From Tepidiforma bonchosmolovskayae (GTDB taxonomy: Bacteria; Chloroflexota; Dehalococcoidia; Tepidiformales; Tepidiformaceae): DNA of 64,000 nucleotides. Below the pieces are notes generated by a model. It searched no databases. It was given only the letters and a program-made list of their open reading frames with translations, and was not told the DNA's origin. The position numbers and the translations under genes are program-made. Every line of letters starts with the position of its first letter. The stretch's first letter is position 1. Shown here in pieces: positions 1 to 64,000 of this stretch. Location of the stretch: contig NZ_CP042829.1 in assembly GCF_008838325.1 (NCBI RefSeq), forward strand, positions 1,984,001-2,048,000, in the 5' to 3' direction.

Positions 1-1
1 C

Positions 2-2059
2 CGCACGCAGGTCTACGACACCCGTTACGAAGGCGTCATTCCCAACCTCCAGCGCCGCTACAAAGAAACGGACTCCGACTACGTCCGCGCCGAGATCGAA
101 AAGTACATGGCGGCAATCCCCTGCCCCGAGTGCAAGGGCCGCCGCCTCCGGCCCGAGGCCCTCTCCGTCCTCGTCGACGGCCAGCCCATCACCGCCGTCA
201 CCGCCATGAGCATCGCCGAGGCCCGCGCCTGGTTCGACCGCCTCGCCGGGCCCGAATCCCCGCTTTCCGCCCGCGACCAGGCGATCGCCGTCCAGGTCCT
301 CAAGGAGATCCGCTCCCGCCTCGAATTCCTCGTCGATGTCGGCCTCGACTACCTCACCCTCGACCGCGTCTCCGGCACGCTCTCCGGCGGCGAATCCCAG
401 CGCATCCGACTCGCCACCCAGATCGGCTCAGCCCTCATGGGCGTCCTCTATATTTGCGACGAGCCCTCCATCGGCCTCCACCCCGTCGATGGCGACCGCC
501 TCATCCGCACCCTCGAACGCCTCCGCGACCTCGGCAACACCGTCCTCGTCGTCGAACACGACGAAGCCATGATGCGCGCCGCCGACTGGATTATCGATAT
601 GGGCCCCGGTGCCGGCATCCACGGCGGCCGCGTTGTCGCCGAAGGCCCCCTCTCCGCCATCCTCGAGCACCCCGAGAGCATCACCGGCGCCTACCTCTCC
701 GGCCGCCGCCAGATCCCCGTGCCCAACCAGCGCCGCCCGGGCAACGGCAAGTCCATCCGTATTGTCGGCGCCCGCGAGAACAACCTCCGCAATATCACCG
801 TCGAAATCCCGCTCGGGAAGTTCGTCGCCGTCACCGGCGTCTCCGGCTCGGGCAAATCCTCGCTCATCACCGACATCCTCGTGCCGCGCGCCCTCCAGGT
901 CCTCCACGGCGCCCGCCAGCGCCCCGGCGCCCACGACACCATCGAAGGGCTCGAACACATCGACAAGGTCGTCGATATCGACCAGTCGCCGATCGGCCGC
1001 ACCCCCCGCTCCAACCCGGCCACCTACACCGGCGCCTTCACGCTCATCCGCGACCTCTTCGCCTCCGTCCCCGAAGCCCGCGCCCGCGGCTACAAAGCGG
1101 GCCGCTTCTCCTTCAACGTCAAGGGCGGCCGCTGCGAAGAGTGCGCCGGCGACGGCTACAAAATCGTCGAGATGCAGTTCCTCCCCGACGTCACCGTCCC
1201 CTGCGAGGCCTGCCATGGCAAGCGCTACAACCGCGAAGCCCTCGAAATCACCTTCCGCGGCAAGAACATCGCCGAAGTGCTCGACATGACCGTCTCCGAG
1301 GCCGTCGAGTTCTTCGAACGGTTCCCCCGGATTAAGCGCATCCTGGATACCCTCGAAGCCACCGGCCTCGGCTACATCAAGATCGGCCAGCCCGCCACCA
1401 CCCTCTCCGGCGGCGAAGCCCAGCGCATCAAGCTCGCCGCCGAGCTCTCCCGCCGCTCCACCGGCCGTACCCTCTACGTCCTCGACGAACCCACCACCGG
1501 CCTCGCCTTCCAGGACGTCGACCACCTGCTGAACGTCCTCCACCGCCTCGTCGATGCCGGCAACACCGTCGTCGTCATCGAACACCATCTCGACGTTATC
1601 AAGTCGGCCGACCACATCATCGACCTCGGCCCCCTCGGCGGCGACCGCGGCGGCCAGGTTGTCGCCGTCGGCACTCCCGAAGAGGTCGCCCTGGTCGAAG
1701 CGAGCTTCACCGGCCGCTACCTCCGTCCCATCCTCGAAGCCGCCGGGACACTCGGCGCTGCAGCCGCCGTCGCGACGGAACCAGCCCCGGCCGCGCGGAC
1801 CCGCCGGCCAGGCCGCCGGGCTGCCGCGCCGGTCCCCGAACCGTCCGCCAACGGTCATGAGGCCGCCAGCGAAGCCGCCGCCTCCGTGGCCGACCGCGCT
1901 GCAGCCGCGGCGGGCCGCATCGATGCCCGCGCCGCCCGCGATGCCGCGGCCGCCGCGCCGCCCGAGCCCCGCCCCGCCGGCAGGCGCCCGTCCGCCCGCC
2001 GCGAAACAGCCAGCGAGCGCGCCCTCCGCGAGCACCGCGAATCCCGTCCCGCTGACTGA
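2..2059 (+). CDS. uvrA: UvrABC excinuclease subunit A, C-terminal part (5' end outside window)
   Basis: DNA-damage recognition ATPase of nucleotide excision repair; it dimerises and loads UvrB on lesions. The frame is open from base 2, so the gene begins before the window and 685 residues are visible. The first ABC signature ([11 protein letters not shown]) lies near 380 and its Walker B follows ([11 protein letters not shown]). The second Walker A ([10 protein letters not shown]) lies near 836, a C-x2-C...C-x2-C zinc finger at about 1135-1215, then a second [11 protein letters not shown] and LDEPTTGL. This domain order is that of UvrA. Odd point: after the family's normal end (about 1740) the frame continues for roughly 100 residues of Ala/Pro/Arg-rich sequence of no recognisable fold. 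The end at a TGA is followed by a short spacer. Identification is firm; the tail's role is unknown. Confidence 0.97.
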
Positions 2060-2158
2060 GCCCCCGGCTTTGGCCGTCCGCCCCGGCTCGTGCTCACCGG
2101 TAACCACCTGCCTGTCCGAACCCGCGATCCGGTACCCTCACAGCATCCGTCGAACCGG

Positions 2159-2989
2159 ATGAGCGAGATGACGAACAAACGTGTCCTGGGCATCGCCGGA
2201 ACCCTCGCTGGGGTGCTGGCGCTTGGCGTGGTGGGGTTCGCCATCGGCCGCCAGGCGGGTGGCGATGACGGGTCGCCCCCGGCGGCTGCGGCCGGTACGC
2301 CGGCAGCATCGGCAGCCGCGGCCACACCGGCGCCCGGGACAGCGACGGCCATACCTCAGGCCCCTGCCGGCGTCGACCCGTACACCGGCCTCCCCCTGGA
2401 CCCCGACACCAGCAAGCCGCTGTGGTACGTACGCTACCAGGACGCCGACCGCGAGCTGCCCCGTTTCGACGGCGTACTGGCCGGGGTCCGCATCGGGCCC
2501 GACGCCGACCATGGCGTCGACCAGTTGCCCCGCTGCACCAAAACCCGCTGGGGAACGCTCAAGGACGCAGTCGGCACGCCGCTCGACCTCCCGCTCAGCC
2601 TGCCCGTCCAGGGGTTTAAAGGCGGCCATCTCGGGTGGGTGATCGTCTGTGAGGATGATGGCCGGCCCCTTGAGGTGAGCGTTGACTACGCGTTCGACCC
2701 GGACCCGGCCGGGGTGTTCCGGGGAGGCGGTCTCACCGTCACCAAAAGCAGGCTCGAACCGAGGAACGGTCCCCCGGCCGCGTCTCTCTGGGTGCCTGCT
2801 CCGCGTATTCGGGAGATGGAGGTTGCCGGCGGCCCGGCAGCCGTTGCCGTCCCAATTCTCCCCGACCACGGGGTCGGCGAGGCAGCCCTGGTGACCTACC
2901 GTGACGGCATTTTAACGGTCATCCGGGGCAGAGTTTCGCTCGAAAAACTGCTCGCCGTCGGGGAACACATCCTCCGCGGAGGCAGGTGA
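2159..2989 (+). CDS. hypothetical membrane-anchored extracytoplasmic protein
   Basis: I do not recognise the family. The 276-residue product starts MSEMTNKR, then has one hydrophobic segment (about residues 8-28), an Ala/Pro/Thr-rich linker to about residue 63, and a globular part rich in Gly, Pro and acidic residues. This is the layout of a protein anchored by an uncleaved N-terminal helix and facing outside. A later ATG at 2168 is also possible. A TACCCT box at 2133-2138 about 20 bases ahead of the ATG could be its -10 element. A frame extending further upstream to 2090 would add non-hydrophobic sequence that does not look coding. It stands alone between uvrA and the convergent hydrolase gene. 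Confidence 0.7.
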   Translation: MSEMTNKRVLGIAGTLAGVLALGVVGFAIGRQAGGDDGSPPAAAAGTPAASAAAATPAPGTATAIPQAPAGVDPYTGLPLDPDTSKPLWYVRYQDADRELPRFDGVLAGVRIGPDADHGVDQLPRCTKTRWGTLKDAVGTPLDLPLSLPVQGFKGGHLGWVIVCEDDGRPLEVSVDYAFDPDPAGVFRGGGLTVTKSRLEPRNGPPAASLWVPAPRIREMEVAGGPAAVAVPILPDHGVGEAALVTYRDGILTVIRGRVSLEKLLAVGEHILRGGR

Positions 2990-3067
2990 CGCCGGCCAGC
3001 TCTTCCCTCCGGTCCGCCCATCTTGGCCGTGCCGCAACCGGGCTGTCGCCACTCGGCGACCCCCGAA

Positions 3068-3994
3068 CTACCGACGCCGCCCCGCCAGCAGGTCCCCGCA
3101 CCACGCAATGACCGCCGAGTTCAGCGCGTGCGCCGCCTCCCACTGCACAAAATGCCCGCAATCGCGCAGCAGGAACGGCCCCGCGTGCTCCGGGAACACC
3201 CGTGCCGCCATCAGGTCGAAGTCCGGGTAGATTACGTTGTCGCTCGGTCCGAACAGGATCAGCGTCCGCGTCGGGTTCGGCGCCGCCATCGCTGACGGCT
3301 CGCTCCGCGCCGACTCCCGGAACGACGCCTCGTACGCCCCGAAGCTCGCCCGCAGCTTCGCCCCGTCCGCGAACGGCTCCGTCATGAACTCCACCGCCTC
3401 CTGCGTGAACGCCCCCGGGTGCGCCCAGAACCTCGACGTATAGAACGTCGCGATGTACCGCCGCCGCATCTCCGGCGTCGCCAGCTCCGCCACCAGCCCG
3501 TCAGCGTCCGTCCCCTGCCGGATGTAGTAGTCCATCGCCTCCCTCGGCGACCGCGTCCGCAGCCCCGCCATCAGCTCCCGGTCGTACGGCAGCGGCGAAT
3601 TGAACAGCACCATCCGGTCCACGAACCCGGGGTACCGCAGCGAGAGGTCCTGGATCACCGGCCCGCCGAGGTCGCCGCCGACCGCCACCACCCGCTCGTG
3701 CCCCAGCACATCATGCACCAGCGCATACAGGTCCCGCGCGTGCGACGGCACATCGTGGAAACCGTCGGGCCCCACCTCCGAATCACCGAAGCCGCGCAGG
3801 TCCGGCGCAATCACCTCGAAGCCCGCAGCGGCCAGCACCCCGATGTTCCGCCACCAGATCCGCTTCGTCTCCGGCCAGCCGTGCACCAGCAGCAACGGCA
3901 CCCCGCCGACCCCCTCCCGCACGAACGCCTGCCGGAACCCCCGCGGCGCCGCGACCTCCACCCGGAACCGGTCCGCCCGCAGCTCCTCAATCAT
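3068..3994 (-). CDS. alpha/beta-fold hydrolase, epoxide hydrolase / haloalkane dehalogenase type
   Basis: A 308-residue alpha/beta hydrolase. The HGWP motif (oxyanion-hole loop) is near residue 35, and the nucleophile elbow reads GGDLGG, so the nucleophile is Asp as in epoxide hydrolases and dehalogenases rather than Ser. A GPSDNVIYPD strand end and a CGHFVQWE segment supply the late acid and the catalytic His. The substrate cannot be told from sequence. Start choice: ATG at 4000 abuts the GAGGGG ribosome site (4001-4006) with no spacer, whereas ATG at 3994 has six bases, so 3994 is preferred. The gene is divergent from the AcuI-like reductase, with an unusual repeat block between them. Confidence 0.9.
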   Translation of the reverse strand: MIEELRADRFRVEVAAPRGFRQAFVREGVGGVPLLLVHGWPETKRIWWRNIGVLAAAGFEVIAPDLRGFGDSEVGPDGFHDVPSHARDLYALVHDVLGHERVVAVGGDLGGPVIQDLSLRYPGFVDRMVLFNSPLPYDRELMAGLRTRSPREAMDYYIRQGTDADGLVAELATPEMRRRYIATFYTSRFWAHPGAFTQEAVEFMTEPFADGAKLRASFGAYEASFRESARSEPSAMAAPNPTRTLILFGPSDNVIYPDFDLMAARVFPEHAGPFLLRDCGHFVQWEAAHALNSAVIAWCGDLLAGRRR

Positions 3995-4026
3995 CGACAT
4001 CCCCTCGCGAACGGCACATCGCCGCA

Positions 4027-4032
4027 TTCTAC
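4027..4032 (-). promoter_or_regulatory. -10 element (TAGAAT) for the alpha/beta hydrolase gene
   Basis: On the minus strand TAGAAT stands about 30 bases before the hydrolase start codon, in otherwise very GC-rich DNA. The place where a -35 box would lie (about 4050-4055) is inside the heptad repeat run, so no -35 consensus is seen. Confidence 0.45.
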
Positions 4033-4036
4033 CCCG

Positions 4037-4092
4037 CTCCCCGTTCCCTGCTCCCTGCTCCCCGCTCCCTGCTCCCCGCTCCCCGCTCCTCC
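4037..4092. repeat. eight tandem heptads (GCTCCCC/GCTCCCT), G-quadruplex-prone on the minus strand
   Basis: Eight successive 7-bp units start at 4037, 4044, 4051, 4058, 4065, 4072, 4079 and 4086. Each is a variant of GCTCCCC or GCTCCCT (one GTTCCCT, last GCTCCTC). Read on the minus strand this is a regular series of G3-G4 runs separated by three or four bases, the classic pattern for G-quadruplex folding. It lies in the divergent spacer directly upstream of the hydrolase -10 box. Confidence 0.9.
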
Positions 4093-4107
4093 CTCCTCCC
4101 TCAGGGC

Positions 4108-4248
4108 GGCGGAGCGGCGGGCTGGGGCTCCCTCCTCCCTCCTCCTCCGGGACTGGCGGAGCGGCCATGGCGGGGCTCCCTCCTCCCTCCTCCCTCGGGG
4201 CGGCGGAGCGGCCGTGGCGGGGCTCCCTCCTCCCTCCTTGCTTCTCTT
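4108..4248. repeat. three imperfect 47-bp tandem repeats
   Basis: The block GGCGGAGCGG recurs at 4108, 4155 and 4202, exactly 47 bp apart. Each copy is followed by a variable heptamer or octamer and a shared CTCCCTCCTCCCTCC polypyrimidine tract. Copies 2 and 3 differ mainly by CATGGCGG versus CGTGGCGG. Together with the heptads this fills the 297-bp spacer between hydrolase and reductase; I see no gene in it. Confidence 0.9.
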
Positions 4249-4297
4249 CCCCCGGCACCGCACCCTTTCCCCCACACCCTCCCCGAGGAGCCCCCGC

Positions 4298-5287
4298 ATG
4301 ACCTACCGCGCCCTCGTCGTTGATAAGCAGGGCGACGCCTTCTCCGTCGCCGTCCGCGAACTCTCCGAAGCCGACCTCCCGCCCGGCGACGTCACCATCC
4401 GCGTCCACTGGAGCTCCATCAACTACAAGGACGGCCTCGCCCTTTCCCCAACCGGCCGCGTCATCCGCACCTACCCCATGGTCCCCGGCGTCGACCTCGC
4501 GGGCGTCGTCCTTGAATCCTCCGACAGCCGCTTCGCCCCCGGCCAGGAGGTCGTCGTCACCGGCTACGACGTCGGCGTCAGCCACCCCGGCGGCTTCGCC
4601 GAGCTCGCCCGCGTCCCCGGCGACTGGGTCATGCCCCTTCCGCCTGGCCTGACGCAAAAAGAGGCGATGGCCATCGGCACCGCCGGCTTCACCGCCGCCC
4701 TCTCCCTCGAGGCCCTCGAACATAACGGCCTCCGCCCCGAAAACGGCACCGTCATCGTCACCGGCGCCACCGGCGGCGTCGGCTCCACCGCCGTCGCGAT
4801 GCTCGCCCAGGCCGGCTACACCGTCGCCGCCAGCACCGGCAAGGCCTCCGAACACGCCTACCTCCGCGAACTCGGCGCCTCCGAAATCCTCTCCCGCGAA
4901 GAGGTCAGCGCCGAAAGCACCCGCCCGCTTGAATCCGAGCGCTGGGCCGGTGCCGTCGACCCCGTCGGCGGCGCAACCACCGCCTATCTCATCCGCACCA
5001 TGAAGTACGGCGCCAGCATCGCCCTCAGCGGCCTCACCGGCGGCAACACCTTCAACACCACCGTCTACCCCTTCATCCTCCGCAACGTGAACCTCCTCGG
5101 CATCGACTCCGTCTACACCCCGATGGACCGCCGCCGGCGCACCTGGCAGCGCCTCGCCACCGACCTGAAACCCCGCGGCCTGCTCGACTCCATCGCCGTC
5201 GAAACCGACCTCGATGGCGTCCCGGCCGTCTGCGCCGATATCCTCCAGGGCAAAGTCCGCGGCCGGACCCTCGTGCGCCTGGCCTGA
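4298..5287 (+). CDS. AcuI/YhdH-type NADPH-dependent oxidoreductase (acryloyl-CoA reductase family)
   Basis: A 329-residue medium-chain dehydrogenase/reductase of the quinone oxidoreductase branch, lacking the zinc ligands of alcohol dehydrogenases. SSINYKDGLA near residue 43 and PMVPGVDLAG near 65 are typical of the YhdH/AcuI group, which reduces acrylyl-CoA with NADPH. The nucleotide-binding loop is GATGGVGSTA, followed by AASTGK (NADPH-type position). The segment AVDPVGG and the late SGLTGG also fit this group. Length matches the family (about 325-330). A GAGGAG ribosome site at 4285-4290 precedes the ATG by seven bases and fixes the start. Substrate identity is inferred from the family only. 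Confidence 0.9.
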   Translation: MTYRALVVDKQGDAFSVAVRELSEADLPPGDVTIRVHWSSINYKDGLALSPTGRVIRTYPMVPGVDLAGVVLESSDSRFAPGQEVVVTGYDVGVSHPGGFAELARVPGDWVMPLPPGLTQKEAMAIGTAGFTAALSLEALEHNGLRPENGTVIVTGATGGVGSTAVAMLAQAGYTVAASTGKASEHAYLRELGASEILSREEVSAESTRPLESERWAGAVDPVGGATTAYLIRTMKYGASIALSGLTGGNTFNTTVYPFILRNVNLLGIDSVYTPMDRRRRTWQRLATDLKPRGLLDSIAVETDLDGVPAVCADILQGKVRGRTLVRLA

Positions 5288-5339
5288 CCCGCCCCGCCGT
5301 TAACGGCTCGTTTGCGCTCCATCCTCAACGATCACCCGG

Positions 5340-6836
5340 ATGGAGCGCGCGCATCTCCTTCGCCGCCTGGAAGAACTCCAGGAGCTTGCCCTTCGTGCTT
5401 CCGCAGCCGTCCCCCCAGGCCTGGTCGGCGACGCCGCAACCAGCGCCGCCAACCTCCTCGCCTACCGCGCCCTCCGCAGCCGCGATATCGCCGACATCCA
5501 GGTTGCGCTTGCCGACCTCGGCCTCAGCTCGCTCGGCCGCCTCGAGCCGAACGTCCTCGATTCGCTCGAACAGGTCCGCGCCTGGCTGGCCGGCACGGCG
5601 CCCCGCCCCTTCGTTCCCTCCCGCGACCAGGCCCTCCGCCTCCAGGAAGAGCGCACGGTCCGCCTCTTCGGCCGGCCGCGGCCCGGCCGGACAACCCGCA
5701 TCATGGTCACCCTCGACCACACCGTCCCCGACCCGGTGCTCCACAGCATCGAACTCCTTCGCGCCGGCATGGACGTCGCCCGCATCAACGCCGCCCACGG
5801 CCGCCCGGCCGACTGGCAGTCTCTCGCCGATGCCGTCCGCCACGCCGAGCTCGAACTCGAACGCCAGGGCACGCCCCCGCCGCGGCGCTGCCACATCCTC
5901 TTCGACCTCTCCGGCCCCCGCCTGCGCGTCGGGACCTTCCCCGGCGAGCTCCGCCTCGGCGCAGGTGACCGCCTCCGGCTCCTCCGCAACGCCGACCCGC
6001 TCCCTGAGCCGCCCGCCGAGGACATCCCTGCGCTCCCCTGCAGCCACCCCGAGGCCCTTCGCGTCATCGCGCCAGGTCACCCGGTCGCCATCGACGACGG
6101 CAAGTTCGTAGGCACGGTCGTCGCCGTCACCGAAGCCTGGGTCGAAATCCTCCTCGAAACACCGGTCGGCCGGCGCCGCCGCCTCCGTCCCGAAAAGGGG
6201 CTCAACTTCCCCGGCGTTGCCCTCCCGCTGCCCGCCCTCACGGCCGACGACTTCGCCAGCCTCGACGTCGCCGCTGCGTTCGCTGACCTCGTCGGGCTCT
6301 CCTTCGTCCATGCCCCGGCCGATATCGCCCGCCTCGCCGCCGAACTCGACCTCCGCGGCCTCCACGACCACGGCATCATCGCCAAGATCGAGACCCGCGC
6401 CGCCGCCCGCGGCCTCGTCCCGATCCTCCTCGAAGGCCTCCGCCGCCGCTCCTTCGGCGTCATGGTCGCGCGCGGCGACCTCGCCATCGAAGTCGGCTGG
6501 GACGATCTCGCCCTCTACCAGGAAGCCATCCTCTGTCTCACCGAGGCCGCCCACGTCCCCTCCATCTGGGCGACCCAGGTGCTCGAAACCCTTGCACGGC
6601 AGGGCATGCCCGCCCGTCCCGAAATCACCGACGCCGCAGCCGCCACCCGTGCCGATTGCGTCATGCTCAACAAGGGGCCCCACGTCGTCGCTGCCGTCCG
6701 CTTCCTCGACTGCCTCCTCTCCGCCGAACATCGCCACCGCCAGAAAAAGCGCGAACTCTTCCGCGAGTTTATTGCGCTCGAAGAGGGCCCTCGCGACCTC
6801 GAACCGGCCCCCTCCGCAGTCTTCCACGGCTGTTAA
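5340..6836 (+). CDS. divergent pyruvate kinase-like protein with extra N-terminal helical domain
   Basis: The 498-residue product has the pyruvate kinase barrel from about residue 115. It carries RINAAHG (RLNFSHG in true enzymes), FDLSGPRLR (LDTKGPEIR), KGLNFPG, KIET with the catalytic Lys-x-Glu, MVARGDLAIE and an ATQVLETL. It has an added N-terminal region of about 110 residues containing LGLSSLGR, and it lacks the C-terminal allosteric domain. Residues that bind K+ and phosphoenolpyruvate in classical enzymes are changed: the Ser of NFSHG is Ala, and the Thr-Lys of DTKGP is Leu-Ser. I recall similar 'pyruvate kinase-like' proteins with the LGLSSLGR extension in actinobacteria and cyanobacteria. 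Whether it makes pyruvate is uncertain. No pathway genes lie beside it. Confidence 0.85.
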   Translation: MERAHLLRRLEELQELALRASAAVPPGLVGDAATSAANLLAYRALRSRDIADIQVALADLGLSSLGRLEPNVLDSLEQVRAWLAGTAPRPFVPSRDQALRLQEERTVRLFGRPRPGRTTRIMVTLDHTVPDPVLHSIELLRAGMDVARINAAHGRPADWQSLADAVRHAELELERQGTPPPRRCHILFDLSGPRLRVGTFPGELRLGAGDRLRLLRNADPLPEPPAEDIPALPCSHPEALRVIAPGHPVAIDDGKFVGTVVAVTEAWVEILLETPVGRRRRLRPEKGLNFPGVALPLPALTADDFASLDVAAAFADLVGLSFVHAPADIARLAAELDLRGLHDHGIIAKIETRAAARGLVPILLEGLRRRSFGVMVARGDLAIEVGWDDLALYQEAILCLTEAAHVPSIWATQVLETLARQGMPARPEITDAAAATRADCVMLNKGPHVVAAVRFLDCLLSAEHRHRQKKRELFREFIALEEGPRDLEPAPSAVFHGC

Positions 6837-6859
6837 CCCGCCCGCTCGACGATTGCACT

Positions 6860-6961
6860 ATGAAACTTATCCTCGCTGCGCTTGCCGCATCCGCTGTCGC
6901 CTGGCTCGCCGCCCTCCTCAGCGACGCCGCAGAGCTGCTCGCGCCTGCCCCCGGCGACTAG
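6860..6961 (+). CDS. possible 33-residue hydrophobic microprotein
   Basis: ATG at 6860 opens a 33-codon frame encoding MKLILAALAASAVAW and onward: a positively charged start, one membrane-length Leu/Ala helix, and an acidic end. It sits in the gap between the pyruvate-kinase-like gene and the convergent glycosyltransferase. No convincing ribosome site precedes it (GATTGCACT). It may be a chance frame in GC-rich DNA. Confidence 0.3.
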   Translation: MKLILAALAASAVAWLAALLSDAAELLAPAPGD

Positions 6962-7031
6962 CCCGGCCCCCTGTACCGGCGGAGTTCGACGAGCACAGCT
7001 CGCCCCGCCTTCGGCGAGGCATCCTCACGGC

Positions 7032-8171
7032 CTACTTCGCGAATGGAGGCGGCACGTCCACCTGGCCCGGAGCGTCCCCGGGCGAAAGCAGCTCCACCAG
7101 GCGCAGCACCAGCGCCTCCCACGAATACCGCCGCGCATGGGCTGCTGCGGCCAGCCCCATCGAGCGCCGCATCCCCCCGTCCTCCACCAGCCGCCGCACC
7201 GCCGCCGCCAGCGCCCCCGGCCGCCCGGGCGCCACGTGCAGGCCGCAGACCCCGGGCGGCACCAGCTCCGCTGTCGCTGAGCCGGTCACGACCACCGGCG
7301 GCAGCCCGCATGCCATCGCCTGCAGCACCACCTGCCCGAACGTGTCCGTCCAGCTCGGGAACACGAACACATCCGCTGAAGCAAACGCCTCCGCCAGCTC
7401 CACCCCCCGGAGATAGCCCGTGAACACCACCGGCCGCCCGGCGAACAGCTCCTCCAGCCGGGCCCGTTCCGGCCCGTCGCCGACCAGCGCCAGCCGTACC
7501 TCGGGCAGCGTTTCCACGACCTCTGCCAGCGTCTCGAGCCGCTTCTCCTTCGCCAGCCGCCCCACGTACAGCACCAGCGGCCGTCCCGGCTCGCCGCCCG
7601 TCAGCCGGGCCCGCATCGCCGCGCTTCGGCGGCCCGGGTTGAACAGCTCCGTATCGACGCCCCGTCCCCAGACCTCCAGCCGCGGAAACCCCATCGTCCG
7701 CAGCTCCTCCTCCACGAAGCGCGTCGGGCAGAGCGTCCGCTCCGCACGCTCCGCCATCCGCCGGAGCAGCCACGTGGCCGCTCCCACGAACCGGTGCATC
7801 CCGTACGTCTGCAGGTAGCGCGGGATATCCGTCGTGTAAATGTTCAGCAGCGGCGTCTCCCCCCGCAGTGCCAGCGCAGCCGTCGCCCCGATTGGCCCTG
7901 GCGTGAACACGATCGCCCCATCCCAGCGCGCCCGCGCAATCCGCGCGACCCGGTCGAGCGCCAGCCCAAGCCGCAGCTCCGGGTAAAGCGGCGCCGGCAC
8001 CGAACCGATCCGCGCTACCCGGGCGCCCTCCACCATCCCCGGACCCGGCGCCGGGGCGACCACCCGCGGCGTGTGCCCGAGCTGGCGGAGCACCCGGGCG
8101 ACCGTCGCCGCCGTGTCCGAAACACCGTCAATCTTGGGCGGAAACGAGTCCGTCGCCAGCAGGACCCTCAC
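7032..8171 (-). CDS. GT4 glycosyltransferase, MgtA/SQD2-like
   Basis: A 379-residue GT-B fold glycosyltransferase of family GT4. The N-terminal strand with DSFPPKIDGVSD is the acceptor-side Gly-rich loop. The middle carries YTTDIPRYLQTYG and VWGRGVDTELFNP, a pairing I associate with SQD2/MgtA-type enzymes that glycosylate diacylglycerol or glucuronosyl-diacylglycerol. The donor side has VGRLAKEKRLE, GDGPERARL and the E-x7-E region FPSWTDTFGQVVLQAMACG. The start is a GTG at 8171 that overlaps the UDP-glucose dehydrogenase stop by four bases (GTGA), so the two genes are translationally coupled. A longer upstream frame would lie wholly inside the neighbour. Role in glucuronolipid synthesis is inferred from context. 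Confidence 0.88.
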   Translation of the reverse strand: MRVLLATDSFPPKIDGVSDTAATVARVLRQLGHTPRVVAPAPGPGMVEGARVARIGSVPAPLYPELRLGLALDRVARIARARWDGAIVFTPGPIGATAALALRGETPLLNIYTTDIPRYLQTYGMHRFVGAATWLLRRMAERAERTLCPTRFVEEELRTMGFPRLEVWGRGVDTELFNPGRRSAAMRARLTGGEPGRPLVLYVGRLAKEKRLETLAEVVETLPEVRLALVGDGPERARLEELFAGRPVVFTGYLRGVELAEAFASADVFVFPSWTDTFGQVVLQAMACGLPPVVVTGSATAELVPPGVCGLHVAPGRPGALAAAVRRLVEDGGMRRSMGLAAAAHARRYSWEALVLRLVELLSPGDAPGQVDVPPPFAK

Positions 8172-9475
8172 CGCTCGGACCCGTCCGCCGCTGCAACCGG
8201 CTCGCGCAGGCAGCGGTTCGTCACGAAGCCCGCTGCGGCCCACGCCCGGTGGTCAATCCCGCCCGGCGCATCGTAGACGAGCTGCCGCGCCATCAGCGCT
8301 GCCGCCTCGCACGGGTCAAGCGCACGGACCCAGTCGGCCCGGTGCGCCACCACGAGCGCGTCCGCGCCTTCGAGCGCTGCCGGCAGCGTGCCCGGGCAGC
8401 AGATGCCCGGCGCCTCCCGGACGAGCGGGTCGTAGCCCCGCACCTCCGCGCCGTGCAGCGCCAGCGCTTCAGCCAGCGCCAGCGCCCGCGATTCCCGCAG
8501 GTCGTCCGTGCCCGGCTTGAACGCCAGCCCCAGCACCGCAATCGTCCGCCCCTCGAGCCCGCCCAGCGCCTCGTCAAGCCACGCCGCGGCCTGCCCGACC
8601 CGCTCCCGGTTCACCCGGATCGTCGCTTGCAGCTGGTGGAGCGTCAGCCCCCGCGCTGCCGCCACGTACTCCAGGGCTGCCGTGTCCTTCGGCAGGCAGT
8701 GGCCGCCGAACCCGAGCCCCGGCCCGAGGTAGGCCTCCCGTCCAATACGCCGGTCCGCGCGCAGCGTCTCGAACAGCACCTCCGGGTCAGCGCCCAGCCT
8801 CGCAGCGAGGTCGGCCATCTCGTTTGCGAAGCTCACTGTCGTCGCGAGGAACGCATTCGCCGCGTACTTCGCCAGCTCCGCCGTCACCCGGTCGCACCGG
8901 TACACCGGCGCCGATATCCCCGCGAACAGCCGGGCCACCCGCTCGCACCGCACCCGGTCCCGCGCCCCAACCACGATCCGGTCCGGCTCCCGGAAATCCT
9001 CCCATGCCCGCCCCTCCCGCAGGAACTCCGGCACATGCACGACCCCAAGGTCGCCCCGCCCGGCAGCCCGCAACGCCGCCTCCAGCCTGTCGCCGGTCCC
9101 CGGCGGCACCGTCGAGCGGGTCACGACCGTGCCCCCGGGTCGCAGCGTCCGCGCCGCGTATTCGGCCGCCGCAAACAGCTGCCGCAGGTCGGGCTCCCCG
9201 CCCGGCAGCGGCGGCGTATCGACACACAGGAAGGCGAAATCGAACCCTCCTGGCGCCGCGCCGGGCGCGAAGCGCAGCGCCCGCAGCCGCAGCGCGCTCT
9301 GCAGCGCCGCCCGGAGGCCGGGTTCCGCCTCCCGCAGCCGGCCGGCCTGCAGCTCCTCCACCCGCCCGGCGTTCGTGTCTACTCCTGTCACGTCGTGAAG
9401 GAGGTGCGCCAGCCCGACCGCCGTCACCGCCCCGATGCGGCCGACGCCGATGACCAGGACCCGTTCTGCTTCCAA
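8168..9475 (-). CDS. UDP-glucose 6-dehydrogenase
   Basis: Oxidises UDP-glucose to UDP-glucuronate with two NAD+. The 435-residue protein starts with a Rossmann fold (VIGVGRIGAVTAVGLAH) followed by the aspartate of the NAD pocket (GVDTN). It has TRSTVPPGTGD, HVPEFLREG, the ELAKYAANAFLATTVSFANE helix, and the catalytic-cysteine segment GLGFGGHCLPKD near residue 255, with FKPGTDDLRES in the C-terminal domain. Unlike many homologues the Gly-rich loop is G-x-G-x2-G with Val-Gly-Arg-Ile. The start is TTG with an AGGAG site about ten bases upstream. It is the first gene of the minus-strand pair and supplies UDP-GlcA probably used by the coupled glycosyltransferase. Confidence 0.95.
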   Translation of the reverse strand: MEAERVLVIGVGRIGAVTAVGLAHLLHDVTGVDTNAGRVEELQAGRLREAEPGLRAALQSALRLRALRFAPGAAPGGFDFAFLCVDTPPLPGGEPDLRQLFAAAEYAARTLRPGGTVVTRSTVPPGTGDRLEAALRAAGRGDLGVVHVPEFLREGRAWEDFREPDRIVVGARDRVRCERVARLFAGISAPVYRCDRVTAELAKYAANAFLATTVSFANEMADLAARLGADPEVLFETLRADRRIGREAYLGPGLGFGGHCLPKDTAALEYVAAARGLTLHQLQATIRVNRERVGQAAAWLDEALGGLEGRTIAVLGLAFKPGTDDLRESRALALAEALALHGAEVRGYDPLVREAPGICCPGTLPAALEGADALVVAHRADWVRALDPCEAAALMARQLVYDAPGGIDHRAWAAAGFVTNRCLREPVAAADGSER

Positions 9476-9609
9476 ATGATTTGCTCCTGTATTGCTCCCT
9501 CAGGAATACCGTCGCCCCGTTGTCGGGCCGTTCACGTCTCGCGAACGGAGCGTTAAGAAAACGGCGCCCTCACAACCGACCGTTCATCTTTGCCACGTTC
9601 ACTCCCCTT

Positions 9610-10674
9610 GTGATCCTTTTCATCACCCGCAAGTACCCTCCCGCCATCGGCGGCATGGAAGAGTTCTCCCGCCAGCTCACCGCGGCCTACCCCGGCCCGT
9701 CCCGGGTCTGTGCCCTCCGCCGCGGCCAGCGCCGGCTCCCGCTCTTCATCGGCTCCGCCGTCATCCAGTGCGCCGCTGCCCGCGGCCGCGTCTCTGCCAT
9801 CCACCTCGGCGACGGGCTTCTTGCGCTCGCCGCGCCGCTCTTCGAGGCGCTGGCCGACGCCCCCGCCGTCGTCACCGTCCACGGCCAGGACGTCACCCGC
9901 CCCTTCCCGGGTTACGGCGGCCTCGTCCGCATGGCGCTCCGCCGCCTCGGCCCCCGCCGCGTCGTCGCCGTCAGCACCTACACCGCCGGCGAAGTCACCC
10001 GCCGCTGCGGCTTCCGCCCGCGCGTCATCCTCAACGGCGTCGATGTCGCCCGCTTCACCCGCATCCAGCGCGCGCCGGACCGGGCCGCAGCCCGGGCCGC
10101 CCTCGGCCTCCCGCCCCGGGGCCCGCTCATCGTGAGCGTCGGCCGCCTGGTCGAACGGAAAGGCATCGTCTGGTTCGCCAGCCAGGTACTGCCGCTCCTC
10201 CCCCGCGACGTCGTCTTCGCCGTCGCCGGCGACGGCCCCGAACTGCCCCGCCTCCGCGCCGTCGCCGCCGCCGAGCCGCGCCTGGTGCTCCTCGGCCCGC
10301 TGCCCGACGTCGCTGTCGACCGCCTCTACGCCTGCGCCGACCTCTTCGTCGCGCCGAACGTCCCCGTCCCCGGTCGGCCCGAGGGCTTCGGTATCGCCCC
10401 CGCCGAGGCCGCTGCCGCCGGAGTTCCCGTCCTTGTCGCCGCTCTCGAAGGCCTGGTCGACATGGCCAGTGTCAGCGGGGCCACGCTCGTCGCGCCGGCC
10501 GACCCTGCCGCCTGGGCCGTCGCCGTCCAGTCGGCGCTGGCGGCGCCGCCGAGGCCGCGGCCGCCCGTCCGATCGTGGGCCGACGTCGCTGCCGACTACG
10601 CCCGCCTGTTCGAAAGCGTCGCCGCCGATGCCCGCCGCGCCACCCCGCGGCCGATCCGCCCCGCGCCGAAGTAG
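9610..10674 (+). CDS. GT4 family glycosyltransferase
   Basis: A 354-residue GT-B glycosyltransferase. It opens VILFITRKYPPAIGGMEEF, the acceptor-side Gly-Gly loop at the very N-terminus, which supports the GTG start at 9610. Frames extending upstream add Arg-rich non-hydrophobic sequence. Donor-side motifs are SVGRLVERKG, AGDGPELPRL and EGFGIAPAEAAAAGVPVL (E-x7-E). It is divergent from UDP-glucose dehydrogenase across a 134-bp spacer and its 3' end overlaps the convergent flippase-like gene by 79 bp. Donor and acceptor are unknown; surface polysaccharide or glycolipid assembly is inferred from its neighbours. Confidence 0.88.
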   Translation: MILFITRKYPPAIGGMEEFSRQLTAAYPGPSRVCALRRGQRRLPLFIGSAVIQCAAARGRVSAIHLGDGLLALAAPLFEALADAPAVVTVHGQDVTRPFPGYGGLVRMALRRLGPRRVVAVSTYTAGEVTRRCGFRPRVILNGVDVARFTRIQRAPDRAAARAALGLPPRGPLIVSVGRLVERKGIVWFASQVLPLLPRDVVFAVAGDGPELPRLRAVAAAEPRLVLLGPLPDVAVDRLYACADLFVAPNVPVPGRPEGFGIAPAEAAAAGVPVLVAALEGLVDMASVSGATLVAPADPAAWAVAVQSALAAPPRPRPPVRSWADVAADYARLFESVAADARRATPRPIRPAPK

Positions 10675-11534
10675 CCCGCTGCCAGCGCCGCATCCACGAG
10701 AACGGCCGTCGCCCGCGCCACCACGGCCACCGTCAGCGCTGTCGCTGCGCCGAGCTGTCCGCCGAGGAGCGCCACGATCACGCTCTCCCGCACCCCGGCG
10801 CCCGAGGGTGCAAACGGCGTCACATACCCGGCCAGGCTCGCCAGCGCAAACACCGCGACCCCCTCCTCCCAGCGCGACAGCGGCCATGGGCTGACCACCA
10901 CCGCCGCGACGTGAAAAGCGAGCCCCGCCAGCAGGGCCGCCGCCGACATCGCCGCAAAACCCAGCACGGCCGGGCCCGCTGCCACGACGACGCCGCTCCG
11001 CTCCCCGCGCGGTCCGAACCGCCCGCTCACCCGGCGGACCAATCCCGGCCGCGCCCCGCCCAGCGCCAGGCCCGCAGCCGCGGTGAGACCACCTGCCGCC
11101 GCCCACCACCATTCCAGTCCGTAGGCCGGCACGGCCAGCGCCGCCGGCACCGCAATCGATGCCGCCAGCTGGAGCACCTGCTCCACCCACAGCAGCGCCG
11201 CGATGACCGGCGCCCCGGCCCCGGCGTCACGGAGCGCGAGGTACTTCCCTGCCGGCCCCGTCGGCGGGCCCGGCAGGTACCGAACCACCCACCCGTGCAC
11301 AAATGCGCGAAGCCATACCCTGCGAGCCCTTCCCGGCCAGGTTCCCTCGCCGAGCCACTGCCACCCGAGCGCCAGCATCGCCACCTGCGCCGCATACAGC
11401 GCCGCGGCCCACCCCAGCGCATCCACCGCCCAGCCCTCGTGGTTCCGCCAGATCTCCCGCCCTGCGACGATGACCGCCAGCCCGAGGGCCGCCCCGGCCC
11501 CGATCCGCAGCGCGAGCGCGACGGCGCGGATCAT
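10596..11534 (-). CDS. flippase-like integral membrane protein (lysylphosphatidylglycerol synthase TM / UPF0104 type)
   Basis: A 312-residue polytopic membrane protein with about eight to nine hydrophobic segments. The late motif PFAPSGAGVRESVIVALLG matches the Gly-rich/Glu motif of the LPG-synthase transmembrane superfamily, which is often found beside glycosyltransferase genes and proposed to move or modify lipid-linked glycans. The start ATG overlaps the stop of the upstream gene (ATGA at 11531-11534), so they are coupled. The C-terminus is Arg/Ala-rich and overlaps the opposite-strand glycosyltransferase. Function beyond membrane location is inference. Confidence 0.8.
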   Translation of the reverse strand: MIRAVALALRIGAGAALGLAVIVAGREIWRNHEGWAVDALGWAAALYAAQVAMLALGWQWLGEGTWPGRARRVWLRAFVHGWVVRYLPGPPTGPAGKYLALRDAGAGAPVIAALLWVEQVLQLAASIAVPAALAVPAYGLEWWWAAAGGLTAAAGLALGGARPGLVRRVSGRFGPRGERSGVVVAAGPAVLGFAAMSAAALLAGLAFHVAAVVVSPWPLSRWEEGVAVFALASLAGYVTPFAPSGAGVRESVIVALLGGQLGAATALTVAVVARATAVLVDAALAAGYFGAGRIGRGVARRASAATLSNRRA

Positions 11535-13513
11535 CGTGCGGCGGCCGCCGGCTGAGCACCGCCAGGCCGCACCCGCTCCAGCAGCACCACAGCGTACCGC
11601 CCAACCCGTACCCGCCCATCGTCGAGCAGTTCGCCGCCCTGCACCCCGGCGAACGCGTGCATCCCGGGCCGGACGCTCGCCGCCAGCGGCGCGTCTCCGT
11701 AGTTCACGAGGTGCACCTCAAGCCCTCGCGGTCCCTCCCACAGGTCCGCATACCCCGGCCCGGAGAGTTCAACCTGCGCCGGGTTCATCGCCGCCAGCAC
11801 CCGCGCCATCCCCTCGTCCATCGGCACCCGCGCGAACCGCCCGCCGAACACCAGCCGGAACAGCAGGTCCAGCCGGTCGACGAACCGCCGCACATGCACC
11901 CGGCTGTAGTACCCGTCCACCACCCGCGGCCCCAGCACCCGGATCACCGGCTCGAGCGGCCCGGCAAACCAGCGAAACCCGCTGTGGCCACGCCGCTTCA
12001 GGCCAAGCTCCCCGAAGCGCAGCACCCGGCCGTGGAACCACGCCGGCGGCGCCGCGCTTGCCGGGAGGAGCAGGCAGCCCAGGTCGCACGGCCCGTGCCG
12101 CTCACCGATGACCCGGAAGGGAATGCCAGCACCAACCAGCGCCTGGACCACCGCGAGGTAGTCGTCCTCGTCGCCCGGGTAGAGGTCGCCCCGCCAGCCG
12201 ATCGCGTCCGGCACGAAGACGCCGACGCGCGCCGCCTCCTGCCGGTCGCACCCGTCTGCGAGCAGCGCGCCGAACTGCCGGACCACCTCGCCGAACGCCG
12301 CGAGCCGCGCATCGTCGCGGCCCTGCCGCAGCAGCGTCCACTTTTCGTCCTCGATGTACTCTGCCGCCCGCAGCACCGGCACCCCGCCCGCCGCGTACCC
12401 CTCTGCCGCAATCTTCGCAAACGTCGACGGCGGCGGCGGCCCGTCCACGCCGATCCCCCGCTCGTAGGCGATGCTCAGCGCCGGCGCCCCGGGTCTCAGC
12501 GCCCGCAGCAGCTTGTAGGTCCCGGCGTTCTGCACCAGCATGCCGTTCGCTGCCCGCGGCGATTGCAGATTCTCCACGAACAGCCAGTCCATGAACGACG
12601 CAATCGCGGGAAGGTCCGCGCCGAACACATTGAACGTGTTCACGTTCACGCCGCCGACCGTGTTCGTCACGAACCTCGTCCCCGGGTAGGCCAGCCGCAC
12701 TTGCTCGACAATGCCCCGCAAGAACTCCGTCAGCGTCCCGGCGCGCCATTCGGCGAACCGCCGTGCCGCCTCGCTCCGCCCCGGCCGGAACAGCCGCGGC
12801 AGCGGCAGCGGGTCCAGCCCGCGTCCGGCCTGCCACTCCCCGAACGCCTCCCGGCACCGCAGGCACGCGCAGCCGGCGAACGCCGTGTAGTCCCGCGACA
12901 GCGGTATCGGCATTCCCCCAAACGCACAGTTGTCGAAGAACAGGACGTCGGCCCCGCGCTGGCAGGCATCCAGGCAGCGCGTCAGCACCCATTCCCGCCA
13001 GCTCCGGTCGTTGAGACACGTGAAGAACCGCCCGTTGTAGTACGGGATCCGCTTTCCCTTCGGGGTCACTGCGTACCACGGTTTCGAAGCGAACGAGCCG
13101 AGCGCCGCCGCGTTCGATGGCTGGATGTACGCCGCCGCCAGCATCCCGAGCTCATGGCACCGACGCGCCGCCCGCTCGAACGTCCGCCAGTCCTCGGCTT
13201 CCAGCTCCGGCGGCAGGCCCCAGTTGTACGTGAGGAACACGCAGTTCACCCCGGCTGTGTCGCGCAGCCACCAGAGCCGCTCCGGCTCGTAGGCCTGGAG
13301 ATACGCCTCGCTGTCCGCCGGTCGCCCGAACCCCTTCAGCCGGTGAATCACCATGCTCCCGTTGCCCGCCCAGTAGTACGCGGGCACCAGCAGTTCACCC
13401 GGCTGCCGGCCATCTACCACGCAGGCAATCGTCGCCAGCAGCCCATTGTCAAAAGATGAACCTCCAGGGCCGCCCCTCCAGCCCCGTCCGGCGCGCGGGC
13501 GCCCCCGTCGCAC
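11531..13513 (-). CDS. putative glycoside-hydrolase-like TIM-barrel protein
   Basis: A large soluble protein (up to 660 residues) that looks like an uncharacterised glycosidase-type barrel, possibly of the GHL group. The strand-end motifs are NCVFLTYNWGLPPE, AAYIQPSN, TCLNDRSW and VLFFDNCAFGG, with Asp as a candidate catalytic acid. A CACLRCREAFGEW segment resembles the CxxC found after the barrel Asp in several hypothetical glycosyl hydrolases. The C-terminal third has beta-rich sequence ending VHLVNYGDAPL and VLLERV, like a carbohydrate-associated beta domain. The start is uncertain: the first ATG at 13513 precedes Arg/Gly-rich sequence, and the conserved part begins near ELLVPAYYW. It is coupled (ATGA) to the flippase-like gene. 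Confidence 0.65.
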   Translation of the reverse strand: MRRGRPRAGRGWRGGPGGSSFDNGLLATIACVVDGRQPGELLVPAYYWAGNGSMVIHRLKGFGRPADSEAYLQAYEPERLWWLRDTAGVNCVFLTYNWGLPPELEAEDWRTFERAARRCHELGMLAAAYIQPSNAAALGSFASKPWYAVTPKGKRIPYYNGRFFTCLNDRSWREWVLTRCLDACQRGADVLFFDNCAFGGMPIPLSRDYTAFAGCACLRCREAFGEWQAGRGLDPLPLPRLFRPGRSEAARRFAEWRAGTLTEFLRGIVEQVRLAYPGTRFVTNTVGGVNVNTFNVFGADLPAIASFMDWLFVENLQSPRAANGMLVQNAGTYKLLRALRPGAPALSIAYERGIGVDGPPPPSTFAKIAAEGYAAGGVPVLRAAEYIEDEKWTLLRQGRDDARLAAFGEVVRQFGALLADGCDRQEAARVGVFVPDAIGWRGDLYPGDEDDYLAVVQALVGAGIPFRVIGERHGPCDLGCLLLPASAAPPAWFHGRVLRFGELGLKRRGHSGFRWFAGPLEPVIRVLGPRVVDGYYSRVHVRRFVDRLDLLFRLVFGGRFARVPMDEGMARVLAAMNPAQVELSGPGYADLWEGPRGLEVHLVNYGDAPLAASVRPGMHAFAGVQGGELLDDGRVRVGRYAVVLLERVRPGGAQPAAAAR

Positions 13514-13617
13514 GCGCCCTTTCCATCGGGTGAACGCGAACGCCGCCGCCCCGCTTGACGCCGCACCTACCGGACGGAAAAATCGCCATGCTTCAAGAAG
13601 GAGGAGCCCTACACCCC

Positions 13618-14709
13618 ATGAACGTCAAAGCAGCGGTCCTGTACGCGCCAAACCAGCCCCTCGCCATCGAGGAGATCGAACTCGACGAACCCCAGGCCGG
13701 CGAAGTCCTCGTCAAAACCTCCGTTACCGGCGTCTGCCACTCCGACCTCCACTTCATGGAGGGCAAGTGGCTCTACCCCATGCCCGTTGTCCTCGGCCAT
13801 GAGTCCGCCGGCGTCGTCGCCAAAGTCGGCCCCGGCGTCACGAATGTCAAAGAGGGCGACCGCGTCGTCGTCGCCTTCGTCCAGTCCTGCGGCACGTGCA
13901 ACCGCTGCGTCACCGGCCGGCCCAACCTCTGCGAAAACACCCAGGCGCTCAACCGCATGGGCCGCGTCAAGCTGAAGGGCCAGCCCATCATGCAGTTCGC
14001 CGGCATGTCCGCCTTCGCCGAGTACCAGCTCGTGAGCGCCCACGCCTGCGTCCACGTCCCCGAAGGCGTCCCCATGCGCGCCGCCGCCCTCGTAGGCTGC
14101 AGCGTCATGACCGGCGTCGGCGCCGTCACCAACACCGTCAAGCTCCAGGCCGGCCAGACCGTCGCCGTCGTCGGCTGCGGCGGCGTCGGCCTCAACATCA
14201 TCCAGGGCGCAAAGATCGCCGGCGCCTCCCGCATCATCGCCGTCGACCTCCTCGAATCGAAGCTCGCCGCTGCGAAGGAGTTCGGCGCCACTGACGTCGT
14301 CGACGCCTCCAAGGGCGACGCCGTCCAGCAGGTCATCGCCATGACGAACGGCGGCGTCGACTACGCCTTCGAAGCCATCGGCCTCATGAAGACCGCCCAG
14401 CAGGCCTTCGAGATGGCCCGCCGCGGCGGCCAGGCCGTCATCGTCGGCATGCTCCCCCTCACCGAGCAGCTCACCATCCCCAACGCCGGCATGGCCTTCC
14501 TCGGCGAAAAGGGCATCGTTGGCAGCTTCTACGGCTCCACCCGCCAGACCTACGACATGCCCTGGCTCATGGAGCTCTACCGTCAGAAGCGCCTCAAGAT
14601 CGACGAGCTCATCTCCCGCGAATACACCCTCGACCAGATCAACGAGGCCTACGACGCCCTCAAGAAGGGCGAGGTCAACCGCTCCGTCATCGTCTTCAAC
14701 GGCGCCTGA
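13618..14709 (+). CDS. zinc-dependent alcohol dehydrogenase
   Basis: A 363-residue medium-chain alcohol dehydrogenase. Catalytic zinc ligands are the Cys of GVCHSDLHFMEG and the His of LGHESAG; the structural zinc site is C-x2-C-x2-C-x7-C (CGTCNRC and PNLC). The NAD loop is VVGCGGVGLNIIQGA followed by VDLLESKL, whose Asp predicts NAD rather than NADP. Overall it resembles class III/NDMA-dependent-like dehydrogenases. I chose ATG 13618 because homologues start MKAAVL-like and an AAGAAGGAGGAG tract ends about twelve bases upstream; ATG 13588 in the same frame is an alternative. A long hairpin follows the stop. The native alcohol is unknown. Confidence 0.93.
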   Translation: MNVKAAVLYAPNQPLAIEEIELDEPQAGEVLVKTSVTGVCHSDLHFMEGKWLYPMPVVLGHESAGVVAKVGPGVTNVKEGDRVVVAFVQSCGTCNRCVTGRPNLCENTQALNRMGRVKLKGQPIMQFAGMSAFAEYQLVSAHACVHVPEGVPMRAAALVGCSVMTGVGAVTNTVKLQAGQTVAVVGCGGVGLNIIQGAKIAGASRIIAVDLLESKLAAAKEFGATDVVDASKGDAVQQVIAMTNGGVDYAFEAIGLMKTAQQAFEMARRGGQAVIVGMLPLTEQLTIPNAGMAFLGEKGIVGSFYGSTRQTYDMPWLMELYRQKRLKIDELISREYTLDQINEAYDALKKGEVNRSVIVFNGA

Positions 14710-14736
14710 CGGTCCCGCTCAGCACCGTAAACGCAA

Positions 14737-14768
14737 CGGCGGCGCCCCTCAATCGAGGGGCGCCGCCG
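14737..14768. terminator. strong bidirectional hairpin between convergent adh and peroxiredoxin genes
   Basis: A perfect 14-bp stem (CGGCGGCGCCCCTC) with an AATC loop. It stands between the ends of two convergent genes and can serve both. Only a short T-run (GTTTCG) follows on the plus strand. Confidence 0.85.
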
Positions 14769-14809
14769 CGGTTTCGCGCTGCGGCCGGGCCGGCCGGCGG
14801 CACTTCCGG

Positions 14810-15283
14810 TCAGCCCTTGGCGCAGGCCAGCACCGGGTCGTAATCCGGGATGTCCGTAATCTTCTCCGTCGGCTGGATCCAGGCCACCTTCCCCTCCTTA
14901 TCCACCACGATCACCACCCGGTTCGCGACACCCCGCGACTCGATCAGCACGCCGTATTTCCGTGCGGTTTCCCCGTGCGGATTGAAGTCGCTCAGGATCG
15001 GGAAGTCCACGCCGAGCTCCTTCTTCCACGCCGCCTGCGCCCACGGGCCGTCGCAGGAGATAACCACCGGGATGGCGCCCTCGTTGCGGAATTCCTGCAC
15101 TTTCTCCTTGAGGGTCTGGAGCTGGTTGCTGCACACCGTCGAGAACGCCGCCGGCACGAAGCTGATAACCACCGCATTCTTGCCCCGGTAGTCCGAAAGC
15201 CGGAACTTCTCGCCCGTCGGGCTCATCGGCAGCTCGAAGTCCGGCGCCTCGTCCCCCACCTTCAGGGTTGCTGTCTCTGCCAC
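14810..15283 (-). CDS. peroxiredoxin (AhpC/TSA family)
   Basis: A 157-residue thioredoxin-fold peroxidase that would reduce hydrogen or organic peroxides. It opens AETATLKVGDEAPDFELP, the usual start of Bcp/AhpE-type peroxiredoxins. The active-site stretch is FVPAAFSTVCSNQL, keeping the P-x3-S/T-x2-C pattern with Ser in place of the usual Thr. A second Cys in VISCDGPW and one near the C-terminus (LACAKG) could resolve the sulfenate. GTG at 15283 is chosen because upstream residues do not fit the fold. It is divergent from the Ni-superoxide dismutase gene, so products of superoxide dismutation could be cleared by its neighbour. Confidence 0.92.
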   Translation of the reverse strand: MAETATLKVGDEAPDFELPMSPTGEKFRLSDYRGKNAVVISFVPAAFSTVCSNQLQTLKEKVQEFRNEGAIPVVISCDGPWAQAAWKKELGVDFPILSDFNPHGETARKYGVLIESRGVANRVVIVVDKEGKVAWIQPTEKITDIPDYDPVLACAKG

Positions 15284-15379
15284 GGGAAACCCCCATTCCG
15301 TAAAGTTGTGCCGCTCGATCGTACAGGCTCCGTTGTTGCTGCGTCTGCCCCGCGCCTGCAGCGGTCTGCCGCGGCCGCC

Positions 15380-15385
15380 TATAAT
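15380..15385 (+). promoter_or_regulatory. consensus -10 box (TATAAT) upstream of sodN
   Basis: A perfect TATAAT in very GC-rich DNA, 45 bases before the sodN start. No good -35 box is seen at the normal distance. Confidence 0.6.
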
Positions 15386-15429
15386 CCCTCGTGGCACTCG
15401 CACCATCCCACCAGGAGTAACCACAGGCC

Positions 15430-15876
15430 ATGAACCTTCTCCGCTTCCTCCGCCCGTCGACCATCGCCCACGCCCACTGCGATGGCCCCTGCGGCGTCTA
15501 CGACCCGGCCGCGGCCCGCATCGCCGCTGAGGCCGTCCTCTCCATGGAAAAGAAGATCGCCGCCCTCGGCGACGCCCAGGACCTCGCCACGGTCAACACC
15601 CGCACCCGCTTCATCGCCATCAAGGAGCAGCAGGCCGACCTCGTCAAAAAGGAGCTCGACATCCTCTGGCACGACTACTTCAAGCCCGAGCACCTCGAGA
15701 AGTACCCCAACCTCCACGACATCTTCTGGAAGGCCGCGAAGGCCGCCTCGAAGTGCAAGCACGAATCGAACCCCGCCAACGGCGAGGCACTCCTGAAGGC
15801 GATCGAAGAGGTCCACAACATCTTCTGGGCCACCAAGAACCGCACCGACGTTCCCTTCTACCGCGCCAACCCCTAG
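15430..15876 (+). CDS. sodN: nickel-containing superoxide dismutase precursor
   Basis: Dismutates superoxide using a nickel bound by an N-terminal hook. The 148-residue precursor has a 15-residue propeptide (MNLLRFLRPSTIAHA). The hook HCDGPCGVY then begins at His16, with Cys17 and Cys21 as thiolate ligands, matching the family's HCDLPCGVY except Leu to Gly. Downstream conserved features are IKEQQADLVKKE, LWHDYFKPEHLEKYP and IFWATK, the four-helix bundle of NiSOD. Maturation needs a protease to expose His16; a matching SodX-type protease is at 45090-45518, not adjacent. An AGGAG site lies 13 bases before ATG, and a strong hairpin follows the gene. The C-terminal tail and a short insert make it longer than the Streptomyces enzyme. 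Confidence 0.95.
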   Translation: MNLLRFLRPSTIAHAHCDGPCGVYDPAAARIAAEAVLSMEKKIAALGDAQDLATVNTRTRFIAIKEQQADLVKKELDILWHDYFKPEHLEKYPNLHDIFWKAAKAASKCKHESNPANGEALLKAIEEVHNIFWATKNRTDVPFYRANP

Positions 15877-15910
15877 GCTGCGCTATCCCCGGAAGGCACG
15901 CGACGACAAC

Positions 15911-15945
15911 GGAAGGCGGGTTCCCGCAACGGGAACCCGCCTTCC
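15911..15945 (+). terminator. perfect 16-bp hairpin after sodN
   Basis: A 16-bp perfect stem (GGAAGGCGGGTTCCCG) closes on a CAA loop, 35 bases after the sodN stop and ahead of the ffh promoter. No U-tract follows, as with other hairpins in this window. Confidence 0.85.
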
Positions 15946-15973
15946 CCATCTGCCCCCACGGCGGCCTGGCCGC

Positions 15974-15979
15974 TACACT
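15974..15979 (+). promoter_or_regulatory. -10 box (TACACT) of ffh, spaced for a leaderless transcript
   Basis: TACACT ends eight bases before the ffh ATG, and there is no ribosome site between. Transcription would begin at or next to the start codon. Confidence 0.5.
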
Positions 15980-15987
15980 GGTACCAG

Positions 15988-17304
15988 ATGTTCGAAACGC
16001 TCACCGAACGCCTCCAGGGCGCCTTCAAGAAATTCGGCTCGCGCGGCATTGTCACCGAAGAGGACCTCGACCAGGCCCTCCGCGAGGTGCGCATGGCCAT
16101 GCTCGAGGCCGACGTCAACTTCCGCGTCGTCCGCGAGTTCACCCAGCGCGTCCGCGAAAAGGCCCTCGGCGCCGAAGTCCTCCGCAGCCTCACCCCCGCC
16201 CAGCAGGTCATCGACATCGTCCACCAGGAGCTGGTCGACATGCTCGGCGGCGAGGCGCCGAAGCTCGCCACCGCGCCCCGCCCCCCCACGGTCATCATGC
16301 TCGTCGGCCTCCAGGGCTCCGGCAAAACCACGAGCGCCGCAAAGCTCGCCAACCTCCTCAAGAAGCAGCGCCTCCGCCCCCTCCTCGCCGCCTGCGACAT
16401 CTACCGCCCGGCCGCCGTTGACCAGCTCGTCACCCTCGCCCGCGCGCTGGATGTGCCCATCCACGAAGAGGGCACGTCCGCCAAGCCTGCGGTCATCGCC
16501 CAGAACGCGCTCGAAAAAGCAAAGCGCATGGGGGCCACCCATCTCATCGTCGATACCGCCGGCCGCCTCCACATCGACGAAGACATGATGAACGAGGTGG
16601 CCGAGCTGCGCCGCCTCCTCCAGCCCGAGGAAGTCCTCTTCGTCGCCGACGCAATGGCCGGCCAGGATGCCGTCAATGCCGCCAAAGAGTTCCACGAGCG
16701 CGTCGGCACCACCGGGCTCATCCTCACGAAAATGGACGGCGACGCCCGCGGCGGCGCCGCACTCAGCATCCGCGCCGTCACCGGCGTCCCCGTCAAGTTC
16801 ATCGGCGTCGGCGAAAAAGCCGATGCCCTCGAGCCCTTCTACCCCGACCGCCTCGCCAGCCGCATTCTCGGCATGGGTGACCTCCTCACCCTCATCGAGA
16901 AGGCCAAGGAAACCATGGGCGAGGAGGACACCGAAGCCTTCAAGGAGAAGCTCAAGAAAGGCACCTTCGACCTCCAGGACTTCGTCGAGCAGCTCCGCAA
17001 AGTCCGCAAAATGGGCCCCCTCGGGCAGCTCGTCTCCATGCTCCCCGGGTTCAACCGCATCAAAATGCAGCTCCAGGTCGACGAGATCGACGACCGCTTC
17101 TTCGCCCAGGCCGAGGCCATCGTCCTCTCGATGACCCCCTGGGAGCGCCGCCACCCCGAGAAAATCGACGGCAAGCGGCGCAAGCGCATCGCCCGCGGCA
17201 GCGGCACCGACCCGGCCCAGGTCAACCAGCTGCTCAAGCAGTTCTTCGAGGCCCGCAAGATCGCCAAATCCCTCAGCACCGGCAAAATGCCGCTCTTCCG
17301 CTGA
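15988..17304 (+). CDS. ffh: signal recognition particle protein Ffh (SRP54)
   Basis: GTPase that binds signal sequences and 4.5S/6S SRP RNA for co-translational membrane targeting. The 438 residues contain the N-terminal helical bundle and G1 (GLQGSGKTTSAAK near residue 107), followed by ACDIYRPAAVDQL. DTAGRLHID (G3) and TKMDGDARGG (G4/G5) come next, then a Met-containing M domain with MLPGF and GSGTDPAQVNQLLKQF. The M domain is less Met-rich than in mesophiles. Starts near a -10 box with no Shine-Dalgarno sequence. It heads a run with rpsP, khpA and rimM, a common order. Confidence 0.98.
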   Translation: MFETLTERLQGAFKKFGSRGIVTEEDLDQALREVRMAMLEADVNFRVVREFTQRVREKALGAEVLRSLTPAQQVIDIVHQELVDMLGGEAPKLATAPRPPTVIMLVGLQGSGKTTSAAKLANLLKKQRLRPLLAACDIYRPAAVDQLVTLARALDVPIHEEGTSAKPAVIAQNALEKAKRMGATHLIVDTAGRLHIDEDMMNEVAELRRLLQPEEVLFVADAMAGQDAVNAAKEFHERVGTTGLILTKMDGDARGGAALSIRAVTGVPVKFIGVGEKADALEPFYPDRLASRILGMGDLLTLIEKAKETMGEEDTEAFKEKLKKGTFDLQDFVEQLRKVRKMGPLGQLVSMLPGFNRIKMQLQVDEIDDRFFAQAEAIVLSMTPWERRHPEKIDGKRRKRIARGSGTDPAQVNQLLKQFFEARKIAKSLSTGKMPLFR

Positions 17305-17404
17305 TGCGCGCTATGCCCGTGCGTGGACCTAACGGCGTCATGTCGTATCCTCATTCCCACCGCCAATCCCGTCCGCCCTCGGCGGACGTTCCGCAGGAGC
17401 TTCC

Positions 17405-17710
17405 ATGATTCGCATCCGCCTCCGGCGCACCGGCAAGAAGGGCTACCCCCTCTACCGCGTCGTCGTCGCCAACAGCCCCGACCGCCGCGATGGCCGCTTC
17501 ATCGAAACCCTTGGGTCCTACGATCCCCACCAGGACCCGCCCCGCGTCACCATCGACGCCGACCGCGCCCGCGAATGGCTCAGCAAGGGCGCCCAGCCCT
17601 CCGAAGCCGCCGAGAAGATCCTCGTCCGGGCCGGCGTCCTCGAGCGGAAGCCCCCGGTCGTGAAGAAAAAGGCCGCGCGCCCTGCAGCCTCCGCCGAATC
17701 GGCCGAATAG
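17405..17710 (+). CDS. rpsP: 30S ribosomal protein bS16
   Basis: Small-subunit assembly protein. MIRIRLRRTGKKGYPLYRVVVANS is the family's N-terminal signature in near-consensus form (key residues Arg-Leu-Arg-Arg-Gly and Tyr-Arg-Val-Val), followed by DGRFIETLGSYDP and the AREWLSKGAQPSE segment. After about residue 80 the chain continues as a Lys/Ala-rich tail. A GCAGGAGCT ribosome site lies six bases upstream. Followed after two bases by khpA. Confidence 0.98.
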   Translation: MIRIRLRRTGKKGYPLYRVVVANSPDRRDGRFIETLGSYDPHQDPPRVTIDADRAREWLSKGAQPSEAAEKILVRAGVLERKPPVVKKKAARPAASAESAE

Positions 17711-17712
17711 CC

Positions 17713-17958
17713 ATGCCCGAAACGATGACCGGCGAGCTCGTCGAATACCTCGCCAAAGCCCTCGTCGACCACCCCGAGGACGTCCGCGTCACTGAGGAGA
17801 TTCACGGCGACCGCGTCACCGTCCACCTCAACGTCCACGAGGACGATTACGGCAAGGTCATCGGCAAAGGCGGCCGCATCGCCACCTCGCTCCGCACGCT
17901 CGCCAAGGTCGCCGCAGTTCGCGAAGACGTCCGCGTCAACGTGGAGATTGGCCACTGA
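17713..17958 (+). CDS. khpA: KH-domain RNA-binding protein KhpA
   Basis: An 81-residue single KH domain protein (formerly YlqC) that binds RNA, commonly with KhpB, and affects cell envelope and division in Firmicutes. The KH GxxG loop is visible as VIGKGGRIATSLRTL. Position between rpsP and rimM is its classic location. It begins two bases after the rpsP stop, so the pair is co-transcribed and likely coupled. Confidence 0.95.
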   Translation: MPETMTGELVEYLAKALVDHPEDVRVTEEIHGDRVTVHLNVHEDDYGKVIGKGGRIATSLRTLAKVAAVREDVRVNVEIGH

Positions 17959-18008
17959 GCGAAACCCCCGCTCCGGGAACGCCGCGCCCCCAGCGCCCCC
18001 GCAACCCG

Positions 18009-18533
18009 GTGACGCTCCCCGCTGAACCGCGCCCCGGCTACACCGCCGTCGCCCGCGTCCTCCGGCCCCACGCCCTCCGCGGCGAACTCCGCGTCGAAGT
18101 CTTTTCCCCCACCGCCCGCAACATCCAGCGCGGGCGCCCCGTCTACCTCCAGGGTATCCGCCGGGTCGTCGAACGTGCCCGCCAGGCCGGCGATGACTGG
18201 ATCATTAAGCTCTCCGGCCTTGACACCCGCACCCAGGTCGAGCACCTCCACGGCGAACTGCTCGAAGCCCTCGATAGCGACGTCCTCCGCGACGATAGCG
18301 AGTCGTACTTCATCTACGAACTGATCGGCCTCGAGGTCGTCACCGCCTCCGGCGAATCGCTCGGCACCATCGTCGACGTCCTCCAGCCTGGCGCCAACGA
18401 CGTGTACGTCGTCCACGGCGAACGCGGCGAAATCCTCGTCCCCGCCATCGGCCAGGTCGTCCGGGAGATCAACCTTGGCGCCCGGCGGGTCGTCATTACA
18501 CCTTTGCCCGGCATGCTGGACGAATCGCCATAA
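18009..18533 (+). CDS. rimM: ribosome maturation factor RimM
   Basis: Assists 30S subunit maturation by binding uS19. The 174 residues show the N-terminal RimM barrel (TAVARVLRPHALRGELRVE) and the C-terminal PRC-barrel (YELIGLEVVTASGESLGTI, then NDVYVV and EILVPAIGQVV). GTG at 18009 is chosen because the conserved region starts about ten residues later. The usual next genes trmD and rplS do not follow; instead a promoter for a small zinc-finger-like protein begins five bases after the stop. Confidence 0.96.
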   Translation: MTLPAEPRPGYTAVARVLRPHALRGELRVEVFSPTARNIQRGRPVYLQGIRRVVERARQAGDDWIIKLSGLDTRTQVEHLHGELLEALDSDVLRDDSESYFIYELIGLEVVTASGESLGTIVDVLQPGANDVYVVHGERGEILVPAIGQVVREINLGARRVVITPLPGMLDESP

Positions 18534-18537
18534 ACGA

Positions 18538-18566
18538 TTGAAACCGTCTATACCCCCGACTACACT
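18538..18566 (+). promoter_or_regulatory. sigma-70-type promoter for the 56-residue zinc-finger-like gene
   Basis: TTGAAA (18538-18543), a 17-base spacer, then TACACT (18561-18566). This is the best-formed promoter in the window, starting just after the rimM stop. The leader then carries a small CGGGG/CCCCG hairpin before the start codon. Confidence 0.75.
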
Positions 18567-18638
18567 GACCCCGGCCGGTGGCGGGGTCCTTAGCCCCGGG
18601 CCAAACACCACATCCCGAATGACCCAGGGGGTAGTTGC

Positions 18639-18809
18639 ATGTCCAAGGCTGAAGCGCTCCAGGTGGTGAACGAATGCGTCCATCACTGGATCCTCGAACC
18701 TCCGCGTGGAGAGCTGACGCCCGGGCGGTGTAAGAAGTGCGGCAAAGAACGTGAGTTCACCGGCGAAACCTCCTACCGCATCGGCCGGGGCTCCTCGCAC
18801 CGCTCCTGA
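18639..18809 (+). CDS. small zinc-finger-like protein (56 aa)
   Basis: A short gene beginning MSKAEALQVVNECVHH at an ATG with an AGGGGGT site seven bases upstream. It has C-x2-H at residues 13-16 and C-x2-C at 31-34 (GRCKKCGKEREF), a possible zinc site, and ends in a basic Ser/Arg-rich tail. I recall similar tiny proteins of the pattern CxHxW...GxCxxCG in actinobacteria and Chloroflexi; their function is unknown. It has its own promoter (18538-18566) and terminator (18838-18867), so it is an independent unit wedged between rimM and tRNA-Ala. Confidence 0.8.
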   Translation: MSKAEALQVVNECVHHWILEPPRGELTPGRCKKCGKEREFTGETSYRIGRGSSHRS

Positions 18810-18825
18810 GCCAACCCCCTCCCAG

Positions 18826-18855
18826 TTGACCCAGCCGCGAGCCGCTTCCTACGAT
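18826..18855 (+). promoter_or_regulatory. promoter for tRNA-Ala, -10 inside a terminator loop
   Basis: TTGACC at 18826-18831 and TACGAT at 18850-18855 with an 18-base spacer. The tRNA begins 25 bases after the -10 box. The TACGAT hexamer is exactly the loop of the upstream gene's terminator hairpin. Confidence 0.6.
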
Positions 18856-18867
18856 GGAAGCGGCTCG
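18838..18867 (+). terminator. 12-bp perfect hairpin after the small zinc gene
   Basis: Stem CGAGCCGCTTCC, loop TACGAT, then the complementary arm, followed by TTCTGTTT. Placed 28 bases after the stop of the 56-residue gene and 12 bases before the tRNA. Confidence 0.85.
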
Positions 18868-18879
18868 TTCTGTTTGCGT

Positions 18880-18955
18880 GGGGACGTAGCTCATCTGGGA
18901 GAGCGCAGCATTCGCATTGCTGAGGTAAGGGGTTCGAGTCCCCTCGTCTCCACCA
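18880..18955 (+). tRNA. tRNA-Ala (anticodon CGC)
   Basis: A 76-base cloverleaf: acceptor stem GGGGACG pairs with CGTCTCC, containing the G3:U70 pair that is the alanine identity element. The D arm is GCTC/GAGC and the anticodon arm is CAGCA with loop TTCGCAT (anticodon CGC, reads GCG). The T arm is AGGGG-TTCGAGT-CCCCT. The 3' CCA is encoded. No integrase or att duplication is seen beside it. Confidence 0.97.
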
Positions 18956-19001
18956 ACCCCCGCCATCGACAGCCCCCGCCGCCGGCTCCACAATACCGCC
19001 C

Positions 19002-19337
19002 GTGCACCGCGTCCGTGTTGAGCCCGGCGGCTTCGAATTTCTCGCCCCCCACAACGAAACTGTCCTCGATGCCGCCAACGCCGCCGGCTACTACTGGCCA
19101 GTCGGCTGCAACCGCAACGGCGAATGCACCAACTGCGCCATGCTCGTCATCTCCGGCCTCGGCCGCCTCTCCGCCATGGGCCGTTTCGAGCGCGCAAACC
19201 TCATCCGCCAGCGCGGCCCGCGCTCCATCGAAGACCCCCGCCTCCGCCTCGCCTGCCAGGCCCGCGTGCTCGGCGATGTCATCGTCGAAAAGACCGGCGT
19301 CTGCCCCGACCCCTTCGCCGCAAAGGAGAGCCGCTAG
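19002..19337 (+). CDS. 2Fe-2S ferredoxin
   Basis: A 111-residue plant/vertebrate-type ferredoxin domain. The cluster loop is GCNRNGECTNCAM (C-x5-C-x2-C), with the fourth ligand in LACQARVLGD. The beta-grasp frame is preceded by VRVEPGGFEFLAPHNETVLDAA. The start is GTG. It ends one base before the next ferredoxin gene, so both are made together, giving two electron carriers of different cluster type from one transcript. The partner enzymes are not in view. Confidence 0.92.
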   Translation: MHRVRVEPGGFEFLAPHNETVLDAANAAGYYWPVGCNRNGECTNCAMLVISGLGRLSAMGRFERANLIRQRGPRSIEDPRLRLACQARVLGDVIVEKTGVCPDPFAAKESR

Positions 19338-19338
19338 C

Positions 19339-19581
19339 ATGCCCTACGTCATCACCGAGCCCTGCATCGGCGTCAAAGACGCCTCCTGCGTCGATGTCTG
19401 CCCCGTCGATTGCATCCACACCACCGACGACGCCCCGCAGTACTACATCAACCCCGACCAGTGCATCGACTGCGCCGCCTGCGAGCTCGCCTGCCCGGTC
19501 AGTGCCATCGCCCACGACGCCTCCCTCGAGGGCGACATGCGCAGGTACATCGAGATCAACGCGAACTTCTACCGTTCCTGA
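19339..19581 (+). CDS. ferredoxin with 3Fe-4S/4Fe-4S clusters (7Fe type)
   Basis: An 80-residue bacterial ferredoxin. The first cluster region has Cys8, Cys16 and Cys20 (C-x7-C-x3-C), missing the usual fourth Cys spacing, as in 3Fe-4S sites of seven-iron ferredoxins. The second is CIDCAACELACP, a standard 4Fe-4S set. Begins MPYVITEPCIGVKDASC, the usual opening of FdxA-like proteins. One base separates it from the 2Fe-2S ferredoxin gene and a GGAGAG site lies within that gene's end. Confidence 0.93.
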   Translation: MPYVITEPCIGVKDASCVDVCPVDCIHTTDDAPQYYINPDQCIDCAACELACPVSAIAHDASLEGDMRRYIEINANFYRS

Positions 19582-19625
19582 GCGTTACCCTACAGTGAGA
19601 CGGCACCCCGCCGTGGAGTAACCCT

Positions 19626-20549
19626 GTGGAACTCGCACAGCTCGAAGCGTTCATCCAGGTCGCTCACCACCGCTCCTTCAGCCGTGCAGCCGAGGCGCTT
19701 TTCCTCACCCAGCCCTCTGTCACCGCCCGCATCCAGTCCCTCGAGCGCGAACTCGGCGAACGCCTCTTCGAACGCACCGGCCGAAGCGTCACCCTCACCG
19801 ATGCCGGCCGCGCCTTCATGCCCCACGCCCAGCGCGCCCTCACCGCCGTCCAGGAAGGCACCGACGCCATCGAGGCCGTGCGCCACGGCGAGGTCGGCAC
19901 CATCCGCATCGGCGCCTCCACCTCCATCGCAAGCTACGTCCTGCCCCGCATTCTCAAGAAATTCCGCGAGGTGCGGCCCCGCGTCCACATCCACCTCGCA
20001 ACGGGCCAGACCGAAGACATCATCGACTCCCTCCTCGCCGGCGAGTTCCATGTCGCCGTCACCCGCCTCGCCCAGCACCCCGAAATCCAGTCCCTCCATC
20101 TCTACAACGACGACCTCGCCCTCGTCGTCCCTGCCGACCATCCCTTCGCCCAGAAAGGCAGGGTTTCGATCGCCGAGGCTGCCCGCCAGCCGTTCCTCTT
20201 CTTCGAACGCGGCTCCAGCTACCACAGCCTCGTCTACTCGATGTTCCTCCGCGCCGGCGTCGTCCCCGAGTCCGTGATGGAGCTCGACGACATGGAGACC
20301 ACCAAGCACATGGTCGAAGCCGGCCTCGGCGTCGCCATCCTCCCCGTCGTCTCGTTCGAACGGGAGCGCGAGCGCGGCACGCTCGCCCGCGTCGAAATCC
20401 GCGAAATGGAGCAGCCCGCCCAGCGCGAAGTCGGCGTCCACATCCTCCGCAACCGGATCCTCGCACCGCCCATCCACGAATTCCTCCGCATCCTCACCCA
20501 GGAATTCGGCGTCGAAAATACCCTCCAGGCAGCGCCCGCCAGGCCCTGA
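19626..20549 (+). CDS. LysR-family transcriptional regulator
   Basis: A 307-residue regulator. The N-terminal winged helix-turn-helix is clear (LEAFIQVAHHRSFSRAAEAL, then TQPSVTARIQSLERELGERLFER). A periplasmic-binding-like effector domain follows from about residue 92 (VGTIRIGASTSIASYVLP). The start is GTG with TAACCC just before it. LysR proteins usually act on adjacent or divergent genes; the candidates here are the MobA-like and HAD-like genes 42 bases downstream in the same direction. No effector is apparent. Confidence 0.94.
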   Translation: MELAQLEAFIQVAHHRSFSRAAEALFLTQPSVTARIQSLERELGERLFERTGRSVTLTDAGRAFMPHAQRALTAVQEGTDAIEAVRHGEVGTIRIGASTSIASYVLPRILKKFREVRPRVHIHLATGQTEDIIDSLLAGEFHVAVTRLAQHPEIQSLHLYNDDLALVVPADHPFAQKGRVSIAEAARQPFLFFERGSSYHSLVYSMFLRAGVVPESVMELDDMETTKHMVEAGLGVAILPVVSFERERERGTLARVEIREMEQPAQREVGVHILRNRILAPPIHEFLRILTQEFGVENTLQAAPARP

Positions 20550-20591
20550 CCATCGCCCGCAACCGCCGGGGAACCTAGACTGAGAATCGCC

Positions 20592-21185
20592 ATGAACTCC
20601 GCCATCATCCTCGCCGCCGGCATTTCGCAGCGCATGGGCGCCGTCAAGCCGCTCCTCGACTGGGGCGGCCAGCCCCTCGTCCGCTACGACATCGAGCAGC
20701 TCTGGGAGGCCGGCGCCGATGAGGTCATCGTCGTCCTCGGCTACCGTGCCGACGACGTCTCCCGCCAGCTCCGCGGCATCCCCTGCCGCATCATGTTCAA
20801 CCCCCGCTACCAGCTCGGCCGCGCCGGCTCCCTCCGCATCGGCGCCAAGGCCGCCAACCGCGACGCCGACCGCATCCTGGTCCAGGATGTCGACCAGCCC
20901 CGGCCCGCCTCCTTCCTCCGCACCCTCTACGAGGCACACAACCCCGAGGCCGATTACACCATCCCCGTCCACAGCGGCCGCCACGGGCACCCCGTCGTCG
21001 TCGCCGGCCGCCTCCGCGAAGAGCTCATGCGCGCCGACGACGCTGCCGAAGGCCTCCGCGGAATCCTCCGCGCACACCAGGACCGCCACACCGAAGTCGA
21101 CGCCGGCGACCTCCTCGACCTCACCTTCAACACCCCCGAGGAGTACCAGGCGGCGCGCGACCGCTTCTTCGCTGCCGTCCGCTGA
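20592..21185 (+). CDS. MobA/MocA-like nucleotidyltransferase
   Basis: A 197-residue NTP transferase with the family loop ILAAGISQRMGAVKPLLDW (G-x-S-x-R-M-G...K-P-L). A DVDQPRP segment follows where the metal-binding Asp of MobA-like enzymes lies, then SGRHGHPVVV and LRGILRAH. This pattern is that of CTP:molybdopterin cytidylyltransferases (MocA) and relatives. The cofactor substrate is inferred; other MobA-like enzymes act on sugars. It is followed after one base by a HAD-like gene. A TAGACT box about 11 bases ahead may be its -10. Confidence 0.85.
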   Translation: MNSAIILAAGISQRMGAVKPLLDWGGQPLVRYDIEQLWEAGADEVIVVLGYRADDVSRQLRGIPCRIMFNPRYQLGRAGSLRIGAKAANRDADRILVQDVDQPRPASFLRTLYEAHNPEADYTIPVHSGRHGHPVVVAGRLREELMRADDAAEGLRGILRAHQDRHTEVDAGDLLDLTFNTPEEYQAARDRFFAAVR

Positions 21186-21186
21186 G

Positions 21187-21855
21187 ATGCCCCTCGTCGG
21201 GAGCGGCCGCCCGCATCCGCGGCTCGTCATCTTCGACCTCGACCGCGCCATCATCGATGCCAGGCCGGCGTTCGCCTACGCCGTCGAAGAGGCCGTCGCC
21301 GCCGTCACCGGCCGCCGCATCTCAGCCCGCGACATCGCCGATGCCTACCACACCCGGCCCTGGCGCGACGCCCTCCGCATCCTCCTCGATGACCCCCGGG
21401 AGCGCGACGCCGCCGAAGACCTCTGCCTCCAGTACGCCGCCCGCAGCGCCCTCAAACGCCTCCTCGTCTTCGAGGGTGTCGGCATGGCCCTCGATGCCCT
21501 CCGGGCCGAGCAGATCGACATGGCGGCCATCACCCGCCATCCCTACCAGCTCGCCCGAAAGCAAATCGAATCGACCGGGCTCGACCGCTTCTTCGCCCTC
21601 GTCGTTCCGCCCCCGGCCGGCCGCTTCGACCCCGCCGCCCAGCTTGCCGAAGCCTTCCGCGTGCTCGAAACCGCGCCTGCCGAAACCGCGGTCGTCGCCC
21701 CCGGGCGTTTCGAGCGAACCGCCGCCGAGCGGGCCGGTGCGGTCGCCGTGGCCGCCACCTGGGCCGTCGAACACGACCCCGGCGGCATCGACGTCGCAGC
21801 GCCCGGCGAACTCCTCGAAGCCCTGCTCCGCCGCTGGGAAGGCCGCTCCCGCTGA
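21187..21855 (+). CDS. HAD-superfamily-like protein with degenerate motifs
   Basis: A 222-residue protein with a HAD-type N-terminus FDLDRAIIDARPAF (motif I D-x-D kept, but DGT replaced by DRA), a motif II Thr in AAITRHP, and a motif III Lys in LARKQIE. The C-terminal motif IV acids (GDxxxD) are not visible; the region reads VVAPGRFERTAAERAG. It may be a weak or non-catalytic phosphatase relative. The gene starts one base after the nucleotidyltransferase stop, so the two are co-expressed. Confidence 0.75.
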   Translation: MPLVGSGRPHPRLVIFDLDRAIIDARPAFAYAVEEAVAAVTGRRISARDIADAYHTRPWRDALRILLDDPRERDAAEDLCLQYAARSALKRLLVFEGVGMALDALRAEQIDMAAITRHPYQLARKQIESTGLDRFFALVVPPPAGRFDPAAQLAEAFRVLETAPAETAVVAPGRFERTAAERAGAVAVAATWAVEHDPGGIDVAAPGELLEALLRRWEGRSR

Positions 21856-21859
21856 CCGG

Positions 21860-21985
21860 CTACCGGCCGGAGGCCGCGCGCGCCCGCGGCTCGACCAGGG
21901 CGTGGCAGCCCGGGCAGTAGGTCAGGTCGCGGGCCGAGGTGAACTCCAGCTCGCACTTCGGGCAGGTCACCAGCTTGCGCTTCAT
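21860..21985 (-). CDS. small zinc-ribbon protein (41 aa)
   Basis: A 41-residue protein, MKRKLVTCPKCELEF and onward, with CPKC and CPGC knuckles 15 residues apart and a basic tail. The ATG has a GGAGAG site eight bases upstream on the minus strand. Upstream AT-rich DNA contains TTGACT and a 7-bp inverted repeat. Small zinc ribbons of this kind are common and functionally undefined. A longer frame upstream crosses the promoter region and looks non-coding. Confidence 0.7.
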   Translation of the reverse strand: MKRKLVTCPKCELEFTSARDLTYCPGCHALVEPRARAASGR

Positions 21986-22084
21986 CGCAATCTCTCCATT
22001 GCGGGGTTCACCCCCAGCATCGGCTCCCGCGCACGCCGGAGGTAGGGGCAATTCAGCATCGATTCGGCAAAAGCCATATGCACA

Positions 22085-22102
22085 GACTATGGATGCATAG
22101 TC
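22085..22102. promoter_or_regulatory. inverted repeat, possible operator
   Basis: GACTATG, spacer GATG, CATAGTC: a perfect 7-bp inverted repeat in a rare AT-rich patch between divergent genes (zinc ribbon on minus, YbjQ-like on plus). It overlaps a minus-strand TTGACT that could be a -35 box. Confidence 0.5.
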
Positions 22103-22185
22103 AAAGGTGAACAACCGGGAAACGGCGCTGTCCGCTAGACTGGTGCCAGCCGCTCCACCATTTGCACCTGCGACAGGAGGCACCC

Positions 22186-22506
22186 GTGAGCATCATCCTC
22201 ACCACCACCAACGGCGTCGAAGGCCGCCCCGTCCAGCAGTACCTCGGCATCGTCGCCGGCGAAGTCATCCTCGGCGTCAACGTCTTCAAGGACATCGCCG
22301 CTGGCTTCCGCAACATCGTCGGCGGCCGCTCCGGCAAGTACGAGGAAGAGCTCCGCAAGGGCCGCGACGGCGCCCTCGCCGAAATGCTCCAGTACGCTCA
22401 GCAGCTCGGCGCCGACGCCGTCATCGGCATCAAGATCGACTACGAGACCGTCGGCGGCCAAATGCTCATGATCACCGCCTCCGGCACCGCCGTGAAACTC
22501 GCCTGA
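22186..22506 (+). CDS. YbjQ/UPF0145 family protein
   Basis: A 106-residue protein of the UPF0145 family, which forms a pentameric heavy-metal-binding-like fold. It has [20 protein letters not shown] at the start, [15 protein letters not shown] in the middle, and [14 protein letters not shown] near the end, all typical. GTG start with an AGGAGG site six bases upstream. Length is normal. Function in cells is not established for the family. Confidence 0.92.
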
Positions 22507-22582
22507 CCGCCGCCCCGGTGGTGGAACGTTAGTCTTCGCCCGCTAGGCTACAAAGCCGAACCACCTCACCCGGAGGGACCCT

Positions 22583-23599
22583 GTGGCCACCAAAATCGGC
22601 ATCAACGGCTTCGGACGCATCGGCCGGCAGGTCTTCAAGGCCATCACGGACCGCTACGCCGGCACCCTCGAAGTCGTCGCTATCAACGACCTCGTCGATA
22701 CCGACGTCAACGCCAACCTGCTCAAGTACGACTCCAACTACGGCCGCTGGCACCGCGACATCCGCGCCGAGAAGGACGCCCTCGTCATCGATGGGCATAC
22801 CGTCCGCGTCTTCGCCGAGCGCGACCCCGGCGCCATCCCCTGGGGCTCGGTCGGCGCCGAAATCGTCATCGAATCGACCGGCCTCTTCACCGATGCCACG
22901 AAGGCCGCCGCGCACCGCCGCGATTCGGTGAAGAAAGTCCTCATCTCCGCCCCGGCCAAGAACGAAGACGTCACGATCGTCCTCGGCGTCAACGCCGACC
23001 GGTACGACCCGGCGAGGCACCACGTCATCTCCAACGCCTCCTGCACCACCAACGGCCTTGCACCCGTCGTCAAGGTCATCGTCGATAACCTCGGCCTCGT
23101 CAAGGGCCAGATGACCACCATCCACTCCTACACCAACTCCCAGCAGATCCTCGACAAGGCCGCCGGCAAGGACCTGCGCGAGATGCGTGCCGGCGCCCTC
23201 AACATCGTGCCGACATCCACCGGGGCCGCCCGCGCCCTCAAGCTCGTCATCCCCGAGGTCGATGGCAAACTCGACGGCCTCGCCTACCGCGTTCCCACCC
23301 CCACTGTCTCCATCGTCGAAGTCGTCGCCCTCACCGAGAAAGACACCACCATCGATGCCCTGAACGAAATCATCCGCGAAACCGCCGCCGAGAAGATGAA
23401 GGGCATCCTCGGCATCACCATGGACCCCGTCGTCTCCATGGACCTCAAGGGCGACGAGCGCTCCTCCATCGTCGATGGCCTCTGCACCAACGTCGTCGGC
23501 GGCAATCTCGTGAAGGTCGCCGCCTGGTACGACAACGAATGGGGCTACGCCTGCCGCCTCGCCGACCTCGCCGCCTTCGTCGCCGAAAAGGGCCTCTAG
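22583..23599 (+). CDS. gap: glyceraldehyde-3-phosphate dehydrogenase
   Basis: Glycolytic NAD-dependent dehydrogenase converting glyceraldehyde-3-phosphate to 1,3-bisphosphoglycerate. The 338 residues begin with the Rossmann motif INGFGRIGR and INDLVD (Asp favours NAD). The active site is NASCTTNGLAP with catalytic Cys; the usual second Cys four positions on is Gly here. HSYT supplies the catalytic His side, and WYDNEWGY ends the domain. GTG start with CGGAGG upstream. A TAGGCT box at 22544-22549 could be its -10. The usual partner genes (pgk, tpi) are not adjacent. A copy of the 54-bp repeat begins 21 bases after the stop. Confidence 0.97.
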   Translation: MATKIGINGFGRIGRQVFKAITDRYAGTLEVVAINDLVDTDVNANLLKYDSNYGRWHRDIRAEKDALVIDGHTVRVFAERDPGAIPWGSVGAEIVIESTGLFTDATKAAAHRRDSVKKVLISAPAKNEDVTIVLGVNADRYDPARHHVISNASCTTNGLAPVVKVIVDNLGLVKGQMTTIHSYTNSQQILDKAAGKDLREMRAGALNIVPTSTGAARALKLVIPEVDGKLDGLAYRVPTPTVSIVEVVALTEKDTTIDALNEIIRETAAEKMKGILGITMDPVVSMDLKGDERSSIVDGLCTNVVGGNLVKVAAWYDNEWGYACRLADLAAFVAEKGL

Positions 23600-23619
23600 C
23601 CCGGGCCGAAACCGCATCG

Positions 23620-23673
23620 AACTCCCGCGCCCCCGCCGCCCGGCGGGGGCGCGCCGCTTCGCGCACAAAGCAC
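23620..23673. repeat. 54-bp repeat, copy 1 (left flank of nitrite cassette)
   Basis: Begins AACTCCCGCGCCCCCGCCG and ends CACAAAGCAC. It contains a perfect 10-bp hairpin (GCCCCCGCCG / CGGCGGGGGC). It matches the copy at 26240-26293 at 51 of 54 positions, in the same orientation. Apart from this repeat I see nothing in the 219-bp gap except a ribosome site for the next gene. Confidence 0.92.
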
Positions 23674-23818
23674 CCTGCTCGGCTGGTCTCGTCATCCGCT
23701 GGCAACACCCACGAAAAGCTGCCGAAACCTCCCGGCAATTGAGCCTTCATCACCCGGCAACCCGGGCGTAACGCCTGCTCCGCATGCTTGTCTGGTCATC
23801 TCGGTCAGCGGAGGAGAA

Positions 23819-25405
23819 ATGAACAAGTTCGAACAGATGAAGGCCGAAAAGGATGGCCTCGACTGCTTCGAGGATATGATTCGCTACGCGACAGAGAATG
23901 TGCCGGTCGAATCCATACCGGAAGACGATCTGCAGCGCATGAAGTGGTATGGCGTCTTCCATCGACCGCAAAAGCCCGGAACCTTCATGATGCGGCTGCG
24001 CGTCACCGGCGGAAGACTGACCGCTGCCCAGGTGCGCACCATCGCCGACATCGCCAGGAGTTTCGGAGGCGGTACCGCAGATATCACAACTCGCCAGAAC
24101 GTCCAGCTGCGGGACCTTCGACTCCCTGACATCCCTGGCATCCCTGGCATCCTGAGCCAGCTCGCGTCCGTGGGGATATCCACGCGGCAAACGGGCATGG
24201 ACAACGTTCGGAACTTCATCGGATGTCCGCTGGCCGGCATCGACGGCATGGAACTCTTCGACTCAACGCCCCTCGTCGAAGCGCTCGCCGCCGCCTACCT
24301 CGCCGCCGGCAAGGAGTTCTCCAATCTCCCCAGGAAGTTCAACGTCTCCATCGCGGGCTGCCGCGATGATTGCGGGGACGCCCAATCGCAGGACCTGGGC
24401 TTCGTCCCGGCGACCCGGGACCTGAATGGCCGTCGCGTCGCCGGGTTCAACGTGCTGGCCGGCGGGGCTCTGGGCGGCACCAGCCCGCGCCTTGCCACCC
24501 CGCTCGATGTTTTCGTCGTCCCCGAGGACGTCGTCCCCGTCTTCCTGGCGCTCCTCAGCATCTACCGCGACCACGGCCCGCGAGAGGTCCGCACCCGCGC
24601 CCGGCTCAAATGGCTTATCGCCGAGTGGGGCGAAGAGCGGCTCCGCGACGAGCTGGAACGTCAGCTCGGCCGAACGCTTCCGAGGGCTGGCGCGGATGAG
24701 CGGCTACAGGTCGCGGGAGACCACCTTGGCATTCATCCGCAGCGCCAGGTCGGCCTCAATTACGTTGGCCTCCATGTGCCCGTCGGGCGAATCACGGCCG
24801 ATGACCTGCTTGGCCTCGCGGACCTCGCTGACACGTATGGGCGCGGAGAACTTCGACTGACCGTGGACCAGAACGTCGTCATCCCCCACGTGCCGGACTC
24901 TGCGCTCTCGGCCCTCCTGGCTGAGCCGCTCCTTCGGCGCCTCAAGCCCAATCCATCAAACATCTGGCGGAACCTGGTGGCCTGTACGGGCAACGACTAC
25001 TGCCACTTCTCGCTCATCGACACCAAACGGCACGCCTACCAGCTGGCCCAGGAGCTGGAGCGGCGTGGGGTGCAGGTCCCCCGGGGCACACGCATCCACG
25101 TATCCGGGTGCATTCATGCCTGCGGCAAGCACCACATCGCCGACATCGGGCTCCAGGGCACGAACATTCGCCTCGGCAATCGCGTCGAGGAGGCAGCCGA
25201 TGTCTACGTCGGCGGCCGGCTCGGAGAGCAGCCGCGGCTCGCCTCGCGGGTACTGGAGAACGTCCACTGGGAAGACCTTCCGGTTCTCGTCGAGGCGCTG
25301 GTTCGCCAGCGATTCGCGCAGACGGTTCCCCTCTCCCTGCTGCGTCTCCAAACCGCAACGTCCCAGACCCCGGCAAATTCCGATCTTGAGGAGGTAAACG
25401 CATGA
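23819..25405 (+). CDS. siroheme-dependent ferredoxin-nitrite (or sulfite) reductase
   Basis: Six-electron reductase with siroheme and a 4Fe-4S cluster, reducing nitrite to ammonium (or sulfite to sulfide). The 528 residues have two pseudo-repeats of the NIR/SIR ferredoxin-like domain. Cluster ligands are CTGNDYC (C-x5-C) and SGCIHACG (C-x3-C), both near the C-terminus. The stretch TGMDNVRNFIGCPLAGID resembles assimilatory nitrite reductases. The next gene, a formate/nitrite-family channel joined by ATGA, makes nitrite the better substrate. A GGAGGAG site precedes the ATG. Codons are visibly richer in A and T at third positions than in neighbours, suggesting acquisition by transfer. Confidence 0.93.
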   Translation: MNKFEQMKAEKDGLDCFEDMIRYATENVPVESIPEDDLQRMKWYGVFHRPQKPGTFMMRLRVTGGRLTAAQVRTIADIARSFGGGTADITTRQNVQLRDLRLPDIPGIPGILSQLASVGISTRQTGMDNVRNFIGCPLAGIDGMELFDSTPLVEALAAAYLAAGKEFSNLPRKFNVSIAGCRDDCGDAQSQDLGFVPATRDLNGRRVAGFNVLAGGALGGTSPRLATPLDVFVVPEDVVPVFLALLSIYRDHGPREVRTRARLKWLIAEWGEERLRDELERQLGRTLPRAGADERLQVAGDHLGIHPQRQVGLNYVGLHVPVGRITADDLLGLADLADTYGRGELRLTVDQNVVIPHVPDSALSALLAEPLLRRLKPNPSNIWRNLVACTGNDYCHFSLIDTKRHAYQLAQELERRGVQVPRGTRIHVSGCIHACGKHHIADIGLQGTNIRLGNRVEEAADVYVGGRLGEQPRLASRVLENVHWEDLPVLVEALVRQRFAQTVPLSLLRLQTATSQTPANSDLEEVNA

Positions 25406-26226
25406 CCGCCGACACACTCGATACCGTCTCAAGGGCTGCCGCCGCCAAGGCTACCTACCTCCGTGAGAAACCCGTCGGCTACCTGGTTCTGTCAGCGCTC
25501 GCCGGCGCCTACGTCGGCTTCGGTATCGTTCTCATCTTTGCCATCGGTGCTCCGCTCTCGGCCACGGGGTCGCCATTCCTGAAGTTTGTCATGGGGGCCT
25601 CTTTCGGCATCGCGCTCTCGCTCGTCGTTGTCGCAGGTTCCGAGCTTTTCACGGGCAACACGATGGTCATGACCGTAGGGGCCATTCGCCGCGCCATCTC
25701 GCCAGCTGGCCTCGCCAACTCCTGGGTCCTGAGCCTGGCGGGCAATCTCGTCGGCTCACTGGCTCTGGCCTGGCTTGTTGCCCAGAGCGGGGCGCTGGCG
25801 AACGCTCCCCAGGCTGACTTCATCCAAAAAACTGCAGCCGCGAAGATGACGCTTCCGCTTGAAGACGCGTTCCTCCGTGGCATCCTTTGCAACTGGCTCG
25901 TGTGCCTGGCCGTGTGGTCTGCCATGCGCCAGCAGTCCGAGGCCGGCAAACTAATCATGATCTTCTGGTGCCTGTTCGCATTCATCGGCGCAGGGTTCGA
26001 GCATTCGATTGCCAATATGACCCTGCTCGGCATCGCCCTGTTCCAGCCGCACGCTGACCCCGTCTCCTGGGGCGGGTTCGTCCACAATCTTGTCCCGGTG
26101 ACGCTCGGAAACGTTGTCGGAGGCGCGCTCTTCGTCGCTGGCGCCTACCTGCTCGCCAACGCCCGCATCGTGCTCCCGTCGACCTCGCCTGCCCCTGCAA
26201 GCATGGGCGAACCGGCTCGAGATTAA
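25402..26226 (+). CDS. formate/nitrite transporter family channel, NirC-like
   Basis: A 274-residue FNT-family membrane channel with about six hydrophobic segments. Visible motifs are GAYVGFGIVL, GSELFTGNTMVM (the FNT pore loop region) and GILCNWLVCLAVW, with GFEHSIANM near the fourth loop. It would carry nitrite into the cell for the reductase. The start ATG overlaps the reductase stop (ATGA), with GAGGAGGTAAACGC upstream, so translation is coupled. The atypical codon use is shared with the reductase gene. Confidence 0.94.
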   Translation: MTADTLDTVSRAAAAKATYLREKPVGYLVLSALAGAYVGFGIVLIFAIGAPLSATGSPFLKFVMGASFGIALSLVVVAGSELFTGNTMVMTVGAIRRAISPAGLANSWVLSLAGNLVGSLALAWLVAQSGALANAPQADFIQKTAAAKMTLPLEDAFLRGILCNWLVCLAVWSAMRQQSEAGKLIMIFWCLFAFIGAGFEHSIANMTLLGIALFQPHADPVSWGGFVHNLVPVTLGNVVGGALFVAGAYLLANARIVLPSTSPAPASMGEPARD

Positions 26227-26239
26227 TCAGCCAAAAGCC

Positions 26240-26293
26240 AACTCCCGCGCCCCTGCCGCCCGGCGGGGGCGCTCCGCTTCGCGCCCAAAGCAC
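26240..26293. repeat. 54-bp repeat, copy 2 (right flank of nitrite cassette)
   Basis: The direct repeat of 23620-23673, differing at three bases (C to T, G to T, A to C). The hairpin has one G-T wobble. Begins 14 bases after the NirC stop. No integrase or transposase lies nearby. Confidence 0.92.
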
Positions 26294-26360
26294 GGCAGCA
26301 GCGTTTCCTTTCCCGAGGCCGCCTCCCGCGTATCCTGTAGCCCACCACTGGGAGGAGCGC

Positions 26361-29300
26361 GTGGCCGAAACCTCGCCCGGGCACCTTGCCGTCCGCCAGC
26401 GCATGGCCGCCCTGCGTACCGGCGCCGCCGGGCGGCTCCTCAGCTGGCGCCTCGGCTTCGCTCTCGTCCTCCTGCTCGGCGCAGCGCTCCGCTTCCACGG
26501 CCTCGGCTGGGACCAGCCCCCCGAAGCCGACTACCCCCTCCAGATGCACCCCGACGAGCGCTTCCTCTCCCTCGTCGCCGACCGCCTCGATTGGCCCTCC
26601 TCCCTCTCCGCCTACTTCGATACCGCCCGCAGCCCACTGAACCCCTACAACGACGGACAGACGAACTCCTACGTCTACGGCACGTTCCCGCTCTTCCTCG
26701 TCAAAGCCGTCGCCACCCTGCGCGGCGCCGACCCGGCCGGCCCGGGCAACTCCTACGCCGCCACCGTCGTCTCCGGCCGCCAGGTTACCGCCGCCTTCGA
26801 TGTCCTTGCCATCCTCCTCGTCTTCCTGCTCGCCGCCGCCCTCGCCGGCCGGCGCATCGGCCTGCTCGCCGCCCTCCTCTACGCGCTCGCCGTCCTTCCC
26901 ACGCAGCTCGCGCACTTCTGGGCGATGGACCCCTTCCTCAACGTCTTCGCCCTGCTCACCCTCCTCCTCTCCGTTCACTGGGTCCGCGCCGAAGGCTCCC
27001 GTGCGTGGTGGCTCGCCGCCGGCATCGGCGTCAGCGTCGGCCTCGCCACCGCCTGCAAGGTGAACGGCGCCATCTTTGCAGCCATCCCGGTCGTCGCCTT
27101 CGCCCTCCGCATCCTCCTCTGGGATATTCGCCGTGCCCGCGCATCCTGGAACGGCGAGCGCCCGCCTGCCCGGCCGGGCTCCTCCTGGCTCAGCGACCTC
27201 TCCATGCTCTGCATGGCCGGAGCCCTCTCGCTCATCGTCTTCCGCATCGCCCAGCCGTATGCCTTCGCAGGTCCCCACCCCTGGGATTTCGCCCTTAACC
27301 AGCAGTGGTGGGATGACATCCAGCGCGAGCGCGACTTCCAGCAGGGCAACGTCGACTACCCGCCCTTCATCCAGTTCGCCGGCACCACGCCCTTCCTGAC
27401 GGCCCTGCGGAACATAACCCTCTGGGGCCTGGGTCCCGCCCTCGCCACAGCTGCCTTCGCCGGCCTGGCGGCGGCAGCCGTCCGGGCCGCCCGCACCCGC
27501 GACCTCGCCCTCGTCCTGCCGGCCGTCTTCGCCATCCTCGTCCTTGCCTTCTGGGGCCCGCGATTCGTCGCGTTCATGCGCTACTTCCTCCCGATGTACC
27601 CCGTCCTCTGCCTCTTCGCGGCCTGGGCGCTCGTATTCCTCGTCGAGTCGGCCCGCATCGGCTGGTCGTTCCCCATCCGCCGCCGCGCGCTCCGCCTCGG
27701 GCCGCGCCCCGCCCGCACCGCAGCCTTCGGCGTTTTCGGACTCGTCGTGGCCGCAACCGCGTGGTGGGCGTTCGCCTTCCAGCGCATCTACGTCGAGGAG
27801 CACCCCCGCATCGCCGCCACCCGCTGGGTCTACGCAAACGTCCTGCCCGGGAGGTCGATAACCACCGAAATCTGGGACGACCCCGTCCCCTGGGATTTCC
27901 CCGGCCGCGAACGCCAGTACCGCCTTGTCGAACTCGACATGTACCGCACCGACTCGCCGGAGAAGATTCGCGAGCTCGTCTTCGGCACCCCCGGGAATCC
28001 GAACCGGCCCGGCCTCGCCGGCGCCGACTACATCGCGGTCACTTCCAATCGGGTCCGCGGCTCGGTCGCCAAACTGGAGCGCGAGTACCCCGCCACCATC
28101 CGCTACTACCGGCTGCTCGAAACGGGCGAACTCGGCTTCGAACGCGTGGCCACCTTCCGCGTCCGCCCGTCCTTCCTCGGCACCTCGGTCGACGACTCCG
28201 GGGCCGAGGAATCCTTCACCGTCTACGACCATCCCGAAGTCCGCATCTACCGCAAAACCGCCGCCTTCGACCCCGCCCGCGCCTACGCGCTCCTGTCGGA
28301 GGCGCGGCCCGAAGCCGCCGTCAACCTCCTGCCCCGGCAGGGCCGCTCGAACGGGCTCCAGTTCACCGCTGACGAAGCCGCCGTCCAGCAGTCCGGGGGC
28401 ACCTTCGTCGACGTGTTCGACGCGCCCCGCTGGCTGAACCGCACTGCCTGGCTCTGGTGGCTCCTCTGGCTCGAAGCAGCCGCCCTTGCCGCGCTCCCGT
28501 GGGTGACCCTGCTCTTCCGGCCGCTCGCCGGCCGCGGCTACGGCCTCGCGAAGCTTCTCGGCCCGCTTGCGGTGGTTCTCCTGGCCTGGCTGCTGGTCGC
28601 ATGGGGCGCCGCGCACTTTTCCCGGACGCTCGCCTGGGCCGCGTTCGCCGCCTGCATGATCGCCGGCCTCGCCGTCGGAGCGGCCCGCCGCCGCAGCCTG
28701 CTCACCGATGCCCGTGAAAGCTGGCGCAACTGGCTCGCCGCCGAGGCCGTCTTCCTCGCCGCCTTCTTCGCCTTCCTCCTCCTGCGCGCCGCCAACCCCG
28801 ACCTCTGGCACCACCCCCAGGGCGGCGAAAAGCCGATGGAAATCGCCTACCTCACCGCCGTCGTCCGCTCCACCATCCTCCCGCCCTACGACCCCTGGTT
28901 CGCCGGCGGCAGCCTCAACTACTACTACATGGGCTGGTTCTACCTCGCGGTGCCCATCCGTGCCTTCGGCATCCTCCCCGAGTACGCCTTTAACCTCGGC
29001 GTGCCGACCTTCGCCGCGACCGCCGCCAGCGTTGCCTTCGCCGTTGTCAGCGCCCTCGTTGGCGCCGTCCAGCCCCACGCCGAGGCCGTCCGCCGCCGCG
29101 CCGCGGAGCCGCTGCTCGCCGGCATTCTCGCGGCGTTCCTCCTCATCGCCGTCGGCAACCTCGAGGCCGCCCACCAGTGGATCGAACGCCTCCAGGCCGT
29201 CAACCGCTGGTCGCTCGCCTCCGGCACGCCCGTTGCCGGCGGTGCCGTCGGCATCATCGGCGGCCTCTGGCGCTGGCTGTTCGAGGGCGCCGCCCTGCCG

Positions 29301-30905
29301 CCGTTCGACTGGTGGCGGAGCTCGCGCGTCCACTTCGGCTCGTTCGATATCACCGAGTTTCCATACTGGTCCTTCCTCTTCGCCGACCTCCACCCGCACC
29401 TGATGGGCATCCCCTTCTTCACCGGCCTCGTCGCAGTGGCCCTGGCGATCGTCCTGGCCGCCGCCTCTGGAGACCGGACCCGCCCGTGGCTGCTCGCCGC
29501 GCTCGCCGGCCTCTTCGTCGGTCTCATCCGCACGGTCCACACTTGGGATTTCCCCACCGCCGCGCTCATCGCCGCTGCCAGCATCCTCCTCGCCGCCCTC
29601 CTCGCACCGGGCTCCGCCGAGCGCCGCGCCTGGACCGCGCTCGGCCAGCTCGGCCTCGCCGGCATCGTGGCCGCGGTGCTCTTCGCGCCCTACAACGCCC
29701 GCTTCGAAACCTTCGACCCGGGAATCGTCCGCGCCCCCGAAACGACGAAGTTCCATCAGTTCGTCGTCCAGTACGGCATCTTCCTCGCCATCGGCCTGGC
29801 GTTCGTCGCCCTCCGCTGCCGCGAAGAGCTTGAAGCCCGGGAGTTCGAGCCGGGCCGCAACCCCATCCTCGCCGTCGTCGCCGGCTGGCTCGAAGTCGGC
29901 TCCCTCGCATTTTTCCTCGCCGGGCTCGCGGCCTTCACCTGGCCGTTCGGCCTCACGACCGTCTCCATGGCCCTCGTCGGCATCGTCTTCCTGCTCAACC
30001 TCGCCTGGCTCGACTTCCGTCGGCCCGACCGCGACCTTGCCCGCCTCCTCGCCCCCCTCCTGTTCGCGCTCGCCCTCGCGATCGCCGCCGGTGTCGACGT
30101 CGTGACCCTGAAGAACGACATCGTCCGCATGAACACCGTCTTCAAGTTCAGCCTCCAGGCGTGGCACCTTTTCGCCCTCGCCTCCGGCTACGCCGCCTGG
30201 TACGTCGTCCGCGGCATCCTCGAACGCATGCGTGGCGCCCCGCGGGCGGGCCGGGCAGCAGGCGGGCTGGTCCTCGCCGCCCTCGCGGGCATCGTCCTCG
30301 CCTCCAGCCTGTTCCTCATCTCCGGCACCCGCGCCCGCCAGCAGGCCCGCTTCGGCGATACCCCCCTCACGCTGAACGGTTTCGCCTTCTTCCAGCATGG
30401 GGTCTTCACCGAGCCCCGCGCCGAAAGCACCACGGCCGACGACGTCACCTTCCGCCTCGACGAGGACCTGCCCCTCATCCAGTGGCTCCGCCGGAACGTC
30501 GAAGGCTCCCCGGTCATCGTCGAAGCCGTCGGCCCCCTCTACCGCTGGACCGGCCGCATCAGCGAGTACACCGGCCTGCCCGCCGTCATCGGCTGGGACT
30601 GGCACCAAATCCAGCAGCGCACCGATTACGCCCCGCTCGTCCAGCAGCGCCGCACCGAAGTCCAGCGCTTCTATACCGACCCCTCCACCGATTTCGCCGA
30701 GCGCTTCCTCCGCAAGTACAACGTCCAGTACGTCATCGTCGGCACCGAAGAGCGCGTCCACGGCACCGAACCCGGCCTCGCGAAGCTCGCCGCCATCCCG
30801 GCCCTCTCCGAAGTCTTCCGTGATGGCCCGAACGTCATCTACCGGGTCGACCAGGCCCGGCTCGCCGCCGATATCCTCGCCCGCGACCTCGCCCGTGCAC
30901 CCTGA
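26361..30905 (+). CDS. large membrane protein with PMT-like glycosyltransferase part and Chlor_Arch_YYY (DUF2298) domain
   Basis: A 1514-residue polytopic protein. The N-terminal half resembles dolichyl-phosphate-mannose-type glycosyltransferases: YPLQMHPDERFLSLVADRL early, with a conserved acid, many hydrophobic segments, and a soluble loop at about residues 480-680. The C-terminal half carries WFAGGSLNYYYMGWF, HPHLMGIPFF and DVVTLKNDIVRMNTVFKF, the DUF2298/YYY features known from Chloroflexi and archaea. It is a fusion of two membrane modules. Start GTG with GGAGGAGC directly upstream. Its role is unproved; glycan transfer from a lipid carrier is inferred from the fold. It is followed with an 11-bp overlap by a small HExxH gene. 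Confidence 0.9.
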   Translation: MAETSPGHLAVRQRMAALRTGAAGRLLSWRLGFALVLLLGAALRFHGLGWDQPPEADYPLQMHPDERFLSLVADRLDWPSSLSAYFDTARSPLNPYNDGQTNSYVYGTFPLFLVKAVATLRGADPAGPGNSYAATVVSGRQVTAAFDVLAILLVFLLAAALAGRRIGLLAALLYALAVLPTQLAHFWAMDPFLNVFALLTLLLSVHWVRAEGSRAWWLAAGIGVSVGLATACKVNGAIFAAIPVVAFALRILLWDIRRARASWNGERPPARPGSSWLSDLSMLCMAGALSLIVFRIAQPYAFAGPHPWDFALNQQWWDDIQRERDFQQGNVDYPPFIQFAGTTPFLTALRNITLWGLGPALATAAFAGLAAAAVRAARTRDLALVLPAVFAILVLAFWGPRFVAFMRYFLPMYPVLCLFAAWALVFLVESARIGWSFPIRRRALRLGPRPARTAAFGVFGLVVAATAWWAFAFQRIYVEEHPRIAATRWVYANVLPGRSITTEIWDDPVPWDFPGRERQYRLVELDMYRTDSPEKIRELVFGTPGNPNRPGLAGADYIAVTSNRVRGSVAKLEREYPATIRYYRLLETGELGFERVATFRVRPSFLGTSVDDSGAEESFTVYDHPEVRIYRKTAAFDPARAYALLSEARPEAAVNLLPRQGRSNGLQFTADEAAVQQSGGTFVDVFDAPRWLNRTAWLWWLLWLEAAALAALPWVTLLFRPLAGRGYGLAKLLGPLAVVLLAWLLVAWGAAHFSRTLAWAAFAACMIAGLAVGAARRRSLLTDARESWRNWLAAEAVFLAAFFAFLLLRAANPDLWHHPQGGEKPMEIAYLTAVVRSTILPPYDPWFAGGSLNYYYMGWFYLAVPIRAFGILPEYAFNLGVPTFAATAASVAFAVVSALVGAVQPHAEAVRRRAAEPLLAGILAAFLLIAVGNLEAAHQWIERLQAVNRWSLASGTPVAGGAVGIIGGLWRWLFEGAALPPFDWWRSSRVHFGSFDITEFPYWSFLFADLHPHLMGIPFFTGLVAVALAIVLAAASGDRTRPWLLAALAGLFVGLIRTVHTWDFPTAALIAAASILLAALLAPGSAERRAWTALGQLGLAGIVAAVLFAPYNARFETFDPGIVRAPETTKFHQFVVQYGIFLAIGLAFVALRCREELEAREFEPGRNPILAVVAGWLEVGSLAFFLAGLAAFTWPFGLTTVSMALVGIVFLLNLAWLDFRRPDRDLARLLAPLLFALALAIAAGVDVVTLKNDIVRMNTVFKFSLQAWHLFALASGYAAWYVVRGILERMRGAPRAGRAAGGLVLAALAGIVLASSLFLISGTRARQQARFGDTPLTLNGFAFFQHGVFTEPRAESTTADDVTFRLDEDLPLIQWLRRNVEGSPVIVEAVGPLYRWTGRISEYTGLPAVIGWDWHQIQQRTDYAPLVQQRRTEVQRFYTDPSTDFAERFLRKYNVQYVIVGTEERVHGTEPGLAKLAAIPALSEVFRDGPNVIYRVDQARLAADILARDLARAP

Positions 30906-31278
30906 CCCCGCCGTTGTCGACCTCCTCGCCGCGTGGGTGCCCCGGCGCGACCTCCAGGCGATGCGCATCGTCACCGGCCGCCCCTGGCGCTGGCTCCCCG
31001 CCTTCCTCGGCAGGACAGCAATCACCTTCGCGCCGTTCGTCATCTTCCGCGCCGGCGGCTACCGGCCCGGGACCGCCGCCGGCCTCGCCCTTATCGCCCA
31101 CGAAGCGATGCACCTCACCCAGGTCCGCGAAATGGGCCGCCCCCGCTTCTACGCGCGGTACCTCCTCGGGCAGCTCCGGTCCGGCTTCCGGCACGGCCGC
31201 CACCCGCTCGAAATCCCCTGCATCGAACTCCAGCGGCAGGTCCGCGCCGCCCTGCGCGCACGCGGCTGGCCCGGCTGA
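30895..31278 (+). CDS. small HExxH-containing protein, possible metallopeptidase-like fragment
   Basis: A 127-residue product with LIAHEAMHLTQ, a zinc-binding HExxH motif, and a following RHPLEIPCIELQ that could give the third ligand Glu. There is a hydrophobic stretch (TFAPFVIFRAG) before it. It overlaps the end of the YYY-domain gene by 11 bases and is transcribed with it. I do not recognise the family with certainty; it resembles DUF4157-like mini-peptidases. It is too short for a full M48-type peptidase. Confidence 0.7.
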   Translation: MHPDPAVVDLLAAWVPRRDLQAMRIVTGRPWRWLPAFLGRTAITFAPFVIFRAGGYRPGTAAGLALIAHEAMHLTQVREMGRPRFYARYLLGQLRSGFRHGRHPLEIPCIELQRQVRAALRARGWPG

Positions 31279-31290
31279 CCTGCCGTTCCC

Positions 31291-31803
31291 TCAGCCGTCG
31301 TACAGCCCGAGCGCCCGGAACACCCCTTCGAACGCTGCAAGGCTCCCCGGGTTGAAGTGCGGCAGCACGTACTCCACCCGCCCGTCCTGCCCGATGACCA
31401 CCACGCCCCTGCGCGACTTCCGCTCCTCCGGGTCCCAGAAGCCGTACGCCTTCACCGCCTCCCCGTAGAAGTCGCTGATCAGCGGGAATGGGAAGTGGTC
31501 CCGCGCATGGAACTTCGCGTGCGAACCCATCCCGTTCGTGTTGATCCCGAACACCTGCACGCCCGCCTGCCGCAGCGTCTCGTACTCCTGCGCGAACGCC
31601 TTCAGCTCGCTCGTGCAGATCGGCATCCCGTCGTCCTGGTAGAACACCAGCAGCACCCGCCCGTTCTTGAGGAGGTCGCGCAGGCGGACCGTATATGGCT
31701 CGCCGCCGTCGGGCACAGCGGGCAGCTCGAAATCCGGCGCCTGCTCGCCCGGCTGAATCGGCCCCCGCACGGCCGGCTCCTGCCCGTTCGTCCCGTGCGT
31801 CAT
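31291..31803 (-). CDS. peroxiredoxin (AhpC/TSA family), second copy
   Basis: A 170-residue thioredoxin-fold peroxidase. It has PIQPGEQAPDFELPAVPDGG, then the active-site stretch FYQDDGMPICTSELKAF with one Cys, replacing the typical PxxxTxxC by DDGMPIC. PLISDFYGEAVKAYGFW and RGVVVIGQDGRVEY follow. No obvious resolving Cys, so it is likely a 1-Cys type. The start overlaps the stop of the MidA-like gene (ATGA), so it is its downstream partner. Confidence 0.88.
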   Translation of the reverse strand: MTHGTNGQEPAVRGPIQPGEQAPDFELPAVPDGGEPYTVRLRDLLKNGRVLLVFYQDDGMPICTSELKAFAQEYETLRQAGVQVFGINTNGMGSHAKFHARDHFPFPLISDFYGEAVKAYGFWDPEERKSRRGVVVIGQDGRVEYVLPHFNPGSLAAFEGVFRALGLYDG

Positions 31804-32876
31804 GGCAGCGGCTCGAACCCCGGCGGCGCGCCTTCGATGCCCCGCGTCCCGGCAATCACCCGGATACGCCCGAGCCCGGCCCCGTCCGTCAGCTGCTCCA
31901 GCGCCCGCCTCCGCGTGAAGTACTCCTGGAGGTCGCCCCGGGCCGCCTCCACCAGCCCCGGCAGCCCGAGGCTGTAGAGGAACTCCCGCTGCGAGACCGG
32001 CCCCCACGCCTGCATCCCCGCATCATCAATCGCCGCAAGCAGTTCCGAGAGGTTCACGTGCGCCGTCAGGTCCTGCTCGCCGACGTGGATGTACGGGTTT
32101 TCGTGCGCCGTGTGCCGGTAGAAGCAGAGCAGCGTCCCCTGCGTCCGCCACGGCGCCCAGAGCTCCTCCTGCGGGTACCCGTAGTCAAACACGAGCACCG
32201 CCCCCCGCTCCACCAGCCCGCAGAGGCTCGCCATCGCCGGGTAGGCCGCGGGGTTCACCTCGAAGCGGCCCTCCGCCGGCGCATCATCGATGGTCGCAAT
32301 CGGCCCCCGCTCCTCCACGAACTGCTCGCCGTCCCAGCGCACGTACACCTCGGCCGGCCCCCGAGGCGTGGCTTCGAACAGCCGCACCGGGAACGCATCA
32401 AACAGTTCGTTCGCCACCACCACCCCGGCCTCCGCCGGCGCGGCCGGCGGCGTCTGCCAGCTCACCCGCGGGTCATCCCCCGGGCTGTTCGGTTCCAGCG
32501 CGATGTACCGGATCGCGGCCGCGAACGCGGGGTCGCGCCCCTCCGCCCAGTCCAGCACCGCCCGCGCGAGGTGCCCCTCGCCCGCTCCCGGCTCGAAAAT
32601 CGTGAACGGCGACGGCCGGCCCAGCCGCTCCCATGCCTCCCGACACCACCCCGCAACCGCCCACCCGAACATCGGGTGGATGACCGGGCTCGTGAGGAAA
32701 TCCCCCTGCCGCCCGATCCGGCCCCGCTTCCGGTAGTAGCCGTGCTCCGGGTGGTAGAGCGCCAGCTCCATAAACCGCTGGAACGGGATGGCGCCCCCGT
32801 CCATCTCCGCCACGATTGCGGCGATCAGCCGCGGGTTGCCCAGCGCAGCCGTACCCGGGTCGAGATCGAGTGCCAT
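31800..32876 (-). CDS. SAM-dependent methyltransferase, MidA/NDUFAF7 family
   Basis: A 358-residue protein with YHPEHGYYRK, IGRQGDFLTSPVIHPMFG and the SAM motif IFEPGAGEGHLA, then VVVANELFDAFPV and VLVFDYGYP, all typical of the MidA (DUF185) family. The human member methylates an Arg of complex I; bacterial targets are unknown. Start ATG at 32876 fits homologues. It is divergent from the MarR gene and coupled to the peroxiredoxin. Confidence 0.93.
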   Translation of the reverse strand: MALDLDPGTAALGNPRLIAAIVAEMDGGAIPFQRFMELALYHPEHGYYRKRGRIGRQGDFLTSPVIHPMFGWAVAGWCREAWERLGRPSPFTIFEPGAGEGHLARAVLDWAEGRDPAFAAAIRYIALEPNSPGDDPRVSWQTPPAAPAEAGVVVANELFDAFPVRLFEATPRGPAEVYVRWDGEQFVEERGPIATIDDAPAEGRFEVNPAAYPAMASLCGLVERGAVLVFDYGYPQEELWAPWRTQGTLLCFYRHTAHENPYIHVGEQDLTAHVNLSELLAAIDDAGMQAWGPVSQREFLYSLGLPGLVEAARGDLQEYFTRRRALEQLTDGAGLGRIRVIAGTRGIEGAPPGFEPLP

Positions 32877-32970
32877 CACCCCAAGTATGCCCGCCCCCGC
32901 GGGGGAGGAGGCAAGCCGCCGACGGTGGTACAGTTCCCTCCGTACCGACGAACGACATTCGAGGCGTCCC

Positions 32971-33471
32971 GTGCAGTCTCCCCCCGCATCCGAAAGCGCC
33001 GTCGACGCGGCAATCCGGCTCTTTGGCGAAACCGTCAACCTGTTCGACCCCCTCCGCTTCCGCGCGTGGGCCGAGATGGGCCTCACCACCGCCCAGCTCC
33101 GCGTCCTCTTCCTCGTCCGCGAAGAGCCCGGCGTCACCGCCGGCGAACTCGCCTCCCGCCTCGGGGTCACCCCGCCCACCATCTCCGGCATCGTCGACCG
33201 CCTCGTCAAGGCCGGCCTCGTCCGCCGCGAAGACGACGAGACCGACCGCCGCCTCGTCCGCAACTACCTCACTGAGCAGGGCGAAGCGACCTGCTCCCGC
33301 CTCGAAACCGGCACCGAAATCTTTACCCGCCGCATCCTCATCGAAATGAACCACGAGGACCTCGAAGCCCTCGTCACCGGCCTCCGCGCCTTCGTCGCGG
33401 CCAGCGAATACGTCCAGCGTGTCGAACCGAACCTCGCAGCCGTCGCCATGCCGGGGGTGAACCTCGCATGA
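32971..33471 (+). CDS. MarR-family transcriptional regulator
   Basis: A 166-residue winged helix regulator: TTAQLRVLFLVREEPGV, then GELASRLGVTPPTISGIVDRL (recognition helix) and REDDETDRRLVRNYLT (wing). The GTG start lies after an imperfect palindrome (CGAACGACATTCG, 32949-32961) and a TACAGT box (32929-32934), either of which may be part of autoregulation. Its stop overlaps the next gene's start (ATGA), so it leads a coupled run of four genes. Confidence 0.93.
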   Translation: MQSPPASESAVDAAIRLFGETVNLFDPLRFRAWAEMGLTTAQLRVLFLVREEPGVTAGELASRLGVTPPTISGIVDRLVKAGLVRREDDETDRRLVRNYLTEQGEATCSRLETGTEIFTRRILIEMNHEDLEALVTGLRAFVAASEYVQRVEPNLAAVAMPGVNLA

Positions 33472-34178
33472 CTTCTGTCCGCCGCGTCCGCACCATCGAC
33501 CTCGAAAACCCCTTCGTCGATTCGTTCGAAGGCATGGTCGAAATCCTGCTCATCCGCCACGGCGAGCAGAAGTTCTTTGAGAACATCCCGCTCGGGCAGG
33601 CCTACGACGCCCCCCTCTCCGAGCTGGGCCAGAAACAGGCCGAAGCCGTCGGCCGGCGGCTCGCCCCCGCCCGCCTCGGCCGCGTCTATTCGTCCGATAT
33701 GCGCCGCGCCTACGACACCGCGAAGGCAATCGCCATCCACCACGGTATGGAACCCGTCGTTATCCCCGACCTCCGCGAAATCGACCTCTGGCAGCGTGCC
33801 CCGCAGGACAAGGGGCTCCTCGATATCTACACCCGCGAACAGCTCGTCGAGGTCTACCGGGAAGTCACCCGCACCCGCAAGCACAGCGCCTACCCCTTCT
33901 GCGAGGATGTCGACGCCTTCCGCCAGCGCGTCTTCCGCGCCATGGACCGCATCATCGAAGAGTCGATCGGCATGCGCGTCGCCGTCGTCTGCCACGGCGG
34001 CGTCATCAACGCCATCCTCAGCGATGTCTTCGGCTCCCCCTTCGACCACCTCGTCCCGGTCCACCACACCTCCATCAGCGTCATGCGCGCCGCCGACACC
34101 CGCCGGGGCATCCTCACCATCAACGACTACTCCCACGTCATGCCTATCCAGTCGTCCCGCTCCGACCTCAACGCATGA
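33468..34178 (+). CDS. histidine phosphatase family protein (phosphoglycerate mutase-like)
   Basis: A 236-residue protein with the catalytic LIRHGEQ motif, SELGQKQAEAVGRRL, SSDMRRAYDTA, the acid EIDLW, and the late VCHGGVIN catalytic His. Phosphatase or mutase substrate unknown; a regulatory or metabolite phosphatase is more likely than glycolytic mutase because it lacks the dPGM-specific loop. Starts with ATGA on the MarR stop and ends with ATGA on the methyltransferase start. Confidence 0.9.
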   Translation: MTSVRRVRTIDLENPFVDSFEGMVEILLIRHGEQKFFENIPLGQAYDAPLSELGQKQAEAVGRRLAPARLGRVYSSDMRRAYDTAKAIAIHHGMEPVVIPDLREIDLWQRAPQDKGLLDIYTREQLVEVYREVTRTRKHSAYPFCEDVDAFRQRVFRAMDRIIEESIGMRVAVVCHGGVINAILSDVFGSPFDHLVPVHHTSISVMRAADTRRGILTINDYSHVMPIQSSRSDLNA

Positions 34179-34915
34179 GCCGGACCCTCGAACCGTCTCC
34201 GGCCTGGTTCGAAATCGACCCCGCCTTCTACGCCCACGGCGGCTCCTGCTTCTCCGAAGACGAGGCCGCCGCTCTCGGTGAGCCCGCCGGCCTCCGCGCC
34301 CTCGTCGGGCCGGTCACCCCGGAAAATCAGGCCGAAGAGGCCCTCTCTCTCGTCAACCTCGGCGCGAACGTGACCGCCTGGTCCCCCTCGGAGACCGCAG
34401 CCGAACGCGGCCGCAGCCTCGCCGACGCCGCCGGGCGCACCCTCGCCTGGCAGTTCGGCGCCCTCGAAGAGCTCGCCGCCCGCATGCCCGGCAGCTTCGA
34501 CCTCGTCTACCACTGCTGGGGCGGCCTCGCACCCGATACCGACCTCGACCGCTACGCTGCCAGCATCGCTGCCCTGCTCGCCCCCGGCGGCCGCCTCGTC
34601 CTCTATGACCGCCACCCCTTCGCGAACGTCGTCGGCCTCCACAAGGGGCTCCTCGTCGTGGCCCGCGGGTACTTCCCGTTTCGACCCGGCGATAACCCGT
34701 GGACCCTCGGCGACCTCCTGACCGCCCTTGCCGATGCCGGTCTCGCCCTCGAACTCCTTGACGAGTTCCCCGGCTCCGAACGTTACCGGACCGCGACCGA
34801 TTCCCTGCCCGGCCTCCAGTGGGAACTTCGCTTCCGCGTGCCCTCCGCGATGCTGCTCACCGCCGTCCTCGCGTTCTACCACGAACCGGTGGCCGGGCAC
34901 CCGCCGACCGGCTAG
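34175..34915 (+). CDS. class I SAM-dependent methyltransferase-like protein
   Basis: A 246-residue Rossmann-like protein. The segment [20 protein letters not shown] resembles the SAM-binding strand and acid, and [10 protein letters not shown] with [13 protein letters not shown] is the typical post-motif region. The Gly-rich motif I is poor, so catalysis is uncertain. It is translationally coupled to the histidine phosphatase gene. Confidence 0.7.
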
Positions 34916-34918
34916 GCT
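34913..34918 (+). promoter_or_regulatory. -10 box (TAGGCT) of the ModE-like gene, leaderless spacing
   Basis: TAGGCT overlaps the preceding stop codon and ends six bases before the ATG of the ModE-like gene, leaving no room for a ribosome site. Confidence 0.45.
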
Positions 34919-34924
34919 GGGCCC

Positions 34925-35293
34925 ATGGCCGAACTCTCGCCCCGCTGCAAACTCTGGCTCGAAGCCGGCGACCGGCTCGTCATGTCCGACTACCGCCTGC
35001 GCCTGCTCACCCTTGTCGGCGAGACGGGTTCCCTCGCCGCCGCCGCATCTGCCATGGGGCTCTCCTACCGTCGTGCCTGGGGCAAAATCCGCGAACTCGA
35101 GGCCAACCTAGGCTTCCAGCTCGTTCGCTCCGAAGTCGGCGGCGCCGGCGGCGGCCACTCCGCGCTCACCGACGAAGGCCGGCGGCTCGTCGAAGCCTAC
35201 GACCGCTTCCGCCGTCGCGTCGAAGCCGCTGTCGAGCAGGCCTTCCGCGAGGAGCTCGAGCCCTTCGCGCCGCCGGCGCGTCCCACCGCGTAA
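34925..35293 (+). CDS. ModE-type winged-helix regulator (DNA-binding domain only)
   Basis: A 122-residue protein matching the N-terminal winged helix of Mod[34 protein letters not shown] is the HTH region (key residues Ser-Leu-Ala-Ala-Ala and Ser-Tyr-Arg-Arg-Ala-Trp), then [15 protein letters not shown]. The molybdate-binding domains are absent. Such truncated ModE proteins are common. No molybdate transporter genes are adjacent. The start has a -10-like box six bases away and no Shine-Dalgarno sequence. Confidence 0.88.
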
Positions 35294-35306
35294 GCCGCGG
35301 CTCCGC

Positions 35307-35312
35307 TACCCT
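35307..35312 (+). promoter_or_regulatory. -10 box (TACCCT) of aspS, leaderless spacing
   Basis: TACCCT ends seven bases before the aspS ATG. The 26-bp gap after the ModE-like gene has no ribosome site. Confidence 0.45.
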
Positions 35313-35319
35313 GTCCGAC

Positions 35320-37083
35320 ATGCTCAAGGATGCCTACTGCGGCGAGCTCCGCCGCTCCGACGAAGGCCGGGCCGTGACCCTCGCCGGCTGGGTCCACCGC
35401 CGCCGCGACCACGGCGGCCTCATCTTCATCGACCTCCGCGACACCTCCGGCATCGTCCAGGTCGTCTTCAATCCCGACAACCCCGAGGCCCACGCCATCG
35501 CCCATCGCGCCCGCGTCGAGTGGGTCCTCCAGGTGAAGGGCACCGTCGCCCTCCGGAGCCCTGCTACCGTCAACCCAAACCTCCCGACCGGCGAGGTCGA
35601 GGTCATCCCCTCCGCCTGCACCGTCCTCGCCGAAGCCCAGACCCCGCCCTTCTACATCAACGAGCCCGCCGACGTCGACGAGCACCTCCGCCTCAAGTAC
35701 CGCTACCTCGACCTCCGCCGGCCCGAGGTCGCCAGCGTCATCAAGCTCCGCCACGAAGTCGTTCGCTTCATCCGCGACTACCTCAGCAGCCGCGGCTTCT
35801 ACGAAATCGAAACCCCCACCCTCGTCAAGAGCACCCCCGAAGGCGCCCGCGACTTCCTCGTCCCCGCCCGCATCCGCCCCGGCACCTTCTTCGCCCTCCC
35901 GCAGTCGCCCCAGATCCTCAAGCAGCTCCTTATGGCTGCCGGCTTCGAAAAGTACTTCCAGCTCGCCCGCTGCTACCGCGACGAAGACTTCCGCGCCAAT
36001 CGGGTCGCCGAGCACACCCAGCTCGACCTCGAAATGGCCTTCGTCGACGAAAACGACGTCATGGGCCTCGTCGAAGACCTCTACGTCGAAGTCCTCTCCC
36101 GCTTCGGCACCGCGAAGCTCCCGTCGCGCTCCATCCCCCGGCTCACCTATGCCGAATGCATGGAGAAATACGGCATCGACCGCCCCGACCTCCGCTTCGG
36201 CCTCGAGTTCATCGACATCTCCGATGCCGTCCGCGGCACGGCCTTCCAGGTCTTCGCCGGCGCGCTCGCGGCCGGCGGCCAGGTCAAAGCCATCCGCGTC
36301 GAAGGCCGCGCCGAGATGACTCGCCGCGAGATCGACGAGCTCACCGAGGTCGCGCGCTCCGGCGGCGCCAAAGGCCTCGCCTACATCGGCTTCCTCCCCG
36401 GCGAGCCCCGCTCGCCTATCGCGAAATTCCTCACCCCGGAGGAGCTGGACGCGATCCGCGCACGCACCGGCGCCCGCGATGGCGACATGCTCTTCATCGT
36501 GGCCGACCAGCCCGCCGTCGTCGCCCGCTCCCTCCACGAAGTCCGCGACGAACTCGGCACCCGCCTCGGCCTCAAGGACCCGTCTGTCTACCGCATGGCC
36601 TGGGTCACCGGCTTCCCGCTCCTCGAGTGGCGGCCCGACGAGAACCGCTGGGATGCCACCCACAACCCCTTCAGCGGCTTCCTCTCCGAACACGAGCCCC
36701 TCCTCGATACCGACCCCGGTGCTGTCATCGCCCGCCAGTACGACCTCGTCCTCAACGGCGTCGAAATCGGCGGCGGCTCCATCCGCATCAACAAGCGCCG
36801 CCACCAGGAGAAGGTCTTCGAGCTCATGGGCTACTCCCGCGAGGAGCAGCAGGAGCGCTTCGGCGTCATCCTCGATGCCCTCGACTACGGCGTCCCGCCC
36901 GAAGGCGGCGTCGGCATGGGCATCGACCGGCTCATGATGTCCCTCGTCGGCACCGACAACATCCGCGACGTCATCGCCTTCCCGAAAGCCTCCTCCGGCA
37001 CCGACCCCCTCATGGGCGCGCCCGCACCGGTCGACCCGAAGCAGCTCGAAGAACTCGGCATCCGCGTGATCGCGCCGCAGTAA
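35320..37083 (+). CDS. aspS: aspartyl-tRNA synthetase
   Basis: Class II synthetase charging tRNA-Asp (perhaps tRNA-Asn too). The 587 residues have the N-terminal OB fold ([18 protein letters not shown]) and class II motif 1. Motif 2 ([24 protein letters not shown]) and the bacterial GAD insert follow, then motif 3 ([11 protein letters not shown]). The length and the GAD insert mark the bacterial type; whether it is discriminating cannot be read from sequence alone. Start ATG at 35320. Confidence 0.98.
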
Positions 37084-37100
37084 AGCGCTCTTTTCACCGC

Positions 37101-37135
37101 CCCGTGCGCGGGATGATCCCCTCGGCCCGCACGGG
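37101..37135 (+). terminator. nested hairpin after aspS
   Basis: Outer stem CCCGTGCG with CGCACGGG (8 bp, perfect) encloses a small GGGA/TCCC helix. It sits 18 bases after the aspS stop; no T-run follows. Confidence 0.6.
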
Positions 37136-37219
37136 CGTGTACCCTTGTAGGCCATCCGGGACGCCGCGCCGGCGCCCCCGGTGCCGGCTTCGGCCAACGC
37201 CGCCGCAGGAGTCCGAACG

Positions 37220-38884
37220 ATGTCGAACCGCATGCTCGCCCTCATGATGGGCGTGGTCGCATTCCTCATCCTCGCCGTCGGGGTCGTCTTCGTCATCGCC
37301 CTCGCCGGCGGCGGCAACGACGACACGACCCCGGCCTCGCCCGGCGGCAGCGACCGGCCCCGCTCCTCCGCAGGCGGCATCTGTGCCGGCAAGTCGCTCA
37401 TCGTTCCCGGCTCTCAGCCCAACACTGTCCTCGACCCGATCCAGGTCGTCGACGTCTCGACCAGCGAGTATGTCGTCGAAATCTTCGGCGGCCTCGTGAC
37501 CCTCGACCCCGACCTCAAAGTCGTCGGCGATATCGCCGAGAGCTGGGAGGTCTCCAACGGCGGCCGCACCTACACCTTCCGCCTCCGCGACAACGTCGTC
37601 TTCCACACCGGCAACCAGCGCCGCGTCACCGCCGAAGACGTCAAGTACTCCATCGAGCGCGCCGCCGACCCCGCCAACGCCTCCCCCACCGTCGTCGCCT
37701 ACCTCGGCAACATCGTCGGCCTCAAGGACCGCTTCCAGGGCCGCGCACCCTCAGTCTCCGGCGTCAAAGTCATCGACGAGCGCACCCTGCAGATCGACCT
37801 GCTCGAACCGTCCGACTACTTCATCTTCGAGCTGACCTACCCGGTCTCCTTCGTCGTCGACCGCCAGCAGATCGAGGCCGACCCCCGCAACTGGACCCGC
37901 AATCCCAACGGCACCGGCCCCTTCCGCCTCGCCGAGTTCAAGCCTGCCGAGCGCATCCGCCTCGTCAAGAACTCGCGCTACCACCTCGGCGCCCCGAAGG
38001 TGGATGAAGTCATCTTCCAGCTCGGCGGCGGCTCCCTCCTCACCCAGTACCAGAACGACGAAATCCACCTCACGCCCGTCCCCGCCTCGCTCCTCGATTC
38101 CATCCTCGACGGCTCGAACCCCCTGTCGAAGGAGTACCGCTCCTACCGGGGGCTCGCGACCTTCTACTTCACCCTCAATCCCAACAAGCCCCCGTTCGAC
38201 GACCCGAAGGTCCGGCAGGCCTTCGCAATGTCCATCGACCGCGAGACCATCAACACCGTCCTCCTCTTCGACTACTACGAAGTTGCGGGCGGCATCGTCC
38301 CCGGCGCCATGCCCGGCCGCTCCAGCTCCGTCAAGACCTATCCCTACGACCCCCAGCGCGCAAAACAGCTCCTGTCCGAATCCAAGTACGCCGCCAGCAT
38401 GCCCCGGATCATCCTGACCTACGCCGGCAGCGGCGCTGCCCCCGGCGATCTCCTCGTCGCCATTCAGGAGAACTGGCAAAAGGTCCTCGGCGTCACCGTC
38501 GAACTCCAGGCGATCGATTCCGCCGCCTTCCTCCGCGAACAGCGCCAGGCCAACTTCCAGATCCAGAGCGACGGCTGGTCAGCCGACTACCCCGACCCCG
38601 AGAACTTCCTCGGCAAGCTCTTCGCCAGCGACAGCCCGCTCAACTACACGAAGTACAAGAACCCCGAAGTCGATGCCCTCCTGAAGCAGGCCCGCGTCGA
38701 AACCAACCGCGAACGCCGCTACCAGCTCTACGCCCAGGCCGAACAGAAGATCATCGACGACGCCACCGTCATCCCAACCTTCTGGTCCGTGGAGCACATG
38801 CTTGTCAAGCCGTGCGTCCAGGGCCTGCCCGACGCCCCCATGACCATCCCCAGGTACCGGTACGTCGAGATCAAGGAGCCCTGA
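37220..38884 (+). CDS. ABC transporter substrate-binding protein, peptide/nickel family (SBP_bac_5)
   Basis: A 554-residue family 5 binding protein. N-terminal hydrophobic segment (residues 5-30) with no lipobox Cys at its end, so it may be a membrane-anchored rather than lipidated form. The mature start SLIVPGSQPNTVLDPIQ is followed by ESWEVSNGGRTYTFRLRDNV and GNQRRVTAEDVKYSIERAAD, signature of this family. Late NLTDYPDPENFL-like region reads SADYPDPENFLGKLF. Four bases separate it from the first permease. Ligand unknown: di- or oligopeptides, or nickel, are usual. Confidence 0.94.
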   Translation: MSNRMLALMMGVVAFLILAVGVVFVIALAGGGNDDTTPASPGGSDRPRSSAGGICAGKSLIVPGSQPNTVLDPIQVVDVSTSEYVVEIFGGLVTLDPDLKVVGDIAESWEVSNGGRTYTFRLRDNVVFHTGNQRRVTAEDVKYSIERAADPANASPTVVAYLGNIVGLKDRFQGRAPSVSGVKVIDERTLQIDLLEPSDYFIFELTYPVSFVVDRQQIEADPRNWTRNPNGTGPFRLAEFKPAERIRLVKNSRYHLGAPKVDEVIFQLGGGSLLTQYQNDEIHLTPVPASLLDSILDGSNPLSKEYRSYRGLATFYFTLNPNKPPFDDPKVRQAFAMSIDRETINTVLLFDYYEVAGGIVPGAMPGRSSSVKTYPYDPQRAKQLLSESKYAASMPRIILTYAGSGAAPGDLLVAIQENWQKVLGVTVELQAIDSAAFLREQRQANFQIQSDGWSADYPDPENFLGKLFASDSPLNYTKYKNPEVDALLKQARVETNRERRYQLYAQAEQKIIDDATVIPTFWSVEHMLVKPCVQGLPDAPMTIPRYRYVEIKEP

Positions 38885-38887
38885 GCC

Positions 38888-39838
38888 GTGGCACCGGGCC
38901 TCGCCGGCTACATCGTCCGCCGTCTTCTCTGGGCGATCCCGGTGCTCTTCGCCATCTCCGTCATCGTCTTCTACATGCTCCGGCTCGCCCCGGGTGACCC
39001 CGTCGATACCCTCCTCGGCCAGCGCTACCAGGAGGAGGAGGCCGCGCTCATCCGCAAAAAGTACGGGTATGACCGCCCCATCCACGTCCAGTACGTCAAG
39101 TACATGCAGAACCTCCTCCGGGGCGACCTCGGCATCTCCACGCGCCACCAGAACTTCACCGTCTCCGAAATCATCCTCCCGAAAATCTGGGTCTCAGCTC
39201 GCCTCGGCTTCATTGCCCTCGTCATCAGCTTCTTCCTGGGCATCGCCGCCGGCATCTACGCCGCACTCGCCCGCGGCACCTTCCTCGACCCGCTCACCAT
39301 CTCCTTCTGGCTCGCGATCGACGCCGTCCCCATCTTCGTCGCCATCCCCTTCCTCCAGTGGCTCTTCGCCATCAAGCTCGACCTGGTCGGCCTCGGCTGG
39401 CAGGGATTCACCAGCGCCAACATCATCCTCCCCATCCTCGTCCTTTCCCTCCCCGGAACCGCCGGTATCGCCCGCTTCGTCCGCGCCTCCGTCATCAGCG
39501 TCATGAAAGAGGACTACGTCCGCACCGCCCGGGCCAAGGGCCTCCCGGAGCGGATCGTTGTCATCCGACACATCGCCCGCAACGCCCTCCTCCCGCTCAT
39601 CACCATCATCGGGCTCTCCCTCCCCGGCGTCGCCGGCGGCTCGCTCATCGTCGAGCAGCTCTTCGGCATCCCCGGCATCGGCGCCGAAAGCTTCGAAGCC
39701 GTCCTTGCGCCCGATTTCGATGTCATCCTCGCCCTCGTGCTCTTCGGCTCCGTCCTCTTCGTCCTCGCCAACATCCTGATCGACATCCTGTACGCGGTCA
39801 TCGACCCGCGAATCCGCCTCGGGAGCCAGCGCGGATGA
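38888..39838 (+). CDS. ABC transporter permease, DppB type
   Basis: A 316-residue inner-membrane permease with six predicted helices. It opens YIVRRLLWAIPVLFAISVIV, the family's first helix, followed by LRLAPGDPVD and the conserved cytoplasmic loop EDYVRTARAKGLPERIVVIRH (EAA-like motif), ending DPRIRLG. GTG start. Partner of the next gene (ATGA overlap). No ATPase genes (DppD/DppF) adjoin. Confidence 0.95.
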   Translation: MAPGLAGYIVRRLLWAIPVLFAISVIVFYMLRLAPGDPVDTLLGQRYQEEEAALIRKKYGYDRPIHVQYVKYMQNLLRGDLGISTRHQNFTVSEIILPKIWVSARLGFIALVISFFLGIAAGIYAALARGTFLDPLTISFWLAIDAVPIFVAIPFLQWLFAIKLDLVGLGWQGFTSANIILPILVLSLPGTAGIARFVRASVISVMKEDYVRTARAKGLPERIVVIRHIARNALLPLITIIGLSLPGVAGGSLIVEQLFGIPGIGAESFEAVLAPDFDVILALVLFGSVLFVLANILIDILYAVIDPRIRLGSQRG

Positions 39839-40815
39839 GCACCGCCATCGCCGCCGACCCGCTCGCCATCGAAGCCCGCGCGGCCGCGTCCCCCCGCCGC
39901 CGCTTCTTCCGCCAGCTCCTGCGCAAGAAACTGGCCATGCTCGCCATCGTCTATCTCGCGATCTTCTACACCTGCGGCATCTTCGCGCCGCTCATCGCAC
40001 CGCACGACCCCTACGAGCAGAACCTCGTCCCCGGCGCCACCCGGCAGGGCCCCTCCTCCGAGCACTGGCTCGGCACCGATGCCCTCGGCCGCGACCTCGC
40101 CAGCCGGGTCATCTACGCCGCCCGCACCACCGTGGTCTTCACCGTCGTCGTGCTCATCAGCGGAAGCCTCGTCCTCGGGCTCGGCCTCGGCCTGCTCGCC
40201 GGCTACCGCGGCGGCTGGGTCGATACCCTCATCATGCGCGTCGGCGAGGTCCTCGCCGGCCTCCCCACCCTCCTCCTCATGCTCGCCATCACTGCCGCCT
40301 TCCGTACGCGCATCAACGACGTCGCCTTCTGGCTCCAGGACAACACCTTCCTCGGCTCCGACGCCCGCACCTTCGTCAAGTTCTCCATCATCGTCTTCGC
40401 CACCGTCCCCTTCGCATGGATCGGCACCAGCCGGATCGTCCGCAGCCAGGCTCTCGCCATCCGCGAGGAGACCTACGTCCTCGCCGCCGAAGCGATGGGG
40501 GCCTCCTCCTGGCGCATCATCACCCGTCACATCCTTCCCGGCGTCCTCCCCCTTTTTGTCGTCGGCGTCTCCGCCGGCATGGCCGGCACCGCCGGCGCCG
40601 AAGTCACCCTCAGCTTCCTCGGGCTCGGCATCGACCCGCCCACCGCCAGCTTCGGCTCCCTCATCGCCGCCGGCGCCGGGCCCCAGACCTTCGAGCGCTA
40701 CCCCCACCTCCTCCTCGCCCCGGCCATCCCGGTCACCCTCTTCTTCTTCGCCTGGAACCTCCTCGGCGACGCCCTCGTCGACCTCCTCGAACCGCGCACT
40801 CAGGCCGTCCGCTGA
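39835..40815 (+). CDS. ABC transporter permease, DppC type
   Basis: A 326-residue permease with the N-terminal long cytoplasmic leader (MSTAIAADPLAIEARAAASP), the LGTDALGRDLASRVIYAART segment and the EAA loop ETYVLAAEAMGASSWRIITRH. Its start overlaps the DppB stop (ATGA). Completes a substrate-binding protein/permease/permease unit whose ATPase must be elsewhere. Confidence 0.95.
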   Translation: MSTAIAADPLAIEARAAASPRRRFFRQLLRKKLAMLAIVYLAIFYTCGIFAPLIAPHDPYEQNLVPGATRQGPSSEHWLGTDALGRDLASRVIYAARTTVVFTVVVLISGSLVLGLGLGLLAGYRGGWVDTLIMRVGEVLAGLPTLLLMLAITAAFRTRINDVAFWLQDNTFLGSDARTFVKFSIIVFATVPFAWIGTSRIVRSQALAIREETYVLAAEAMGASSWRIITRHILPGVLPLFVVGVSAGMAGTAGAEVTLSFLGLGIDPPTASFGSLIAAGAGPQTFERYPHLLLAPAIPVTLFFFAWNLLGDALVDLLEPRTQAVR

Positions 40816-40852
40816 CGTCATCCCGTCGCCCCCGGGCCCGCTCCGGGTCGTT

Positions 40853-40861
40853 TGCTATACT
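40853..40861 (+). promoter_or_regulatory. extended -10 promoter (TGC-TATACT) of tig
   Basis: TGC followed by TATACT, an extended -10 element, 24 bases ahead of the tig start. No -35 box is needed in such promoters and none is seen. Confidence 0.65.
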
Positions 40862-40885
40862 CGAAGCGGAGGAACGTTTCAGCCC

Positions 40886-42178
40886 GTGAAGGTAACCCTT
40901 GAGCGGCTCCCCGAGAGCCGCGTCCAGCTTGAAATCGAAGTCGACGAAGAGCGGCTCGAGCGGTCGCTCGATGCCGCCTACCGCCGCATCGCGAAGCGCA
41001 ACCGCTTCCCCGGGTTCCGCCCCGGCAAGGCCCCCCGCGCCATCGTCGAGCGGGCATTCGGCCGCCAGGGCCTCATCCGCGAAGCCCTCGATGACCTCGT
41101 CCCCGACGTCTACAACGAGGCGATCGAAGCCGAGGACGTCCCGGCCATCGGCCAGCCCGAGCTCGAAATCGCCTCGCTCGAGCCGCTGCGCTTCAAAGCC
41201 ATCGTGCCGGTCCGCCCCACCGTCGAACTGAACGACTACCGAAGCATCCGCGTTGAGCGCGAACCGGTCGAAGTCACCCCCGAAATGGTCGACCAGCAGC
41301 TCGAAGCGCTCCGCAAGCGCCACGCCACCCACGTCCCCGTCGATCGCCCCGTCCAGTGGAACGACATCCTCATCGCCGATGTCTCGGCTTCGATCGACGG
41401 CGAAGAGGTCCTGCGCGACGAAGGGGCCGAGTTCCAGCTCCGCGAAGGCGAGACGCTCTTCGTCGAAGGGCTTGCCGAAGCCTTCCTCGGCCTCGAAAAG
41501 GGGAAATCCCGCACGTTCGATCTCACCTTCCCCGAGGACTTCCACATCGAGCGCTTCCGGGGCAAGACCGCTGCCTTCACCATCACCCTCCGCGAAGTGA
41601 AGGAAGAGCAGCTGCCCCCGCTCGATGACGAGTTCGCCCAGTCCATCAACGCCGACGAGTTCCCGACCCTCCATGCCCTCCGCGAGCGCATCGAGGCCGA
41701 CCTCCGTCGCACCCTCGAAGAGGCAGCCGAGAACCGCTTCCGCGCCGCCGCCGTTGATAAGCTCGTCGAAATCGCCACCATCGAATACCCGCGGATCCTT
41801 GTCGAACACGAAATCGACCACCTCATCCGCGACGCGATGGGCAACGACCGGCAGCAGTACCTGGCCTACCTCCAGACCATCGGCCGGACCGAGCAGGAGT
41901 TCCGCGAAACGTGGCGGGAAGCCGCCGAAACCCGGGTCAAGCGCTCCCTTGTCCTCGAAAAGCTCGCCGAAGCTGAAGGGATTACCGTTTCCGCCGAAGA
42001 GATAGAACAGGAGCTCGATTCGCTGGTCGCGCCCATGGGCGACGATGCCGAACGGTTCCGCCAGATGTTCGCCACCGAAGAGGGGGTCGCCACCATCCGC
42101 CGCAACCTGCTCTCGCGGAAGACCCTCGAACGCCTTAGCGCCCTCGCCCGGGGCGAACTCCAGGAGGAACAGGCATGA
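40886..42178 (+). CDS. tig: trigger factor, ribosome-bound chaperone and peptidyl-prolyl isomerase
   Basis: A 430-residue chaperone at the ribosome exit. The N-terminal ribosome-binding region is present with [17 protein letters not shown] (GFRxGKxP signature). The FKBP-type middle domain and long helical C-terminal arms follow. GTG start with GGAGGAACG about ten bases upstream. It is followed by clpP with an ATGA overlap and clpX, the classical tig-clpP-clpX order. Confidence 0.97.
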
Positions 42179-42801
42179 ACCAGCCCCCCAGCATCCACCC
42201 GCTCATCTACGACGTCATCCCCACCGTCATCGAGTCCGGTCCCCGCTCCGAGCGCGCCTTCGATATCTTCTCCCTCCTCCTCAAGGAGCGGATTGTCTTC
42301 CTCGGCACCCCGATCGATGACCAGGTCGCCAACCTGATTGTCGCCCAGCTCCTCTACCTCCAGCGTGAAGACCCCGAGCGCGATATCTCGCTCTACATCC
42401 ACTCCCCCGGCGGCGTCATCACTGCCGGCCTCGCCATCTACGACACGATGCAGCTCATCGAGCCCGACGTCTCCACCATCGCCGTCGGGCAGACGGCCTC
42501 CATGGCCACCGTCCTGCTCTGCGCCGGCGCCAAGGGGAAGCGCTACGCCCTCCCCAACGCAACCGTCCACATGCACCAGGCCCTCGGCGGCGCCCGCGGC
42601 CAGGCCGCTGACATCGAAATCGCCGCGAAGGAGATCCTTCGCAACAACGAAATCATCCGGAACATCATCGCCAAGCACACCGGCCAGCCGGTCGAACGCG
42701 TCGCCCACGACTTCGACCGCGACTTCTACCTCGACGCCGAAGGCGCCAAAGAATACGGCTTCGTCGACGAACTCCTCCGCCCCGTGGCGGACAGCAAATA
42801 G
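42175..42801 (+). CDS. clpP: ATP-dependent Clp protease proteolytic subunit
   Basis: Serine protease ring of Clp. The 208 residues contain the nucleophile in [11 protein letters not shown], the His in ATVHMHQ and the Asp in the [14 protein letters not shown] region, plus the [18 protein letters not shown] loop. Coupled to tig by ATGA, 31 bases before clpX. Confidence 0.98.
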
Positions 42802-42832
42802 CACCGAATAACGCAGAGGGGACACCACCGCC

Positions 42833-44149
42833 TTGGCCACCAACCGAACCAACCGCGTCCAGTACCATTGCTCCTTCTGCGGCAAGAGCCAGGACCAGGT
42901 CCGGCGCCTCATCGCCGGCCCCGGCGCCGTCTACATCTGCGACGAATGCGTCGACCTCTGCCGCGAAATCATCGATGAGGAGAACGGTCAGGCCGCGTCC
43001 GGTTCCGGCAGCCGCCAGGGCACCGTCACCGTCCAGAACGTCCCCCCGCCCCGCAAAATCTACGAACACCTCAACGAATACGTCATCGGCCAGGAGCAGG
43101 CCAAAAAAGTCCTCTCTGTCGCCGTCTACAACCACTACAAGCGCATCGGCCACAACAACGACGGCGACATCGAGCTCGAAAAGTCGAACATCCTCCTCGT
43201 CGGCCCCACCGGCGTCGGCAAGACCTACCTCGCCAAGACGCTCGCGAAGCTCCTCGACGTCCCCTTCTCCATCGCCGATGCCACCGCCCTCACCGAGGCC
43301 GGCTACGTGGGCGAGGACGTCGAGAACATCCTCCTCCACCTCATCCAGGCCGCCGACTTCGATATCCAGAAGGCCGAACGCGGTATCATCTACATCGACG
43401 AAATCGACAAGATCGCGCGCAAGGGCGACAACCCCTCGATCACCCGCGACGTCTCCGGCGAAGGCGTCCAGCAGGCCCTCCTGAAAATCATCGAAGGCTG
43501 CATTGCCAACGTCCCGCCCCAGGGTGGCCGAAAGCACCCCCACCAGGATTTCCTCCAGATCAACACCGCCAACATCCTCTTCATCTGCGGGGGCGCCTTC
43601 GAGGGCCTCGACAACATCATCGAAAAGCGTCTCACCCGCGACCACGTCCGCCTCGGCTTCCAGGCCGCCCAGCGCGGCTTCCGCGGGCAAAAGCGCAAAG
43701 ATGAGCTCCTCGCTCACGTCACCCAGGACGACCTCCTCGAGTTCGGTCTCATCCCCGAATTCGTCGGCCGCCTCCCCATGGTCGTCGGCCTCCAGTCGCT
43801 CGACGAAGACGCTCTCGTCCGCATCCTGACAGAGCCGAAGAACGCCCTCGTCAAGCAGTACCAGCGCTACTTCGCCATGGATGGCGTCGAACTCGTCTTC
43901 ACCGACGACGCCCTCCGCGCCATCGCCGACCTCGCCATCAAGCACAAGACCGGCGCCCGCGGCCTCCGCACCGTCCTCGAAGAGACCCTCATGGACGTCA
44001 TGTACGAAATCCCCGGCCGCACCGACATCAAGAAGTGCGTCGTCAACGCCGACTGCGTCGTCAACAAGACCCGGCCGCTCCTCCTTACCCGTGGCGGCCA
44101 AGCCGTCGACCTCTCAACCTCCGGCGAAGGCGTCCGAGAGCCGGCCTGA
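42833..44149 (+). CDS. clpX: ATP-dependent Clp protease ATPase subunit ClpX
   Basis: AAA+ unfoldase feeding ClpP. N-terminal zinc-binding domain C-x2-C ... C-x2-C (HCSFCGKSQ and ICDECVDLC), Walker A GPTGVGKT near residue 120, Walker [10 protein letters not shown], and the [11 protein letters not shown] pore loop region. The start is TTG (42833), with AGAGGGGAC upstream, an unusual start for this gene; the coding begins right after the zinc region's upstream residues, so no alternative ATG is nearby in frame. 438 residues, normal length. Confidence 0.97.
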
Positions 44150-44179
44150 ACGAGCCCTGTTTGCCCAACCCTCCCGGCC

Positions 44180-44198
44180 GTGTGCTTCAATAGCACAC
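44180..44198 (+). terminator. short perfect hairpin after clpX
   Basis: GTGTGC, loop TTCAATA, GCACAC: a 6-bp perfect stem between the clpX stop and the VOC gene's GGAGG site. It could weaken read-through or mask the ribosome site; no T-run follows. Confidence 0.4.
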
Positions 44199-44212
44199 CC
44201 GGAGGTTTGCCC

Positions 44213-45073
44213 GTGCTCACCCGCCTCGACCGCATCCAGCTCGTTGTCCGCGACCGCGCCGAAGCCGCCGAGCGCTTCGCTGCCCTCTTCGGCGCCCGTC
44301 GCCTCGCCGAAGACGCCTCGGCAGTCCTCGGCGCCCGCCGCACCACCCTCCAGGCCGGCGAGTCGCTCATCGAACTGCTGACGCCCTCAGGGCCCGGCCC
44401 CGCCCGGCAGTTCGCCGACCGCTGGGGCGAGGGGCTGTATGGCGCCGGCTTCGCCACGCCCTCCATCGAGGCCATGGCCGCCCGTCTCGACGCCAACCAC
44501 GTTCCGTACACCATCGAACACGGCGCCCTCTATCTCCGCGAAGCCCCGTACGGCATGCCGGCCGTCATCGTCCAGGACGTTCCCCGCGAGCCGGTCGGCG
44601 ATATCCGCTCCATCTACGAAGTCACCAACCCCGTCCCAGACTGGCGCGCCGCCGCCGACTACTACACCCGCATCTTCGGCCTCGAACTGGCCCACTTCTG
44701 CCCGATCCGCAGCGAGCTCTACGGCTATGAAGGCGTCCTCACCCTCTTCGACCCGCCCCACCGGCTCGACCGCATCGAAATCACCCAGACCTTCGGCGGC
44801 CGCGCCATGGACCGCTTCTTCCAGAAGCGCGGCCCTTCCCTCTACATGTGCTACCTCGAAACCGATGACGTGCCCATGCTCGAGGCCCGCCTCGACGCGC
44901 TCGGCCTTCAGTACTCCCAGGCCGAGGGGCGCCCTCCCGGCACGAACATCTTCATCCATCCGAAGTCGCTCTTCGGCATGCTGGTCGGCGTCTCAAAAAC
45001 CAACTTCGCCTGGCTCTGGAGCGGCCGCCCCGACCTCAGCGGCGCTCCCGAAGGCACCCCGCTGATCCATTGA
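44213..45073 (+). CDS. VOC-fold (glyoxalase/bleomycin-resistance/dioxygenase superfamily) protein, two repeats
   Basis: A 286-residue protein with two VOC modules: the first starts LTRLDRIQLVVRDRAEAAERF, the second at IRSIYEVTNPVPDWRAAADYY. Late segments have YMCYLETDDVP and NIFIHPKSLFGMLVGV. The pattern is similar to Fe/Mn-dependent dioxygenases and to epimerases, but ligand positions are not all clear. GTG start, GGAGG six bases upstream. Followed after 16 bases by the Ni-SOD maturation protease-like gene. Confidence 0.85.
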   Translation: MLTRLDRIQLVVRDRAEAAERFAALFGARRLAEDASAVLGARRTTLQAGESLIELLTPSGPGPARQFADRWGEGLYGAGFATPSIEAMAARLDANHVPYTIEHGALYLREAPYGMPAVIVQDVPREPVGDIRSIYEVTNPVPDWRAAADYYTRIFGLELAHFCPIRSELYGYEGVLTLFDPPHRLDRIEITQTFGGRAMDRFFQKRGPSLYMCYLETDDVPMLEARLDALGLQYSQAEGRPPGTNIFIHPKSLFGMLVGVSKTNFAWLWSGRPDLSGAPEGTPLIH

Positions 45074-45089
45074 CCCCGCGAGCCTGCCC

Positions 45090-45518
45090 GTGAGCCTCCG
45101 CCGACTCCTGCTCGTCCTCGGCCTGTTGGCTGTCAGCGCGAAACTGCTCGCCGGCCGCCTCATCCGCGCCGAGGTCCAGGGCGAGAGCATGCGCCCCGCG
45201 CTCCGCCCCGGCGACTGCGTCGTCGCCGACCGCCGCGCCTACCGCACCCACCCGCCCCGCCCCGGTGACGTCGTCCTCGCCCACGACCCGCGGAACTTCG
45301 ACCGCCTGCTCGTCAAGCGCGTGGCGCGCGTCCACGCCGACGGAGCCGTCGACCTCCGCGGCGACAACCCCGCCGCCAGTACCGACAGCCGCGAGTTTGG
45401 CGCCGTCCCGCCCTACCTCATCGAAGGCCGAGTCCTCGGCCGCTACTGGCCGTGGCCCTCCGTCGCAAGGCGCCGCAGCACCAGCGCGTCCGTCGGAAAT
45501 GCCAGCTCCGGCGGCTGA
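45090..45518 (+). CDS. sodX: nickel-superoxide dismutase maturation protease, SodX type (S26 family)
   Basis: A 142-residue signal-peptidase-like membrane protein: one N-terminal hydrophobic segment, then the nucleophile Ser in VQGESMRPALRPGD and the catalytic Lys in LLVKRVARVH. The motif LRGDNPAASTDSREFG matches Ni-SOD maturation proteases. It would expose the N-terminal His of SodN, whose gene is 30 kb upstream (15430). In most genomes the two genes adjoin. The 3' end overlaps the convergent Nudix gene by 76 bp. Start GTG at 45090. Confidence 0.82.
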   Translation: MSLRRLLLVLGLLAVSAKLLAGRLIRAEVQGESMRPALRPGDCVVADRRAYRTHPPRPGDVVLAHDPRNFDRLLVKRVARVHADGAVDLRGDNPAASTDSREFGAVPPYLIEGRVLGRYWPWPSVARRRSTSASVGNASSGG

Positions 45519-45946
45519 GCCGGGTCGAACCACCCCAGCTCGCTCAGCTCCCCGTCCGCCGGCCGCAGCCGGCCGCCGGTCACGCGTCCCACGAACCAGA
45601 TGCCCACGGTCAGCCGGTCCGGGTCATGGAAGTTCGAGTGCACGTCGTACACGCCTGCCAGCTCCACCTCGAGCCCTGTCTCCTCCCGGAACTCGCGGGT
45701 TGCCGCGGCCCGCACCTCCTCCCCCCACTCGAGCCGCCCGCAGGGGATGCACCACAACCCGGCCCGGCGCCCGCCGGCCCGCCGCCCCAGCAGCACCCGC
45801 CCCTTCGCGTCCCGCACGATGACCGCCACACCGACGCCGGGGTAGCGCACCTCCCGGTAGCCGCACGAGGGGCACGGCGTCGTCGGGTCGACCGGACCGG
45901 CGCCCCGTTCGCACCCGCATTCCGGGCAGAACCTCCAGCCGCTCAT
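45443..45946 (-). CDS. Nudix hydrolase with N-terminal zinc ribbon
   Basis: A 167-residue protein. N-terminal zinc ribbon FCPECGCE and PCPSCGYRE, then a Nudix box GRLEWGEEVRAAATREFREETGLEVEL (the Gly, RE, EE and Gly residues in place). This pattern resembles NUDIX enzymes of the NAD-pyrophosphatase-like or ADP-ribose group. The downstream FMN-reductase gene overlaps it by ATGA (45943-45946). Confidence 0.92.
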   Translation of the reverse strand: MSGWRFCPECGCERGAGPVDPTTPCPSCGYREVRYPGVGVAVIVRDAKGRVLLGRRAGGRRAGLWCIPCGRLEWGEEVRAAATREFREETGLEVELAGVYDVHSNFHDPDRLTVGIWFVGRVTGGRLRPADGELSELGWFDPAQPPELAFPTDALVLRRLATEGHGQ

Positions 45947-46491
45947 GGCGCCGGCAGCCGCCCCTCCGCCCGCAGCCCTGCGAGCGCCATCAGCGCCGCT
46001 GTCGCCCGCTCGATGGCCGCCCCAAGTTCAGCATTCGCCGGTTCCGCGCCCTTTCCCCACTGATCCGCCGCCCGCGAGACCACCACATCCGGAACGCCCG
46101 CCACCGCACCGATGTGCCGCAGCACTCGCGTCACATCCGTCCCGCCCGGCTCGGCGTCACCCCCGGCAATCGCCACGACCAGGAACGGCTTCCCGCCCGC
46201 CTCCGGCGCGTCGATGAAGTCGAGCGCATTCTTCAGCCCGCCCGGCAGCGCCCCGTGATACGACGGCACCGCCACCACAAACCCGTCGGCCTCCCGGCAC
46301 GCTGCGCGCCACGCTCCCACGGCCTCCGGGTACTGCCCCTCCGGGCGCCCGTCCAGCAGCGGCAGCTGCCCGATATCGAACGTCACACAGTCGGCCCCCA
46401 GCGATGCCAGCCGTCCCAGCGTGAACTGCAGCGCCCGGTCAGCCGTGCTGCCGGGCCGAATCGCCCCGTTGATGCCAAGTATCCGTACCAT
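45943..46491 (-). CDS. NADPH-dependent FMN reductase
   Basis: A 182-residue flavodoxin-like protein: LGINGAIRPGSTADRALQ (phosphate-binding loop), PLLDGRPEGQYPEAV, and VAVPSYHGALPGGLKNALDF, all typical of the family that reduces FMN or quinones/chromate. It is divergent from the ribokinase-like gene across 55 bp and coupled to the Nudix gene. Confidence 0.92.
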   Translation of the reverse strand: MVRILGINGAIRPGSTADRALQFTLGRLASLGADCVTFDIGQLPLLDGRPEGQYPEAVGAWRAACREADGFVVAVPSYHGALPGGLKNALDFIDAPEAGGKPFLVVAIAGGDAEPGGTDVTRVLRHIGAVAGVPDVVVSRAADQWGKGAEPANAELGAAIERATAALMALAGLRAEGRLPAP

Positions 46492-46534
46492 GCCGCGAAG
46501 CCTACGCCGCCGGCGTCGCCCGGGCGAGCCGCGC

Positions 46535-46540
46535 TACACT
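46535..46540 (+). promoter_or_regulatory. -10 box (TACACT) of the ribokinase-like gene, leaderless spacing
   Basis: TACACT ends six bases before the ATG, with only GCCCCC between; no ribosome site. Confidence 0.5.
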
Positions 46541-46546
46541 GCCCCC

Positions 46547-47461
46547 ATGGTGCGCATCGCCGTCGTCGGCTCGCTCATGATGGACCTCGTCGTTCGCGCG
46601 CCGCGCCCTGCGCTCCCCGGCGAATCCCTCATCGGCCGCTCCTTCAGCACCTTCGTCGGCGGCAAAGGCGGCAACCAGGCCACCGCCGCCGCCCGCCTCG
46701 GCGCGCAGGTCACCATGGTCGGCGCCGTCGGCCGCGACTCCTTCGGCGATACCATCCGCGCCAGCCTCGCCGCCGCGGGCATCGATACCCGCTTCGTCCG
46801 CCAGCTCGACCACGAAGGGACCGGAGTCGCCGTGCCCGTCGTCTTCGATGACGGCAGCAACCTCATCTACGCCCTCCCGCGCGCGAATCTCGCCCTCGCC
46901 CCTGCCGACGTCGAAGCCGCCCGCGACGCCATCGCCGCGGCCGACCTCCTCCTTGTCCAGTTCGAAGTCGCGCCCGAGGCCACCCTGGCCGCCCTCCGCA
47001 TCGCCCGCGCCGCCGGCGTCCATGCGCTGGTCAACCCTGCGCCGGTCGCGCCGCACCCGCCGGAAGTCTTCCGCCTTGCCGACCTCCTGGTCCCGAACGA
47101 GGTCGAAGCCGCCGCGCTCTCCGGCCTGCCCGCTGCCGGCCCGGCCGCACAGGCCGCGGCGCTCCGCGACCTTGGGCCGGCCGCCGTCATCATCACCCTC
47201 GGCGAGCGCGGCGCCTTCGTGCTGGCCCCCGAAGGGCACGCCTCCGTCCCCGCGCCCGCGGTCAACGCGGTCGACACCGTCGGCGCCGGCGATGCCTTCT
47301 GCGGCGCGCTGGCCGTCCGCCTCGCCTCCGGCGACCCCCTCCCGGACGCCGCCGTATTCGCCTGCCGGGCCGCAGCGCTCGCCTGCACCCGCCCCGGCGC
47401 CGCTGCCTCGCTGCCCACCCTCGCTGAGGTCGAAGATTTTACCTCCCGGTTGCCCGCCTGA
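46547..47461 (+). CDS. PfkB-family sugar kinase, ribokinase-like
   Basis: A 304-residue kinase. The N-terminal GGKGGNQATAAARLGAQV is the PfkB signature 1 and NAVDTVGAGDAFCGALAVRL holds the catalytic Asp and GAGD anion hole. NPAPV and LVPNEVEAAAL follow in between, fitting the ribokinase branch. Substrate unverified. Leaderless-type start. Confidence 0.92.
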   Translation: MVRIAVVGSLMMDLVVRAPRPALPGESLIGRSFSTFVGGKGGNQATAAARLGAQVTMVGAVGRDSFGDTIRASLAAAGIDTRFVRQLDHEGTGVAVPVVFDDGSNLIYALPRANLALAPADVEAARDAIAAADLLLVQFEVAPEATLAALRIARAAGVHALVNPAPVAPHPPEVFRLADLLVPNEVEAAALSGLPAAGPAAQAAALRDLGPAAVIITLGERGAFVLAPEGHASVPAPAVNAVDTVGAGDAFCGALAVRLASGDPLPDAAVFACRAAALACTRPGAAASLPTLAEVEDFTSRLPA

Positions 47462-47546
47462 TGGGAACCTTTGCCGTCGCGCCGGCGTTTCGCCTTGAAG
47501 ATGGTGATCGCGGCACGGATACTGGGAGACGCCCCGGGGTCCCAGC

Positions 47547-48449
47547 TTGAGCGTTCAACAGCGTTTCTGCCCCCTCTGCGATCGCGCCTTCGAAGATGGC
47601 GAAGCGGTGCTCCGCTGCACCGGCTGCGGCGTTCTCCACCATCCCGGCTGCTGGGTCGCCAACAACGGCTGCGCGACCCGCGAACCGCACCAGTCCTCGC
47701 CGCAGGCGATGGCCTACGGCGGCGCTGGCCGGCCGCCCGGCGAACCGGCCCCCCATCCCGGCGAGGGCACCCGCGTCGCGCCGCCCCCGCCCCCGCCGCC
47801 GCCCGCGGGGCCGCTCCAGTCCGGGCCGCAAGGTTCCGAACCCGAACCCGTCATCGGCACCACCTTCGTTCGTCGGCAGCTCCCCGAAGACGTCGCGCCT
47901 CCGGTCGGCAGCGGTCCGCGCCGGTACCAGCCCCCGCGCGACGAGCCCCTTCCGCGCAAACCCCTGCCGCGCATCTACGAACGCCACCGCTGGCTCGCCT
48001 ACTGGTACATCCCTCTCGCCGTGCTCCTCGCCGCCGGGGTCGCCTTCGGCATCATCTGGGCCGCCGGGCGCCTCACCGGCAGCGAGCCCGCAAGCCCCGG
48101 CCCCTCCCCGACCGCGGTCCCGGCCGCGTCGCCCACGCCCACCGCGCCGGCCTTCAGCACCCCGGCGCCCACCGGCTCCCCGGCCCTGCCCACGCCCCCG
48201 GCCACCGCCTCCGTCGGGCCCGGCCGGTTCACCGCCGGCCAGCGCCTCGTCGTCACCGGCACCGGCGATTGCCTGAACGTCCGCACAAATCCCGGCACAG
48301 AAAACGACGCCATCGTATGCCTGCAGGATGGCGCCGAGGTCCGCGTTACCGGCGGACCCCAGCAGGCCGGGAACTTCACGTGGTGGAAAGTTCAAACCAC
48401 GCTGGGTGAAGGATGGGCGGTCGAAAACTACCTCACACCGGCGCCCTGA
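47547..48449 (+). CDS. membrane protein with N-terminal RING-like zinc domain and C-terminal bacterial SH3 domain
   Basis: A 300-residue protein with three parts. Residues 8-42 form a cross-brace zinc pattern: C8-x2-C11, C24-x2-C27, H31/H32, C35, C42, with HHPGCW, like the Prok-RING domain of Chloroflexi and actinobacteria. Residues 80-140 are Pro-rich. One transmembrane helix spans about 150-174 (WLAYWYIPLAVLLAAGVAFG). A Pro/Thr/Ser linker follows, then an SH3b-like domain from about 228 (DCLNVRTNPG, VCLQDGAEV, GEGWAVENYL). The zinc domain would face the cytosol and the SH3 domain the cell wall side. TTG start. Its stop lies inside the next gene's start by 37 bp. No ubiquitin-like genes adjoin. 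Function unknown. Confidence 0.85.
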   Translation: MSVQQRFCPLCDRAFEDGEAVLRCTGCGVLHHPGCWVANNGCATREPHQSSPQAMAYGGAGRPPGEPAPHPGEGTRVAPPPPPPPPAGPLQSGPQGSEPEPVIGTTFVRRQLPEDVAPPVGSGPRRYQPPRDEPLPRKPLPRIYERHRWLAYWYIPLAVLLAAGVAFGIIWAAGRLTGSEPASPGPSPTAVPAASPTPTAPAFSTPAPTGSPALPTPPATASVGPGRFTAGQRLVVTGTGDCLNVRTNPGTENDAIVCLQDGAEVRVTGGPQQAGNFTWWKVQTTLGEGWAVENYLTPAP

Positions 48450-49648
48450 TCGCGCCCCTCCTCGCAGCCCTCGCCCTGGTCACCGGCGGCTGCGGCTGCG
48501 GCACCGCCGTCGACATCGTACCCCCGTCCGAAACGCCGGCGCCCGCGGCCACCCCCACGCCGGCGCCGACCCCCTCCCCCACGCCTGACCCCATCGGCCC
48601 GCCTCCGCGCGATATCGCTGAAGCCCGCCAGGCCTTGGAGCGGCTGCAGCGCACCACCGGACCGTGCAGCCCCACGGTCGCTGAGCGCTGGGGCCTCTCC
48701 TGCATCGAGGCCGACATCGACGGCGACCTCGCCCCCGACTCCGCCATCCTCCTTCCGCTGCCCCAGCCCGCACCGGTCGGCCCCTACCCCGGCGTCGTCT
48801 TCGTCAATCTCACCACGGCCCCCGGGTTCGTCGCCCTGTCGCCGCCCGGCGCCGCCGACACCTCCATCCTCGGCCGCGCCATCTTCTCGGTGGCCGACCG
48901 CGACGGCCGCCCGCGCCCTGAGGTCGCCTTCCTCGAGAACTTCTGCACGGCCACCCGCTGCGCCACCCTCGTTCGCGTCTACACGTGGGACGGTACCACC
49001 TGGCGCGACATCGGCCCCGCCGACCAGGGCATCACCGGCGTCGACCGCGTCGCCTTCGAGGGCGCCGGCGCGTCCACCGCCATCGTCATCCACGCCGCCC
49101 CTTCGAGCAGCCTCGCCGCAGGCCCCACCCGCGGCGGGACCTATCGCTACACCCTCTCTGGCGGGAGGTTCAGCGCGCTCAGGGTCGACCTCGACCGGCC
49201 CGTGTTCCTATTCCACGCCATCCTCGATGCCGATGACCGCTTCGTCCGCGGCGAATGGGAGGCTGCTGTTGCCATCTACGAAGCTGCCATCGCCGACCGC
49301 AACCTCCGCGACTGGAAGGCCGAAAATGGCCGCGGCGACTCCCGCGACGCGCTCGTCACCTACGCCCTCTTCCGTATCGCCGTAGCCACTGCCGCCTCAG
49401 GCGCCGACCCCAATCCCGCCATCGACCGGGTCATCCGCGAGGGGCGCGAGCAGGTCTTCCTGAACGCCGCCGAGGCCTTCCGCAAGGGTTACCAGGAGCG
49501 CGGGTCCGTCGTCGGCGGCTGCCTCGAAGCGACCCGCTACCTCGCCACCACCGGACCCGGCATCGACACCCCCGGCTACGTCCAGCGCCTGCTCGACCAC
49601 GGCTACGCCAACCCCCAGTACACCTACCGGGACATCTGCCCGCTCTGA
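48413..49648 (+). CDS. hypothetical secreted/lipoprotein-like protein with Pro/Thr linker
   Basis: A 411-residue product. Hydrophobic signal-like segment ending LALVTGGCGCG, where Cys27 could be a lipid attachment site though the lipobox (V-T-G-G-C) is imperfect. Then PTPAPTPSPTPDP linker to about residue 60. A single compact domain follows with paired Cys (GLSCIEADIDGDLAPDSA looks like an FG-GAP/VCBS-like calcium loop). Overlaps the upstream gene by 37 bp, so they are co-transcribed; both look exported. No family recognised. Confidence 0.7.
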   Translation: MGGRKLPHTGALIAPLLAALALVTGGCGCGTAVDIVPPSETPAPAATPTPAPTPSPTPDPIGPPPRDIAEARQALERLQRTTGPCSPTVAERWGLSCIEADIDGDLAPDSAILLPLPQPAPVGPYPGVVFVNLTTAPGFVALSPPGAADTSILGRAIFSVADRDGRPRPEVAFLENFCTATRCATLVRVYTWDGTTWRDIGPADQGITGVDRVAFEGAGASTAIVIHAAPSSSLAAGPTRGGTYRYTLSGGRFSALRVDLDRPVFLFHAILDADDRFVRGEWEAAVAIYEAAIADRNLRDWKAENGRGDSRDALVTYALFRIAVATAASGADPNPAIDRVIREGREQVFLNAAEAFRKGYQERGSVVGGCLEATRYLATTGPGIDTPGYVQRLLDHGYANPQYTYRDICPL

Positions 49649-49670
49649 GCCTTTCGGGCGACCGGAGGCC

Positions 49671-50138
49671 CTACAGCAGCAGCCGCCGCAGGTTCGCCAT
49701 CTCGATCGCTGCCAGCGCTGCCTCTTCGCCCTTGTGCCCGTCCTTCCCGCCGGCCCGCGACAGCGCCTGCTCCACCGTGTCGACCGTCAGCACCCCGAAA
49801 ATCACCGGCACGCCCGTCTCTTGGGCCGCCTGCCGGATGCCCTCGGCCGCTCCGCCGGCCACGTATTCGAAATGCGCCGTCTCGCCGCGGATCACCGCCC
49901 CGAGGCAGACCACCGCGTCATACCGTCCTGAAGCCGCCGCCCACTTCGCCGCGGTCGGCAGTTCGAATGCCCCCGGCACCCACGCCACCGTGACATCCCC
50001 ATCGGCGAGGCCCCGCTCGCGCAGCACCTTCTCCGCGCCCTCGAGCAGCCGCCGGGTCACGAACTCGTTCCACCGCGAGACCACCACGCAGACGCGCAGC
50101 CCGGCCCCGTCGAGCGCCCCCTCCAGCACCCGGCTCAC
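49671..50138 (-). CDS. ribH: 6,7-dimethyl-8-ribityllumazine synthase
   Basis: Condenses the ribityl-uracil with dihydroxybutanone phosphate to lumazine. The 155 residues have VVSRWNEFVTRRLLEGA, VPGAFELPTAAKWAA and GAVIRGETAHFEYVA, all signature segments, plus GVLTVDTVEQA. GTG start overlapping the RibBA stop by four bases. Last gene of the riboflavin operon. Confidence 0.96.
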   Translation of the reverse strand: MSRVLEGALDGAGLRVCVVVSRWNEFVTRRLLEGAEKVLRERGLADGDVTVAWVPGAFELPTAAKWAAASGRYDAVVCLGAVIRGETAHFEYVAGGAAEGIRQAAQETGVPVIFGVLTVDTVEQALSRAGGKDGHKGEEAALAAIEMANLRRLLL

Positions 50139-51382
50139 GAGCCGCCCTCGACAACCAGCGACTCCAGCCCGTCCAGCAGGTGCCCCATCCGCTGCCGCTT
50201 CGTCTCCAGGTAGCGGATGTTGTGCGGGTTGGGCGTCGTTACAATCGGCACCCGCTCGACCACCTCGAGCCCGTACGCCTCCAGCCCTGCCCGTTTCGCC
50301 GGGTTGTTGGTAATCAGCCGCATCTTGCTCACGCCGATGTCGCGCAGGATCTGCATGCCGATGCCGTAGTCGCGGCGGTCGGCCGGGAAGCCCAGCGCAA
50401 GGTTGGCGTCAACCGTATCCAGCCCCCGCTCCTGCAGCTCATAGGTCCGCAGCTTGTTGTGCAGCCCGATCCCGCGGCCCTCCTGCCGCATGTACAGGAA
50501 GACGCCGCCCTCCTCGGCGATCATCTTCAGCGCCTTCTCCTTCTGCTCCCCGCAGTCGCACCGCAGCGACCCGAACACATCCCCCGTCACGCACTGGTCG
50601 TGCACGCGCACGAGCGTCGGCCGGTCCGGGTCAATCTCCCCCTTCACCAGCGCGACATGCTCATCCGGCTGCCCCTCTGCCTTATACCCGAGGATCATCA
50701 TCTCCCCGTACGGCGTCGGCAGCCGCGTCTCCGCCACCCGCGTCACCAGCCGCTCCGTCCGCAGGCGGTACCGGATGATGTCGTTCACGGTCACGATGCG
50801 CAGCCCGTGCCGCCGGGCGAACCGCTTCAGGTCCGGCATCCGGGCCATCTGCCCGTCCATCTTCATGATTTCGCAGATGACGGCCGCCGGGTACAGCCCC
50901 GCCAGCTTCGCAAGGTCGACGCTCGCCTCCGTCTGCCCCGCCCGGACCAGCACCCCGCCCTTCCGCGCCCGCAGCGGGAACATATGCCCCGGCCGCGCAA
51001 GGTCCTCAGGGCGTGTCGCCGGGTCGATCAGCACCTGCACCGTCCGCGCCCGGTCCGCCGCGCTGATCCCCGTCGTCACCCCGGTCCGCGCCTCGACCGA
51101 AACCGTGAACGGCGTCCCAAAGCCGGAGGTATTCGAGCGCGGGTCCACCATCAGCGGGAGCTGAAGCTGGTCGCACCGCTCCTCCGTCAGTGAGCAGCAG
51201 ATGAGCCCCCGCCCGTACTTCGCCATGAAGTTGATGTGCTCCGGCGTCACGAACTGCGCCGCAATGCACAGGTCCCCTTCGTTCTCCCGGTCTTCGTCGT
51301 CGGTGATGATGACGAACTTCCCGCGCCGGTACTCCTCGATCGCCTCCGGCACCGTCGCCATCACCGGGTCGCGCTCCGTCAT
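50135..51382 (-). CDS. ribBA: bifunctional 3,4-dihydroxy-2-butanone-4-phosphate synthase / GTP cyclohydrolase II
   Basis: A 415-residue fusion. The N-terminal RibB half has [31 protein letters not shown] and ICEIMK. The C-terminal RibA half has the zinc site [17 protein letters not shown] (C-x10-C-x-C), [14 protein letters not shown] and [12 protein letters not shown]. Catalyses the two entry steps of riboflavin synthesis. Coupled to ribE upstream by ATGA and to ribH by GTGA. Confidence 0.97.
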
Positions 51383-51975
51383 TGCCCCGCCTCCTGTGCT
51401 CGCGCCTCGAGCAGCGCGTCAACGTACCGCGCCAGGATGTCCGTCTCCAGGTTCACCCGGTCGCCAGGCTTCCGGCCGACCAGGTTCGTGTGCTCCTGCG
51501 TGTACTGCACCAGCGAGACCGAAAAGCTTTCCGCGTCCTTCGCGATGATGGTCAGGCTGATGCCGTCGATGCACACCGGCCCCTTCACCACCATGTACTT
51601 CAGCAGCTCCCTGGGCGCCCGGATCCGTACGATCACGGCATCCCCCTCCGGCATGAACGATTCGATCGTCCCGGTTCCCTCCACCACCCCGCGGACAATG
51701 TGCCCGCTCAGACGGTCGGTCGGGCGGCACGACCGCTCCAGGTTCACCCGGTCCCCGGGCCGCAGCTCACCGAGGTTGCTCCGACGGTACGTCTCCGGCA
51801 TCAGGTTCGCGAAGAACGTGTCCCCGGCGATCTCCGCCACCGTCAGGTCCACCCCGTTGATGGCAATCGAGTCGCCGAGCTTCGTGTCCTGCAGGATGAG
51901 CGGTGCGCGGATGCGCAGCGTCCCCTCGCCCGCCTCCACCACCTCGCCAACCTCTTCGATGATTCCCGTGAACAT
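51379..51975 (-). CDS. ribE: riboflavin synthase, alpha subunit
   Basis: Dismutates two lumazines to riboflavin. The 198 residues contain two related barrels: [12 protein letters not shown] and [11 protein letters not shown] in the first, [10 protein letters not shown] and [22 protein letters not shown] in the second. First gene after the FMN riboswitch. The deaminase/reductase ribD, often first in such operons, is absent. Confidence 0.96.
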
Positions 51976-52130
51976 CAGCCGTGCCCCTCGCCCGCCGGAT
52001 GGCTGATGTCACCTTGCGCTGCTGCCATCGATGCCTGGCCCCCGGGTCCGTAGTCGCGATCTCCCCGGGGCAGACGGGCATACGACGGCGACCGCCGACC
52101 GGCGCCGCGCATAGCGCAGCGCCAGCCCTG

Positions 52131-52254
52131 TTCTCTCCCATCCGGACTGTTACCGTCGGCCCCGGGATTCCACCGGGTCAGCCCCTCGCCGCGCCAGCGG
52201 CTCGGGGGTCGCGGGCTCTCACCGCCGGTGGGGAATTGCACCCCGCCCCGAGAA
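52131..52254 (-). ncRNA. FMN riboswitch (RFN element)
   Basis: On the minus strand the leader reads GGGGTGCAATTCCCCACCGG, then GAGAGCCCGCGA, then after a variable stem ACCCGGTGGAATCC and AACAGTCCGGATGGGAGA: the conserved RFN blocks in the right order. It is about 155 bases ahead of ribE and would shut the operon off when FMN is plentiful. The 3' part of the leader (51976-52130) holds no other signal I can name. Confidence 0.96.
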
Positions 52255-52261
52255 CATCACC

Positions 52262-52293
52262 TGTATCGTTCGCCTTGGGCTAAGGGTTGTCAA
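52262..52293 (-). promoter_or_regulatory. promoter of the rib operon
   Basis: A perfect TTGACA (minus strand, 52288-52293) with GATACA (52262-52267) some 20 bases on; the -35 is convincing, the spacing of the -10 is loose. It lies just upstream of the FMN riboswitch. Confidence 0.5.
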
Positions 52294-52398
52294 GGGGCCA
52301 GCGCCCGCTGCCGGCGCCCCTCGCTCACCGTTGCCGAGCCCTTGACCCCCCCCCAATTTGTGGCTAGCATGACGAAAATTATGCACCGGAGGTCGCCC

Positions 52399-53148
52399 AT
52401 GAAGCGAGTGGCTGTCATCGTTGCTTGTGCGACAGTCACGCTCGCGTCGTTCACGGCAGAACGGAGCGCTGGGGCACTTGCGACGCAGGTCTGGGTAATG
52501 CCAGCCCATCAGAACGGCGGTGCTTCCGTTGCTGATTATGGACTGCATTTCGACGACTACGCGGGCCTCGGAGCCTATGACTACTCTGGGTCGCTCTCGC
52601 TTTCAACACCGGTCTACGTCCGGGCGATGGCACCCGTCACGCAGGCGTATCCCGTCCGGTACTGGTACTTCCTTGCCGAGGACTGCCGCGTGCGGGCCCG
52701 CATGCAGCGCCTGGTCGCAGGGACCTGGGTCACCGATTACGACCACGACATTGACATCCTTCACGTTTCCACGGCCTCTGTGAGCTCCGGGTACACATCA
52801 GCCGTCAGCTCCGCAGGGCAGTGGCTTGCTTCCGTCGTTGCCAATCCGGGGTATTGTGGGACGAGCGCGCTCCACCTTCATATGGCCATGCGGCCCTCAG
52901 CGTACGTGGCCGTCGTGGATAAGACGGACGACACGTGCTGGGCGAACGGTTCAGAATGTTCGGTAATGGGCGGCAAATCAGTGGGGCTGCATGGACCTTC
53001 GGCTACGTCGTGCCCCGGATATCGTGTCGGCTCGACCATCAACCGGTCGGGCGGGGTTGGCTATTCCCCGTCATGGATTCCCTACTCCTGTCAGAACTGG
53101 TCCTTACGCTGGCGCTCGCCCGACACGCCAGCGTTCGAAGCACATTGA
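52399..53148 (+). CDS. secreted protein with possible M23-like fold
   Basis: A 249-residue protein with a signal peptide (MKRVAVIVACATVTLASFTAE). It has four or more Cys that may pair. The region SSAGQWLASVVANPGYCGTS followed by ALHLHMAMRP recalls the GxHLHF metal motif of M23 endopeptidases, but the first M23 His is not obvious, so it may be inactive or a different fold. Codon use is less biased (more A/T in third positions) than its surroundings. An ACCGGAGG site is seven bases upstream; upstream ATGs (52369, 52381) are less likely. Function unknown. Confidence 0.65.
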   Translation: MKRVAVIVACATVTLASFTAERSAGALATQVWVMPAHQNGGASVADYGLHFDDYAGLGAYDYSGSLSLSTPVYVRAMAPVTQAYPVRYWYFLAEDCRVRARMQRLVAGTWVTDYDHDIDILHVSTASVSSGYTSAVSSAGQWLASVVANPGYCGTSALHLHMAMRPSAYVAVVDKTDDTCWANGSECSVMGGKSVGLHGPSATSCPGYRVGSTINRSGGVGYSPSWIPYSCQNWSLRWRSPDTPAFEAH

Positions 53149-53186
53149 GCGGCCGGGCAGTGGCGCCCGGCGAAAGGAACCGCGCC

Positions 53187-53981
53187 ATGGCTTCATCGAA
53201 CATCTCGTGGAGGCACCCCCGGCAGCTTGCGCTGACGGCAGCCGCACTCGCCGCGGTCATCATCGCCGCCGGCGCGCTCCTCTGGAACGCGAGGAGCGGC
53301 AGCAGCGAGCAGCCGCCGGTGTCTGCAGCCCCGACGCCTACGCCCGGCCTTCTCTCCGGAGTCCCCGCTGACCCCGTTGGGGCGCTTTCCCGGCTGCAGC
53401 AGGAAGCTCCTGCGGCGGCTTCTGCCCTCGATGGGCTCCTCCGCGGCGACCCGGCAGCGACGCTCTCCCGCCTTCGCACCCTGTCGGTCGCCTGCGAAAC
53501 GATCATGGTGCGCGGCGAAACAGACTGCACGCGCCTCGGCGTGGCCCCCGGCACCGTCATCCGAAAGGTGACGCTCGACCGGCGGCCGAACGGCTTCTGG
53601 GCTGATGAAGCCGATGCTCGCAGGGCGGTCGAGTACCTCCTGGCAGGCCCGGTGCCGCGGCTCGACCTCCTCGCCACTATGGCGGATGGCACCACGCTGG
53701 CGATCCTCGGGATCGAACCGCGCGACCCGTTCGACGTCCCCGGCGGGCCTGTGCAGGCCTCCCGCCCCGAGAACCGGGTTGCACGCCTCCAGGTTCACAT
53801 CGCTCCGGACGGGACCATCCTCGGGATCGCTCAGGCCACGTTCTCGACGCCCCCGCTCGAGGTGATCCGCTACGACGAGCACAACGGCATCGGCAGATAC
53901 ACCATCCGCTACGCCTCGCCCGAGCTCCGGCAGCAGGAGGCGGACTTCGCGGCAGGGCTCGCGGACGCCAGCAGGCCTTAG
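53187..53981 (+). CDS. hypothetical membrane-anchored protein
   Basis: A 264-residue product: positively charged N-terminus, one hydrophobic helix (about residues 13-35), Pro/Thr linker (PTPTPG) and a soluble domain with two Cys in ACETIMVRGETDC. No family recognised. An AAAGGAAC site lies seven bases upstream. The stop overlaps the convergent exonuclease stop by four bases. Confidence 0.65.
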   Translation: MASSNISWRHPRQLALTAAALAAVIIAAGALLWNARSGSSEQPPVSAAPTPTPGLLSGVPADPVGALSRLQQEAPAAASALDGLLRGDPAATLSRLRTLSVACETIMVRGETDCTRLGVAPGTVIRKVTLDRRPNGFWADEADARRAVEYLLAGPVPRLDLLATMADGTTLAILGIEPRDPFDVPGGPVQASRPENRVARLQVHIAPDGTILGIAQATFSTPPLEVIRYDEHNGIGRYTIRYASPELRQQEADFAAGLADASRP

Positions 53982-54634
53982 CGTTCCCTCTCGGCCGTCA
54001 GCCGGGCGACCCGTTCCACCAGCTTCACCAGCACGTCGTACGTCGCGTACGCATCCGCCAGCGCCCCGTGCTCCCCCATCCGCCCGATCCCGAGCCGGTC
54101 CGCCACGTGCCCCAGGTTGAACCGGTCCACCTCGCCGTTGCCGCGGAGCAGCGCCCGCGCAATCACCTGCACATCCAGTGCCGCCAGCGCGAACGGCCAC
54201 GGAGACCCCAGCGCACGGAACGCCTCCGCGAGGAAGGCGAGGTCCTGCGCCATCCCCCAGCCGGCGACCACCGCATCCCGTCCTACCGTCGCGAAGCGCT
54301 CCATCGCCGCCTCGAGGTCGAGCGCGGTCTTCCACGCCTTCGGCGAATAGCCGACCACTTTCAGCGCCGCCGGCACGGCGTTTCCGATCCGCTTCGGCCG
54401 CACCCGCGCGCTCCACGACTCCTCCTCCGGCAATCCCGGCGCCAGCGCCGCCCGCACCCCGGCGATGTCGAGAATCTCGTGCACCTGCGGGTTCGGCCCC
54501 GACATCTCCAGGTCCACCACGTACAGCGCTGCTGCGGCGGCGAGGTCAGTGAGTTCCGCCGGTTCGCCCGTCGGCCGTCCCTCCGCATCCAGCCGCCGGA
54601 GCCCCATCGACAGGACCGACTGCAGCGCCACCAT
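53978..54634 (-). CDS. DEDDh exonuclease (DnaQ/RNase T-like)
   Basis: A 218-residue 3'-5' exonuclease-fold protein. Exo I is VVDLEMSGPNPQVHEILDIA (Asp, Glu), Exo II lies in AGWGMAQDLAFL (Asp), Exo III in HGALADAYATYDVL (His and Asp five later), giving the DEDDh set. Resembles oligoribonuclease/DnaQ epsilon proteins; substrate not certain. Its start is three bases after the MFS stop, so they may form a unit. Confidence 0.85.
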   Translation of the reverse strand: MVALQSVLSMGLRRLDAEGRPTGEPAELTDLAAAAALYVVDLEMSGPNPQVHEILDIAGVRAALAPGLPEEESWSARVRPKRIGNAVPAALKVVGYSPKAWKTALDLEAAMERFATVGRDAVVAGWGMAQDLAFLAEAFRALGSPWPFALAALDVQVIARALLRGNGEVDRFNLGHVADRLGIGRMGEHGALADAYATYDVLVKLVERVARLTAERER

Positions 54635-54637
54635 CCC

Positions 54638-55969
54638 CTATACCCTCCGCAGCTCCCGGCTCCCCAAGGCCAGCGCCAGCGTCAGCCCCGCCGCAGCCAG
54701 CATCCACGCCAGCACCGTATGCGGCGCACCCCACCGGTCAATCATTGCCCCCATCAGCAGTCCTGCGAACGGCGTGAGCCCCCACGTCACCGTCTGCAGC
54801 GCCACCACACGAGACCGGAATTCCGGTGCCGCCTTCATTTGCATCAGCGACGCGTTGAACGCCGCATAGATGCTGTGGAACACCCCCGCCACCACCAGCG
54901 CCCCCACCGCGAACCACAGCTCCCGCATGAACGTGAAGCCAGCCACCGACAGGCAGTAGAACAGGCATGCCCACGTCATCGCAGGCCCCAGCCGCTGGCG
55001 GTTCGATGTCGCCGCCACAATCGCACCCCCCGCCAGCGAGCCCAGCCCCACCGCCCCCGCGAGGAAGCCGTACGCCTCCGCACCCTCGTGCAGCACATCC
55101 TTCGCGAAGACCGGCAGAAAGCTGACGTACGGGTAGACCAGCACACTCGGCAACACCGCCATGCCCACGATCAGCGCCATCGGCCGGTCACGCACCACGT
55201 ACGCCAGCCCCCGTCCAACGCTCACGAATGCGTTTTCGTTCCCCTCCCTGAGCTCCGGCTCGAACCGCCGCAGCCGCGCCGTCAGCACCAGCGAGACCAC
55301 CAAGCAGCCCGCCTGCACCTCGAACGTCCCCTCCGTGCCGATCAGTCCGATGAGCGCACCCCCGATCGCCGGCCCGATGACGCGCATCGCATTCCCGCCC
55401 AGCGCATTCAGCGCCACCGCGTTGGTCATCTCCTCCGGTCCCACGGTGTCGAACACCAGCAGGCTCCGGATCGGGCCGGCCAGCGCCTCCACGATGCCCG
55501 CGAGCGCCGCCAGCACGTACACCATCCACAGCTCGATGCTCCCCGTCGAAACCAGCACCGCCAGCAGCACCGCAATCGCCGCGCTCACCGCCGTGTACAC
55601 CATCAGCAGCCCCCGCCGCTCATACCGCCCCGCGATCACGCCTCCGAACGGCGACACCAGCACGAGAAACGCTCCCCGCAGCAGCGCCACCACCGCAAGG
55701 TTCGTCGCCGAACCCCCGAGGTCGTTCACCACCAGCCACCCCTGCCCGATGGTCTGCACCCACGACCCCACCTGCAGCGCCATCGTCGAAAACAGTAGAA
55801 CCCGGAAATCCCGATGCCGAAGCGAGGCCAGCGGCCGGCCGGGCGCCGTCAGGCCCCCCGCACGGGGGCTCCGTTCGGTTCCGGCTACAGCCTGGGAAGA
55901 CAAGCGCGAGCTCCGGGCGCAGGAGCGCCCTCCCCCACAATCCTGCACAATCACCGCCCAACGCTCCAC
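54638..55969 (-). CDS. MFS transporter
   Basis: A 12-helix major facilitator protein, up to 443 residues. The conserved part begins LRHRDFRVLLFSTMALQVG (helix 1), followed by GWLVVNDL and PFGGVIAGRYERRGLLM (loop 2-3 signature). The EntS-like/MFS_3 group fits best. The first 45 residues are Arg/Ala/Gly-rich and probably not translated; a later start is likely. The substrate cannot be told. Divergent from tldD. Confidence 0.88.
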   Translation of the reverse strand: MERWAVIVQDCGGGRSCARSSRLSSQAVAGTERSPRAGGLTAPGRPLASLRHRDFRVLLFSTMALQVGSWVQTIGQGWLVVNDLGGSATNLAVVALLRGAFLVLVSPFGGVIAGRYERRGLLMVYTAVSAAIAVLLAVLVSTGSIELWMVYVLAALAGIVEALAGPIRSLLVFDTVGPEEMTNAVALNALGGNAMRVIGPAIGGALIGLIGTEGTFEVQAGCLVVSLVLTARLRRFEPELREGNENAFVSVGRGLAYVVRDRPMALIVGMAVLPSVLVYPYVSFLPVFAKDVLHEGAEAYGFLAGAVGLGSLAGGAIVAATSNRQRLGPAMTWACLFYCLSVAGFTFMRELWFAVGALVVAGVFHSIYAAFNASLMQMKAAPEFRSRVVALQTVTWGLTPFAGLLMGAMIDRWGAPHTVLAWMLAAAGLTLALALGSRELRRV

Positions 55970-56003
55970 CGGGCCCTTCCCCGATCTCCCCCCGCCGCCC
56001 TGC

Positions 56004-56009
56004 TACGAT
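56004..56009 (+). promoter_or_regulatory. -10 box (TACGAT) of tldD
   Basis: TACGAT 26 bases ahead of the tldD ATG, with CAGGAG as ribosome site between. Confidence 0.5.
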
Positions 56010-56035
56010 CGAACCAACGAATCAGGAGTCCCCAC

Positions 56036-57481
56036 ATGCCAGACCCGGCTGCTGCAGCCCTCCAGTTCTTCCGCGACCGCTTCGCGATCGACCCCGCCGT
56101 CACCTCCACCCTCCTCTCCGTCGCCCTCTCCCGCGGCGGCGACTTCGCCGAACTCTACTTCGAACACCGCACCAACAGCGCCATCACCTGGGAAGACCAG
56201 CACGTCAGATCCGCCACCCGCACCGTCTCCCAGGGGCTCGGGGTCCGCGTCGTCCGCGGCGAAGCCATCGGCTACGCCTGCACCGAATCTTTCGACATGG
56301 AAGCGATGCGCCGCGCCGCCGAAACCGCCGCCCGCATCTCCGCCGGCGAACGCACCCCGCCCCCCATCGACGCTACCCCCTTCCTGGTCGGCACCAGCCA
56401 CTACGACTTCGACCACCCGCTCGTCGCCGAACCTGCCGCCGCCAAGGTCGCGCTCCTCGAACGCGCCGACCGCGCAGCACGCAGCTACGACCCCAGCATC
56501 GCCCGCCTCGACGCCTCCATCGGCGATGAGCTCAAATACATCCTCATCGCCCGCAGCGACGGCAAACTCATCGGCGATGTCCAGCCCCTCATCCGCTTCA
56601 ACGTCTCCGCCCTCTCCCAGCGCGGCGAAAGCCGCCAGGTCGCCCGCCAGGGCGGCGGCGGCCGCATGGGCATCGAATACTTCGAACAGGTCACCACGCC
56701 CGAACAGCTCGCCCGCGAAGCCGCCCGCCAGGCCGTCCTCCAGCAGGACGCCGCCGAAGCTCCCGCAGGCACCCTCCCCGTCGTCCTCGCCGCCGGCGAC
56801 AGCGGCGTCCTCCTCCACGAAGCAGTCGGACACGGCCTCGAAGCCGACTTCAACCGCAAAGGCACCAGCAACTACACCGGCCGCATCGGCCAGCCCGTCG
56901 CCAGCCCCCTCGTTACCGTCGTCGATGACGGCACCATCGCCGCATCCCGCGGCTCCATCAACGTCGACGACGAAGGCAACCCCACCACCCGCAACGTCCT
57001 CATCGAGAACGGCATCCTCCGCGGCTACCTCCACGATGAAATCTCCGCACGCCACTTCGGCGTCGCGCCCTCCGGCTCCGGGCGCCGGCAGACCTTCAAG
57101 GACTACATCATGCCCCGCATGACCAACACCTTCATGCTCCCCGGCGACGACACCCCGGAGGACATCATCCGCAGCGTCGACCGCGGCATCTACGCCGTCT
57201 CCTACTCCGGCGGACAGGTCAATATCTCCAACGGCGACTTCGTCTTCTCTGTCACCGAGGCCTACCTCATCGAGAACGGCCGCATCACCACTCCGCTCAA
57301 GAACGTCATGCTGATCGGCAACGGCCCCGACGTCCTCTCGAAAGTCACCCGCGTCGCCAATGACTACCGTCTCTCCGACGGCCGCTGGACCTGCGGCAAG
57401 GATGGCCAGTCCGTCCCCGTCGGCGTCGGCATGCCGACGGTCCTCGTCTCCGGCATCACCGTTGGGGGCACGAAGCTGTGA
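56036..57481 (+). CDS. tldD: TldD-like metalloprotease subunit
   Basis: A 481-residue protein of the TldD/PmbA family, which with its partner cleaves unfolded peptides and RiPP leaders and also acts on a gyrase inhibitor. HEAVGHGLEADF carries the zinc motif HExxxH near residue 262. Other family segments are MPRMTNTFMLPGDD and GGQVNISNGDFVFSV. CAGGAG site six bases upstream. Stop overlaps the pmbA start (GTGA), so the heterodimer is made together. Confidence 0.93.
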   Translation: MPDPAAAALQFFRDRFAIDPAVTSTLLSVALSRGGDFAELYFEHRTNSAITWEDQHVRSATRTVSQGLGVRVVRGEAIGYACTESFDMEAMRRAAETAARISAGERTPPPIDATPFLVGTSHYDFDHPLVAEPAAAKVALLERADRAARSYDPSIARLDASIGDELKYILIARSDGKLIGDVQPLIRFNVSALSQRGESRQVARQGGGGRMGIEYFEQVTTPEQLAREAARQAVLQQDAAEAPAGTLPVVLAAGDSGVLLHEAVGHGLEADFNRKGTSNYTGRIGQPVASPLVTVVDDGTIAASRGSINVDDEGNPTTRNVLIENGILRGYLHDEISARHFGVAPSGSGRRQTFKDYIMPRMTNTFMLPGDDTPEDIIRSVDRGIYAVSYSGGQVNISNGDFVFSVTEAYLIENGRITTPLKNVMLIGNGPDVLSKVTRVANDYRLSDGRWTCGKDGQSVPVGVGMPTVLVSGITVGGTKL

Positions 57482-58854
57482 CCGCCCGCGCTGCCGAAGG
57501 CATCTCCGCCCTCGACCTTGCCCGCCGCGCCGTCCAGCTCGCCCGCCGGGCCGGCGCAGAGCAGTGCGACGCCATCGTCGTGACCGGCAGCGAAAGCACC
57601 GTCGCGGTCCGCCTCGGCGAGGTCGAGAAGCTCATCGAGGCCGGCTCCCTCGGGCTCGGCCTCCGCGTCATCATCGGCGGCCGCACCGCCGTGTGCTCCA
57701 CGTCCGACCTCACCCCGGCGGCCCTCGAACAGTTCGCCGCCGAGACCGTCGAACTCGCCGCCATCAGCGCCCCCGACGAGTTCGCCGGCCTCCCCGACCC
57801 CTCCCTCTTCGGCCGCCCGGCCGATGCCGCCGCCCTCGGCCTCTACGACGAGCGCATCGAAGCGCTCTCCACCGACGAGAAAATCCGTCTCGCCCTCGCC
57901 GCCGAAGCCGCCGCCTTCGCAGCCGACCCCCGTATCACCAACACCGACGGCGCCTCGCTCTCCACCCACGTCGGCGAGGTCGCCCTCGTCAACTCGCTCG
58001 GCTTCGAAGGGAGCTACCCGGCCACCTCCATTTCCCTCGCGGTCGAAGCCATCGCCGACGATGCCGAGGGGAAGAAGCGCAACGGCTACTGGTTCTCGGC
58101 CGAGCGCTCGCTCTCCCGCCTCGGCGACCCTGAAGAGGTCGGCCGGACCGCCGCCCGCCGCGCCGTCGACCAGCTCGGAGCGCGCAAGCCGGCAACCACC
58201 CGCGTGCCCGTCGTCTTCGAACCGATGATGGCCATCTCCCTCCTCCGCCACCTCGCCGGGTGCGCCACCGGCGACGCCCTCTACCGCGGCGCCACCTTCC
58301 TCGCCGGCCGCGAAGGCCAGCCGCTCGCCTCCCCGCTCGTCACCATCGTTGATGACCCGCGTCTCCCCGGCCGGTTCGGCACCCGGCCCTTCGATGGCGA
58401 AGGCGTCGCAACCCGCCGCAACGTCCTCGTCGAAACCGGGACCTTCCGCGGCTTCCTCTTCGACTGCTACACCGCCCGACGCCTCGGGCGGACCACCACC
58501 GGCAGCGCCTCCCGCAGCCTCGAATCCGCGCCGTCGCCCTCGTCCTCGAACCTCGTCCTCGAACCGGGAAGCCTCGCCCCGGGAGAGATCCTCGCCGGCA
58601 TCCCGGAGGGGCTCTATGTCACCGCACTGATGGGTGCCGGGTTCAACCCCGCCACGGGCGACTACTCCCGCGGGGCTGCCGGCTTCTGGATCGAAAACGG
58701 CCAGCTCAGCTACCCCGTCACCGAAGTCAATGTCTCCGGCAACCTGGCCGCCATGCTGGCCGATATCGACGGGGTCGGGAGCGACCTTACCTGGTTCGGC
58801 TCGGCCGCCGCGCCCACCGTCCGTATCCGCGAGATGACCGTCTCCGGCCGCTGA
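57478..58854 (+). CDS. pmbA: PmbA/TldE-like partner protein
   Basis: A 458-residue paralogue of TldD lacking the HExxxH zinc motif, as in TldE. It has VAVRLGEVEKLIEAGSLGLGLRV at the start, EGVATRRNVLVETGTFRGFL, and FNPATGDYSRGAAGFWIENG at the end. GTG start overlapping the tldD stop. Acts as the substrate-guiding half of the TldD/E heterodimer. No obvious peptide substrate gene is nearby. Confidence 0.92.
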   Translation: MTARAAEGISALDLARRAVQLARRAGAEQCDAIVVTGSESTVAVRLGEVEKLIEAGSLGLGLRVIIGGRTAVCSTSDLTPAALEQFAAETVELAAISAPDEFAGLPDPSLFGRPADAAALGLYDERIEALSTDEKIRLALAAEAAAFAADPRITNTDGASLSTHVGEVALVNSLGFEGSYPATSISLAVEAIADDAEGKKRNGYWFSAERSLSRLGDPEEVGRTAARRAVDQLGARKPATTRVPVVFEPMMAISLLRHLAGCATGDALYRGATFLAGREGQPLASPLVTIVDDPRLPGRFGTRPFDGEGVATRRNVLVETGTFRGFLFDCYTARRLGRTTTGSASRSLESAPSPSSSNLVLEPGSLAPGEILAGIPEGLYVTALMGAGFNPATGDYSRGAAGFWIENGQLSYPVTEVNVSGNLAAMLADIDGVGSDLTWFGSAAAPTVRIREMTVSGR

Positions 58855-58860
58855 GGCGCC

Positions 58861-59976
58861 CTACCGCACGGCCACCTGCGCCTGCCCCCTGGCGATGACC
58901 CAGTACGCAACGCCCGGCCGGAGCTGCCCCAGCGTGTTCAGGTAGCCCGGCATGCCCGGCAGGTACCGTTTCCAGGTCCCGGTGGCCGGGTCCCACTCGT
59001 AGACCACCGCCACCTGGCTGCCCGGCCCGAACACCTCGGCCGGTGAAACCGGGCTCCCCGGCCACGCCACCAGGTTCGCCCCCGGCGAGAGCGGCAGCGA
59101 CGGGGCGCCGCCGTTCCCCTGGCGCGGCGTCGGCGTGGCCGTCGGCGAGGGGGTTGCCGTTGGTGTCGGGCTCGCCGTCGGCGGCAGCGGTGGCTGCGTC
59201 GGCGTCGCGGTCGGCTGCCCCTGCCCGCCGTTCCCGCCCGCCGGCGTCGGCGTGGCGGTGGGCGGCAGCGGCGGCTGCGTCGGCGTCGCCGAAGGAGAAG
59301 GCGACGGCGACGGAGAAGGCGAGGGCGATGGTGTCACCGGCGTGTTCGTCGGCGTCGGGGTGTTCGTGCTCGTGGGCGTCGCAGTCGGCGTGTTCGTCGG
59401 CGTTGCTGTCGCCTGGCTTGCGCCGCCGCCGCCGGTGCCGTCGTTCGTCGCCCCGAAGTTCGTCGCCCAGTACCACCCGTACGGCGAACCCGCCTGGTAG
59501 TACCGCGCAATGCCGATCTGCTGGTAGTACCCGGTCAGCATGTTCTGGTTGTGCCCCGGCGAGTTCCGCCACGCGTCGAATGCGGCCTGCGCCGTCGACC
59601 AGCCCGAACCCGCCGCAAGGTTCTCCCCCGCCCCGGACGGGTACCCGCAGTCAATCGCCCGCTGGTACGGCGACCGCCCGAGGCTGTCCGTGTGCGAGAA
59701 GTACCCCTTCGTCGCCATATCCTCGACCATCCACGCTGCGGCCCGGTTCAGGTTCGTCGAAATCGTCAGCGGCCCCAGCCCGTTCTGCGCCCGGTACTGG
59801 TTGATGAGCGTGAGGAACGCCTGCTCCTCGCTGTCCAGCGCATCATGCGTCACCGAGCAGTTGGTCAGGGCGTCCGCGCGCTGCCCGGCCCCCATCGTGA
59901 GCGAAAGCCCGGCCAGCAGCGCGCCCAGCAACGTCGCCGCCAGCGGAAGTGTCGAACGTCGAACCCCAGCAGCCAT
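58861..59976 (-). CDS. secreted CAP-domain (SCP/PR-1) protein with Pro/Thr repeat linker
   Basis: A 371-residue exported protein. Signal peptide (residues 1-36), then a CAP domain with LINQYRAQNGLGPL, FSHTDSLGRSPYQRA and GENLAAGSGW, NSPGHNQNMLTG, all standard CAP motifs. From about residue 190 a long linker of PT, TPTNTPT and SPSPSP units follows, containing two copies of TPTQPPLPPTA. A small C-terminal domain (about 300-371, LVAWPG ... YWVIARGQ) follows. The linker DNA is repetitive and would show as long GV-rich frames on the other strand. Function unknown; CAP proteins are often cell-surface. Confidence 0.93.
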   Translation of the reverse strand: MAAGVRRSTLPLAATLLGALLAGLSLTMGAGQRADALTNCSVTHDALDSEEQAFLTLINQYRAQNGLGPLTISTNLNRAAAWMVEDMATKGYFSHTDSLGRSPYQRAIDCGYPSGAGENLAAGSGWSTAQAAFDAWRNSPGHNQNMLTGYYQQIGIARYYQAGSPYGWYWATNFGATNDGTGGGGASQATATPTNTPTATPTSTNTPTPTNTPVTPSPSPSPSPSPSPSATPTQPPLPPTATPTPAGGNGGQGQPTATPTQPPLPPTASPTPTATPSPTATPTPRQGNGGAPSLPLSPGANLVAWPGSPVSPAEVFGPGSQVAVVYEWDPATGTWKRYLPGMPGYLNTLGQLRPGVAYWVIARGQAQVAVR

Positions 59977-60105
59977 GTCATCCCCCCGGCCCGCACCTGC
60001 GAGACGGGCCCACTGGGGAATTCGGCGGTCAAAGGGGGCCAGCCGGTGAACGCCGCGTGGAACCGCCGGGAACGATGGGGGCGCCGCCCCGCCTCTACCT
60101 GCCGA

Positions 60106-60489
60106 TCAGCCGCCCGCCGCCTGCCGCCGCTCGAAGTCCGCGATTGCTGCCTTCAGGGCATCCGCCGCCAGCACGCTGCAGTGCACCTTGTCGCGCGGGA
60201 GCCCGCCCATCGCCTCCGCGATCGCCTCCCGCGTCAGCTCCCGCACCTGACCGAGAGTCCACCCCCGCACCAGCTCGCTGGCGAACGAACTCGTCGCAAT
60301 CGCCGCCGGGCAGCCGCGCGTCTGCCAGCGCACCTCCGCCACCCGCCCGTCGGCCACCCGGATCATCACGGTCATCCGGTCGCCGCACACCGGGTTCGCC
60401 CGCTCGCCGATTCCATCCGGGTCCTCGAGGACCCCGGCGTTGCGCGGGTGCTCGAAATGGTCCCGCACCAGCTCGGAATAGCCTGGCAT
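60106..60489 (-). CDS. IscU/NifU-like iron-sulfur cluster scaffold
   Basis: A 127-residue IscU-like protein with three Cys positions: ANPVCGDRM, RGCPAAIATSSF and DKVHCSVLAADAL. The Asp next to the first Cys and overall frame fit IscU/SufU. It lacks the extra SufU insert, as far as can be read. No cysteine desulfurase gene is adjacent. Start ATG at 60489. Confidence 0.92.
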   Translation of the reverse strand: MPGYSELVRDHFEHPRNAGVLEDPDGIGERANPVCGDRMTVMIRVADGRVAEVRWQTRGCPAAIATSSFASELVRGWTLGQVRELTREAIAEAMGGLPRDKVHCSVLAADALKAAIADFERRQAAGG

Positions 60490-60511
60490 CCCTGCCCCTC
60501 CGGCCTCGATC

Positions 60512-61435
60512 CTACCGGTGCGCCACCAGCACCGCGAATGCGGCCGCCGTGAAACCTGCCACCGCCAGCAAAAGCTGCGGGTCCGTGAACAGCACCCGGT
60601 CCGGGGCATCCGCCTGCCGCGGCCCGCTCATCAGCAACAGAAACCGGAACAGGCCGAACGCCACGAACGGGATGGTCAGCGCCATCGACCCGTCGTCCGG
60701 CACCCGCGCCGATTCAATCGTGTACAGCGAATAGCTGAGCAGCGCCCCGGCAGCGCTCACCCCCAGCATCAGCTCCAGCACCTCCGCGTTGTAGGCGGCC
60801 AGCGATGGCCGGTGGCGCGCGGCCTCGGCCCCCAGCTGCCGAAACTCCGCCCACCGCTTTGTTGTCGCGAAGAAGAACGCCGCGAAGCTCGAACACACGT
60901 ACAGCCACGGGCTGATGTCGACCTCGATCGCCGCCGCGCCGCTCACCGCCCGCCCCACGACCCCCGCGCTGAGCAGCAGGATGTCGAGGATCGCCACCCG
61001 CTTCAGCCCCAGCGAGTAGAGCGTCATCGCTCCGAGGTACCCGGCCAGCACCAGCCCCGCGGCGGCGTCGAGCGCGGCAGCACCGGCGACCCCTGCCGCG
61101 CCCAGCACCACGGCCGCGGCCACCGCCGTCCGCGGTGAGACGGCCCCGCGGGCAATCGGCCGGAACCGCTTCCGCGGGTGGAGCCGGTCGGCCTCCCGGT
61201 CGCGCACGTCGTTCACCAGGTAGGTCGCCGATGCCGCCAGGCACCACAGCCCGAACACCACCAGCGAGCGCCACAGTAGCGGCCACCACGTTCCCGGGTC
61301 GCCCGGTGTCCACGCCTCCCCCGCGCTGAACACGAACGCCGCAAACACCACCGCATTCTTCGGCCACTGGTACGGCCGCATCGCCGCGACCAGCGCAGGC
61401 AGCCCCTCGCCCTGCCGCCGGGGCTCCGCGCTCAC
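60512..61435 (-). CDS. UbiA-family prenyltransferase (decaprenyl-phosphate phosphoribosyltransferase-like)
   Basis: A 307-residue membrane protein with about eight helices. The aspartate-rich motif NDVRDREADRLHP (NDxxDxxxD) is clear, followed by KRFRPIARG. The early ALVAAMRPYQWPKNAVVF resembles decaprenyl-phosphate phosphoribose transferases (DPPR synthase) in mycobacteria. GTG start at 61435 overlapping the YbaK stop (GTGA). Whether the acceptor is phosphoribose or another ring is uncertain. Confidence 0.85.
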   Translation of the reverse strand: MSAEPRRQGEGLPALVAAMRPYQWPKNAVVFAAFVFSAGEAWTPGDPGTWWPLLWRSLVVFGLWCLAASATYLVNDVRDREADRLHPRKRFRPIARGAVSPRTAVAAAVVLGAAGVAGAAALDAAAGLVLAGYLGAMTLYSLGLKRVAILDILLLSAGVVGRAVSGAAAIEVDISPWLYVCSSFAAFFFATTKRWAEFRQLGAEAARHRPSLAAYNAEVLELMLGVSAAGALLSYSLYTIESARVPDDGSMALTIPFVAFGLFRFLLLMSGPRQADAPDRVLFTDPQLLLAVAGFTAAAFAVLVAHR

Positions 61436-61911
61436 GCCCGCTCCTTCGCGATGGCCGCCCACTGCCCGCCGATCGCCGCAGCCAGCGCCTCGACGCCTGC
61501 CGCGAACACCGCGTTCGGCGCTCCCGCTGCCGCCCATGCAGTCGCAAACCGCCGCAGCGAATCGTCGATGACCACGTCCGGCTTCGTCGGCCACCCGACC
61601 GGGGCCACACCGCCCACCTCGTAGCCGGTGTGCTGCCGCACCTCCTCCGGCGTGCCCATCTTCAGCCGCTTCCGGCTCACCCCGAGGATCTCTGCCAGCG
61701 CGGCCGTATCGACCTGCCGGTCTCCGGCCATGAGCACCATCGTCGGCCGCCCATCGGCAAGGAAGAACAGCGTCTTGATGATCTGCCCCGGGGCGCAGCC
61801 CACCGCCGCGGCAGCCTCCTCGGCAGTCGCCGTGCTCTGCGGAAAGGTCCGCACCTCCGCCGGGAGGCCCAGCGCCGCGAGCGCCGCCGCCACCCGCTCC
61901 GGCGGCGTCAT
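61432..61911 (-). CDS. YbaK/EbsC-type aminoacyl-tRNA deacylase
   Basis: A 159-residue protein of the YbaK/ProX fold that removes mischarged amino acids from tRNA. It has EEAAAAVGCAPGQIIKTL (the conserved Lys) and GYEVGGVAPVGWP with GGVxP. Coupled to folD upstream (ATGA) and to the prenyltransferase downstream (GTGA). Confidence 0.9.
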   Translation of the reverse strand: MTPPERVAAALAALGLPAEVRTFPQSTATAEEAAAAVGCAPGQIIKTLFFLADGRPTMVLMAGDRQVDTAALAEILGVSRKRLKMGTPEEVRQHTGYEVGGVAPVGWPTKPDVVIDDSLRRFATAWAAAGAPNAVFAAGVEALAAAIGGQWAAIAKERA

Positions 61912-62798
61912 CCCCGGCCCTCCAGCGCTCGCCGCGCCGCCTTCACCGTATTCACCAGCAGCATCGCCACGGTCATCGGCCCCACACCGCCGGTGTAGGG
62001 CGTCACCCACGACGCCACCTCCCGCACGTCGAGCGTCGCATCGCCGACCAGCCGGTAGCCGCTCGGGCGGTCCGGTGCGTCCACCCGGTTCACCCCCACG
62101 TCGATCACCACAGCGCCGGGCTTCACCATCTCCTTCGTCAGCGTGCCGGCCCGCCCCGCCGCCACCACCACGATGTCGGCCCGGCGCGTGTGCTCGGCGA
62201 GGTCCGGCGTCGCCGTGTGGCAGATCGTGACCGTCGCGTTGCCGCCCCGCGCCTTGTTCGATAGCAGCACCGCCAGCGGCCGCCCCACCAGCGTGCTCCG
62301 CCCGACCACCACCACGTGCTTCCCCGCCGGGTCGTTCCCGGTCCGGAGCAAGAGCTCCACCACGCCGTGCGGCGTGCACGGGATCGCCCCGTCGAGCTCC
62401 CCCCGGAGCAGCTTGCCGAGGTTCACCGGGTGAAGCCCGTCGGCGTCCTTCGCCGGGTCGAGCGCGTCGATCACCGCCAGCTCGTTCACCTGCGGCGGCA
62501 GCGGGAGCTGCGGCAGGATCGCGTGAAATCGCGGGTCGGCGTTCAGCTGCCGGACCAGCGCAATCACCTCGTCCTGCGTCGCTGTCGCCGGCAGCCGGAA
62601 GGTCTCCGAGAAGATGCCCGCCTCGGCGCACGCCTTCGTCTTCATGGAGACATAACTAATCGAGGCGGCGTTGTCTCCCACGATGATCGCGGCGAGCCCC
62701 GGCGTCACCCCCGCCTCCCGCAGCGCCGCAGCCTCCCGAGCGACCTCCGCCCGGATCTCGGCCGCAATTGCAGCCCCGTCAATCAGCTTCGCTGGCAT
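61908..62798 (-). CDS. folD: methylenetetrahydrofolate dehydrogenase/cyclohydrolase
   Basis: Bifunctional one-carbon enzyme. The 296 residues contain SISYVSMKTKACAEAGI with the catalytic Lys, LPQLPLPPQ and the NADP loop VVGRSTLVGRPLAVLL, then VTPYTGGVGPMTVAML. ATG at 62798 fits homologues (MPAKLIDG). First gene of a minus-strand run folD-ybaK-ubiA-like. Confidence 0.97.
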   Translation of the reverse strand: MPAKLIDGAAIAAEIRAEVAREAAALREAGVTPGLAAIIVGDNAASISYVSMKTKACAEAGIFSETFRLPATATQDEVIALVRQLNADPRFHAILPQLPLPPQVNELAVIDALDPAKDADGLHPVNLGKLLRGELDGAIPCTPHGVVELLLRTGNDPAGKHVVVVGRSTLVGRPLAVLLSNKARGGNATVTICHTATPDLAEHTRRADIVVVAAGRAGTLTKEMVKPGAVVIDVGVNRVDAPDRPSGYRLVGDATLDVREVASWVTPYTGGVGPMTVAMLLVNTVKAARRALEGRG

Positions 62799-62935
62799 GC
62801 GCGTAGCGTATCGGGGAACCCCGCTCCGGGCCAAAATCCCGGGCCTGCATCCGATGCCCGGCGCGCAATCGGCCGCGCTCGCGTACGATCCGCTCCAGCC
62901 TTGCAGCCAGCATCATCCTGCTCCCGGGGTCGCCC

Positions 62936-63406
62936 ATGCCCGACGACACGCCCGCGCAGCGCCCGCGCAAGTTCGCCCACGGCATCGACGTCATCGAAAC
63001 CCACCGCATCGCCGACGTCATCGCCCGCCATGGCGACCGCTTCCTCAACCGCGTCTACACGCCCGATGAGCTCGCCCACTGCCGCGGCCGCATCCCCGAA
63101 CTCGCCGTCCGCTTCGCCGCCAAGGAGGCCGTCATGAAGGCGCTCGGCACCGGCATCCGCGGTGTCGGCTGGAAGGACATCGAAATCCTTCCCAACCGCC
63201 GCGGCAAGCCCCTCGTCTTCCTCTACGGCCGCGGGGCCAGGCGCGCCGAGGAGATCGAACTCCGCGGCCTCGAAGTCTCCATGACTCACCTCGCCGACCT
63301 CGCCATCGCCTCCGTCGTCGGCGAACGCGCCCTCACCGAGGCCGAAGACACCCCCCGGCGCGGCGACAGCGCCCTCCGCCTCATCCGCGAGAAAGGCCTC
63401 CGATGA
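62936..63406 (+). CDS. acpS: holo-[acyl-carrier-protein] synthase
   Basis: Transfers 4'-phosphopantetheine to acyl carrier protein. The 156 residues have GIDVIETHRIADVI (Mg-binding Asp) and RFAAKEAVMKALGTGI with catalytic Glu and Lys. The C-terminus has about 35 extra residues. Coupled (ATGA) to the nnr gene that follows, a common pairing. Confidence 0.95.
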   Translation: MPDDTPAQRPRKFAHGIDVIETHRIADVIARHGDRFLNRVYTPDELAHCRGRIPELAVRFAAKEAVMKALGTGIRGVGWKDIEILPNRRGKPLVFLYGRGARRAEEIELRGLEVSMTHLADLAIASVVGERALTEAEDTPRRGDSALRLIREKGLR

Positions 63407-64000
63407 AACTCGTCACCGCCGCCGAAATGCGCCAGCTCGAATCCGCCGCCATCGCTGCCGGCTCCTCCGAGGCCCAGCTTATGGAGGAAGCCGGCCTCGC
63501 CGTCGCCCAGGAATCCTGGATGCTCCTCGGCACCCTCGAGGGCCGCCGCATCCTCGTCCTCGCCGGCCCCGGCAACAATGGCGGCGACGGCCTCGTCGCT
63601 GCCCGCCACCTCTACGACTGGGGCGCCGAGGTCGCCGTCTACTTCCCGAAAGGCCACCGCGACGCATCCCGCCTCGAGGAGCTTCGCGCTCGCGAGATCC
63701 CCCTCCTCATGGGCGACGACGACCCCGAGGGCCGGCAGCTCGCCGCCCAGCTCGCCGCCGCCGACCTCGTCATCGACGCCCTGCTCGGCATCGGCCAGCG
63801 CCTCCCCCTCGACCCCGCCGACCCCATCGCCCGGGCCCTCGCCGCCCTCGCCTCCACCCGCTCCTCCTACCAGCCGCCGAAAATCGTCGCCGTCGATGTC
63901 CCCACCGGCCTCGATTGCGATACCGGCGCCGTCGACCCGCTGCTCGTCCGCCCTGACATCACCGTCACCTTCGGCCTGCCGAAGGTCGGCATGTACCAGC
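63403..64000 (+). CDS. nnr: NAD(P)H-hydrate epimerase (N-terminal part of NnrE/NnrD), partial at window end
   Basis: Repairs hydrated NADH/NADPH. About 199 residues are visible, with MKLVTAAEMRQLESAAI, LAGPGNNGGDGLVAARHLYDWG and VAVDVPTGLDCDTGAV, the YjeF N-terminal domain motifs. The frame runs off the window edge. The ATP-dependent dehydratase domain, if fused, lies beyond. Start ATG 63403 overlaps the acpS stop. Confidence 0.95.
   Translation, partial: MKLVTAAEMRQLESAAIAAGSSEAQLMEEAGLAVAQESWMLLGTLEGRRILVLAGPGNNGGDGLVAARHLYDWGAEVAVYFPKGHRDASRLEELRAREIPLLMGDDDPEGRQLAAQLAAADLVIDALLGIGQRLPLDPADPIARALAALASTRSSYQPPKIVAVDVPTGLDCDTGAVDPLLVRPDITVTFGLPKVGMYQ

Follow-up and report, generated by a model that had tools for sequence, protein, structure and literature searches.

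How did two genes for nitrite assimilation come to lie between two almost identical repeats in the genome of the hot-spring bacterium Tepidiforma bonchosmolovskayae (Chloroflexota), and were they gained at this site or lost from it in the relatives that lack them? We address this question in the window, a 64-kb stretch of DNA within a genome of one contig and 2.75 Mb (G000). From left to right, and all on the + strand, the locus contains gap (22583..23599), which encodes a type I glyceraldehyde-3-phosphate dehydrogenase (NCBIfam TIGR01534 above cut-off), repeat A (23620..23673), nirA (23819..25405), nirC (25402..26226), repeat B (26240..26293), and the gene of a Chlor_Arch_YYY membrane protein, here called YYY (26361..30905; TIGR03662 above cut-off).

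The 528-aa product of nirA, judged by its NIR_SIR domains (Pfam) and its conserved cysteines, has the features of a NirA-type assimilatory nitrite reductase, that is, a ferredoxin-type siroheme enzyme. Its top NCBIfam match is the ferredoxin-nitrite reductase PRK09566, with a score somewhat under the curated cut-off. Among solved structures its nearest relatives are nitrite reductases, with 3b0h at E 1.8e-114. The siroheme/4Fe-4S cysteines C389, C395, C431 and C435 are invariant in an alignment of six homologues. The second gene, nirC, encodes a formate/nitrite channel of 274 aa (TIGR00790 above cut-off; PF01226), and the two reading frames overlap in an ATGA. Neither within the nirA-nirC unit nor beside it did we see a gene for a transposase or an integrase. 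Elsewhere in the window, an FMN riboswitch is found at 52126-52259 on the - strand (104 bits).

Repeats A and B, each 54 nt long and in direct orientation, lie at a distance of 2620 nt and agree at 51 of the 54 positions (94.4%). Repeat A starts 20 nt past the stop of gap (23599) and repeat B 13 nt past the stop of nirC (26226). Each folds into a strong hairpin of 11-12 bp with a 4-nt loop (stem arms 23626-23638 and 23641-23653 in A), in which one C-G pair of the stem is changed to U-G in B. A pattern search allowing up to 3 mismatches returned these two copies and no others in the whole 2.75-Mb genome. CRISPR arrays apart, they are also the sole pair of intergenic direct repeats of at least 35 nt that encloses predicted genes in 864 contiguous kb. 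As a separate observation, CRISPR-like arrays with 37-nt repeats (AGTTGCAACC..GGGGACTGAAAC) lie outside the window, at G000:C1:2063699-2079035. An earlier note on this DNA had described near-identical bracketing repeats just outside the flanking stop codons, a hairpin within them and the ATGA coupling of the two genes, and all of this is borne out. On the other hand, its suggestion that the repeat is dispersed, and that the unit moved by homologous recombination between dispersed copies, loses its support because only two copies exist, both at the gap-YYY locus; a dispersed, REP-like element is rejected on the same ground.

The repeat is best read as the 3' hairpin of gap, a terminator-like structure, and not as an anonymous mobile sequence, because all congeners carry a hairpin behind gap and because such hairpins are concentrated behind genes. 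A GC-rich hairpin lies closely 3' of gap in every Tepidiforma compared, with a sequence that diverges between species. In a 464-kb sample of G000, 17% of the free 80-nt stretches that follow genes contain a perfect stem of at least 9 bp, compared with 1.3% of those that precede genes; the other hairpins of the genome differ in sequence from that of the repeat. Both A and B place a GC-rich hairpin directly past a stop codon, as an intrinsic terminator does. We use the wording terminator-like because no U-tract was found after the stem: a terminator scan gave no + strand site at the repeats. Rfam had no match at A or B. The longest perfect intergenic hairpin of the 464-kb sample, with 16 bp, lies between two other genes of the window (15911-15945).

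Six Tepidiforma genomes (G000-G005) have a common gene order around the locus. In the sister species of T. bonchosmolovskayae (G004), whose gap is 98.5% identical, the junction consists of gap, one hairpin and YYY; nirAC is absent, and the junction measures 144 nt versus 2764 nt in G000. The single hairpin of G004 has a 40-nt core identical to copy A. The junction is empty in G001 and G002 as well, and in G003 it holds a gene of CoA-transferase family III (L057:4418-5710, - strand). Tepidiforma sp. KatS3mg062 (G005), on the other hand, has nirA-nirC at this junction too, oriented as in G000, with two dissimilar hairpins, one behind gap and one behind nirC. Repeats comparable to A and B were not found around the inserts of G005 and G003. 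The gap-YYY junction is, then, a variable site in Tepidiforma. Its empty state is probably the older one, because gap and YYY are also adjacent without nirAC in other genera (G006, G018 and G022). In two further genomes from outside the genus, nirAC lies among unrelated genes (G021), or stands divergently next to a YYY gene while gap is found on a different contig (G020). A scan of a contig collection yielded no congener with nirAC besides G005, and a search of the Tepidiforma literature gave nothing on the gap-YYY locus.

Two side observations concern the same genomes. In G001, gap is split into two frames (L055 4519-5527) and YYY into several pieces, and these frameshifts are probably sequencing errors in the assembly. 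At 13513-13555 of the window, two genes are only 41 nt apart that are separated by about 4.5-4.6 kb in G001-G004, the G004 counterpart being a sugar-type ABC transporter (L086:9166-13627, judged by eye); this difference is either a deletion in G000 or an insertion in the other genomes.

The codon composition of the unit sets it apart from its host. The GC3 of nirA is 0.790 and that of nirC 0.767, versus a mean of 0.885 (sd 0.041) over a reference set of 303 predicted genes from 464 kb of G000, so that the two genes fall in the lowest 3.0% and 1.3%. The use of C at third positions is 0.49 in nirA-nirC versus 0.73 in gap and 0.69 in YYY. Homologues of nirAC in other genomes have a GC3 of 0.85-0.94, and in G005 it is similar to that of the neighbouring genes: the composition is foreign to the host genome in G000, but not in G005. 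This deviation points to a separate recent history of the nirAC genes in the window, and relaxed codon selection could give the same result. The earlier note's looser third-position codon bias is thus substantiated, and the empty site with a single repeat that it had proposed to look for in relatives exists in G004. Its more general view of a mobile or exchanged unit without transposase stands as far as presence and absence in relatives, deviant composition and the lack of a visible transposase are concerned, and is unsupported in the dispersed-repeat route. Silent-site dating was also tried and discarded. The raw fourfold divergence of nirAC between G000 and G005 (0.53/0.57, against 0.17-0.33) seemed older, but it carries no age signal because most gene pairs are near saturation once base composition is allowed for.

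We lean, at somewhat better than even chances, towards a gain of nirAC at the gap-YYY junction in the G000 lineage after its split from G004, with duplication of the gap hairpin in the event. An ancestral arrangement gap-T-YYY, where T is the pre-existing 3' hairpin of gap, would have become gap-T-nirAC-T-YYY. Copy A would still terminate gap while copy B would now terminate nirAC and shield YYY, so that the neighbouring transcription units would stay insulated. The route may most simply have been RecA-type recombination with incoming DNA that had T or the flanks in common, which would make the repeats the scar of a recombination event and not an active mobile element. The entry route itself is not visible because the flanking genes show no imported tract, their identity to G004 being ordinary. 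The closest NirA is that of G005 (86%); none of the collections searched yielded a closer donor, and a search for a plasmid source gave weak partial matches only. Ku-dependent end joining with fill-in was considered and dropped, as no Ku gene was found.

Outside the stem, about 2 of 28 positions distinguish A from B, whereas about 8 of 28 distinguish A from the G004 copy (hand count from the alignment). In this part neither copy is as close to the G004 hairpin as it is to the other copy, which favours the hairpin having been duplicated once G000 and G004 had separated, that is, a gain; with so few positions, and with gene conversion as another possible cause, the comparison is suggestive, not strong. 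Gain also agrees with the empty junctions of G001, G002, G004, G006, G018 and G022 and with a GC3 that is deviant in G000 and native-like in G005. The opposite history, in which nirAC stood at gap-YYY in the Tepidiforma ancestor and was lost twice, before G001, G002 and G003 diverged and in G004, where recombination or slippage of two T copies would have left one, is possible but in our judgement less likely than gain. Loss in G004 keeps its place in the discussion because the locus is common to G000 and G005, with equal site and orientation, and two independent arrivals are less simple than one. The species tree, built from ten concatenated proteins, is (G000,G004) and (G005,(G002,(G001,G003))), where support for the second clade is 95%, and separates the two carriers in agreement with ancestral presence; the NirA tree makes G000 and G005 sisters with full support, and their protein distance resembles the distance between the species, as would also be expected. 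Ancestral presence, however, requires one gain and two losses, leaves G005 without a flanking repeat, and has to accommodate a codon usage that is foreign to G000 despite a supposedly long residence, which is not so in G005. Its two T copies would predate or match the G004 split, yet the G004 copy is more distant from them than they are from one another. Under gain and loss alike, the repeats mark recombination at the gap-YYY junction.

That the repeats are unrelated to the insertion, two terminators having become alike through gene conversion or selection while nirAC is present or absent for other reasons, seems quite unlikely to us. GC-rich hairpins are indeed common behind genes in G000, and the hairpins of G005 behind nirC and gap demonstrate that both positions can bear one; but the identity of A and B spans 54 nt, far past the stem, no other such pair occurs in 864 kb, and the other hairpins of the genome differ in sequence. 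A further reading takes T as an attachment site for integron-like or integrase-borne cargo without its own recombinase, A and B being attL and attR and a host-encoded recombinase exchanging single operons in trans at the gap hairpin. It would account for a hairpin directly behind a same-strand gene, for direct repeats with a single copy at the empty site, and for the different cargo (CoA-transferase) in G003, and tyrosine-recombinase-like sequences do exist elsewhere in the G000 genome. We nevertheless hold it to be very improbable, since no integron integrase exceeds the cut-off (matches to TIGR02249 all lie far under it, the best with 79 of 265 bits, and control genomes reach a similar level), the attC core motifs RYYYAAC and GTTRRRY are absent from 23600-23700 and 26227-26320, the genome has no additional T site, and the inserts of G005 and G003 are without such repeats. 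For lack of an integron integrase above the cut-off and of core motifs, an integron gene cassette proper is rejected. Were the attachment-site reading true, gap-YYY would be a chromosomal docking site in Tepidiforma, for nirAC in two species and for a CoA-transferase in a third.

We also analysed how the unit may be expressed. Two predicted GlnR-type boxes lie in the interval from copy A to nirA, GTCATCCGCTGGCAAC (23691..23706, + strand) and GCAACCCGGGCGTAAC (23757..23772, + strand), each matching GTNAC-N6-GNAAC at 7 of 8 positions. At least one box with at least 7 of 8 matches lies upstream of nirA in all nine Chloroflexota homologues compared (the window and L099-L104, L106 and L107). This holds only for the spacing of 6; at spacings of 2-5 and 7-11 the count is 0-4 of the nine. 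Such a box is present within 200 nt upstream of 8% of G000 genes. Also encoded in the genome is an OmpR-family protein in which no classical receiver is obvious (L147:1462-2148, - strand). Its closest matches among solved structures are chains 8hih, 8hig and 8hml, which we take to be GlnR structures. At the sequence level, an operator box and a GlnR-like regulator are therefore both present, as expected of a GlnR regulon. Because the insert has its own predicted GlnR-type operators, nirAC has the look of a nitrogen-regulated, self-contained unit flanked by terminator-like hairpins, with regulation and termination both predicted.

These results provide a before-and-after pair in close relatives, in which a two-gene operon enters or leaves the chromosome without a mobile-element enzyme and transcriptional insulation would be kept because the terminator-like hairpin of the neighbour was duplicated. 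They also offer sequence-level grounds for predicting that nitrite assimilation in Chloroflexota is under GlnR-type control. The event is a tidy, small-scale gene gain or loss of an already known kind and no new kind of system.

In actinomycetes, nitrite assimilation genes such as nirBD are under GlnR control. The nirAC unit resembles them in its upstream GTNAC-N6-GNAAC box and in the GlnR-like OmpR-family protein of the genome, and differs in its Chloroflexota host and in having, in place of NirBD, a ferredoxin-type NirA together with NirC. In integron cassettes with attC, too, each same-strand unit is followed by a repeat that forms a hairpin, whereas G000 has no integron integrase above the cut-off and the nirAC locus no attC core motifs, its hairpin is near-perfect and its copies are only two. 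Like integrase-borne islands, nirAC is marked at one chromosomal site by direct repeats of about 50 nt (attL/attR in the islands); unlike them it has no integrase or mobilisation gene, its site is not at a tRNA, and the inserts of other species at the junction are without these repeats. Genomic islets are small strain-specific insertions with short direct repeats at their flanks and no recombinase genes. They share with nirAC, an insert of two genes, the direct repeats, the empty site with a single repeat, the deviant composition and the lack of a recombinase. The nirAC repeat differs in being the identifiable terminator-like hairpin of the upstream gene, and insulation would therefore be kept on both sides of the insert.

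Follow-up and report, generated by a model that had tools for sequence, protein, structure and literature searches.

The analysed window is a stretch of 64,000 nucleotides of the Tepidiforma bonchosmolovskayae genome (NZ_CP042829.1, positions 1,984,001 to 2,048,000). On its forward strand, a gene at 47547..48449 codes for a protein of 300 aa, as judged from the open reading frame, Pfam matches and relatives. It is referred to here as the RING-TM-SH3b protein. The start codon is TTG; TTG, GTG or ATG is found near the same place in most of the relatives, and conservation of the protein starts at about QRF. The protein consists of a Prok-RING_1 zinc domain (aa 5-57; 47559..47717, +), a Pro-rich linker assigned to the cytosol (aa 58-153; 47718..48005, +), a transmembrane helix (aa 154-176; 48006..48074, +), a Pro/Thr/Ala linker assigned to the extracytoplasmic side (aa 177-226; 48075..48224, +), and an SH3b domain (aa 227-300; 48225..48446, +). 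The zinc domain was delimited by Pfam, counts of putative ligands and pLDDT, the SH3b domain by Pfam, pLDDT and fold alignment, and both linkers by their low pLDDT and low identity.

In the Pfam search, residues 6-51 matched Prok-RING_1 (PF14446) with 33.8 bits (cut-off 29.1). SH3_3 (PF08239) was matched with 23.6 bits, which is under its cut-off of 27, and NCBIfam gave weak matches only, far below cut-off. An alignment of 22 full-length proteins was built, and all of them matched both Prok-RING_1 and SH3_3 at E<=0.1. In the AlphaFold model, the block-mean pLDDT was 93-96 for RING residues 11-40 and 92-96 for SH3b residues 231-300; the predicted helix spans residues 154-176, and pLDDT is low in the linkers on either side of it. 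In the VIA-align comparison, the SH3b domain aligned best to the SH3 region of an endolysin (4krt_A; Z 11.2, rmsd 1.7, 67 residues aligned), and the fold search also returned LytB and CPF_0587 (Z about 9) and NlpC/P60-type enzymes. These alignments support the SH3b fold. The matches listed for the full model were SH3 domains, which says nothing on the RING fold. A PDB sequence search with the RING part gave weak zinc-finger matches, mostly PHD fingers, with E of 0.02-1. The original prediction of a RING-like domain, Pro-rich segment, membrane helix, linker and SH3b domain, in this order, is therefore supported by Pfam, AlphaFold, VIA-align and all 22 aligned proteins. The architecture is retained down to 41% identity, which argues that it is not a product of chance.

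Seven putative zinc ligands (C8, C11, C24, C27, H32, C35, and C42) are invariant in the 22 proteins, and the eighth, H48, is present in 21/22. In the exception (L021), the sequence reads CNTGC, and the Cys three residues past C42 is a plausible substitute ligand. The putative pairing is C8 C11 / C24 C27 / H32 C35 / C42 H48. This pattern agrees with the predicted cross-brace, and the residue order (four Cys, His, Cys, Cys, His) resembles that of PHD/C4HC3 domains; the C4HC3 order is noted for prokaryotic RINGs in the accessible part of PMC11354881. In the SH3b domain, W279, W280, G289 and W290 are invariant, as are C242 and C258. A disulfide between the two cysteines is possible and would suit a location on the external side. 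The mean identity of the relatives to the window protein is 72.7% in the RING part and 66.3% in the SH3b part, and drops to 44.5% in aa 58-140 and 34.5% in the outer linker. Directly before the transmembrane helix, K/R outnumber D/E in 21 of the 22 proteins (the exception is L011), and no more than two K/R occur within the 20 residues after it. By the positive-inside rule, this flank places the N-terminus in the cytosol, so that the RING domain is predicted inside and the SH3b domain outside, in agreement with the topology that had been proposed.

To describe the distribution of the gene, 61 genomes were compared (the genome of the window and 60 relatives), of which 37 belong to the Tepidiforma family. 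By hand count, matches to the RING part were found in 32 of these 37, several of them being fragments at contig ends and one (G001) frame-broken; the five family genomes without a RING match are 72-98% complete. Among the matches listed for the 24 genomes of the same class outside the family, only SH3 parts were found, with two weak scorers (G040 and G045) left out. Prok-RING_1 was over the cut-off in 24 of 294 class genomes, and 23 of them are from the Tepidiforma family with one match each. The protein of the remaining one (L132) has 101 aa, with the RING at the C-terminus and a hydrophobic stretch in the N-terminal part. The named relatives come from Tepidiforma species, Tepidiformaceae and other Dehalococcoidia/Chloroflexi MAGs.

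The next gene (48413..49648, +), called here gene 2, codes for a lipoprotein of 411 aa with a signal sequence and a lipobox Cys27, followed by a partial beta-propeller (about aa 94-263) and TPR-like helices (aa 266-411). This is in line with the claim that the downstream neighbour is exported. For the window lipoprotein, Pfam gave no family at its cut-off, and the PDB sequence search gave no useful match. FG-GAP_3 was matched by 5/15 relatives of gene 2, along with TPR families (E<=0.1), and the fold search gave propeller-like alignments with Z of 8.5-9.8. Gene 2 therefore resembles FG-GAP/TPR lipoproteins through its relatives, and differs from them in that the window protein itself reaches no Pfam cut-off.

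Gene 2 overlaps the RING-TM-SH3b gene by 37 nt. Its ATG lies within GGATGG (48411..48416, +), which encodes a Gly-Trp pair in the SH3b domain, and the two genes are thereby interlocked. In the comparison of loci, GGA was used at the Gly-Trp position in 16 of 17 loci with the pair and in 0/4 loci without it, counts that are not an independent sample because the loci share ancestry; elsewhere in these genes GGA makes up 8% of the Gly codons. In L078, the ATG derived from GGA runs into a stop three codons on, and in L070 the Gly codon is GGC, which leaves 15/17 pair loci with an embedded start that can be used. Gene 2 of L070 probably starts later. A strong lipoprotein match (E<=1e-40) was found in 19 of the 37 family genomes, all of which have the RING gene, and no genome of the 37 had the lipoprotein gene without the RING gene. 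The predicted conservation of the pair is thus correct for 19 of 32 RING-bearing genomes, where the partner never occurs alone; in the other 13, among which several assemblies are fragmented, the lipoprotein match was not found. From these 13, the RING-TM-SH3b protein can probably work without the lipoprotein. Taken together with the five genomes without RING, they indicate that the unit is either dispensable or lost from those assemblies. In Tepidiforma flava (L077), the frames of both genes are broken. Several neighbouring genes there also match only partly, so this looks like assembly indels more than gene decay.

Upstream of the pair, the comparison of loci revealed a promoter-like element, TTGAAG-N17-GATACT (47495..47523, +). 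GATACT or GATATT, preceded by a TTG hexamer at a distance of 16-18 nt, is located 26-33 nt before the start in 16/21 loci, and the density of GATAYT across the window is 0.004 per 110 nt. A strict consensus scan found no promoter at threshold 9; the element scores 4+4 of 12 matches. The upstream neighbour is a pfkB-family kinase gene, and downstream, on the opposite strand, lies ribH-ribBA-ribE with an FMN riboswitch. This setting is conserved among the loci of the relatives. The riboswitch itself was found upstream of the rib operon at 52259-52126 (-) with 104.4 bits.

With about an even chance of being right, we propose that the RING-TM-SH3b protein is a wall-anchored single-pass transmembrane adaptor. 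According to the accessible part of PMC10284905, the Tepidiforma envelope consists, from the inside out, of the membrane, a 40-nm periplasm with a peptidoglycan layer of ~20 nm, and an S-layer. In such an envelope, the external SH3b domain would bind the cell wall, through either peptidoglycan peptides or a different polymer of the envelope, and the flexible outer linker of ~50 residues would span part of the roughly 40-nm periplasm. Inside, the RING-like cross-brace, presumably stabilised by zinc, would form a rigid dock for a cytosolic protein. The translationally coupled lipoprotein, anchored to the outside of this membrane, would be an optional partner on the SH3b side. Against this proposal are the SH3b score below the Pfam cut-off, the 13 RING-bearing genomes without a lipoprotein match and the five family genomes without RING. 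SH3b domains also bind ligands other than the wall. In its favour, a transpeptidase was found in 38/38 family genomes, in keeping with a cell wall in the family, so wall loss does not explain the absence of the RING gene from the five genomes.

The two-sided architecture, the coupled exported partner and the invariant W279, W280, G289 and W290 are also what an envelope sensor would have. In such a sensor, binding of the wall or the lipoprotein outside would alter the RING domain inside and signal to a cytosolic regulator, and the lipoprotein would act as ligand or co-receptor. We consider this doubtful, though it deserves some weight. No signalling domain, signalling-type kinase or regulator is adjacent, the neighbours being metabolic, and the partner gene was not found in 13/32 genomes. 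Moreover, the long linkers of low pLDDT on both sides of the membrane helix make conformational signalling less likely. The sensor role suggested in the original prediction was not established, and the findings agree just as well with a structural tether or adaptor. For the adaptor that we prefer, passing of a signal is possible; the evidence does not require it.

In most discussions, bacterial domains of the RING type figure as precursors of E3 ligases. For the RING-TM-SH3b protein, an E3-like ligase that sits in the membrane and serves a divergent ubiquitin-like pathway would be favoured by two retained features, the hydrophobic residue of the first loop (position 10 is L/I/V/M in 20/22) and W36 (invariant in 22/22). 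Furthermore, in another Chloroflexota family Prok-RING_1 occurs in a clear operon (L124:48-5774), in which genes for an E1-like ThiF, a YukD-like protein, a UQ_con E2, two JAB proteins and two Prok-RING_1 proteins follow one another, one RING copy being on a TM protein. We nevertheless regard such a ligase as very improbable. UQ_con E2 was found in none of 18 family genomes carrying the RING protein, whereas both positive controls (the f91 genomes G200 and G422, chosen for their Prok-RING_1 pairs, one of which holds the L124 operon) scored in this search, which divergent E2s could escape. A direct E2 search found none in 4/4 family genomes. Only 8/22 proteins have K/R after the last putative ligand, the position of the linchpin that is R69 in archaeal srfp according to the accessible part of PMC5654768; by reading, the RINGs of the L124 operon also seem to lack it. 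In the genome of the window, the sole ThiF over the cut-off (L115:802-2295) lies between two cysteine synthase genes, and the E1-like part stands behind a MoaD/ThiS-like domain. On this reading of the sequence, it looks like a protein of sulfur transfer. As predicted, E1 and E2 genes are missing near the locus; no E2 was detected in the 18 genomes searched, but another part of the window's genome does encode the E1-like ThiF. Based on the E2 result with its positive controls, a ubiquitin-ligase role is unlikely.

In the phylum, Prok-RING_1 was over the cut-off in 27/400 genomes. Frames were read at L086-L114, with no RING frame recovered for L103, and among the loci read outside the Tepidiforma family no Prok-RING_1 protein carried an SH3b domain. 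In seven loci of one family (L086-L091 and L094), Prok-RING_1 precedes a cytochrome b C-terminal subunit, which was confirmed by Pfam on L086 and by evident similarity on the remaining six. In L092, L102, L119 and L122 it precedes NuoC, the 30-kDa subunit of NADH dehydrogenase. The two kinds of fusion are from two other Chloroflexota families, and their N-terminal sequences are alike. Other Prok-RING_1 loci code for TM proteins with an N- or C-terminal RING. The main reason why we prefer a docking role for the RING domain is that it recurs at the membrane as part of proteins that have no tie to ubiquitin. The fusions would also suit a structural role in an assembly for division, flagella or respiration, in which RING docks the machine and SH3b pins it to the wall, with no sensing; Tepidiforma is flagellated, as given in the accessible text of PMC10284905. 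No such genes were found beside the pair in the Tepidiforma relatives, and we judge this explanation improbable. A broader and still unlikely idea, to which we give slightly more credit, is that Chloroflexota Prok-RING_1 could be a general ubiquitin-independent docking tag of membrane machines, borne by cytochrome b, NuoC, small TM proteins and, in the Tepidiforma family, a putative wall-binding receptor, and read by a common cytosolic factor. In that case, the wall would be connected to this cytosolic system by the RING-TM-SH3b protein.

The domain as such is already known, and the unit of RING-TM-SH3b protein and lipoprotein is new. Burroughs, Iyer and Aravind reportedly described bacterial RING/treble-clef proteins, TM-anchored forms included, in 2011. 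The window protein is like the Prok-RING_1 (PF14446) proteins in having the domain over the curated cut-off and in its membrane anchoring. Unlike in the known ones, the RING is joined via TM to an external SH3b domain, the gene is coupled to a lipoprotein gene, and no ubiquitin-system genes are nearby. In our literature search, which most subscription papers fell outside, no title or abstract described a RING-TM-SH3b architecture. The SH3b domain shares its fold with those of endolysins, LytB and NlpC/P60 peptidases; unlike these enzymes, the window protein has no catalytic domain and is tethered to a membrane RING, and its wall binding is putative. The small RING E3 of Ca. Caldiarchaeum is likewise a prokaryotic protein with a small RING-type domain of the cross-brace kind, but works with E1, E2 and ubiquitin according to the accessible part of PMC5654768, whereas no E2 was found here. 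Putative zinc ligands are thus kept across a bacterial family without detectable E2, on a wall-facing membrane protein, and the question of the roles of the RING fold without ubiquitin becomes directly testable. The envelope concerned, that of walled Dehalococcoidia, is itself unusual. The key find would be the cytosolic partner of the RING domain.

A viral origin was also considered and rejected: the viral search gave 18 pattern stretches, with no relative among them. Elsewhere in the window, a region of about 2 kb (51976-53990) with two apparently secreted-protein genes has almost 100% DNA identity to three Tepidiforma loci. Its flanks in these loci are 83-99% identical, and the region is largely absent from L061. 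The identity above that of the flanks and this near-absence suggest a recent exchange or insertion.
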